DNA from: a virus
Strand: one strand, 5' to 3'
Virus record (IMG/VR): IMGVR_UViG_3300020027_000028
Location: 1-30,371 of that record
DNA length: 30,371 nt
The notes below the pieces were generated by a model. It saw nothing but the letters and a program-made list of their open reading frames with translations. It searched no databases and was not told the DNA's origin. A program made the translations under genes and the position numbers. Below, piece after piece: positions 1 to 30,371 of the stretch; the first letter of the stretch is position 1; every line of letters starts with the position of its first letter.

Positions 1-492
1 GAGGACCCGTTTGAGCTAGAGCTAACGGGTCGAGTCCTCAACGAATTGCGCGGCGAGATACGCCGAGGCAGAGGGCCGTTCAGGTCCTTGGCAAGACCTA
101 CCCACAATAGCGACCAACTGCCGAGAGATGGGAACCATTATGTCACCTGGTTAGGGATTGTCAAGCACAGGCAATACAAGGACTATCTTGAGGATGAACG
201 CGCGCGGAGCGGCTCGGCAATCGAGGACATCCTCAAGGAAATGCGAGACCCGCACTTACTCAAGAGTTGCGTATTGCAGTGTTATGACGACGGTGATGAT
301 GAGGTGTATATCAGATTCAACCGTTGGATTTACCCGCGCTTCAAGGATCAACTTGAAAGTGTCGTGCAGGGACAGGACATTGTCCTTGTCAGCGGCAAGA
401 AGAGGCATGGGTTCGGCCTATCTATCCAAGCCGACACAATGTTTGTGATTAGCATGGCACCCGACAATGGAATGGATGACGACAATGAATGA
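1..492 (+). CDS. OB-fold protein, 5'-truncated; possibly the C-terminal end of a DNA polymerase III alpha (DnaE-like) subunit
   Basis: The frame is open from the first base, so the gene begins upstream; 163 residues are visible, ending in TGA at 490-492. The visible part contains VTWLGIVKHRQYKD, then RFNRWIYPRF and DIVLVSGKK. This strand order (a hydrophobic G-I-V strand, a variable loop, then a V-L-V-x-G-K strand) is typical of the OB-fold nucleic-acid-binding domain at the C-terminus of bacterial and phage DnaE-type polymerases. The assignment is by pattern only, because no catalytic region lies in the window. A stand-alone OB-fold or DHH-type protein is possible. It is followed by thyX with a short overlap, which fits a replication and nucleotide operon. 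There is an internal TTG at 46, but the open upstream frame argues against it as the start. Confidence 0.6.
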   Translation, partial: EDPFELELTGRVLNELRGEIRRGRGPFRSLARPTHNSDQLPRDGNHYVTWLGIVKHRQYKDYLEDERARSGSAIEDILKEMRDPHLLKSCVLQCYDDGDDEVYIRFNRWIYPRFKDQLESVVQGQDIVLVSGKKRHGFGLSIQADTMFVISMAPDNGMDDDNE

Positions 493-1582
493 TGGCTACA
501 AGGACACAAATGACCTACCGGGACAGAGATACAACGAGAAGGAAGGTCGATGGGAATTTCCACTTGCTGATGCTGCCGGACAGTTTGCTCCGACAGGTTT
601 GATGGGTTGGGTGGCCGAGACAACGGAAGGTCATGCGATCCTGTTGACGCAACGCGACATGGAAATCCAGCCAGGACCCGATTGGAAGTGGGATAAAGTG
701 GCAAACGAGTGGGTCAATCCTGATGGGTCTGGATCTGGGGCTGTGGATCTGGGCATGCCGCAGTACCAGATGAACCAGGATGGGAATGATCCCACCAGTC
801 CCGTCATGCGAGACTTGGCATTTAACCGGCACTCCAAGAACGCCGACGGCAGACTGGTTCAGGGCATCGATGAGAAGCAGCTTCAACTCACACTGAGCCG
901 CGCGATTCGCGCGACTACAGGGATCAAGCTTGATGAGCCATATGAGCCGGACGACTGGGAGGAGATGCTGCGGGGCGGCCTACAGACGGCCCTAGAGACC
1001 CAGGTCATTGTGTTCGAGGTCCAGGGGGCTAGCCGAGCCCTGACACACCAGCTTGTCAGGTCGCGGCGGGCCGCTTTCCACCAGCAGTCCCAGCGCGCCA
1101 CATTCATGGGGGTGCGTCCGAACATTCGCATTCCGGAAACGGTGGCCAGGAACCCGCGCGCTAGCGAGGCATTCATCAAGAGTGCTGAGATGGCTGCTGA
1201 GGCGTACAACATCGCTTGTGAGGAAGACCTGAGCTACGAGAACGCGCGGTACATCCTGCCTGAGGGTACGACAAACTACATCTTGTGCGAGTACTCCATT
1301 CGAGAGTTCATGGCAGTGTATGCGTACCGCGCGTGCTCGATGTTCATGACTGAGATGGTGTATTGCGTTCGTCGAATGGGGGCCGCATTGAAGGAAGCGC
1401 ACCCGTTTATGGATAGGTATGTCAAGATTTCTTGCGAGACCAGCAAGGGAAATGTTGACGGTGGCACAGAAGGGCACCATTGTACCTTCCAGGGCTGGGA
1501 GACCGTTGACGGGCAATGTGATATGCCCTGGGCTAGGGAAGAGAATCGTTCATTCCGCAGCAAGCGTCACGGCATCGGCTGA
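485..1582 (+). CDS. thyX: Flavin-dependent thymidylate synthase ThyX with N-terminal extension
   Basis: ThyX makes dTMP from dUMP using FAD, methylene-tetrahydrofolate and NADPH. The diagnostic region lies near residues 188-203: HQLVRSRRAAFHQQSQR follows the R-x-R-x7-S signature and continues as QSQR, typical of the family. The usual RHR is RSR here. Downstream, YENARYILPEGTTNY and the REFMAVYAYRAC stretch match the later substrate-binding helices. About 365 residues is long for ThyX (commonly 220-300). The extra roughly 110 N-terminal residues, with a W-rich WKWDKVANEWVNP stretch, are not recognised. Start: ATG 485 overlaps the upstream stop (ATGAATGA). ATG 467 and 476 are in frame and would lengthen the overlap; none has a strong ribosome-binding site. 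The family call is secure, the start less so. Confidence 0.93.
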   Translation: MNDGYKDTNDLPGQRYNEKEGRWEFPLADAAGQFAPTGLMGWVAETTEGHAILLTQRDMEIQPGPDWKWDKVANEWVNPDGSGSGAVDLGMPQYQMNQDGNDPTSPVMRDLAFNRHSKNADGRLVQGIDEKQLQLTLSRAIRATTGIKLDEPYEPDDWEEMLRGGLQTALETQVIVFEVQGASRALTHQLVRSRRAAFHQQSQRATFMGVRPNIRIPETVARNPRASEAFIKSAEMAAEAYNIACEEDLSYENARYILPEGTTNYILCEYSIREFMAVYAYRACSMFMTEMVYCVRRMGAALKEAHPFMDRYVKISCETSKGNVDGGTEGHHCTFQGWETVDGQCDMPWAREENRSFRSKRHGIG

Positions 1583-1785
1583 TGGGGCAAATTGGTTTCT
1601 TTGGTGAGACGCCAAGGTCACCATTGCATACACTATTGGAACCTGTGAACTATGGGATCCTCGATGAATCACAAATCTGTTCGCAATGTGCAGCCAAACT
1701 GCAGAATAGTGTGGAGGCCAGATTCCAACACGATCTTTTCCATGCAGCTCTGGCAGTATTGGCGTATTCAGCCATTAGGGGGTAG
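1582..1785 (+). CDS. Hypothetical small protein with one CxxC
   Basis: 67 residues. The ATG overlaps the stop of thyX in a TGATG junction (TGA 1580-1582, ATG 1582), which supports translational coupling. The protein has one Cys pair (ICSQCAAKL) near residue 33 and an alanine-rich hydrophobic C-terminal helix (HAALAVLAYSAI). No family is recognised. The Cys pair could bind metal, perhaps in a dimer, but this is inference. Confidence 0.6.
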   Translation: MGQIGFFGETPRSPLHTLLEPVNYGILDESQICSQCAAKLQNSVEARFQHDLFHAALAVLAYSAIRG

Positions 1786-1849
1786 GGACTAGTCCGTTCG
1801 GTCTAATGAACGGTACAATCGGCCTGCTTGGGAGAGACAGGTGGCGTCT

Positions 1850-2152
1850 ATGGAGATGCATAAGGTTCCTCAGCATGTGGGACCAATCATAAGACATGCC
1901 TGTGATTGTGAGCTGGTCGTCTGCCAGATGCACTTCATTGCCGCAATCCCAATCATGTGCGTAAACTGTGGGAAGCATTACGTATCGGTTTTCTACGGTC
2001 TGGGCCATGACGGTTTGTGGGAGCCAGTCCTTGAGACCCCCGTGTCCGCGCTTGGTGGTGTGGATGTGGGGGTCTCTGCAGTTGAGTGGATCGAAATTGA
2101 ACCGGAAGGATGCGAGTGTGGAGCATGGAGTCGATTGGTCGGCGGGGCCTAG
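1850..2152 (+). CDS. Hypothetical Cys-rich protein
   Basis: 100 residues from ATG 1850, with AGGTGG at 1839-1844 as ribosome-binding site. GTG 1841 is an in-frame alternative with GGGAGAG upstream. Cysteines are clustered: HACDCELVVC, then MCVNCGKHY, and CECGAW near the C-terminus, a pattern suggesting one or two zinc sites. No family is recognised. The preceding 64 bases hold only a weak hairpin, CCGTTC (1794-1799) with GAACGG (1808-1813). Confidence 0.6.
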   Translation: MEMHKVPQHVGPIIRHACDCELVVCQMHFIAAIPIMCVNCGKHYVSVFYGLGHDGLWEPVLETPVSALGGVDVGVSAVEWIEIEPEGCECGAWSRLVGGA

Positions 2153-2513
2153 AGCCCACCCAGGAAGGGTCCTGGAAGCCGTTGTACGGGCCGTAGCGCT
2201 TACGGAGGAGGAATCGGGTCCGCTACGCCGGTTCGAGCGAGAGGCGGCCGTACGGGGCGCGCTAGAGGGCGTGCTCGGCTATCGGGTCGTGGTCGGTCGG
2301 TTCGCCCCTCCTGGTTTTTCTTCTATCGAACATCTGCATCCTGACGGAAAAGTGCGCTCCGTGTCACCATGCAATGTTCGTGAATTTGAAATGTGGGAAT
2401 GCCTCGTGCGTTTCGGTGTGGATATTGTTTCGAGGATTGTCGACGGTGTTGGGTCGGGGGGCTCTGGGGCAAGGATGGTTGAGAGTGCGCAGCCGAAAGA
2501 AAGCTACCTTTGA
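2118..2513 (+). CDS. Hypothetical protein, GC-rich 5' half
   Basis: 131 residues from GTG 2118, preceded by GGAAGGA at 2104-2110 at good spacing. It overlaps the previous gene by about 35 bases. The frame is open further upstream to 1968, but that part reads as a shadow of the preceding gene. The N-terminal half is rich in Arg, Glu, Val and Gly and visibly richer in GC (about 2150-2310) than its surroundings. The second half (FEMWECLVRFGVDIVSRIVD) looks helical. It sits directly before the resolvase gene. Function unknown. Confidence 0.45.
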   Translation: MEHGVDWSAGPRAHPGRVLEAVVRAVALTEEESGPLRRFEREAAVRGALEGVLGYRVVVGRFAPPGFSSIEHLHPDGKVRSVSPCNVREFEMWECLVRFGVDIVSRIVDGVGSGGSGARMVESAQPKESYL

Positions 2514-2523
2514 TCATGAAGAA

Positions 2524-3081
2524 ATGGTGAACAGCCCCGTTGTCATATCGGTCGATGCTGGGGGGACAACGGGTTGGTCCATCATGCAGGTCCACCCTGA
2601 AAGCTTGGTTGACCCTGACGTCCCAATACTTGCAAACATGGAGCATTGGGAGCATGGTCAAATCGTGTCCAACGGTGATGGCGGCAAGTATTCCAAGGAC
2701 ATGGAAGATGCCACCGTTGATGAGCTACTGGATTTGGCCGAGAATTGGGTTGGTGCAGTCTGGGTTCTTGAGGACTTCATCCTTCGCAAGCCGTCAATGG
2801 CACGCGAGCTACTCACGCCCGTACGGATCAATGCATCCCTAGGCTACTCCCTGGGATTGTTGGGCATACAGATCGTGTACCAGATGCCAGACTTCGCCAA
2901 ACGGGTTGCTTCAGATGCCCGTTTGAAGGAGTGGCTTCTGTATGAACGGGCAGGCGGCATGCAGCACGCGCGGGATGCTGATCGGCATGGCATTGTGTTT
3001 CTGCGACGCTTAAAGGAGAAAAGCAAATTGCGGGGTGCGTTTTTCCCGCATTTCTACACGCCCGACGGCGTCCTTAAGTAG
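2524..3081 (+). CDS. RuvC-like Holliday junction resolvase / RNase H-fold nuclease
   Basis: 185 residues from ATG 2524; the frame is open upstream to 2374, but the fold starts here. The order of motifs is that of RuvC-type resolvases: VVISVDAGGTTGWS (acidic residue D11 followed by a G-G-T-T-G turn), VWVLEDFILR (E83), a mid-helix TPVRINASLGYSL, and HARDADRH (D151/D153) near the C-terminus. Phage members of this family cut branched replication or recombination intermediates before packaging, acting as dimers with metal ions. The protein has the family's usual length and directly precedes the replication gene, with a hairpin between them. The exact activity (resolvase or another RNase H-fold nuclease) cannot be decided from sequence alone. 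Confidence 0.8.
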   Translation: MVNSPVVISVDAGGTTGWSIMQVHPESLVDPDVPILANMEHWEHGQIVSNGDGGKYSKDMEDATVDELLDLAENWVGAVWVLEDFILRKPSMARELLTPVRINASLGYSLGLLGIQIVYQMPDFAKRVASDARLKEWLLYERAGGMQHARDADRHGIVFLRRLKEKSKLRGAFFPHFYTPDGVLK

Positions 3082-3125
3082 GTCCGTCCCGCGAGTAGGA
3101 TAAGCGGTCGGTAATAAAAATAGGA

Positions 3126-3148
3126 CGGCCCCCGTGGAGTGGGGGCCG
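3126..3148 (+). terminator. GC-rich hairpin after the resolvase gene
   Basis: CGGCCCCC (3126-3133) pairs perfectly with GGGGGCCG (3141-3148) across a 7-base loop. The + strand lacks a T-run after the stem. The preceding bases (AATAAAAATA) would form a U-run if read from the minus strand, so the element is better shaped for the opposite direction or acts only as an RNA-stabilising stem. Confidence 0.5.
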
Positions 3149-3163
3149 CCCTAGAAACCGAAC

Positions 3164-3217
3164 GGAGCGATATGAGTATATCGGAGCGACCCCGCAAACA
3201 AAAGGCCCGATTCGGGC
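3164..3217 (+). promoter_or_regulatory. Paired repeats and hairpins upstream of the primase-polymerase gene
   Basis: Three elements lie together. GGAGCGA occurs twice (3164-3170 and 3183-3189). Between them is an inverted repeat, CGATAT (3168-3173), GAGT loop, ATATCG (3178-3183). A second small hairpin follows, GCCCG (3205-3209), ATT, CGGGC (3213-3217), flanked by A and T residues like a weak terminator or attenuator. The position just before the replication gene suggests an operator or leader structure, but no protein or RNA partner is evident. Confidence 0.35.
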
Positions 3218-3231
3218 TTGCTCGTGGCTAG
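3172..3231 (+). CDS. Possible 19-residue leader peptide ahead of the primase-polymerase
   Basis: ATG 3172 has GGAG at 3164-3167 upstream and encodes MSISERPRKQKARFGLARG. Its TAG (3229-3231) overlaps the candidate GTG start (3224) of the next gene. It is very basic. It could be a coupling leader that brings ribosomes to a downstream start lacking its own ribosome-binding site, or the true N-terminus of the large protein if a frame change occurs here. Low confidence because it is so short. Confidence 0.3.
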   Translation: MSISERPRKQKARFGLARG

Positions 3232-5833
3232 GCCGAAACGCCGACCATCGGTGCCAGACATCCGTTGTGAGCAACCGTTCGCTCGTGGCGCGCAGGGTGC
3301 ATTTGACAATGGGTGGCTGCCCGTTCCCGGTCGAGTATCTGGTGGGGCCAACCCAAAGGGCGGCACGTTTAGCGGCAAAGAGCCTGCGTTCGCCGGGATC
3401 ACCGCGCGGAAGAATGACATCGATAACATCACCGGTGATTGGGTCGACAGTCAGATTGAACGGTTCACCGGCAAGGCCAACAGTCTGTTGTTGTGGCTGG
3501 ATGAATACCACATCGGTTTCGATGTTGACCACTATGAGAAAGAAACGGCATCAGGCAAGAAGGAGTGGCGCCTGGGTGGCGACCAACTTGCTGAGATGGA
3601 AAAGAAGTGGGGGAAGCTACCTGACACCGTTGTCGTAACCGCCCGCGCGGATGGCGTGTCTGGTATCCGTTTGTTCGAGCTTCCTCGACCGTTGAAGGCA
3701 TCATTGGGCAAGATCAATGATGCTATCGAGATTATTTCGCGCAACTATCGGTGCGTAGCGGCTCCCCCGTCATACCACGTAGGCGTTGACGGTTATGTCA
3801 AGGCATATCTTCCAGGTGAAAAGCTGGACGGCAACGGTGTCCTTGAGATGCCATCCATTGAGAAGTGCGCCATGCTTCCCGATGAGTGGTTTGACGCTCT
3901 TGAAGAGGGCGGCATATCACAGTTCATACCCAAGAAGGATTTTGGCGGGTATGTCAAGAACAGATCGGCCATCGAAAAATGGCTGGAGCAGGATCGGTTC
4001 GCCGGTGAGCCCTGCGCGGCATTCGTCAGAATTTTGGATGGTCTTGAGGCAAACTTTGGCAAACCAGACCCTCACCATTGGTTCGCCCCACAGACCTTCA
4101 AAGCCTGCTGTATGGCAATGGAAGGCCATGTTGGACTTTTAGAGTTCCTAAACCGTTGCGAAGATCTGTTTGAGCATGAGCTTGAAGAAGGGGCTCACCG
4201 CGCGCGGGATACTGGCGAAATATCTCGTGAGTGGGATTCACTGATCGACGGTGCCATCCTGTCAGCAATGACCAAGGATGAAGATGGCATGTTCATCGGC
4301 TATCCAGACAAATGTAATTGTCCGACCATAGGGACAGATGGTCGTCCAATGCATGAGATTAATATCAATCAATATGATTTTCATGCCGAGATGGAGCCAT
4401 GTTATCGTGCTTTGGGGGGTGGCATCGAAAAGGTGGAGGGGGTGTATCTTTCAGGGAATGTGTTGTCGTCATTCTATTATGGCAGACTGGAGGAGCTGGA
4501 TAAGCATGCATTGCGAGATGTCATTTCAGGAGTCGTTTCATTCCGGACGACCCGTACAGCTGGCCGGGACGGGCCGCCGATTCAGGTGCCGGCAATACCT
4601 CCATTACCGCTCCTAGAGTCCCTCCTGAGCTCTCCGCGCCGGTATGAGCACCTTCCTGCGCTAGACCGATTCGCCCGGACACCGTTCTATGCGTGGGATG
4701 ATGGCAAACCTGTTCTTGTGCGAGACAATGGATATCACGAGAAGCACAGGGTCATCGTAGAGCTTGATGATCACATGCTAGATGCCATGGATCGTGTCGA
4801 TGGCAAGAATTCTGATCGAGCTATGTCATTAATCCGTGATGTGTTCTGCGATTTTCCTTTCGCCGGCAACTCTGATTTCGCAACAGTGCTATCGGCATTG
4901 TTGATTCCGTTTGTGCGAGATCTGTTTGAGGGCCCAACTCCGCTACACATGATCGATGCCCCAACTCCGCGCACTGGGAAGGGTCTATTGGCCAGGACCA
5001 TTGCGGGCATCGTCTTGGGTCCAGATGGCCTGGATCGTCTAACGGTCATGCCACCACCAAGCAACAATGTTGAGTTTCGCAAGACGCTGTTCGCAACGCT
5101 CATGGAGTTGCCGTCCATAGTTCAGATCGACAATATCGAGGACAAGCTCTCAAGTCCTGCATTGGCCATGATCTTGACAGAGGTGACATTTAAAGACAGG
5201 GTGCTCGGTCTCAGTAAGATGGCGCGACCTGTGAACAAATGTCTGTGGATAGCAACAGGCAACAATCCCACCACAAGTGATGAAATCGCACGTCGCATCG
5301 TTTCATGTCGGTTGGACTCGGGTACGGAAACACCGCATAAGGGTCGCAAGTTTAGGCATGCAGACCTTCCTGGCTGGGTGCGAGAAAAGCGTCATGAGAT
5401 CGTTTGGGCTTGCTTGACATTGGTGCAAAATTGGATAAATGAGGACATGCCAGAAGGCGAGGCAGAGCTTGGCGGCTTTGAAGATTGGGCCAGGATTGTT
5501 GGTGGAATTTTGGAATGCGCGGGTATTGGCTCGCTATTGGCCAATCAAGATCAGTTCCTTTTACGTGTTGAAGATGAGTCTGAAATCATGCTTGATTTGG
5601 TGAAAGGTTGGGCATCAGTTCATGGAATTGGTGTCGAAAATAGCATCATTGCTAGAGATCTTTTGTCGGTTCCGAACATTGACGACTTGGTTGATTATCG
5701 CGGGAAGAACCCAAGTATGGTCATTGGAAGGAAGATCGGCAAGATGCAGGGGAGAATCATTGGAGGTTTCAAAATTGAACGGGTGGAGATCAAAAAAGAG
5801 TTGCGATGGGTTCTTTCCCCGAATTCTATTTAG
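3224..5833 (+). CDS. Primase-polymerase (AEP/prim-pol) fused to a AAA+ helicase-like domain
   Basis: A replication initiator of about 869 residues (numbering here is from TTG 3218). The N-terminal prim-pol domain has NGWLPVPG near 31-38, then the catalytic pair in IGFDVDHY (D102, D104), ADGVSGIRLF near 144-153 and APPSYH near 182-187; all match the bifunctional primase/polymerase family in order. The middle (200-570) is a linker and helical region. The C-terminal part has a P-loop-like DAPTPRTGKGLLA near 580-592, a Walker B-like VQIDN near 635-639, a sensor-1-like WIATGNNP near 677-684 and an Arg pair near 692-693, as in phage helicases that act with prim-pol. The P-loop ends in GKG rather than GK[ST]. 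The start is uncertain: TTG 3218, GTG 3224 and GTG 3251 are possible, none with a clear ribosome-binding site. The repeat-rich region follows directly. Confidence 0.88.
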   Translation: MARPKRRPSVPDIRCEQPFARGAQGAFDNGWLPVPGRVSGGANPKGGTFSGKEPAFAGITARKNDIDNITGDWVDSQIERFTGKANSLLLWLDEYHIGFDVDHYEKETASGKKEWRLGGDQLAEMEKKWGKLPDTVVVTARADGVSGIRLFELPRPLKASLGKINDAIEIISRNYRCVAAPPSYHVGVDGYVKAYLPGEKLDGNGVLEMPSIEKCAMLPDEWFDALEEGGISQFIPKKDFGGYVKNRSAIEKWLEQDRFAGEPCAAFVRILDGLEANFGKPDPHHWFAPQTFKACCMAMEGHVGLLEFLNRCEDLFEHELEEGAHRARDTGEISREWDSLIDGAILSAMTKDEDGMFIGYPDKCNCPTIGTDGRPMHEININQYDFHAEMEPCYRALGGGIEKVEGVYLSGNVLSSFYYGRLEELDKHALRDVISGVVSFRTTRTAGRDGPPIQVPAIPPLPLLESLLSSPRRYEHLPALDRFARTPFYAWDDGKPVLVRDNGYHEKHRVIVELDDHMLDAMDRVDGKNSDRAMSLIRDVFCDFPFAGNSDFATVLSALLIPFVRDLFEGPTPLHMIDAPTPRTGKGLLARTIAGIVLGPDGLDRLTVMPPPSNNVEFRKTLFATLMELPSIVQIDNIEDKLSSPALAMILTEVTFKDRVLGLSKMARPVNKCLWIATGNNPTTSDEIARRIVSCRLDSGTETPHKGRKFRHADLPGWVREKRHEIVWACLTLVQNWINEDMPEGEAELGGFEDWARIVGGILECAGIGSLLANQDQFLLRVEDESEIMLDLVKGWASVHGIGVENSIIARDLLSVPNIDDLVDYRGKNPSMVIGRKIGKMQGRIIGGFKIERVEIKKELRWVLSPNSI

Positions 5834-5845
5834 ATTTCAAGCGAC

Positions 5846-6150
5846 AAAGTACCCCCGCAAGATCGTTTGTAACAGAAGTACCCCCAAAGTTTCTCCTGGT
5901 AGGAGTGGGTGTGAAGATCGTTAGGGGTACTTTCGGCAGTTTTCTTACAGGGTTCGCAGGGGCTTAGCGCGGGCATGCGCGTAAATACGCATAGGCCCGT
6001 ATACGTATATGTAATTTCTGAAATAAGTACCGTAAGTACCGTAAGTACCCCCTAGAGAGGAATAAGACCTGGTCAGAAGGGGTAGTTAGCGGGGGTACTT
6101 TGTTTGAAACGGGGGTACTTTGAGGAAAAGTGCCTGGTCAGAAGTAGGGT
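5846..6150. repeat. AAGTACC(CCC) repeat array; candidate replication origin or operator cluster
   Basis: The 360 bases between the helicase and the next gene carry no convincing gene. They hold at least eight copies of a short element. Forward: AAAGTACCCCC 5846-5856 and AAGTACCCCC 5876-5885. Inverted: AGGGGTACTTT 5923-5933. Forward, tandem with 9-base period: TAAGTACCG 6024-6032, TAAGTACCG 6033-6041 and TAAGTACCCCC 6042-6052. Inverted, 20 bases apart: GGGGGTACTTT 6091-6101 and 6111-6121. A degenerate AGGGTACAA lies near 6146-6154. AAGATCG also recurs at 5859, 5914 and 6153. An AT-rich palindromic stretch (TATACGTATA, 5999-6008) lies in the middle. Repeats plus an AT-rich segment next to an initiator gene are typical of iteron origins; a repressor operator array is the alternative. 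Confidence 0.8.
6068..6144 (+). repeat. Direct repeat CCTGGTCAGAAG, two copies
   Basis: The 12-mer CCTGGTCAGAAG is at 6068-6079 and again at 6133-6144, 65 bases apart, flanking the two inverted GGGGGTACTTT copies. Both copies are followed within a few bases by a G-rich stretch (GGGGTAG and TAGGGTAC). The bracketed layout suggests a duplicated regulatory or origin unit. Confidence 0.7.
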
Positions 6151-6194
6151 ACAAGATCGAATGACCTGCAATCTTGAATGAAGGGGTGAAAGAC

Positions 6195-6482
6195 ATGAAG
6201 ACGAATGATCTGCATGTTGAAAAGATCATTGAGTCCATTGACTATGTTGCAGCTTCATTGCGATCGATATCGCATGGAGGGCAAACGGGTCCTGAAGGCT
6301 TGGAAATGCTGTCAATAGCCGTTGGTGGCGAAGGCTTGGGCAACTCGCTGGGTGATTCTGTTAGTGGATGCGGAACTGCGGTTGCCGAGGCCATTCGTGA
6401 AGGGATGGAATATGTTGGTGATGCAAATGAGCGTGGACTCAAGGCCATTGCCGATGCAATACGTGAGGGTGCTGGAGGGTGA
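6195..6482 (+). CDS. Hypothetical helical protein with internal AIREG repeats
   Basis: 95 residues from ATG 6195, with AAGGGGTG at 6182-6189 as ribosome-binding site; an upstream TTG 6174 is in frame but less likely. The C-terminal part repeats VAEAIREGMEYV and IADAIREGAGG, suggesting an amphipathic helical pair. The middle is Gly/Ser-rich. It is the first gene after the repeat region. No family recognised. Confidence 0.65.
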   Translation: MKTNDLHVEKIIESIDYVAASLRSISHGGQTGPEGLEMLSIAVGGEGLGNSLGDSVSGCGTAVAEAIREGMEYVGDANERGLKAIADAIREGAGG

Positions 6483-6492
6483 GCTGTGTGCA

Positions 6493-6573
6493 ATGGCAAA
6501 GTACAATCGTTGGGGAAATGGGAAAGTTGACAACCGACCATATGTTCGATTGTTTGAGATGGAGTGGACATGA
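6493..6573 (+). CDS. Possible 26-residue peptide coupled to the next gene
   Basis: ATG 6493 opens a short frame (MAKYNRWGNGKVDNRPYVRL then FEMEWT) that ends in TGA 6571-6573, forming an ATGA overlap with the start at 6570. GGAGGG lies upstream near 6474-6479. Only the coupling and the ribosome-binding site support it. Confidence 0.35.
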   Translation: MAKYNRWGNGKVDNRPYVRLFEMEWT

Positions 6574-6755
6574 CAACACCGAACCGTGAGCCAAAGGGAC
6601 CAAGTGAGTTTTCACATGGACGTGGACTGAGACCACCTGAGGCTTTGGGTTATGAACAGACCAATGAGGATGAACTACATGCGTTTTTCAGAGTGAGCCA
6701 ACGGAGTGATGATCCTGAGGCAGAACTTGAATACACCGAATGGGAACGTGAGTGA
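6570..6755 (+). CDS. Hypothetical small acidic protein
   Basis: 61 residues from ATG 6570, with GGAG at 6561-6564. Hydrophilic, rich in Glu, Asp and Pro, with no membrane segment or Cys. The C-terminus is strongly acidic (DDPEAELEYTEWERE). Unrecognised. Confidence 0.5.
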   Translation: MTTPNREPKGPSEFSHGRGLRPPEALGYEQTNEDELHAFFRVSQRSDDPEAELEYTEWERE

Positions 6756-6756
6756 G

Positions 6757-6993
6757 ATGGAGGTGTTCAGATTGCTGGCTGTTGGGGCCAGTTTTGTTTC
6801 TGTGGCCGCCATCTGTTTTTCTGTAGCAACAATGTTGGTGTTCGCAGGATTGTTCATCAAGGATGGGATCGTATGGATGACCGGAGCCTTGAAGAAAAAG
6901 TTCTGCACCACCACACGCACACATATCTCTCAACGGCATGCTTCCACATCAAGCACGAAGATTGTCGGAAGACATGCAAGTTCTGTGGAATGA
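6757..6993 (+). CDS. Hypothetical membrane protein
   Basis: 78 residues from ATG 6757 (GTG 6748 is an alternative), directly after the previous stop. Residues about 5-35 form one long hydrophobic segment (LLAVGASFVSVAAICFSVAT onward). The C-terminal half is polar, rich in Thr, Ser and His, and overlaps the Cys-rich frame at 6873 in another phase, so that part may be a shadow of the neighbouring gene. The stop at 6991-6993 is followed by GAGGTG and a GTG start, a tidy arrangement in its favour. Confidence 0.45.
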   Translation: MEVFRLLAVGASFVSVAAICFSVATMLVFAGLFIKDGIVWMTGALKKKFCTTTRTHISQRHASTSSTKIVGRHASSVE

Positions 6994-7070
6994 GGTGTAT
7001 CTGTGAATGCCATCGGGATGCTGGCCAACAGAGTTTTCTTGAAGGCCTCATCGGATCACTCAGAAAATAG
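6873..7070 (+). CDS. Cys/His-rich small protein, probable zinc binder
   Basis: 65 residues from ATG 6873 with AAGGATGG at 6859-6866. The core, roughly residues 22-48, reads STACFHIKHEDC then RKTCKFCGMRCICECHRD: eight Cys with His residues at regular spacing, a pattern I recognise from small proteins of actinobacteria and their phages. The regular spacing makes chance unlikely. Overlaps in other frames with genes on both sides are unusually long (about 120 and 68 bases). Function unknown; zinc binding is inferred. Confidence 0.65.
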   Translation: MDDRSLEEKVLHHHTHTYLSTACFHIKHEDCRKTCKFCGMRCICECHRDAGQQSFLEGLIGSLRK

Positions 7071-7188
7071 TTGGCGGCGCAATGCCAACTGGCCATGGCG
7101 CAATGTGTGGCGTGTGGCGTTGGTTGGAGGCGCATTGTTTGTGATTGGCTTTGCAGGCGCATACTATGGATTGCGATGGGTCCAGTGA
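7003..7188 (+). CDS. Hypothetical small membrane protein
   Basis: 61 residues from GTG 7003, preceded by GAGGTG at 6992-6997; ATG 7018 is an alternative. A polar, basic N-terminal half is followed by one membrane helix (VALVGGALFVIGFAGAYYGL). The stop overlaps the ATG of the terminase small subunit gene (TGATG at 7186-7190), supporting coupling. Confidence 0.55.
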   Translation: MNAIGMLANRVFLKASSDHSENSWRRNANWPWRNVWRVALVGGALFVIGFAGAYYGLRWVQ

Positions 7189-7814
7189 TGGCGACGCGCA
7201 AATCCGACGGCGCGGAATTCCGACCTAGGCATGGTGCGCGCAAACGTTGTTCCGATCCGGATGACATTGGTTGCAGATCATGGGCACGTCGAAATCATGA
7301 CGCTTGCTCTGAGTGTGGTGGCGGGACCCGCGCGGAAGCCAAGCACTTGCCTGATGGAACCATGCGAAAGCGCAATGCAGTTAACGTGGCCCCGCGCGTA
7401 CGCGACTTGCTTGATGGCACCATCAGCATTGAGGATTTGGATGACGAAGAGTTGGTGCGTGGATACATGCGTGCCAAGAATGGCACGTTTGCAGGGAGAG
7501 CGCCAAGAGTTGTTCCCAAGGCCATTCATGATCGGATGATCAGGGAGCTATTTGCAAGAGCAGATGATATGCTGCGAGCAAGTTTGTTGGACTCGGTGCG
7601 GGTGATGTCAGAAGTTGCAGCAGACATAACTGCAACTCCAGGTGAAAGACTCAAAGCTGCGCAATGGATCTATGAGCGAGTGCGCGGGAAGGTTCCCACG
7701 GACGTGCATATCACCGGCGAGATGAAGCCGTATGAGGAACTCCTTGACGATGTGCATCGGGGAGATCCGCCCATTGTTATCGACCAGGAAAATGCAGAAG
7801 ATGACCGCTTTTAG
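7188..7814 (+). CDS. Terminase small subunit (TerS-like)
   Basis: 208 residues from ATG 7188, overlapping the previous stop. The N-terminal 60 residues are basic with a CSECGGG pair. The central part, ISIEDLDDEELVRGYMRAK followed by NGTFAGRAPRVVPKAIH, and the helical region ending ERLKAAQWIYERVRGK, match the layout of terminase small subunits in actinophages, which recognise phage DNA and load it on TerL. The acidic C-terminus (PYEELLDDV) fits too. Five small genes lie between it and TerL, more than usual. The call rests on remembered family pattern and position. Confidence 0.68.
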   Translation: MATRKSDGAEFRPRHGARKRCSDPDDIGCRSWARRNHDACSECGGGTRAEAKHLPDGTMRKRNAVNVAPRVRDLLDGTISIEDLDDEELVRGYMRAKNGTFAGRAPRVVPKAIHDRMIRELFARADDMLRASLLDSVRVMSEVAADITATPGERLKAAQWIYERVRGKVPTDVHITGEMKPYEELLDDVHRGDPPIVIDQENAEDDRF

Positions 7815-8193
7815 TGGGTCTGACCAGGGCAAATGGGCGGGACTAGACGCCGAGACCCTGGTCGGGGTACGTTTGTCCGGTCGAGAGCGATCCGGGAGGG
7901 TCAAATGCCTGCAACCAGGCCCATTTTGCGAGAGCCAGGAGTGCGCGATGATGTCCGCGCCAGGACCTTGCTCGCGTTACATGCGCGCTTGGGGGCTGCA
8001 TCGGGCCGGACGATGGTCCGCTTTCGGCAGGCTCGCAATTCGCTGGGGACCGCTGGATCCAAGGTTGCCGGTGCAATGCGAGTTCGTGGGGGTGCGGTCT
8101 AGCGACCCCCATGGCGCCATGGCGAAGCGCATGAATGCGTTGTCCAGTACGGATGCCCTCACTCTGCCCCCCGGAGTGGGGGTATTCGCATGA
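7801..8193 (+). CDS. Hypothetical protein, uncertain frame in a GC-rich stretch
   Basis: 130 residues from ATG 7801, overlapping the TerS stop by 14 bases and ending in an ATGA overlap with the gene at 8190. This tiling is its main support. It contains scattered Cys (KCLQPGPFCESQECAMM). Composition is high in Gly, Arg and Trp. A second frame (7905-8102) with a better ribosome-binding site lies inside it, and only one is likely to be the main product. Confidence 0.35.
   Translation: MTAFSGSDQGKWAGLDAETLVGVRLSGRERSGRVKCLQPGPFCESQECAMMSAPGPCSRYMRAWGLHRAGRWSAFGRLAIRWGPLDPRLPVQCEFVGVRSSDPHGAMAKRMNALSSTDALTLPPGVGVFA
7905..8102 (+). CDS. Hypothetical basic protein, alternative frame
   Basis: 65 residues from ATG 7905, with a strong GGGAGGG at 7894-7900. 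Basic and Ala/Arg-rich (REPGVRDDVRARTLLALHAR). It competes with the 130-residue frame over the same bases. The local GC is higher than in the flanks. If this frame is the real one, 8103-8189 is non-coding and holds the hairpin CCCCC/GGGGG at 8168-8182. Confidence 0.35.
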   Translation: MPATRPILREPGVRDDVRARTLLALHARLGAASGRTMVRFRQARNSLGTAGSKVAGAMRVRGGAV

Positions 8194-8339
8194 GCAGGCG
8201 CAGCGCATTGGTGCCAGCATTGTTCGTGGCCATCTGTTTGGGCGCCTTTCTTTTGGCAGTGACAGTATATGGCATTGCGACTAGGTCTGACGGCGAACCG
8301 GTCTGTTGTGGACCTTGTGCCCAAGGCCATGTGCGATGA
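8190..8339 (+). CDS. Small membrane protein with CCGPC motif
   Basis: 49 residues from ATG 8190, with a G-rich ribosome-binding site near 8178-8182. One N-terminal membrane helix (ALVPALFVAICLGAFLLAVT) is followed by a short tail with EPVCCGPCAQGH. It ends in an ATGA overlap with the next frame. The topology suggests a membrane-anchored peptide with a Cys cluster on one side. Function unknown. Confidence 0.55.
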   Translation: MSRRSALVPALFVAICLGAFLLAVTVYGIATRSDGEPVCCGPCAQGHVR

Positions 8340-8425
8340 CGGATGCTACTATGTCAAGGTCAGAGGAGTTTGGTTCGGTTGGTGAGTTTGTATGGGATGG
8401 CACTGACCAGGATGTCGGCTCATGA
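8336..8425 (+). CDS. Possible 29-residue peptide linking two coupled genes
   Basis: ATG 8336 overlaps the previous stop (ATGA) and its own TGA (8423-8425) overlaps the next ATG 8422 (again ATGA). The product (MTDATMSRSEEFGSVGEFVW and nine more residues) is acidic and soluble. Two consecutive ATGA joints make this tiny frame more credible than its length alone. Confidence 0.45.
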   Translation: MTDATMSRSEEFGSVGEFVWDGTDQDVGS

Positions 8426-8688
8426 GTGAGCCCAACTATGGTGTTGATGATGCTGGCATGCCCATTACCCGCGATAACTTTGCGACTAGCATCAAGCTCA
8501 ATCCCATGATTGATGAGGCATTGGGCATTTCTGTCAAGCATTTGTCCGGTGTTCTGGAGTTTGATGTGCATGACATCATTGCCGTGGCAGATTGGGTGCT
8601 GACTGGCACCTGTGATGTGGCAATGAAGATGTCGCAGCAGAACATGGACAACTACAGACACATTCGAGATGCGGATGCAAATGATTAA
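8422..8688 (+). CDS. Hypothetical helical protein
   Basis: 88 residues from ATG 8422, coupled to the frame before it. Predominantly helical and acidic (NPMIDEALGISVKHLSGVLE, then VHDIIAVADWVLTGTCDVAM). No family recognised. It lies within the TerS-TerL interval. Confidence 0.65.
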   Translation: MSEPNYGVDDAGMPITRDNFATSIKLNPMIDEALGISVKHLSGVLEFDVHDIIAVADWVLTGTCDVAMKMSQQNMDNYRHIRDADAND

Positions 8689-8803
8689 GCCCTGGCAGAT
8701 GCGGCTTGTTTGGTGTTCGAGATGCAAGAGCTTGGTCTTGTGGAAGCGTGGTGTCCATTTGCACAAGCACCCATTGCCGCCTGGCACCCAACGCAGCCCG
8801 TAG
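8681..8803 (+). CDS. Zinc-finger-like 40-residue protein
   Basis: ATG 8681 overlaps the previous stop by eight bases. The product MIKPWQMRLVWCSRCKSLVL continues WKRGVHLHKH, giving C-x2-C followed by H-x-H-x-H, enough for one zinc site. Ends in TAG 8801-8803, nine bases before TerL. Function unknown. Confidence 0.55.
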   Translation: MIKPWQMRLVWCSRCKSLVLWKRGVHLHKHPLPPGTQRSP

Positions 8804-8812
8804 ACTACAAAG

Positions 8813-10324
8813 ATGAAGCTTGACCCTTGGCTTGTCTACAAAAGGCTTGGATGGCGTCCGCATAAGGCGCAACGTTCTGTATTGGCAAGCCCCGCGCGGC
8901 ACAAGGTGGTATGTGGGGGAAGGCGAACTGGCAAGAGTGCCATTGGTGGGCATGAGTTGGTGCCTTGGGCGCTTGTTGCGCATGATAATGCCAGTTCGCT
9001 CAAAGAGGCGAACAGGCGTATGGAGTATTGGATTGTAGGTCCAAACTTCAGTGATGCGGAAAAGGAATTCCGCGTCTTGTGGAACTCTGTCAAAGCACTT
9101 GGCATTGATATGGACAAGCCTGGCTCATACAATAACCCTGAGTCAGGCTTTATGCATATGTCGCTCTGGGGCGGGGCATACCAGGTACATGCCAAGAGTG
9201 CAATGCACCCAGAGCAATTGGTTGGTGAAGGTCTCCATGGAGTGATCATGGCTGAGGCAGCCAAGATGAAATCCATTGTGTGGACCAAGTACATCCGGCC
9301 GACCTTGGCCGACTATGGCGGTTGGAGCATCCACTCCAGCACGCCAGAGGGCAACAACTGGTTCCATGACAACTGGCAACGCGGGCTTGACCCAGCGCTG
9401 ACTGATTGGGCATCTTGGCGAGTGCCATCTTGGCACAATCCATATGTGTACAAAGAGCGCACAACCGATAAGGACGTCAAGCGGCTCCAGTTGATGCTGG
9501 AGATGAACTCAGCGAGTCTGGACATTCGGACCATTGACCAGTTGTGTGATGACAACGGTCTACAAGTTGATCCTGAGATCCGAATGCTTATGCAGGATCT
9601 GACTGGTGAGGCATTTAACCAGGAAATTGCCGCAGACTTTACTGAGTTTGTGGGCAAGGTGTTCAAGGACTTTGATGAAGAGACGCATGTCTTTGATCTT
9701 CAGTTTGACCCTAAGTGGCAAACATATGCGGCAGTGGACTATGGCTTCACCAACCCATCCGTCTGGTTGCTCATTCAGGTTGGGCCATGGGGTGAGGTCC
9801 ATGTGCTGGATGAAATCTATGAGAGCGGACTCACGGCGCCAGACTTTGCACAGGAGATCAAAGACAGAGGATTATGCCCAAAGGGCTTGATCCGATTCTA
9901 TGCTGATCCAGCTGATCCCGGATCGACTCGCATCCTGAGTGAAGCATTAAAGGTGCGCAATGGTGGCAATACTGGCGGAGCGTTGCCGCCTCGCATTGAT
10001 GCCATTCGCCGCGCGGTAATTCGGCAACCCAAGCATTTGGCTGATGACCATCCAGAGAAGCTGCCGCAATTGCGCATTGACCGTAGATGTAAGCACACCA
10101 TCTATGAGATGGGTGCATATCGATATCCAGAGAAGCGTGAAACGGTGCTTGGTGATGCTGCACCAGAGAACCCCATGAAGAAGGATGACCACGCCCCAGA
10201 GGCATTGGGGCGATTTTTCGCTGGGCATTTTGGTACTCCGCAGAATGCAAATGTGGGGCGACAGAGTACGCCCGCATTCGGTGCGGGGACCCGAGAGGGC
10301 GGCGCGCGGCCCCCAGGCCGGTAG
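8813..10324 (+). CDS. Terminase large subunit (TerL)
   Basis: 503 residues. TerL pumps DNA into the prohead and cuts it. Seen in order: Walker A-like CGGRRTGKS (34-42), Walker B region GVIMAEAAKM (143-152, catalytic E148), coupling motif HSSTPEGNNW (174-183), then the RNase H-fold nuclease with AAVDYGFTNPSV (D309), VLDEIYESG (E334), FYADPADPGST (D365/D368) and KKDDHAPEALGR (about 456-467). The Walker B usually has Asp before the Glu; here it is Ala147. The C-terminal tail after 470 is low-complexity and basic. The ATG at 8813 has no clear ribosome-binding site. Confidence 0.95.
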   Translation: MKLDPWLVYKRLGWRPHKAQRSVLASPARHKVVCGGRRTGKSAIGGHELVPWALVAHDNASSLKEANRRMEYWIVGPNFSDAEKEFRVLWNSVKALGIDMDKPGSYNNPESGFMHMSLWGGAYQVHAKSAMHPEQLVGEGLHGVIMAEAAKMKSIVWTKYIRPTLADYGGWSIHSSTPEGNNWFHDNWQRGLDPALTDWASWRVPSWHNPYVYKERTTDKDVKRLQLMLEMNSASLDIRTIDQLCDDNGLQVDPEIRMLMQDLTGEAFNQEIAADFTEFVGKVFKDFDEETHVFDLQFDPKWQTYAAVDYGFTNPSVWLLIQVGPWGEVHVLDEIYESGLTAPDFAQEIKDRGLCPKGLIRFYADPADPGSTRILSEALKVRNGGNTGGALPPRIDAIRRAVIRQPKHLADDHPEKLPQLRIDRRCKHTIYEMGAYRYPEKRETVLGDAAPENPMKKDDHAPEALGRFFAGHFGTPQNANVGRQSTPAFGAGTREGGARPPGR

Positions 10325-10335
10325 GGCCAGAATGC

Positions 10336-10370
10336 GGGCCTCTGCGGCCTATTCTCGCAGGTAGAGGCCC
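10336..10370 (+). terminator. Hairpin after TerL
   Basis: GGGCCTCT (10336-10343) pairs with AGAGGCCC (10363-10370), with an additional GCG/CGC pairing possible inside the loop. There is no T-run. It lies in a 107-base non-coding gap and could be a terminator, an RNA processing stem or a boundary between the packaging genes and the accessory block. Confidence 0.5.
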
Positions 10371-10431
10371 CGCTCCGCAGAGCCCCTACCCCGCTATAGA
10401 CGAGCCTCTTTTAGCGGCGTAGGCTTGAAAC

Positions 10432-10668
10432 ATGAGTATCGAATCGGGAAAACTATATTCCGCCCGTGAGGTGGCGGACAAGTTGTACCCAAATCAAAAT
10501 GCCAGTTCGCGCACCGTGTCTAAGGAGATGTCAAGGAATGGCATTAGAGCCGTGTCCGGATGGCCTGCTGACTACGTTGATCTGTTGGTCGAGTACCGCC
10601 AATTGAGCAAGACATTCCGATATCGATGCAATTTTCAGAAGTGGCTTGATCTAGAGGACACGGGATGA
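10432..10668 (+). CDS. Possible helix-turn-helix DNA-binding protein
   Basis: 78 residues from ATG 10432. The N-terminal LYSAREVADKLYP resembles the first helices of excisionase/MerR-like domains, and SSRTVSKEMSRNGIRAV could be the recognition helix. The C-terminal part is helical and basic. It is the first gene after a non-coding gap, so it could be a regulator of the small-gene block. The match is by pattern only. Confidence 0.55.
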   Translation: MSIESGKLYSAREVADKLYPNQNASSRTVSKEMSRNGIRAVSGWPADYVDLLVEYRQLSKTFRYRCNFQKWLDLEDTG

Positions 10669-10675
10669 GGGAGCG

Positions 10676-10888
10676 ATGCACAATTGTCATGCAAAGGGAT
10701 GTGGAGTCCCTGTTGATCCAAAGATGTTTATGTGTCCCAAGCACTGGAAAGACCTGCCTTGGCGCTTGCGGATCGATATCTGGCGACACTACCGCGCGGG
10801 GCAAGAGATAACCAAAGACCCAAGCGACGAATATATGGAAGCTGCGGACCGAGCCATAACCTGGACTGAGGGGGCCAAGCGTGAGTGA
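10676..10888 (+). CDS. Zinc-binding protein, C-x4-C-x10-C-x2-HW type (copy 1)
   Basis: 70 residues from ATG 10676, with GGGAG just upstream. Cysteines and His are at C4, C9, C20 and H23, followed by W and a basic helix (KHWKDLPWRLRIDIWRHY). This type occurs repeatedly in actinophages. It has the same spacing as the gene at 13812, so the two are likely paralogs. Zinc binding is inferred; the target is unknown. Confidence 0.7.
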   Translation: MHNCHAKGCGVPVDPKMFMCPKHWKDLPWRLRIDIWRHYRAGQEITKDPSDEYMEAADRAITWTEGAKRE

Positions 10889-10970
10889 CATCGAGAGCGT
10901 GATGCGACTTGCAACATTCCTCTTGCTCCTGGCTCTGGCAGTCTGGGCATCATTCCGGTATCTGACGTGA
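10881..10970 (+). CDS. 29-residue one-helix membrane peptide
   Basis: GTG 10881 with GAGGGGG at 10868-10874; overlaps the previous stop by eight bases. The product has a short acidic start (MSDIESVMR) and one helix (LATFLLLLALAVWASF). Ends in a GTGA overlap with the next frame. It is too short for a classical holin. Confidence 0.5.
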   Translation: MSDIESVMRLATFLLLLALAVWASFRYLT

Positions 10971-11041
10971 GTGAAGGTGACTTGTGGGTATTTTGGATGT
11001 TGGGCGTATTGCTTCTGGTCCTCTTGCTGATGATGTTCTGA
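10967..11041 (+). CDS. 24-residue one-helix membrane peptide
   Basis: GTG 10967 overlaps the previous TGA (GTGA). The product is MSEGDLWVFWMLGVLLLVLL plus four more hydrophobic residues, an almost pure membrane helix with an acidic N-terminus. Its TGA (11039-11041) overlaps the next ATG (TGATG). Support comes from the double coupling and the clear hydrophobic pattern. Confidence 0.5.
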   Translation: MSEGDLWVFWMLGVLLLVLLLMMF

Positions 11042-11223
11042 TGACATTTGAGGCGCAATATGCCGGCCCGTGCGAAGAGTGCACTTTCCCCATCAAGATT
11101 GGCGACCCGATTGTGCTGACCTACAATGACAGCACTGACGAGACATACTGGAAGCACCAAGAGTGCCCAAAGGAAAAGCCCACCAAGTTTGAGGGCACCA
11201 GTCTGGAAGACATGGGGTATTGA
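11041..11223 (+). CDS. Zinc-ribbon-like small protein
   Basis: 60 residues from ATG 11041. The frame is open back to GTG 10984, but the TGATG junction and the fold favour 11041. The core is YAGPCEECTFPIKIGDPIVL with C-x2-C, then YWKHQECP (H-x2-C), a common arrangement in small phage proteins that begin with F-x-A-x-Y-x-G-x-C. Ends in another TGATG junction. Confidence 0.65.
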   Translation: MTFEAQYAGPCEECTFPIKIGDPIVLTYNDSTDETYWKHQECPKEKPTKFEGTSLEDMGY

Positions 11224-11327
11224 TGACTCTGACTTGGGGTGAGATCATGATCATGATCTTGCAAGGTGCCCAAACTCTTGTGATCATTGGATTCATTCGC
11301 AGTCGAGATCCCAGGAATGGTCTGTGA
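11223..11327 (+). CDS. 34-residue hydrophobic peptide
   Basis: ATG 11223 overlaps the previous stop, and its TGA 11325-11327 overlaps the next ATG. The product has one hydrophobic helix (WGEIMIMILQGAQTLVIIGF) and a basic tail (IRSRDPRNGL). Probably membrane-bound. Confidence 0.45.
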   Translation: MTLTWGEIMIMILQGAQTLVIIGFIRSRDPRNGL

Positions 11328-11524
11328 TGTCCGAACAATTTGTCGTGCTCATGCTATTGTGGGCTGTGTGGGTGACCATCAGGTTGATCATGTTGGGCAG
11401 GAAATACAACAAGCTGCATGAAATTGTTCGGATGAACACCGATACGCTTCTGGCTATGGCCAAGAACAATGACCGCAAGGTCATGGGGCAAGTCAGGAGA
11501 ATGCAGGATCATGGCGAGCATTAG
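11327..11524 (+). CDS. Membrane-anchored helical protein
   Basis: 65 residues from ATG 11327, coupled by TGATG. One N-terminal membrane helix (FVVLMLLWAVWVTIRLIML) is followed by a basic, probably coiled-coil tail (YNKLHEIVRMNTDTLLAMAK). Unrecognised. Confidence 0.6.
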   Translation: MSEQFVVLMLLWAVWVTIRLIMLGRKYNKLHEIVRMNTDTLLAMAKNNDRKVMGQVRRMQDHGEH

Positions 11525-11660
11525 CATTGTCATCCAGGATGATACTGGAACCACTGTTCAAGTTGAGCGAGAGAGTGCTGTCCCACGTGAAATACGGGAT
11601 ATGGGCAATTTGTGGCATGAGGTTATGCAAGAAGTCAAGGAACGGACGGGCATTCAATGA
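11511..11660 (+). CDS. Hypothetical small protein
   Basis: 49 residues from ATG 11511, with AGGA a few bases upstream, overlapping the previous gene by 14 bases. A short beta-like start (SISIVIQDDTGTTVQV) is followed by a helix (NLWHEVMQEVKERTG). No family recognised. Confidence 0.45.
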   Translation: MASISIVIQDDTGTTVQVERESAVPREIRDMGNLWHEVMQEVKERTGIQ

Positions 11661-11673
11661 GGGGGTTTGATCA

Positions 11674-12054
11674 ATGACATTGGCATGGGAAGCTGGCCGA
11701 CACAGGAAGTTCGGCCTGCGATATCAATGGTCTGCACTATGCAAATGGGTGTCTAGCTACACTCTTGATGGAGTGCGCGCCAGGGCGGTGGCAGACCGTG
11801 ATGCGGATATGGATGCACTGAAGGTGGAGAATAGGCAGTTGCGCAAGCAGCTAATGGCCTTGGACACCTCCCGCGCGCAGACGCTCATGAACCTGCAGCG
11901 GTGTAAGGACGAGACGCGCCGCGCCTACCGGGACTTGGGCCGGTTGCCACAATATCAGACACAATACGTACCGCAGCAGAGAATGCCGCGACCACGCGAT
12001 TCCAGAGGGCGCTTCGTCAGCCAGCAAACTCAACCACTGGTTGGGGCGAGGTGA
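11674..12054 (+). CDS. Coiled-coil protein
   Basis: 126 residues from ATG 11674, with GAGGGGG about nine bases upstream. Residues about 40-90 form a heptad-like coiled coil (DMDALKVENRQLRKQLMAL and on). The C-terminus is basic and Gln/Arg-rich (RDSRGRFVSQQTQ). Likely a small structural or scaffolding partner; not recognised. Confidence 0.65.
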   Translation: MTLAWEAGRHRKFGLRYQWSALCKWVSSYTLDGVRARAVADRDADMDALKVENRQLRKQLMALDTSRAQTLMNLQRCKDETRRAYRDLGRLPQYQTQYVPQQRMPRPRDSRGRFVSQQTQPLVGAR

Positions 12055-12245
12055 TGCCTATGCAAGAGCCTGTTGTGCAGAAGCGGTTCTTGGTGACCAT
12101 CATTGTCATTGATATGGACACCAATGATCTGGTCATGCATCAGAAGGGTGTGTCGGATCTGATTGATTATGAAGTGTTGGAAGGGTTCGAGCCCATGACT
12201 AAAATCAGGTGGTCTGGCGAACCCAAGTCGAAAGAGTACGGGTGA
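12054..12245 (+). CDS. Hypothetical small protein
   Basis: 63 residues from ATG 12054, overlapping the previous TGA; ATG 12060 is in frame with better spacing to GAGGTGA and may be the true start. Beta-rich (RFLVTIIVIDMDTNDLVMH). Ends in a TGATG junction. Confidence 0.55.
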   Translation: MPMQEPVVQKRFLVTIIVIDMDTNDLVMHQKGVSDLIDYEVLEGFEPMTKIRWSGEPKSKEYG

Positions 12246-12460
12246 TGTCCAGGGAGATTGTGGATGGGGGAACCTTGACGTCGATTACAGGAAGATTACA
12301 GACGGTTATGGCGCAACTCCGTACGGCTGAGCGAGTAAAGGGGGCGCATGACGAATTGTCTGCATGGTATCCATTTATGACTCGTCGTGGAAGAAAATTT
12401 GCTGATCAACGATTGAGGGCACTAGAGAAAACGGCACAAGATCTGGAAAGGGAGGGGTGA
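12245..12460 (+). CDS. Hypothetical helical basic protein
   Basis: 71 residues from ATG 12245 at a TGATG junction. Helical and charged throughout (SITGRLQTVMAQLRTAERVK, then ADQRLRALEKTAQDLERE), so probably a coiled coil. The upstream open frame to 12209 is the neighbour's shadow. Confidence 0.6.
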   Translation: MSREIVDGGTLTSITGRLQTVMAQLRTAERVKGAHDELSAWYPFMTRRGRKFADQRLRALEKTAQDLEREG

Positions 12461-12651
12461 TGCACGTGTTCAAGAACCGGCCACCCGGACAGCCACGAAG
12501 CGACAATTTCCGTGCCAACCTGACAGTGTACATCTCATTTGTGATCCTGCAGGCTGCAATTGTGGCGGCGATTGCTTTTGGCGATTGGAGATGGATTGCT
12601 TATGCTATTCCGCTCATCCTGTCCATTCTCGCATCGAATATGTTGAACTGA
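12460..12651 (+). CDS. Small membrane protein with two helices
   Basis: 63 residues from ATG 12460, with GGAGGGG directly upstream. A basic N-terminus (KNRPPGQPRSDNFR) is followed by two hydrophobic segments (TVYISFVILQAAIVAAIAF and WIAYAIPLILSILAS). The helical hairpin topology is seen in small holins, but no lysis gene is near, so this stays an option only. Confidence 0.6.
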   Translation: MHVFKNRPPGQPRSDNFRANLTVYISFVILQAAIVAAIAFGDWRWIAYAIPLILSILASNMLN

Positions 12652-12749
12652 TGGACGAAGACGACCAATTGATCATTTTCCTCATCCTTGTATGGGTCTG
12701 CTCCATCGGCGGTGCTGCATTTGCAGTATTGCTCAATCCTGTTCAATGA
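12651..12749 (+). CDS. 32-residue one-helix membrane peptide
   Basis: ATG 12651 overlaps the previous TGA. An acidic start (MDEDDQ) is followed by one helix (LIIFLILVWVCSIGGAAFAV). Together with the two-helix protein before it, it makes a pair of membrane genes. Confidence 0.5.
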   Translation: MDEDDQLIIFLILVWVCSIGGAAFAVLLNPVQ

Positions 12750-12759
12750 AGGGCGTGTC

Positions 12760-13002
12760 ATGAATGTCATGATTGAATTTGACAATGGTGAAGGATCGGG
12801 TGTGTCGGTGACAGATGTGCTGATTGAAAGGGAGGGCAAGCCACCAGAGCCTGGGGTCATGTTTGAAACGAATGGTAGCGACAACACCTTGTCTTATGAT
12901 GATGTGGTCAAGCTGCTCAACACTTTGGGGACATGGACATTCGATAACCATCCTGCAGGAAGAGAGGCGGCCAAGCGAATGAAGGATGGGCCGCAAGCAT
13001 GA
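12760..13002 (+). CDS. Hypothetical acidic protein
   Basis: 80 residues from ATG 12760 with GAAGGG at 12748-12753. Beta-rich N-terminal half (MNVMIEFDNGEGSGVSVTDV), then a helix (YDDVVKLLNTLGTW). The ending forms an ATGA overlap with the next gene. Unrecognised. Confidence 0.6.
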   Translation: MNVMIEFDNGEGSGVSVTDVLIEREGKPPEPGVMFETNGSDNTLSYDDVVKLLNTLGTWTFDNHPAGREAAKRMKDGPQA

Positions 13003-13274
13003 AGGGCATCGTGACAGGCAGCGGCATTGAGTTTGAGGCAGCTGGTATTGATCGGCAAGAGTTGCTGGTCCCGAAGGGCAAGGAGCACATCTGGATTGCC
13101 ACTGCAGTCTATCGGCTGAGCGACAATGAGTTGGCCAGCAACAAGACATTCCACATGGACATGGAGAATCTGGTCATGACTATGTTCGGTTGCTTTGTCT
13201 GTGAGCAGCCATTTCAGAAGCGGCTCATGTACCGTGACTGCCCTGGCGAACCAGAGGACTCGGTCAAGCGATGA
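12999..13274 (+). CDS. Hypothetical protein with C-terminal Cys motif
   Basis: 91 residues from ATG 12999 (ATGA coupling). A beta-rich body with IWIATAVYRLSDNELAS is followed by MFGCFVCEQPFQKRL and YRDCPGE, giving C-x2-C and a third Cys with nearby basic residues: a likely zinc-ribbon end. Coupled to the MazG-like gene. Confidence 0.65.
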   Translation: MKGIVTGSGIEFEAAGIDRQELLVPKGKEHIWIATAVYRLSDNELASNKTFHMDMENLVMTMFGCFVCEQPFQKRLMYRDCPGEPEDSVKR

Positions 13275-13501
13275 GCGATTCAATGTTGGTCATTGCCGAT
13301 GAGGTGATTGACGAGTTGAGGTCCGCAACAGAGAAGTTTGGGCCATTCAACAACACTCATGAGGGATATGCTGTTATCCTGGAAGAACTTGATGAGCTGT
13401 GGGATGAGGTCAAGAAGAATTCGCCAGAGCGCGCCTGCGAAGAGGCCATCCAGGTGGCAGCAATGGCCATGCGCTTTGTCTATGACCTGAGGAAGAGATG
13501 A
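13271..13501 (+). CDS. MazG-like nucleotide pyrophosphohydrolase
   Basis: 76 residues from ATG 13271 (ATGA coupling). The helical sequence FNNTHEGYAVILEELDELWD contains the E-x2-E-x2-E-type acidic helix of MazG-like enzymes, and a second helix (ERACEEAIQVAAMAMRFVYD) supplies the later acidic residues. The family cleaves NTPs or dNTPs to the monophosphate and pyrophosphate with Mg2+. Members this short act as dimers or tetramers. It lies beside the DUF4406 gene, a common pairing for nucleotide metabolism. The family call is good; the substrate is unknown. Confidence 0.75.
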   Translation: MSDSMLVIADEVIDELRSATEKFGPFNNTHEGYAVILEELDELWDEVKKNSPERACEEAIQVAAMAMRFVYDLRKR

Positions 13502-13815
13502 AGCTCTATCTTGCCGGGCCAATGACAGGAATCCCTGAACACAACTTTCCTGCTTTCAATGAAGCTGCGGAAGAGTTGCGTCAAGCTGGATATGATGTAG
13601 TCAATCCAGCTGAGCAGGGATCGAATGAAGCTTCGTGGGCCGAATACATGAAGCGTGACATACCACTCCTGCTACAATGTGAAGCGGTGGCCACCCTGCC
13701 AAACTGGGATGCCAGTCGGGGCGCTCGGCTGGAAGTCCATATCGCCAATGCATTGGGCATGGAAGTCGGGTCGCAATACAGATGGCTGGAGAAAGGCGAA
13801 AGGCAATGTCGATGA
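13498..13815 (+). CDS. DUF4406 / nucleoside 2-deoxyribosyltransferase-like protein
   Basis: 105 residues from ATG 13498 (ATGA coupling). The start MKLYLAGPMTGIPEHNFPAF is the classical DUF4406 signature, followed by AAEELRQAGYDVVNPAE, WAEYMKRDIPLLLQCEAVA and SRGARLEVHIANALG. The Y-L-A-G-P-M and R-G-A-x-x-E elements correspond to the nucleotide-binding and catalytic parts of the 2-deoxyribosyltransferase fold. Such proteins move or remove bases on deoxynucleosides or bind nucleotides. The exact reaction is not known for most phage copies. Confidence 0.85.
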   Translation: MKLYLAGPMTGIPEHNFPAFNEAAEELRQAGYDVVNPAEQGSNEASWAEYMKRDIPLLLQCEAVATLPNWDASRGARLEVHIANALGMEVGSQYRWLEKGERQCR

Positions 13816-14039
13816 CTGACAGATGCATGGTCTACCGGTGCCACACATCAGTACCGCTCGCGCGGCTTATGTGTCGGGACCACTGGATGTTGGTGCCGTA
13901 TGAGATGCAGAAGGTCATCCTGGCCAACGAGCCGATTACACGCGCACGGTTGGCGGCCGTGAATGACGCAATCGAGCATGTCAATAAGATTGACACTGAG
14001 ATGAGATTGGAAGCGCGTGACAGACGTAGTGCAAATTGA
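13812..14039 (+). CDS. Zinc-binding protein, C-x4-C-x10-C-x2-HW type (copy 2)
   Basis: 75 residues from ATG 13812 (ATGA coupling; ATG 13806 is in frame). C5, C10, C21 and H24-W follow exactly the spacing of the protein at 10676, and the following helix (MLVPYEMQKVILA) fits the same type. A coiled-coil-like C-terminus follows. Likely a paralog of copy 1. Function unknown. Confidence 0.7.
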   Translation: MTDRCMVYRCHTSVPLARLMCRDHWMLVPYEMQKVILANEPITRARLAAVNDAIEHVNKIDTEMRLEARDRRSAN

Positions 14040-14118
14040 GCAGAAACGTCGTGGTCTAGGGCGGCACACATTGTCCATGACCCGCGTAGCTGGATACACC
14101 AGGCCCGTCGCGGCGTAA
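14017..14118 (+). pseudogene. Probable N-terminal part of the papain-like protease, out of frame
   Basis: GTG 14017, with GGAAG just upstream, opens a 33-codon frame ending in TAA 14116-14118. It contains RRGLGRH. The -1 frame beside it, open from 14040, contains VHDPRSW and runs on into the protease. In phage relatives of this protease that I recall, L-G-R-H and H-D-P-R-S are adjacent in one protein. A shift around 14068-14075 would join them. It could be a programmed frameshift, a real mutation or a sequence error. No classical slippery heptamer is visible. Confidence 0.45.
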
Positions 14119-14123
14119 CTGTC

Positions 14124-14723
14124 ATGCCAACCACGCCGATCCGCCACGCGCGGCATTGCGACATCTGGGACCAGGGTGGTGTGGGGTGCTGCACTTGCTG
14201 CGCAATGCTCGGCATGCTTATGAGCGGTTCATTCAACGAGCAGCGTAAGGCGGCCGGCAAGGAACCATTCCAGTTTGACCTGGATGCCTGTCACATCCTC
14301 TACAGGGTTGAGACGAGACTTGACAACCGAAAGATACCGGGGCATTGGGAGCCGGACGACACTGGCTCGGCATTCATCTATGCCGCAAAGGCTGCCAAGA
14401 AGATGATGCTGATCGACCGGTATGTCTGGTCGTTCACGGTAGCCCAAGCTCTAGCAATGCTACAGGACCGCCCATTGAATATGGGCAGTTTCTGGTATGA
14501 AGATATGATGGACCCCAACCCAAAGCTGGGCCTCACCGCGCGGGGCGAGCAGCTAGGTGGACACGAGTATGTCATTGATGAGTGGGATCCAAAGAAGCAG
14601 CGTGTGTGGATCCAGAACTCATGGGGTGAGTCATGGGGCATCGATGGCAGGATGTGGATGAGCTTGGGCACTTTCGGGACCCTACTCAAACGGCAAGGCG
14701 ACATAGGAACGGTGTACATCTGA
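14124..14723 (+). CDS. Papain-like (C1A family) cysteine protease
   Basis: 199 residues from the first in-frame ATG. WDQGGVGCCTCC places the oxyanion Gln17 six residues before the catalytic Cys23, as in papain. GGHEYVIDEWD gives His147, and VWIQNSWGESWGIDG gives Asn165 with the family's N-S-W-G-x-x-W-G signature. Length fits a bare catalytic domain with no signal peptide. Possible roles are virion protein maturation, host protein cleavage or cell-wall peptide cleavage; context does not decide. The frame is open upstream to 14040 without a standard start except this ATG, and upstream homology seems to continue in another frame. Followed by a TGATG junction. Confidence 0.85.
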   Translation: MPTTPIRHARHCDIWDQGGVGCCTCCAMLGMLMSGSFNEQRKAAGKEPFQFDLDACHILYRVETRLDNRKIPGHWEPDDTGSAFIYAAKAAKKMMLIDRYVWSFTVAQALAMLQDRPLNMGSFWYEDMMDPNPKLGLTARGEQLGGHEYVIDEWDPKKQRVWIQNSWGESWGIDGRMWMSLGTFGTLLKRQGDIGTVYI

Positions 14724-15031
14724 TGGATATGGGCATGCGTGACAAACTCAGTTACATTCCAGCACCTGAGGCTGGTGAGTTGGTCGATGAATGCAAGAAG
14801 CGTCTGATGTCTATGCGATCGGTGATTGAAGAGAAGGTTTCGCAACATAGGGATCTGGTGGACTTCTACATGCGCGAGATGGAGGTCATCAATGAGTTCC
14901 TGTCCAACAACTTCTTCAATGACGATGTTAAGGCAATGACTCCTGTGGATCCGCCACAAATGCCAGCACCAAAAGCTCCCGAACCATACACCACCGACCG
15001 GGCGCAACGCATGAGTAAGCAGGCATTCTGA
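14723..15031 (+). CDS. Hypothetical helical protein
   Basis: 102 residues from ATG 14723 (TGATG). Residues about 10-70 are helical and charged (LVDECKKRLMSMRSVIEEKV, then LVDFYMREMEVINEFLS). A Pro-rich hinge (PPQMPAPKAPEP) and a basic tail follow. Unrecognised. Confidence 0.65.
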   Translation: MDMGMRDKLSYIPAPEAGELVDECKKRLMSMRSVIEEKVSQHRDLVDFYMREMEVINEFLSNNFFNDDVKAMTPVDPPQMPAPKAPEPYTTDRAQRMSKQAF

Positions 15032-15285
15032 TGCAGCAGTTTAGGGCTGTCGTTATCACTAATGCTGGCAACACTTACAATGGTGAGTGGGATACGTTCA
15101 CCGAGCCATCTGGAAGGCTGACAGACAAGGAGATGATGCAATATGCGATGAAGGCGGCCAATGAAATGGCTGGAGGTATGGCATCCAGGAATGGGGTGAT
15201 CACAGTCTATACATCTGAGGGTTGGCGTGCATTTCCCGCATTATCTATCGAAAACCTTTTGATTGAAACCCGAACTACGAGTTGA
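15031..15285 (+). CDS. Hypothetical protein
   Basis: 84 residues from ATG 15031 (TGATG). Beta strands flank a central helix: FRAVVITNAGNTYNGEW, then MMQYAMKAANEMAGGM, then GVITVYTSEGWRAFP. Compact alpha/beta look; no family recognised. Confidence 0.6.
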   Translation: MQQFRAVVITNAGNTYNGEWDTFTEPSGRLTDKEMMQYAMKAANEMAGGMASRNGVITVYTSEGWRAFPALSIENLLIETRTTS

Positions 15286-15306
15286 CAGAGGTCTAAGGTA
15301 GGGGGC

Positions 15307-15486
15307 GTGTTGAATCACATATGGAAAATGATCCATGGTACTGATGGCGGTGAGATGAAATGTGCCAGATGTGGCATCAAATGGTACATCAATCATCCAG
15401 CGCCCAAACAAGAGTGCAAGTTTGTAGACATTCCTCAGCCAAGGGAAAGTCCAGATGTACCATCTCCAGCCAAACGAGAGGAATGA
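15307..15486 (+). CDS. Zinc-ribbon-like small protein
   Basis: 59 residues from GTG 15307, with AAGG at 15295-15298. MKCARCGIKWYINHPAP then KQECKF provides C-x2-C, a His and a third Cys. The C-terminus is Pro-rich. Such single zinc-ribbon proteins are frequent in this block. Confidence 0.6.
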   Translation: MLNHIWKMIHGTDGGEMKCARCGIKWYINHPAPKQECKFVDIPQPRESPDVPSPAKREE

Positions 15487-15487
15487 C

Positions 15488-15745
15488 ATGGTAAAGATAT
15501 GGCACAGGCATCTGCCTTGGGGTATGCACTACAGTGCATATGAACTGGTTGATCGCTTCTGGCGCATGCACTCCAGCCATTGGGTGCTCCGACTCATTCC
15601 GCGACCGGTAAAGTACGCATTGATTGTTCAGTTGGCCGTTAAGGACAACGAGGGCAATCCTGGAGAGCGGACCGCAGTCGAGATGCTCAAGACTCTGGAG
15701 CGAAAGGAAAGACATGCCACGCAAGATTCCCAAGCCAAAGCATAA
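15488..15745 (+). CDS. Hypothetical basic protein
   Basis: 85 residues from ATG 15488, with GAGAGGAA at 15476-15483. The N-terminal half is rich in Trp and His (WHRHLPWGMHYSAYELVDRF). The C-terminal half is helical and charged. Unrecognised. Confidence 0.6.
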   Translation: MVKIWHRHLPWGMHYSAYELVDRFWRMHSSHWVLRLIPRPVKYALIVQLAVKDNEGNPGERTAVEMLKTLERKERHATQDSQAKA

Positions 15746-15863
15746 GTGGGTCAAGAACGGTTCAGTGACCACGTGCCTCTACTGCCCTGCCATCTATCGA
15801 CCCAATGGCCATAGTTCCCGTAGGTCTGAAGAGTGTCATGGCGGCAAGGGTCGACGTCGGTGA
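15714..15863 (+). CDS. Basic zinc-binding mini-protein
   Basis: 49 residues from ATG 15714 with AAAGGAAAG upstream, overlapping the previous gene by 32 bases. Lys/Arg-rich ends flank TTCLYCPAIYRP and EECHGGK: C-x2-C then C-H. Nucleic-acid binding is plausible from charge only. Confidence 0.55.
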   Translation: MPRKIPKPKHKWVKNGSVTTCLYCPAIYRPNGHSSRRSEECHGGKGRRR

Positions 15864-16045
15864 CAGACAACTGCCATTGTGGCGCAACAAAGTTGAATTC
15901 CGTGTCCATGGGTCGATACATAATGGGGACGTTCCATACGCGTGATGGTTGCGGCTTGGTTGATGGGCTGAGCTATGGTGACGTTGAAGAGCTAGAAGAG
16001 TCAAAAGAAGAAAATGGTCCCGCAAGAGAAAGTGGAGAGAAGTGA
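15860..16045 (+). CDS. Hypothetical small protein with CHC motif
   Basis: 61 residues from GTG 15860 (GTGA coupling). The N-terminal TDNCHCGATK has a C-x-C pair, with another Cys in RDGCGL. The C-terminal third is highly acidic (DVEELEESKEENG). Unrecognised. Confidence 0.5.
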   Translation: MTDNCHCGATKLNSVSMGRYIMGTFHTRDGCGLVDGLSYGDVEELEESKEENGPARESGEK

Positions 16046-16176
16046 CCGCATTCCTGGAGATCCTGTTCAAGTCCATCCCGTTCCCATTCGGACCTGAGTG
16101 CATGATGTCTACAAGCGGATACCATGAGCGTAATGACCGCACCGGCAAGTGTGGTTGGTGCAGTAAGGATATGTAA
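16042..16176 (+). CDS. 44-residue protein with C-terminal CGWC
   Basis: GTG 16042 overlaps the previous TGA, with GGAGAGAA upstream. A hydrophobic start (FLEILFKSIPFPFG) and a C-terminal KCGWCSKDM; a further Cys-Met lies between. Possible half zinc site. Confidence 0.5.
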   Translation: MTAFLEILFKSIPFPFGPECMMSTSGYHERNDRTGKCGWCSKDM

Positions 16177-16178
16177 AT

Positions 16179-16391
16179 TTGTGGCGTTGGCTTGAGGTCG
16201 ATGAGACCACCAGGGAATCCTGCCGTCGTGGCGGCGGGATTCTGGATGCTGGCGGCCCCAAAGACATCACCATCGCAATAGTGCTAGACATCATTATGAT
16301 TTTCGGGATGGTATGGTATTGTGACACTAAATATCCCAGACAGCCTCCACCTCCCGCAGTCAGCTGGCCTATTGACAAGGACCGGCACTAA
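16179..16391 (+). CDS. Small membrane protein, TTG start
   Basis: 70 residues from TTG 16179, with AAGGAT about nine bases upstream; no ATG or GTG precedes the main part in frame. A polar N-terminus is followed by one membrane helix (ITIAIVLDIIMIFGMVWY) and a Pro-rich tail. Last gene before the portal. Confidence 0.45.
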   Translation: MWRWLEVDETTRESCRRGGGILDAGGPKDITIAIVLDIIMIFGMVWYCDTKYPRQPPPPAVSWPIDKDRH

Positions 16392-16417
16392 TACCACGCA
16401 GCAGGTAGACTATTCGG

Positions 16418-17977
16418 GTGGCCGCTACGGTATTTACCCCTTACTCGTCAGCTAAGCCGTACTTCTCTGGGACGGCCCCTGCTGGTGTATCTGATCTGGA
16501 TTCTGAGCGCTTGCAGAGCTACACTCTGTACAAGCAGTTCTATTGGCAGCATCCAGGGAGCTACAAGCTCATCGAGCGTGGCACTGATCAAGACCCAGTG
16601 TACATCCCGACCGCGCGGGGATTCGTTGAGTCCATCAACCGATTCCTTGCGGTAGGATGGTCATACACGTTGACCCCCAATCGTGGGTCGACTTCTCAGC
16701 AGGAAAATCTGCGGTTGCTCATTGACCCGATGTTCCGGCGAGAGAACATCTACACGAAGTTTGCCAACCAGCGTCGCTACGGACTTATCCGTGGCGATGC
16801 CATTTGGCATATCACTGCAGACGATACGAAACCGGAGACAACACGTGTATCCATTCATGAGGTGCACCCTGGTGCATACTTCCCCATCACGGATCCTGAG
16901 AATCCCAATCGCGTGGTTGGGTGCCATCTTATTGACGATTACCCTGATCCGGAAGACCCGGAAAAGACGGTCATCCGCAGACAAACATACAGGAAAGACT
17001 CCACCAATCCCGCATCCCCCACAATCACCTCAGAGCTGACTCTTTGGAAGCCAGGCAAGTGGGATGACCGAATCCTGACAGAGAAGGATTTGGAACAGGT
17101 CGGTGTGTTGCGACCTGTGACACAACTCCCGCCGGCAGTGACGCAGATCCCCGTGTACCACATTCGCAATACATTTGATGATGACAGCGGTTTTGGTTCC
17201 AGTGAGCTGCGCGGGATTGAGTCTGTGCTGGCGGCCATCCAGCAGGGCACTACAGACCAGTCACTAACTGTGGCTCTTGGCGGTCTTGGCATTTGGGTGA
17301 CTAACAGCGGGCCGCCGCGCGATGTTGATGGCAATATTGTTCCATGGCAAGTTTCGCCGGCAAAGGTGACAGAGGTTGCCGATGATGCATTCCTGCGGAG
17401 AGAGGGCGCTCTCAGCAGTGTGGCACCCTCTGTTGACCACCTGAACTTCCTGATCAACAATGCTCAGCAGGGCATTGGCATTCCCGACATCGCTGCCGGT
17501 CGGGTTGATGTTAGTGTTGCCGAGAGCGGGATTGCATTGGCCCTACAGCTGGCTCCCATCCTCAAGAAGAACGAGGAAAAAGAGCAGGCCATGATCGGCA
17601 CATATGACCAGATGTTCTTTGATCTGATCACCATGTGGTTGGTGTCATATGAGGGCTACAGTGCCAGCGATGCTCTCGCTGTCGAAATGCTTTCGGTGGT
17701 AGGCGATCCAATGCCCGTCAACCGCAAGGCGCAGATTGACGAAATCATTTCCCTTGCCACCAGTACGCCGCCAATGATCACCATCCAGATGGCGCAAGAC
17801 CGGCTGGCCGAGCTTGGATATGAATTCCCGGCAGGAGCCGCACAAGCGGTGCTTGAGCAGAGTGCAACAATGGCGGCCAACTCAGACCCGTTCGCCGCGC
17901 GGGTAGGACAGGAGATTGATGATGACCCAGTCGGAGCCGGTTCAAGTAACGGACGAGTCAATGCCTCCGCCAACTGA
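16418..17977 (+). CDS. Portal protein
   Basis: 519 residues from GTG 16418, with AGGTAG about ten bases upstream. The portal is the dodecameric ring at the capsid vertex through which TerL moves DNA. Visible portal-like features: SYTLYKQFYWQHPGSYKL in the N-terminal third, a central alpha/beta part with RVSIHEVHPGAYFPI, the stem-like helices (GIESVLAAIQQGTTDQSL), VSVAESGIALALQLAPILKK near residues 367-386, and a helical crown. Position before MuF, scaffold and capsid genes fits. Unlike most phages it does not follow TerL directly. Confidence 0.88.
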   Translation: MAATVFTPYSSAKPYFSGTAPAGVSDLDSERLQSYTLYKQFYWQHPGSYKLIERGTDQDPVYIPTARGFVESINRFLAVGWSYTLTPNRGSTSQQENLRLLIDPMFRRENIYTKFANQRRYGLIRGDAIWHITADDTKPETTRVSIHEVHPGAYFPITDPENPNRVVGCHLIDDYPDPEDPEKTVIRRQTYRKDSTNPASPTITSELTLWKPGKWDDRILTEKDLEQVGVLRPVTQLPPAVTQIPVYHIRNTFDDDSGFGSSELRGIESVLAAIQQGTTDQSLTVALGGLGIWVTNSGPPRDVDGNIVPWQVSPAKVTEVADDAFLRREGALSSVAPSVDHLNFLINNAQQGIGIPDIAAGRVDVSVAESGIALALQLAPILKKNEEKEQAMIGTYDQMFFDLITMWLVSYEGYSASDALAVEMLSVVGDPMPVNRKAQIDEIISLATSTPPMITIQMAQDRLAELGYEFPAGAAQAVLEQSATMAANSDPFAARVGQEIDDDPVGAGSSNGRVNASAN

Positions 17978-18302
17978 GTTTGGCGAAGAGGTATATGCAA
18001 CACCTGAGGATGAGGAAATCATCCAAGAGTTGTTTGCTATCGAGAAGATCGTTGGGGAAGAGGTTGCTCCTGCACCAATTCCGACGAATGAACTGTTCCT
18101 GCCGATGGATGTTCCGCCACCCACCGGTCCATATGGAACTGCTGACAATGATGATCCGGGCGAAATCATCACGCCGAATCCAGAGATGATCACCATTCGT
18201 CCCGGAGAGATCTTGATCGAGGAAGGCGTACGAGTCCAGTTGGAAGACAGTCCTCACCCCATCATTGAAGATGCAGATCATGTGATCACTGTCGATGAGT
18301 GA
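17922..18302 (+). CDS. Hypothetical acidic Pro-rich protein
   Basis: 126 residues from ATG 17922, with a good AGGAGA at 17910-17915, overlapping the portal end by 56 bases in another frame; ATG 17961 would shorten the overlap. Very acidic and Pro-rich (PPPTEFGEEVYATPEDEE), with IRPGEILIEEGVRVQ near the end. No family recognised. Confidence 0.6.
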   Translation: MTQSEPVQVTDESMPPPTEFGEEVYATPEDEEIIQELFAIEKIVGEEVAPAPIPTNELFLPMDVPPPTGPYGTADNDDPGEIITPNPEMITIRPGEILIEEGVRVQLEDSPHPIIEDADHVITVDE

Positions 18303-18519
18303 CGAGACGCGAGACAAGACGCATGCGGCCCTATCGCAAATCGTTTCTGAGGATGGACCCAATATTCTGACCAGGTGGGTCTGTATCATGGAGATCATGG
18401 ATGAGAATGGCGAAAGGCAGGTATGGGATGTTCACTCTGAGGACTTGAGCATGTCAGATGAAATTGGCTTCCTGGAGTTCCAGTCCCGCTGCCTGCAGCC
18501 AGAGCCATACAAGGCGTAA
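18295..18519 (+). CDS. Hypothetical small protein
   Basis: 74 residues from ATG 18295, overlapping the previous stop. The middle and end (WVCIMEIMDENGERQVWDVH, then EIGFLEFQ) resemble small actinophage proteins that carry a D-x-x-G-x-x-x-x-W strand pair. Function unknown. Confidence 0.6.
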   Translation: MSDETRDKTHAALSQIVSEDGPNILTRWVCIMEIMDENGERQVWDVHSEDLSMSDEIGFLEFQSRCLQPEPYKA

Positions 18520-18520
18520 G

Positions 18521-18859
18521 ATGATGTCCATTCGTAGGAAAGAAGAATTTGTCAAGAGGTCTGCAGAAGAGTTTGGCGGGGGCCGCAAGGCCCCCTATTC
18601 CATTTCGGCTATCAGATCTCGCATGTGCTCCCGCGCGGGTTGTACAAGGATGAGCTTCGCCACTTGGCAGGCTTGTTGTGATGACAGACTGTACAGGCCA
18701 ATTTGTGCTGAATGTGATATCGAGCTGAACAGAACGGTCCTGGAATGGTGGGGAGACCCTGATTGGGAAAGGAAGATTGTCGAGTACGCTAATGGTGTTC
18801 AAGCCGATTTAGATCGGCTCCTGGAATTGGACTGGCTGGAAAGGGAGAGTGTGACGTGA
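18521..18859 (+). CDS. Zinc-binding protein of an actinophage type
   Basis: 112 residues from ATG 18521 (or 18524). The core has MCSRAGCTRMSFATWQACC, then RPICAECDIELN and WWGDPDWERKI. The C-x4-C, A-T-W-Q-x-C and R-P-x-C-x-x-C-D-x-x-L-N pattern followed by G-D-P-D is one I recognise from actinophage genomes, without known function. Zinc binding is likely. It lies beside the portal genes. Confidence 0.75.
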   Translation: MMSIRRKEEFVKRSAEEFGGGRKAPYSISAIRSRMCSRAGCTRMSFATWQACCDDRLYRPICAECDIELNRTVLEWWGDPDWERKIVEYANGVQADLDRLLELDWLERESVT

Positions 18860-19020
18860 TTATTCTCGGCTTGATCTTCCTGTTGATCGGCTATGTGGTG
18901 GGAATTGGAATTCTGGCCAAGCTAGGTTGGATCCTGATCATCATCGGTCTGGTCCTTCTGGTTCTTGGTGGGGTTGGCCGACCCATCGGTGGTCCTAGCG
19001 GCCGACGGTGGTATTGGTGA
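18856..19020 (+). CDS. DUF6131-like small membrane protein
   Basis: 54 residues from GTG 18856 (GTGA overlap). Two membrane helices form a hairpin (IILGLIFLLIGYVVGIGIL and LGWILIIIGLVLLVLG), followed by GRPIGG and an Arg/Trp end (RRWYW). The hairpin with a glycine-rich, aromatic-basic tail is the pattern of the DUF6131 family in actinobacteria and their phages, which supports the host guess. Function unknown. Confidence 0.75.
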   Translation: MIILGLIFLLIGYVVGIGILAKLGWILIIIGLVLLVLGGVGRPIGGPSGRRWYW

Positions 19021-19277
19021 TGGCCTCCACTACGGCAGGATCCAAGGCCCGAAAGGGTAAGGGTGGAAACGCTGAGACGCTGCGCAAGTATTGGTCAAAG
19101 GGAGGGCCTGGTGGAGCCAAGATTCGCTGGGGGACTGCTGGCGACTGGACGCGCTGCGAAAGGCATCTACGGAAGTATCTTGGTCCCCGTGCAAAGGGGT
19201 ATTGCCAGAAGATGCACAAACGAAACACTGGTGTATATACCGGCTCCAAGGCCAACCCTGGAAGGCGCAAGCGTTGA
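19020..19277 (+). CDS. Basic protein of an actinophage structural-region type
   Basis: 85 residues from ATG 19020 (TGATG). Very basic. The core LRKYWSKGGPGGAKIRWGTA then GDWTRCERHLRKY and AKGYCQKMHKRNTGVY matches a pattern I recall in actinophage head regions, both alone and as a tail on other head proteins. Two Cys and several His/Arg suggest nucleic-acid or metal binding. Role unproven. Confidence 0.7.
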   Translation: MASTTAGSKARKGKGGNAETLRKYWSKGGPGGAKIRWGTAGDWTRCERHLRKYLGPRAKGYCQKMHKRNTGVYTGSKANPGRRKR

Positions 19278-19293
19278 TAGCGGCTCCCATGCC

Positions 19294-19737
19294 ATGACCA
19301 AGCGTGAGGGGAATCGGTTGAAAAGCCGAATGGCCATATGGGAGTCTCAAGACAAGATTCGCAGGCGGTTTCTTTACGGGTGTGTTCTTGCAGACTTAGC
19401 CTATGGTCTGTTGAACATGTTCGGTAGGGCTGAAGGTGCAAGCCAAATCTTGATTCGATCAATGTTGCCGAGTGGACTGGATTGGTTCGTCCCGGGATTG
19501 ATTCTTTTATCGGCCATGTTGCTGCTAATTGGATGGAGTGCCTGGGGAGGGATTGCAGGCACTATGGGGTGGGGCGCCAACACGGTTGCTATCCTGTGGA
19601 CCATCGGTAGCGGAACATCATTGTCGACTGGCGGCTGGGTGCCATATGCATTTGTCTGGTATTTCCATGTATCTGTGATCATATCTGTTGTCAATGGGAC
19701 TGATGCCGACCGTGAAGAGAGACAGAGGCGGTCGTGA
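19294..19737 (+). CDS. Multi-pass membrane protein
   Basis: 147 residues from ATG 19294. A basic N-terminus is followed by three or four hydrophobic segments (including WFVPGLILLSAMLLLIGW and YAFVWYFHVSVIISVV) and a charged tail (DADREERQRRS). It could be a holin-like protein, since it is followed by a membrane-plus-coiled-coil gene, but no endolysin is seen nearby. Confidence 0.65.
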   Translation: MTKREGNRLKSRMAIWESQDKIRRRFLYGCVLADLAYGLLNMFGRAEGASQILIRSMLPSGLDWFVPGLILLSAMLLLIGWSAWGGIAGTMGWGANTVAILWTIGSGTSLSTGGWVPYAFVWYFHVSVIISVVNGTDADREERQRRS

Positions 19738-20192
19738 TGTCTATCATCTGGCTGCTCATCACTCTGGTTGAACAAAGCCCTGGACAACTTGAGCTTCCGC
19801 CAAAGGAAGATCCACTCGGCCGCCTGGTCATCACTATCGCAATTCTTCTGTCACCAACCATCCCATATTTCGTCGCGCGGGTTCAAGCAAAGAAAACAAC
19901 ATCTAATGGTCCCGCTCCATTGAGCGCCCCTGCATTAAGTGCTGGGCAGGAATACCTCAGGGAATATATCCAGAATCTTGAGAAGCAAGTGAAGGAGTCT
20001 GGAGTCAAATATGAGGAGCGCCTGGCGCGGGCTGAGGCCAAGATTGAGGTGCTCAGCACCCAGAATGCGAAGTTGATTGAAGATCGTGCAGTGTACCGAA
20101 CGCAGGCTGAAGGCAAGGAAGCGCAGCTGATCGCTGCAATGCGTGAGCTGGATGTGTTGCGAGACCGTATGAGGGGACGAGATCGTGGATGA
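19737..20192 (+). CDS. Membrane protein with coiled-coil domain
   Basis: 151 residues from ATG 19737 (overlap with the previous TGA). Two N-terminal hydrophobic segments (SIIWLLITLV and RLVITIAILLSPTIPYFVA) are followed by a Pro/Ala linker and a long coiled coil (residues about 75-150). Layout resembles spanin- or holin-associated proteins, but this is inference. Confidence 0.65.
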   Translation: MSIIWLLITLVEQSPGQLELPPKEDPLGRLVITIAILLSPTIPYFVARVQAKKTTSNGPAPLSAPALSAGQEYLREYIQNLEKQVKESGVKYEERLARAEAKIEVLSTQNAKLIEDRAVYRTQAEGKEAQLIAAMRELDVLRDRMRGRDRG

Positions 20193-20511
20193 GGAAAAGC
20201 CTCTGACTGGATCTGACGTTGTTGCTGAGTTCAGCAAGGGCATGGAACAAGCCCTTCAAGGTGCAGTAAATAAAGTTGAAAAGGACTACCGCAAGAAGAT
20301 ACCTGCATGGTCAGCAGGAACCATGATTGCTTGCGGCCTGATCACTTATGGGGTGATCTACATATTCTTCCCCAAGAACCAGCCACTTTCAGACATGCTG
20401 ATCTATCATGCTGATGACAAGGCTGAGGTCTGTGTAGTGACTCAGATTCCTGAGGACATGATGCCAATATTCAAATGTAGGGCGCCAGTGCCAGGAGATC
20501 TGCCCAGGTAG
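20185..20511 (+). CDS. Single-pass membrane protein
   Basis: 108 residues from GTG 20185, with GAGGGGA at 20171-20177. A helical N-terminus (DVVAEFSKGMEQALQGAVNK), one membrane helix (GTMIACGLITYGVIYIFF) and a short outer domain with two Cys (EVCVVTQ and FKCRAP) that could form a disulfide. With the two genes before it, it forms a membrane-protein trio. Confidence 0.6.
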   Translation: MDEEKPLTGSDVVAEFSKGMEQALQGAVNKVEKDYRKKIPAWSAGTMIACGLITYGVIYIFFPKNQPLSDMLIYHADDKAEVCVVTQIPEDMMPIFKCRAPVPGDLPR

Positions 20512-20550
20512 ACTATTCAAATGGGATATATGACAGAGGGAGATGTGGTC

Positions 20551-20670
20551 ATGGGCGGTAAGCCTAGCAAGGGCACCCGCAAGGACAAACGTCTGTCATC
20601 CAGCAAGGGCAAGAAGAAAAAGCGTCGCAACAAAGCCATCCAGAAGTTCACCTTTGGCAGTAGATACTGA
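20551..20670 (+). CDS. Lys/Arg-rich mini-protein
   Basis: 39 residues from ATG 20551 with GAGGGAG upstream; ATG 20521 and 20530 are in frame alternatives. MGGKPSKGTRKDKRLSSSKG then KKKKRR is of a type common in actinophages near the head genes. Strongly basic, so it may bind DNA or acidic scaffold regions. Confidence 0.6.
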   Translation: MGGKPSKGTRKDKRLSSSKGKKKKRRNKAIQKFTFGSRY

Positions 20671-20692
20671 TGTCCAATGACAGGCCATAGCC

Positions 20693-21133
20693 ATGGAAAT
20701 GCCTGTTGAGACTGCCGCATTGCTATGCGAAATGGCCCGCATGAACCTCGATGAGGAGATATGCGGGTTCATCAAGTATGACTGGTCAGTCGAGCAGATC
20801 CGTAATGTGGCTGATGACAAGGGCCGTACATTTGAGATGGACGAGGGCCAGCTGGTAGAATTCCTCAGCAGGAATTCGCCAAAAGCGCTAGCCGGTGTCT
20901 TCCACTCGCACCCGCGCGGGAATCCGCATCCAAGCGATGCTGATGAGACATTTGCATACCCTTACTACAGGTACTTCATCGTGACCTTTGATGCTATTCA
21001 TGAATGGAAGTTCACCAATGGCGGCCCCATTAGCGTCAGACGAGACGGATCAACCTGCCCCAGACATATGGCTGAAGCGATATATCAAGTTGCAGAAAAA
21101 GTACGATGTCCAAATAGACAAGATGCTACGTGA
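20693..21133 (+). CDS. JAMM/MPN (JAB) metallopeptidase-like protein
   Basis: 146 residues from ATG 20693. The JAMM motif is complete: an upstream Glu in DEEICGFI (E22), then HSHPRGNPHPSDAD, which is H71-x-H73-x7-S81-x2-D84. These residues hold the catalytic zinc in isopeptidases and ubiquitin-like processing enzymes. The C-terminal 35 residues overlap the MuF gene in another frame and may be poorly constrained. In many tailed phages a JAB domain belongs to the tail tip; here it is stand-alone in the head module. Possible roles are removal of a ubiquitin-like tag from virion proteins or maturation of a head protein. Confidence 0.85.
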   Translation: MEMPVETAALLCEMARMNLDEEICGFIKYDWSVEQIRNVADDKGRTFEMDEGQLVEFLSRNSPKALAGVFHSHPRGNPHPSDADETFAYPYYRYFIVTFDAIHEWKFTNGGPISVRRDGSTCPRHMAEAIYQVAEKVRCPNRQDAT

Positions 21134-21917
21134 GGCGGCTAAAGATGCAGTTGCACAAGTAGATGAGATCCTGGCACATACGGGCACTTCCGCATTACGC
21201 TCGGCGCAACTACAGACCGCTGCTATTGCCATTCAACAAGCTCTCGGGCAATTCTGGAGGCTACTTGGCGATAAGGTCAAGGCGGGGCAGGCGGAAGCCA
21301 AGGCGGTTGCTTTAGCAACCAGTTTTGATTGGGATACGCCATTGCTAAGGCTTGCATATCCCAAGAAGGATCTGAAGGATATGCGAGCCACTCTGTTGGA
21401 GACATCTCGCCTGGATGTAGAGGCAGCGGTGGCTCGTGTCTACCACAGCCGGATTCCATTGTCGACGCAGGTGTACAAGACGCGTGCGCTTAGCGATGGC
21501 TGGGTTGAGAGACGCATAAACAGCGGCCTAGCGCGCGGGCTCACCGTGTCAGAGCTCAAGAAGGAGGTGCAGCAGTTCATTCGACCTGAGGCCAAGGGCG
21601 GTGCCAGCTATGCCGCCAAGAGGCTGGCTCGCACTGAGATCAACAATGCATATCATGCGGTAGTTATTGTACATAATGAAGACAAGCCTTGGAATAATGG
21701 TATGATCTGGCGTCTGTCAGGAAGTCATCCCAGGGAAGACATTTGCAATCTTTATGCACAAAAGAGTCCATTCCCTATGAATGCAGTTCCGCCAAAGCCG
21801 CATCCACAGTGTCTCTGCACGACATTTCCAAAAGTGGAAAGTCAGGATGATTTCTTTGCTGCATTCAATGCTGGTGACTATGATGAGTACATCGATGGGA
21901 CATACAAGGTTGCGTAA
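21018..21917 (+). CDS. MuF-like minor head protein
   Basis: 299 residues from ATG 21018, with GGAAG at 21006-21010; the start overlaps the JAMM gene by 116 bases. The C-terminal domain carries AAKRLARTEINNAYHAV, WRLSGSHPREDICNLYAQ and PKPHPQCLCTTFP: the R-T-E helix and the H-P-x-C-x-C end of the phage Mu gpF family. These proteins sit near the portal and help assembly or DNA entry. The N-terminal 150 residues are helical. No toxin-like domain is fused. Confidence 0.88.
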   Translation: MAAPLASDETDQPAPDIWLKRYIKLQKKYDVQIDKMLREAAKDAVAQVDEILAHTGTSALRSAQLQTAAIAIQQALGQFWRLLGDKVKAGQAEAKAVALATSFDWDTPLLRLAYPKKDLKDMRATLLETSRLDVEAAVARVYHSRIPLSTQVYKTRALSDGWVERRINSGLARGLTVSELKKEVQQFIRPEAKGGASYAAKRLARTEINNAYHAVVIVHNEDKPWNNGMIWRLSGSHPREDICNLYAQKSPFPMNAVPPKPHPQCLCTTFPKVESQDDFFAAFNAGDYDEYIDGTYKVA

Positions 21918-21979
21918 GCGCGATGAGGAGCTTTGGGGGTAGGATTATCGGGATATAAGCAACCCCGAAAGGACCCCAG

Positions 21980-22699
21980 ATGAACCAGCGGTTCACGAAT
22001 GCTCGCATGATGCGGGTGTTGGGGAGATTCTCGGATGGCACTGCAATTTACCCCATCTATGGGGCGGAAGATCCGCCCAAGAATGAGGGGGATGGCGGCG
22101 GTGCATCCGGTGGAGATCCATCCAAGAATGAAGGCGGCAGTGGCGGTGAAGGGAAGGGTGAGGGTGATGGTGGAGACCCACCAAAGCCTAAGACTGTTTC
22201 CCAAGATGATTTCGATACTCTGCAGAAGCGTCTGAATGCCGCCGATAAGGCCAAGGGTGACCTCCAGAAGAAATTGGATGATCTCGACAAGGCGAAACTC
22301 GGCGAGAAAGAGCGCGCCGAAAAGGAGCGTGATGAGGCCAAGGCTTTGGCAGCCTCAACCGCAGCAGAGCTGCGTTCGAGTCAGTTGAAGATCAAGTTCC
22401 TCAGCTCAAACAAGTACAACTGGCATGATCCAGAAACCGCGTTGGCCTTGGTTGACCTCTCTGATGTAGAGGTCGGTGAGGACGGGAAAGTTACTGGTCT
22501 GGAAGCTGCTATGAAGAAGTTGGCGGATTCCAAGCCATTCCTGGTGAAGACAGAGGATGACCCTCCAAAGAATGGTTCTAGTGGCGGTACTCCCAAGCCT
22601 CCAGGTGGAGGCAATAAGGATGCGGCTGCAAAGAGAGCTGCTATGGAGAAGAAGTTCCCTCAACTCACGCGCGGCCGGATCACTAATGCGGGCATTTGA
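21980..22699 (+). CDS. Scaffolding protein
   Basis: 239 residues from ATG 21980, with GAAAGGA about seven bases upstream. A Gly/Pro/Lys-rich, disordered N-terminal third (residues 30-70), then a long charged coiled coil (FDTLQKRLNAADKAKGDLQK onward), and a C-terminal part (RGRITNAGI at the end). This layout and the position before decoration and capsid genes fit phage scaffolds, which guide procapsid assembly and are then lost. No protease motif seen. Confidence 0.85.
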   Translation: MNQRFTNARMMRVLGRFSDGTAIYPIYGAEDPPKNEGDGGGASGGDPSKNEGGSGGEGKGEGDGGDPPKPKTVSQDDFDTLQKRLNAADKAKGDLQKKLDDLDKAKLGEKERAEKERDEAKALAASTAAELRSSQLKIKFLSSNKYNWHDPETALALVDLSDVEVGEDGKVTGLEAAMKKLADSKPFLVKTEDDPPKNGSSGGTPKPPGGGNKDAAAKRAAMEKKFPQLTRGRITNAGI

Positions 22700-22722
22700 C
22701 CCGCGACGGCTGAGAGGGCAAT

Positions 22723-23127
22723 ATGGCTAGGTATGACAAGTATGAGCCGTATGCGGGAGGTTTCCGCGCGGCTCTTGCGGTAGATTGGCTTGCCGCTGAT
22801 GTCAATAAGGTGATTGGCGTAGGACTGAATGTGAATGGGGCGGTGGTCAAGGGTGCCGGGCAGACCGGCATTGTTGGCGTACTCGTCCTCACCAAGGCCC
22901 GTAAGGCCAAGGAGATCGTGGATGTCATGAGGGCCGGGGAAATTGTTGATTTTGACAGTTTCGGTCCGGTTGGCGCCGCAACGCCATTTGCTTCTGCAGC
23001 TGGTACTGGATATGGTGCAAATGCTACCACCGGTCTCGTTACGGCCGGTGGCACCATCCCTATCGGGTTCACTGTTGAGGCAACTCGACTGCATGTTGGT
23101 ATCGGAGTGGAGCTGGTGGCGCCGTGA
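22723..23127 (+). CDS. Head decoration-like protein
   Basis: 134 residues from ATG 22723, with GAGAGGG at good spacing. Gly/Ala/Val-rich and beta-rich (KVIGVGLNVNGAVVKGAG, later GTIPIGFTVEATRL), as in capsid-stabilising decoration proteins. It lies between scaffold and capsid and is GTGA-coupled to the latter. The family call is by position and composition. Confidence 0.65.
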   Translation: MARYDKYEPYAGGFRAALAVDWLAADVNKVIGVGLNVNGAVVKGAGQTGIVGVLVLTKARKAKEIVDVMRAGEIVDFDSFGPVGAATPFASAAGTGYGANATTGLVTAGGTIPIGFTVEATRLHVGIGVELVAP

Positions 23128-24410
23128 GTACTCTCGCTGAATACCATGCGGCAAGTGCCAATCCTCTCGTTGCCCCTGGTTTCATTCGCGTTCCGCTAGC
23201 TCTTGAGGCGGCCGAAGGGCACCAGTTGGTCGACCTTCGTGAGTTCGGCCTGTTCCCGCTACCTATGGGTGCAGCTGGCGGTTATTCGACTGAGGCTGAC
23301 GTCGTTACGCAGACGTCTGACGGTCGAGACCTCAACGCAATGTGGGATGAGTTCCAGCAGACGCTTGTGGTCTGGAATGAGGCTCGCAGCGCTCTTGTGG
23401 CTTTGTTCACCTACCCGGTTAGCACGCTGATTGAAGATGTTCCTCAGGTTGGCGAGAGCACGTTTGAGGAAGCGTCTGAGTTCGGTGTGCCCAAGTCGGC
23501 TCGGCCCGAACTGGCGTTCTTCTCTCTGGGGTATGACTTCAAGGACTACGACCTCGCAACCCGCTATACCTGGAAGTTCCTCAGGGACGCGGACGCGCGC
23601 CAGGTTGAGGCCATTCACCAGCAGGCTCTCAATGCGGATAACCGTCTGGTATTCCGCAAGGTCATGGAAGCGCTGTTCGACAACAACAACCGAACTGCTG
23701 AGATCCGCAAGCAGAACGTCAATGTGTATGCCCTGTACAACGCTGACGGGACCGTTCCGCCAGCATACAAGGGGGCGACGTTCACCAGCGGCCATACGCA
23801 CTACATGGCCTCTGGCGCTGCCACCATCGACAGTGATGACTTTGAGGATCTGTACGACAACATCGCTGAGCATGGATATGGGATTGAGAACGGTTCCGTA
23901 TTTGTGGCGATGATGCCAAAGCTGCTCATTCGTGAGGTCCGTAAGTGGCGGTTTGGTGTCGAGAACAACAACGATGCCATCGCCAACTATGACTTCATCC
24001 CGGCCGACAACCAGCCCGCTCTGATTGTTCCGAATGAGGCGGGTCTTCTTGGTTCTCGTCCGCCAAGCAGCTGGAATGGCCTTCCTGTCGTCGGTTCTTA
24101 TGCAGGAGTCCTGATCGTTGAGGAGTCCTACATTCCACCGAACTATGTGCTGATGCTGGCCACTGGCGGCTCTGGAGACCTGCAGAACCCTGTAGGATTC
24201 CGTGAGCACGCCAATGAACAGTACCGGGGTCTGCGTTTGCTGCCCGGAAACCAGCAGCGATACCCGCTGGTTGATGGGTTCTATGCGCGTGGTTTCGGGA
24301 CCGGTATTCGCCAGCGCGCGGGAGCGGCCATCATGGAGATTGTAGATGATGGCGTGAGCGGCACGTACCGTGTCCCGGCACAGTATGCCGCTGGAGGCGG
24401 ATTCGCGTGA
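23124..24410 (+). CDS. Major capsid protein
   Basis: 428 residues from GTG 23124 (GTGA overlap). Follows scaffold and decoration genes. The protein has a helical N-arm, a mixed alpha/beta middle (ALFDNNNRTAEIRKQNVNVY), and beta-rich later parts (VGSYAGVLIVEESYIPPNYV). The C-terminal part has PVGFREHANEQYRGLRLLPG. Length and composition fit an HK97-fold capsid, though the fold is inferred. Codon choice looks more regular (more C/G-ending codons) than in the mini-genes, as expected for a highly expressed protein. Confidence 0.88.
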   Translation: MSTLAEYHAASANPLVAPGFIRVPLALEAAEGHQLVDLREFGLFPLPMGAAGGYSTEADVVTQTSDGRDLNAMWDEFQQTLVVWNEARSALVALFTYPVSTLIEDVPQVGESTFEEASEFGVPKSARPELAFFSLGYDFKDYDLATRYTWKFLRDADARQVEAIHQQALNADNRLVFRKVMEALFDNNNRTAEIRKQNVNVYALYNADGTVPPAYKGATFTSGHTHYMASGAATIDSDDFEDLYDNIAEHGYGIENGSVFVAMMPKLLIREVRKWRFGVENNNDAIANYDFIPADNQPALIVPNEAGLLGSRPPSSWNGLPVVGSYAGVLIVEESYIPPNYVLMLATGGSGDLQNPVGFREHANEQYRGLRLLPGNQQRYPLVDGFYARGFGTGIRQRAGAAIMEIVDDGVSGTYRVPAQYAAGGGFA

Positions 24411-24745
24411 GTCGACAGGTCAAGCTTGGGCGGTCAGACTACACCAAGGAAGAGATTTCCTATATGGAGTCTCGTTCTATGCGGTATGGCGCTGAGCTGG
24501 CCAGGATCAGGAGTCTTCCAAAGGATGCATCTGTCCAAGAGGAGGAACCTGATCCGGAACCTGATCTGGGTACCGATGTAGGGGAGTCTGTTGTGCAGGA
24601 CTCTGAGCAGGTTGACGGCGATGATGCTGATCTGTGGGAGATGACTGCTGCTGAGTTGCGTAAGGAATTGGGAGAGATGGAACTCTCAACCAAGGGCAAC
24701 AAGCCAGAGTTGGTCGCTCGTTTGGCCAAGGCGCTATCCGCATAG
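24407..24745 (+). CDS. SAP-domain head protein
   Basis: 112 residues from GTG 24407 (GTGA overlap). The N-terminus is helical and basic, the middle acidic (EEEPDPEPDLGTD), and the C-terminal 35 residues form a SAP-like helix-turn-helix: MTAAELRKELGEMELSTKG then NKPELVARLAKAL. SAP domains bind DNA. After the capsid gene such proteins are often linked to head completion or DNA contact. Followed by a strong hairpin. Confidence 0.75.
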   Translation: MSRQVKLGRSDYTKEEISYMESRSMRYGAELARIRSLPKDASVQEEEPDPEPDLGTDVGESVVQDSEQVDGDDADLWEMTAAELRKELGEMELSTKGNKPELVARLAKALSA

Positions 24746-24756
24746 CTATTTTCCCG

Positions 24757-24798
24757 TGCAGGGTCGGGTTGTTTGAGGGGGAATGGCCCGGCCCTGCA
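24757..24798 (+). terminator. Strong hairpin after the capsid operon
   Basis: GCAGGGTCGGG (24758-24768) pairs with CCCGGCCCTGC (24787-24797) with one G-U pair, extended by T24757-A24798, and an 18-base loop. No T-run follows. Likely a terminator or mRNA-stabilising stem separating highly expressed capsid genes from the fibre genes. Confidence 0.65.
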
Positions 24799-24817
24799 TT
24801 CCAGGAAAGAAGGGGAT

Positions 24818-25135
24818 ATGGTAACTGGCATCCATCTGGGCTGGGTGGCCCCCGTGATGACCATCGAGTTGGATGCTGAGTCAGACTGGTTCAGCGAGTT
24901 GATTAATGATGATGGCGACTATGCCGATGGCACTGAAATCTACATCATTTTCAAGATCCGAAATGATCCAGATGTGCGCTGGGATGCCGTCATTGATGGT
25001 CGTGTGGCCACTTGGTACAAAACGTCTCTTGAGGTTGCAGAACTTCTGGAACTAGAGCCCGAATCAGCAAAGATGCACCACAAGCTGAACGCGAATATCG
25101 TCTGGTATAAGGGGGAGACTCGTGACAACACCTGA
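24818..25135 (+). CDS. LtfC-like beta-sandwich protein
   Basis: 105 residues from ATG 24818, with AAGGGG directly upstream; the frame is open to 24773. The layout (TIELDAESDWFSELINDDGD, then TEIYIIFKI, WDAVIDGRVATWY and NIVWYKGETRDN) matches the LtfC/p132/Gp6 beta-sandwich domain of actinophages, found with minor tail or fibre proteins. It overlaps the next gene by 14 bases, consistent with a joint structure with the fibres. Confidence 0.6.
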   Translation: MVTGIHLGWVAPVMTIELDAESDWFSELINDDGDYADGTEIYIIFKIRNDPDVRWDAVIDGRVATWYKTSLEVAELLELEPESAKMHHKLNANIVWYKGETRDNT

Positions 25136-25349
25136 CATTGAATTGCCAGGGACTGTGCATGTGCGCCCCCCTTTGCCTCGCACGCATATCGTGCCTATGG
25201 AAGGGCCGGTGGGACCACCCGGACCGCCAGGCGAGGATGTTATTGTTGATTGGTTCACTGGACATGGCCCTCCCGGTGTTGTATTCGGTGCCGGTCCCGG
25301 TGATATGTATGTTGACTTGGATTCTGGAGAGCTTTACCAACTTCGCTAG
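25122..25349 (+). CDS. Short collagen-like fibre protein
   Basis: 75 residues from GTG 25122. After MEGPVGPPGPPGEDV (four Gly-X-Y triplets) comes the end module VDWFTGHGPPGVVFGAGPGD then MYVDLDSGELYQLR. A similar end module is present in the next two genes. A short collagen-like stem and compact tip suggest a trimeric fibre. Confidence 0.7.
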   Translation: MTTPDIELPGTVHVRPPLPRTHIVPMEGPVGPPGPPGEDVIVDWFTGHGPPGVVFGAGPGDMYVDLDSGELYQLR

Positions 25350-25358
25350 GGAGTAGTC

Positions 25359-25859
25359 ATGGCTTGGGGTTCTATCGCTTCAATCAAAGGCCCGCAAGGT
25401 GACCAAGGCCCCACTGGTGCGCAAGGTGATCCTGGCGAGACTGGTGCGACTGGTGCAACTGGAGCTATGGGTGCTGGCATCAACTGGGCCGGTACCGTGG
25501 CCACATATGCATTGCTGCCTGATGACCTCACTGTTGGCGATGCTGGCGATGCTTACTTTGTAGAGGCTGATGGCGATCTCTATCCCTGGAATGGAACTTC
25601 TTTCCCATTGGAGGGCGAGGGTGTTGAATTCCAAGGTCCGCCAGGAGAGACTGGTTCCACAGGCGCCACGGGTGCGCCAGGCAGCACTGGAGCGCAGGGT
25701 ATCCAGGGAATCCAGGGTGACACCGGATCCACTGGAGCAACCGGAACGCGCGGGACAAAGTGGTTCACGGGGACTGGCGCCCCTGGACCGCAGTCCGGAC
25801 AGATCCTGGGAGACCTATACCTGGACACTGCAGACGGCACTGTCTACTTGCTGAGCTGA
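25359..25859 (+). CDS. Collagen-like fibre protein
   Basis: 166 residues from ATG 25359 with GGAG upstream. Two Gly-X-Y segments (residues about 11-40, starting GPQGDQGPTGAQGDPGETG, and about 90-130) flank a small domain (WAGTVATYALLPDDLTVGDA then GDAYFVEADGDLYPWNG). It ends in the module TKWFTGTGAPGPQSGQILGD then LYLDTADGTVYLLS. This is the usual build of phage fibres. It starts MAW like the fibre gene at 25892. Confidence 0.85.
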   Translation: MAWGSIASIKGPQGDQGPTGAQGDPGETGATGATGAMGAGINWAGTVATYALLPDDLTVGDAGDAYFVEADGDLYPWNGTSFPLEGEGVEFQGPPGETGSTGATGAPGSTGAQGIQGIQGDTGSTGATGTRGTKWFTGTGAPGPQSGQILGDLYLDTADGTVYLLS

Positions 25860-25888
25860 CAGACCGCACTCAATAGATTGGCGGTCTG
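25860..25888 (+). promoter_or_regulatory. Perfect hairpin just before a fibre gene start
   Basis: CAGACCGC (25860-25867) pairs with GCGGTCTG (25881-25888), 8 base pairs, 13-base loop. It ends three bases before ATG 25892. The 3' arm contains the only G-rich bases (GGCGG) that could serve as ribosome-binding site. It may tune translation of the fibre gene or end transcripts of the previous one. Confidence 0.6.
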
Positions 25889-25891
25889 AAA

Positions 25892-26698
25892 ATGGCTTGG
25901 GCACCTGTAGCAGAAATCATGGGTCCGCCTGGAGCGGCAGGCGATGACGGTGAAGATGGACTTGATGGCAATTCGGTCCTGCACGGCTCTGGAGTGCCGT
26001 CAGATGGCGGCACCGGGGTAGATGGGGACTTCTACATCCGAACTGGCGTCTGGACCATCTACGGCCCCAAGACGGCCGGTGCCTGGGGCTCTCCGACGAA
26101 CATTGTCGGGCCGTCTGGAGTCACCACCATCGCAGGGGCATCTGATTATGCCGCATTGTCTGATCCGGCAGTAGGGACGGCTGGCCTTAGGACGCTCGGC
26201 ACAGGGGCTGTACAGGCTGCTGTAGGCTCGCACAACCACTCGGGTACATATGATGCGTCCGGGGCCGCATCGACGGCTGTATCGGCGCATGCAGCGGCGG
26301 GAGACCCGCACCCTGGTTATCTGACTCCGGCCGAAGGAGCCGCTGCATATTCAGCATTGGCGCATACGCATGACGTTATTGTGAATATGACTGATGGTGC
26401 AACCATCACTCCTGATGCATCAAGCGCTAAGCGTTCCATCCAGCGAGTCACCTTGGGTGGAAACCGCACCATGGCCAAGCCAACAAACTTGATTGATGGC
26501 GCAACCATTCTCATGGAATTGAAGCAAGATGGTACAGGAACTCGTGTGCCAACATGGAATGGTGCATATGTTTTCGGTACAGACATTCCTGCTGTAGCTT
26601 TGACGACAACTGCCAACCGAAAAGATTTCTTGCTCTGGTACTACAACTTGGCTGACGATAAGTTGTATCTTATGGGAGCCACACGAGGCTTCGCATGA
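25892..26698 (+). CDS. Fibre protein with collagen-like start
   Basis: 268 residues from ATG 25892. Begins MAWAPVAEIMGPPGAAGDDG, then a module SVLHGSGVPSDGGTGVDGDF similar to the other fibre ends, a Ser/Ala-rich shaft (residues about 85-165, with HNHSG and HTHD His motifs often seen at metal-binding fibre shafts), and a beta-rich tip (ATILMELKQDGTGTRVPTW). Likely a receptor-binding or decorative fibre. Ends in an ATGA overlap with the next gene. Confidence 0.8.
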   Translation: MAWAPVAEIMGPPGAAGDDGEDGLDGNSVLHGSGVPSDGGTGVDGDFYIRTGVWTIYGPKTAGAWGSPTNIVGPSGVTTIAGASDYAALSDPAVGTAGLRTLGTGAVQAAVGSHNHSGTYDASGAASTAVSAHAAAGDPHPGYLTPAEGAAAYSALAHTHDVIVNMTDGATITPDASSAKRSIQRVTLGGNRTMAKPTNLIDGATILMELKQDGTGTRVPTWNGAYVFGTDIPAVALTTTANRKDFLLWYYNLADDKLYLMGATRGFA

Positions 26699-27492
26699 CC
26701 GAGATTGCGCAAGTTGGATCTATTTCACAAGCGTTTGTTTCAACATCAACCCCCGTGTCCGTTCCTCTTGCGCAAGGGACAACCAAGGGAAATGCACTGG
26801 TATACCTTGCTCGCGTTTCGTCAGATGTGGGCGGCAACAGAGCAATTGCATCGGTGACTGGCGGTGGAGCAACATGGACGCAGTTGCTCAACTATCAACC
26901 ATTTGGAATTTCCATCCGCCACTTTATCTACCTTGGGATCATCAACACATCAACTGCATCAGGCAACATAACATGTACGCATAGCGGGTCCAACACCACC
27001 ACAAACTCAGCAGCGATGATGATGGAGGTAACTGCGGGTCTTGGGCCAGATACCTTGTGGGAAGTTGATGGAACTCCTGGTACGTGGGTTAGAGGGGGCA
27101 ATGGAACAACCATCCCCTTCCCATCACAAACTCCCGAAGACATTGACAGGGCTTACTTTGGGTGGGGCACTGCGGGTGTGGCCACCACCTATGGATCTCC
27201 GCCAGCTGGATTCTCGTTCTTGGCACAAACCGGGTCTTCTGTTAATGGGATGATTTGGCGTTTGAGCTGTCCGGTTTCTGCTATGGCGCCATCGATGGTC
27301 ATGCCATCAGGCAACTCGTCTTCTGTAAGCGTCCTCATCAAGGCCCGAAACCCCAAGCATGGCATCGGTATGATGGGTCAGGGTGGTTTGGCGCATAATG
27401 ATGATGAGCTTTCGGCTCGCCGGTACGATAGGCGCAGGAGCGGAATGTATGTGCCGAAGCAACGCGAACTGATCGTATGTAGGGCGGCGTGA
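26695..27492 (+). CDS. Beta-rich fibre or minor structural protein
   Basis: 265 residues from ATG 26695 (ATGA). Ser/Thr/Gly-rich, beta-rich sequence (GNALVYLARVSSDVGGNRAI, then GATWTQL) resembling fibre or adhesin domains seen after collagen-like fibres. The C-terminal 35 residues are basic (LSARRYDRRRSGMYVPKQRE). No enzyme motif seen. Confidence 0.65.
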   Translation: MTEIAQVGSISQAFVSTSTPVSVPLAQGTTKGNALVYLARVSSDVGGNRAIASVTGGGATWTQLLNYQPFGISIRHFIYLGIINTSTASGNITCTHSGSNTTTNSAAMMMEVTAGLGPDTLWEVDGTPGTWVRGGNGTTIPFPSQTPEDIDRAYFGWGTAGVATTYGSPPAGFSFLAQTGSSVNGMIWRLSCPVSAMAPSMVMPSGNSSSVSVLIKARNPKHGIGMMGQGGLAHNDDELSARRYDRRRSGMYVPKQRELIVCRAA

Positions 27493-27493
27493 T

Positions 27494-27832
27494 ATGGCTG
27501 TGATTGTTCTTGAGGTCCAGTCCCTTCTTGAGGATGATGCGCACGATCATGGATTCACTGAAGGTGTCATCCAAGAGCTGATTGACGCCGGCAAGGGCGC
27601 CAATCGCATCGCAGAAATGTACTATCGCAAACGCGCGGCACAGACGCTGTACTTGGTCAACGTATCTGAATCCAGCAGCACGCGCGGGATGGAAGTGGTT
27701 CACGCCAGAATGATCAAGCTGGCCGAAATGTATGGCAAATTGGCGGATGTTGAAGAGGCTGATTCTGGTGATGGTGGCGGAACCATTAGTCAGGACAGAT
27801 TCATTCGCTCTTGGGACATCGAGCGTGCATGA
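27494..27832 (+). CDS. Head-tail connector-like protein
   Basis: 112 residues from ATG 27494, one base after the previous stop. Helical (EGVIQELIDAGKGANRIAEM, MIKLAEMYGKLADVEEADSG). Position directly before neck-like proteins fits a connector attached to the portal. The call is by position and fold look. Confidence 0.55.
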   Translation: MAVIVLEVQSLLEDDAHDHGFTEGVIQELIDAGKGANRIAEMYYRKRAAQTLYLVNVSESSSTRGMEVVHARMIKLAEMYGKLADVEEADSGDGGGTISQDRFIRSWDIERA

Positions 27833-28239
27833 TGGGTGCTGTTGAGCAGGAGCGATATGTACAACGTCGGATAACAGATGAATTCATTGCGGCTGATCCA
27901 AGCACCATTGTCCTCACCCCTCGTGTTGCCACGCGAACTGTTGCTGGCGGAACGACTATGGTCAATGGTCCAGATCGACCACCACAGGTGTTTAAGCTGA
28001 TCTTAGCATCAGCCGACACGGCCGGAGCATCTGTCGAATTAACCACAGAGGACTCGACCGAGCGTCGCAAAGACTTCATTTTGTTCGGTAGATATGATGC
28101 ATATGTGAATATTGGCGACCATTGGGTTGACCATAATGGTGAGGAATGGGAAGTCACCAGCATCCTGCCGAGTGATGGGTATTCGCTAAAGGCCACCGTG
28201 GCTTCATATGGGAGGCATCCAGATGCCCCGCTTTATTGA
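27829..28239 (+). CDS. Head closure-like (neck) protein
   Basis: 136 residues from ATG 27829 (ATGA overlap; ATG 27832 also possible). Beta-rich (STIVLTPRVATRTVAGGTTM, IGDHWVDHNGEEWEVTSI), like neck proteins that seal the connector. The middle RRKDFILFGRYDAYVNIGD is compatible. Call by position and composition. Confidence 0.55.
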   Translation: MMGAVEQERYVQRRITDEFIAADPSTIVLTPRVATRTVAGGTTMVNGPDRPPQVFKLILASADTAGASVELTTEDSTERRKDFILFGRYDAYVNIGDHWVDHNGEEWEVTSILPSDGYSLKATVASYGRHPDAPLY

Positions 28240-28573
28240 TACCACTGAAATGCTTGGCCGTCTGGACAGGTTGGAGAATAAAACTCCACGCGCTCTCAAG
28301 GCCATCTTTGGTAGGCAGGCATCAATCACCACAGGGTACATGAAGGCCAATGCTGTATGGACTGACCGGACGGCTGCTGCACGTTCCGGTCTGTTGTGCA
28401 CTGACATCTCGCAGGGCGACCAATTTGGCTTGGTCTTGGCGCACGCAGTGTCATATGGAATTTGGCTGGAAGTTGCAAACCATGGCAAGTACCAGATCAT
28501 TCTGCCCAGTTTGCGAATGGCCATGCGAGAACTGGAAGCAATGATTGATGGATTGTGGGGGAAGATCCAGTGA
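28223..28573 (+). CDS. HK97 gp10-like tail/neck protein
   Basis: 116 residues from ATG 28223, with GGGAGG about seven bases upstream, overlapping the preceding gene. TTGYMKANAVWTDRTAAARS then GL has the W-T-D-R-T-x-x-A-R-x-x-L pattern of the HK97 gp10-like family, followed by YGIWLEVANHGKYQIILPS, also typical. These proteins join tail to head. Good family match. Confidence 0.75.
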   Translation: MPRFIDTTEMLGRLDRLENKTPRALKAIFGRQASITTGYMKANAVWTDRTAAARSGLLCTDISQGDQFGLVLAHAVSYGIWLEVANHGKYQIILPSLRMAMRELEAMIDGLWGKIQ

Positions 28574-28974
28574 GCTGCAGAGCAGCAGTATTCACGCTCC
28601 TATCAACCGATGCCACCCTTAATGGCCTGGGGATTACCGCCGCGCGGATCTGGGCTACCCATGCGATGGAGGTGTCGCCGCGCAATGGATATTTCCTCAT
28701 CTTGAAATGGGAAGAGAAGGTTGATGAGATTGCTGGCCATGGTCCAGAGGTATTGACAATTTGGTGTCACAGAAACAAAGAGGAATGCGTTGACTTCATG
28801 GGCCATGAGATCATCCTCAAACGGGTACGGGAAATATTGGTGGGCAATCATCAAATATCAGGAACAGATGGCATCCTGACATCGGCATATTCTGATGGAA
28901 TGAGTGCTGACTTTGTTGATGATGTCCACAACACATCTGTCAAGAATGCTTCGTTCAGAGTACTATCAAGATAG
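28570..28974 (+). CDS. Tail terminator-like protein
   Basis: 134 residues from GTG 28570 (GTGA overlap; GTG 28555 is in frame). Alpha/beta sequence with IWATHAMEVSPRNGYFLILK and VLTIWCHRNKEECVDFMGHE. Position after the gp10-like gene and before the major tail protein is that of tail terminators, which cap the tail tube. Confidence 0.6.
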   Translation: MSCRAAVFTLLSTDATLNGLGITAARIWATHAMEVSPRNGYFLILKWEEKVDEIAGHGPEVLTIWCHRNKEECVDFMGHEIILKRVREILVGNHQISGTDGILTSAYSDGMSADFVDDVHNTSVKNASFRVLSR

Positions 28975-28998
28975 ACTAATTCTTGAGAGGAGATCGAA

Positions 28999-29334
28999 AT
29001 GGCAGCGAGGCGTAGCACCCCAGCAAACCCTGCGACCACCAGCGGAACTGATGAGGACACCATCTTCATTGAAGAAGCTGAGGTAGATGGGGCTGGCGAT
29101 GACAGCGGAAATGGCGGCAATGCCAAGGGCGACTCTGATGGAGTTGTGTATGTTGGCATTGCCACACGACGAATTCTGACAAAAGCCGACTGGGAAAATA
29201 TCGGCATCAAGAATCAGGAAACGGTGGAATGGAACAGGACAAACAAGTTCACCATTCCAGTCGCCGATTTCAGCAAGAGCGCGCTGAACTACTTGAAGAC
29301 AGACAACGGGTTCACAGTCCCCCACAGCTCTTAG
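28999..29334 (+). CDS. Hypothetical tail-region protein
   Basis: 111 residues from ATG 28999, with a strong GAGAGGAG. Disordered acidic N-terminus, then VVYVGIATRRILTKADWENI and QETVEWNRTNKFTIPVADFS, a pattern that I recall from actinophage tail regions. No enzyme motif. Confidence 0.65.
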   Translation: MAARRSTPANPATTSGTDEDTIFIEEAEVDGAGDDSGNGGNAKGDSDGVVYVGIATRRILTKADWENIGIKNQETVEWNRTNKFTIPVADFSKSALNYLKTDNGFTVPHSS

Positions 29335-29528
29335 TTGAGCTGCGGTGTCCAAACGGGATTCTGTATGGAGTCCTGTATGTGGAGGAAGACATAGTGGAGG
29401 TGAAGTGTAGGTCGGGACTTTGTGGCTCAGTCTCCGGCAGAGTCGTGGTGATACATAGATTCAACACTAGAACCGGAAAGATGGTTGACACTCTCCGGTT
29501 CAAAGAACCAAAGAGAGGGAAGAGATGA
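29229..29528 (+). CDS. Zinc-ribbon-like protein in the tail region
   Basis: 99 residues from ATG 29229 with AGGAAA upstream, overlapping the previous gene by 106 bases. The part after residue 35 is well formed: VELRCPNGILYGVL, VEVKCRSGLCGS, VVVIHRFNTRTGKMVDT. C-P-N-G and K-C-R-x-x-x-C-G with a late H-R-F is a small zinc-ribbon type that occurs in actinophages. No ATG, GTG or TTG lies between 29229 and this domain, so either the long overlap is real or a non-standard start (CTG 29340) is used. Confidence 0.65.
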   Translation: MEQDKQVHHSSRRFQQERAELLEDRQRVHSPPQLLVELRCPNGILYGVLYVEEDIVEVKCRSGLCGSVSGRVVVIHRFNTRTGKMVDTLRFKEPKRGKR

Positions 29529-30118
29529 CTGCTCCAGTCCCTACGGCTTTGCCGTATGGCATGCGAGACATCAAGCTGACTCCCTATGACGACGCTTCCG
29601 GGATTGATCTGGGAGCTGCGTCAGAGGACCTGCCCTATGCACGAACCCTGTCTTTCTCAGAGGCTGAGGACTTTGAGGAACTGAAGGGTGATGACCGAAC
29701 AATCTCGATGCGCGGTAAGGGCGCCACGGTCGAATTCGAGATTGAATCTGGCGGCATCTCGCTGGTCGCCTGGTCGATTATGTCTGGTGGTGAGATCCTG
29801 GAATCCGGAACGACTCCGAACCGTGTGATCACGCTCCGCAAGCGAGGCCAGAACGCTCGACCGTGGTTCCGGGCTGAAGGTCAGGCCATTTCGGATTCTG
29901 GTGGTGACATCCACTGTATTCTGTATCGGTGCAGGGTCACGGACACGCTAGAAGGCGAGATGAATGAGGGCGAATTCTTCTTGACTGCAGCCAAGGGGAA
30001 TGCCCTCCCGTTGCTGGATGACATCGATGATGTTCTGTATGATTTCGTACAGAATGAGACTGCGGTGGCCATCCCGCTCACGCCGGTTGCTAACCCGGTG
30101 ACACCCGAAGACCCGTAA
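29525..30118 (+). CDS. Major tail protein
   Basis: 197 residues from ATG 29525, with AGAGGGAAGAG directly upstream, a strong site. Beta-rich body (GATVEFEIESGGISLVAWSI, then ITLRKRGQNARPWFRAEGQA) and a C-terminal helix-strand end (LLDDIDDVLYDFVQNETAVA). Position before the chaperone-like gene and after the terminator-like gene is classic for the tail tube protein. Confidence 0.8.
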   Translation: MTAPVPTALPYGMRDIKLTPYDDASGIDLGAASEDLPYARTLSFSEAEDFEELKGDDRTISMRGKGATVEFEIESGGISLVAWSIMSGGEILESGTTPNRVITLRKRGQNARPWFRAEGQAISDSGGDIHCILYRCRVTDTLEGEMNEGEFFLTAAKGNALPLLDDIDDVLYDFVQNETAVAIPLTPVANPVTPEDP

Positions 30119-30166
30119 ACAACATCCACTCCACACAAACAAATACAAGGACAAAGGACCACAGTG

Positions 30167-30371
30167 ATGGCAAAGTCCGATAGCAATGGCCTGTACGAAC
30201 TTACTACCTGGGGCGAAAGCGTCCGGGACTTCACCACCCCTAGCGGACAGACCTGTCAGATTCGCGTTGTCTCAATTGAGACGCTTGCCGAGTTGGGAAT
30301 TCTTGACCAACTTGATGTGCTAACCAATTCCGTTTCTGCTGAAATCATCGCCCCCGCGCGGGGCAAGAAAC
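30167..30371 (+). CDS. Tail assembly chaperone-like protein, 3'-truncated
   Basis: ATG 30167 with AAAGGA upstream, after a 48-base A/C-rich unstructured leader. About 68 residues are visible (LYELTTWGESVRDFTTPSGQ, then CQIRVVSIETLAELGILDQL). T-P-S-G-Q then R-V-x-S-x-E-x-L with helical follow-on is the look of actinophage tail assembly chaperones, usually made in two forms by a -1 frameshift. The slippery site would be beyond the window. Confidence 0.7.
   Translation, partial: MAKSDSNGLYELTTWGESVRDFTTPSGQTCQIRVVSIETLAELGILDQLDVLTNSVSAEIIAPARGKK

Follow-up and report, generated by a model that had tools for sequence, protein, structure and literature searches.

A probable lytic replication origin with two-sided iteron sets directly downstream of a primase-polymerase/helicase gene in a full-sized tailed phage

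The window analyzed here, in the following called the contig, is a linear IMG/VR virus fragment of 30,371 bp. It encodes, in this order, ThyX (467–1582), a phrog_1981 protein (2374–3081) occupying the slot of a gene annotated as RuvC-like resolvase in relatives, a primase-polymerase (prim-pol)/helicase, a repeat array, small genes, TerS (7071–7814) and TerL (8813–10324). Lambovirus has a similar order (ThyX, RuvC, prim-pol, gap, small genes, terminase), plus an inserted lysin B gene. Since the contig TerL is approximately 56% identical to that of Gordonia phages such as Lambo and the gene order is Lambovirus-like, the host is probably an actinobacterium. Searching IMG/VR with the contig prim-pol as a single protein yielded nothing, and none of 11 TerL relatives had a counterpart in its record. 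Two such relatives without a matching prim-pol carry strong clusters upstream of TerS, i.e., GACCCTC nine times (L030, 5838–6185) and AGGGTCG seven times (L050, 5339–5440); the clusters share AGGGTC and are possibly origins of another initiator type. A further TerL relative, L029, has two separate clusters upstream of TerS (129–245 and 671–1110; GAGAATC 14 times, AGAAAAC 10 times).

With the stop of prim-pol at 5833 and no plausible ATG before 6195, the 361-bp gap in between is taken as noncoding, and the first-pass annotation, made from the sequence alone, was right in seeing no gene here. Scans of the gap against Rfam and for terminators and promoters (sigma-70 types only) gave zero matches, and the DNA of 5400–6400 had no similarity match among known phages. 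Eight copies of AAGTACC in both orientations are located in the gap, the first of them 13 bp past the prim-pol stop. They had been reported before at positions which deviate by just 1–3 bases. Likewise, the 9-base period (6025/6034/6043), the 20-base period (6094/6114), a 12-base repeat around the last inverted pair (CCTGGTCAGAAG, at 6068 and 6133), a threefold AAGATCG (5859, 5914 and 6153) and an AT-rich palindromic stretch (TATACGTATATG..., 80% AT at 6000–6029) were all recovered. Beyond these, we detected a third box, CCTGGTAGGAG, at 5895 and a reverse GCAGGTCA at 6162. The features of the region are as follows.

3218–5833, plus strand: prim-pol/helicase initiator gene (prim-pol, AAA+ helicase, winged helix; PF09250, phrog_10537/19930)
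5834–6194, no strand: whole noncoding putative origin region, based on the gap and the repeat score
5847–5853, plus strand: iteron 1, left set, AAAGTACCCCC
5876–5882, plus strand: iteron 2, left set
5895–5905, plus strand: left conserved box CCTGGTAGGAG
5926–5932, minus strand: iteron 3, left set
5929–6028, no strand: iteron-free core holding CGTATACGTATATG, measuring 99 bp from midpoint to midpoint of the bordering iterons
6000–6029, no strand: palindromic stretch of high AT content (80%), presumably the melting site
6025–6031, plus strand: iteron 4, right set, tandem with 9-bp period
6034–6040, plus strand: iteron 5, right set
6043–6049, plus strand: iteron 6, right set
6068–6079, plus strand: right conserved box CCTGGTCAGAAG, spaced 173 bp from its left counterpart
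6094–6100, minus strand: iteron 7, right set
6114–6120, minus strand: iteron 8, right set
6133–6144, plus strand: second right conserved box CCTGGTCAGAAG
6162–6169, minus strand: possible additional box GCAGGTCA

AAGTACC occurs ten times in the contig compared to a mean of 1.06 in contig shuffles, which never reached ten. Only two stray copies lie outside the gap, and equal clusters elsewhere, which would have spoken against a special role of this site, are absent. For a repeat score, all 7- and 8-mers were scanned in 500-bp windows against dinucleotide shuffles of the whole contig as background. The array region scored 14.7, the best of 100 whole-contig shuffles 8.5. As none of the 100 shuffles reached the score of the region, a chance origin of the array is excluded. 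The region ranks first among the 290 contig windows, and the contig has no other strong repeat cluster. GC skew, which had been suggested as a check, is positive over almost the entire length and carries no information on an origin here, the contig being a fragment whose genes all lie on the same strand.

The array plan is also found in relatives. At 30 loci, the 500 bp following the prim-pol stop were compared with the whole locus for the best repeat cluster, and they contained the top cluster in 21 cases. The same test succeeded in none of 36 regions after TerL and none of 26 regions upstream of prim-pol. Thus, the scan suggested with the first-pass annotation found the plan kept at this exact spot, 3′ of prim-pol, but not the letters AAGTACC. 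In Predator and Cborch11, the arrays sit a few hundred bases further downstream. Relatives combining a helicase of the contig type with downstream arrays are vir525/L131, L136–138, L140, L142 and L143. The densest arrays found are those of L136, L137 and L138, with 15 copies of AAACTCAT after the stop of a contig-type prim-pol/helicase gene; these three have no CAGGTCAGAG-like box (see below). The array is missing or weak 3′ of prim-pol in ChewyVIII, MacGully, Madraxi, Giuseppe, the phiCbK group, L022 and Yikes, and mostly absent there in a distant D5-like group (L157–L224). Yikes (L121, 7189–7518) is an isolated phage with fewer intact iterons, yet its prim-pol is nearly identical to that of Gibbin; its origin may tolerate fewer sites.

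Searching IMG/VR for repeats of the pattern GGGGGTACTT gave 17 matches. None was as dense as the contig cluster, from which we conclude that the AAGTACC letters themselves are not conserved. Consensus iterons are CAAAGTACCCC in the contig, ACATCGGTAC in L023, CTGAGGTACGA in L028, AAAGTGGTACA in L065, AATGTGTAACA in L056, AAAAGTGTAAA in L090, AATCGGTAAGG in Lambo, GGTAACCGAAA in MrMiyagi, GTGCCGTAATG in Madi, AAANTGAAACA in DrLupo, AGAAACA in Predator, AACTCAAACA in Cborch11 and TTTGCGGGTAT in vir525. A G(T/A)A(A/C) core is common to many of them, and the 5′ half is variable. The L065 iteron TGTACCACTTT (1800–2110) contains TACCACTT, which is also present in the direct-repeat region of SCCmec Cch2 (PMC7581432).

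In the contig, three iterons on the left and five on the right flank an iteron-free gap of 99 bp. The longest iteron-free gap in 23 arrays has a median of 105 bp (IQR 98–110). Compared to random placement of equal numbers of iterons over an equal span, this constancy has a combined P of 3e-9, with some of the loci being related; single arrays with few iterons do not reach significance, the contig gap alone giving p = 0.23. Words such as ACGTATA and CTATATA recur among the cores (each in 8 of 23; shuffle maximum 5), and CGTATACGTATATG in the contig core resembles them. As a whole, the contig core is just 49% AT, its AT-rich part being the 30 bp at the right edge.

A second element accompanies the iterons. 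All 24 actinophage arrays contain at least one CAGGTCAGAG-like box, in most cases both left and right of the core, and CCTGGTCAGAAG of the contig is such a box. Using the loose pattern (G/C)C(A/T)GGT(C/A) plus two non-T bases, 58 boxes were counted in these 24 arrays versus 3.5 expected from shuffles, an enrichment which is partly circular because the pattern was drawn up after viewing the same arrays. According to whole-genome counts, the remainder of the genomes is poor in the box: in MrMiyagi, all four CAGGTCAGA copies of 70 kb fall in the array, and in Predator the sole copy does. The arrays of nine other viruses contain the box in three cases, about the number expected by chance. In the 17 arrays with boxes on both sides, the nearest boxes across the core are separated by a median of 157 bp (IQR 153–173; contig 173). 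The CAGGTCAGAG-like boxes around the core appear to be a second conserved origin element. Patience (about 67081–67082) and DrLupo (66360; record coordinates) each have a CAGGTCAGA box in a short gap between genes upstream of prim-pol as well, and the contig has exact CCTGGTCAGA boxes outside its array at 7819 and 18366 (both minus strand), one of them directly past the TerS stop codon. Because of these upstream boxes and the two stray contig copies, the box may act outside the origin, too.

The initiator contains an archaeo-eukaryotic prim-pol (AEP) domain (PF09250, E = 1e-6), matches the primase-helicases phrog_10537/19930, and has a D5/PriRep-class AAA+ helicase followed by a C-terminal winged helix at about residues 776–871. 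In the AlphaFold model, the C-terminal half (pLDDT 86.5) closes with helices and then two strands, a predicted winged-helix-like arrangement. Foldseek matched this half to MPXV E5/D5, AsfvPrimPol, SaPI PriRep1 with dsDNA (7pds, E = 2e-5) and the SaPI5 primase-helicase (7ola, E = 3e-5), at moderate TM-scores of 0.3–0.45. A sister family matches 7ola by sequence with an E-value of 3e-14. By sequence, the contig helicase belongs to the phrog_10537 group and most relatives to the D5_N group; downstream arrays occur in members of both. All prim-pols together are too diverse for their joint alignment to be used as a search query.

Comparisons between related phages link iterons to the C-terminus of the initiator. 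Predator and Cborch11 have 93% identical helicases but C-termini of only 29% identity, and their iterons are AGAAACA versus TCAAACA. Their DNA similarity breaks off at approximately prim-pol codon 880 and returns with the last box; hence, the exchanged piece comprises the C-terminal domain together with the array. Lambo and Patos are 99% identical in the AEP domain but only 31% in the helicase and 30% in the C-terminus, with iterons AATCGGTAAGG versus CCGTAACCG. Here, the DNA is about 92% identical across resolvase, lysin B and the initial third of prim-pol, similarity is then lost, and it is back at about 89% from about the first gene past the array. Gibbin and DumpTruck, with 53% identity in AEP, 94% in the helicase and 79% in the C-terminus, have the same iteron, TAACGGTACGG. 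DumpTruck and Wojtek differ in their iterons, sharing 84% in AEP and 30% in the C-terminus. Most simply, the C-terminal winged helix would be the reader of the iterons; as array and C-terminus are adjacent, they could also be inherited together without contact, hitchhiking by linkage. A Mantel test against the iteron letters of 22 phages was positive but not specific for the C-terminus (rho 0.27 for the C-terminus, 0.26 for AEP). For the 10432 protein, earlier named as another candidate reader of the sites, no support was obtained; the domain swaps point to prim-pol's own C-terminal winged helix.

Several known systems resemble this arrangement. The alpha protein of phage P4, a system also treated in PMC4234260, unites primase, helicase and a C-terminal origin-binding domain in one protein acting on iterons; unlike in the contig, its primase is TOPRIM-type. 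The origins of SaPI and the putative one of SCCmec consist of iterons and lie directly 3′ of the initiator helicase gene (PMC7581432, PMC6092414). In PICI/SaPI origins, two iteron sets flank an AT-rich region, and the C-terminal domain of the initiator reads the origin (PMC6092414, PMC7581432). The contig shares with them the iterons directly past the initiator-helicase gene, two sets around a core with an AT-rich stretch, and a D5/SF3-class helicase with a predicted winged-helix C-terminus (folds 7pds, 7ola). It differs in being a full-sized tailed phage with its own terminase and ThyX rather than a satellite, and in adding a fused N-terminal AEP prim-pol and the CAGGTCAGAG-like box. A PICI element itself is a satellite island devoid of packaging and structural genes of its own, a description which the contig, an IMG/VR virus record with its own TerS and TerL, does not match. 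The initiator helicase of SCCmec, Cch2, binds to direct repeats of the intergenic stretch 3′ of its own gene (PMC7581432), again downstream of an initiator helicase gene as in the contig, but SCCmec has a separate A-family polymerase/MP primase and few short iterons and is not a phage. ORF904 of pRN1 is an AEP-helicase-winged-helix initiator with an essential origin just 3′ of its gene (PMC4234260), the same domain plan and origin position as in the contig. However, the pRN1 origin is a stem-loop of approximately 100 nt without iterons. A pRN1-type origin does not fit the contig, where iterons are present and no closely spaced long hairpin was among the inverted repeats detected.

Taken together, we conclude with a probability of about 0.82 that the array is a lytic replication origin read by the C-terminal domain of the initiator, on a PICI/SaPI-like plan in a full-sized phage. 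The earlier proposal of an origin with mixed-orientation iterons beside its initiator is thereby supported at the sequence level, by the position, the two-sided geometry, the plan kept 3′ of prim-pol in relatives and the co-exchange of iterons with C-termini. Binding, melting and priming would follow the example of PICI/SaPI Rep, SCCmec Cch2 and P4 alpha: the prim-pol/helicase would bind the AAGTACC iterons to the left and right of the approximately 100-bp core via its C-terminal winged helix, assemble as one or two hexamers, open the AT-rich part of the core and then unwind the DNA. The N-terminal prim-pol would lay the first primers, and host enzymes may join afterward. We propose tentatively, at somewhat less than even odds, a “two-key” origin, in which fast-changing iterons would be the key for an exchangeable winged helix and the near-invariant CAGGTCAGAG-like box flanking the core left and right would be read by a shared phage or host factor. 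Candidate readers of the box are the AEP primase, with the box as priming start site, or an actinobacterial host factor.

Repeats in both orientations, lying in a gap before a run of genes, might instead form a multi-operator control region, the alternative already given in the first-pass annotation, where a phage repressor or prim-pol itself regulates transcription of the downstream genes. In Patience and DrLupo, the occurrence of the second box shortly before prim-pol would suit such a role. However, operators are expected near other promoters, too, but AAGTACC is confined to the gap apart from the two stray copies, and the iterons of most other phages are similarly rare outside their own arrays. 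Further, the gap lacks any promoter-like match of the sigma-70 types scanned, and neither a two-set geometry around a core of approximately 105 bp nor C-terminal swaps would be expected of operators. We consider this explanation unlikely. Recognition by the small terminase as a packaging (pac/cos) site is quite improbable: the array does lie between prim-pol and TerS/TerL, and in many phages about 1–5 kb upstream of the terminase, but the clusters abut prim-pol rather than terS and rank first after TerL in 0 of 36 cases, and the TerS-like proteins of Lambo and Patos are 89.5% identical despite different iterons. Mixed repeats can also be ParB or ParR sites, but a centromere-like partition site for plasmid-like prophage maintenance is very improbable, as the annotations of the phages examined list no ParA/ParB-type gene next to the arrays, none was identified among the contig genes searched, and the partner changing with the iterons is the helicase winged helix.

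Origins of this kind are already known from satellites and plasmids. A literature search, mainly of openly accessible papers, found no description of iterons downstream of actinophage prim-pol genes. New with respect to the literature searched are the conserved use of such an origin plan in full-sized actinophages, the winged-helix/iteron cassettes and the near-invariant second box. The probable lytic origin now has a testable address in the contig phage and in several named groups of Mycobacterium and Gordonia phages (Lambo, Patos, MrMiyagi, Predator, Patience, DrLupo, Madi, Aikoy and others); the search found no origin description for them. A layout which has been called unique to PICI satellites is extended to autonomous phages, a hint at its being common to, or exchanged between, the two. 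Phage pairs with naturally swapped winged helix and iterons lend themselves to measuring the evolution of initiator-origin specificity, and a defined new question is posed by the near-invariant box. If the origin indeed has two keys, winged helix and iterons would constitute a mobile cassette by which related phages can switch origin identity.
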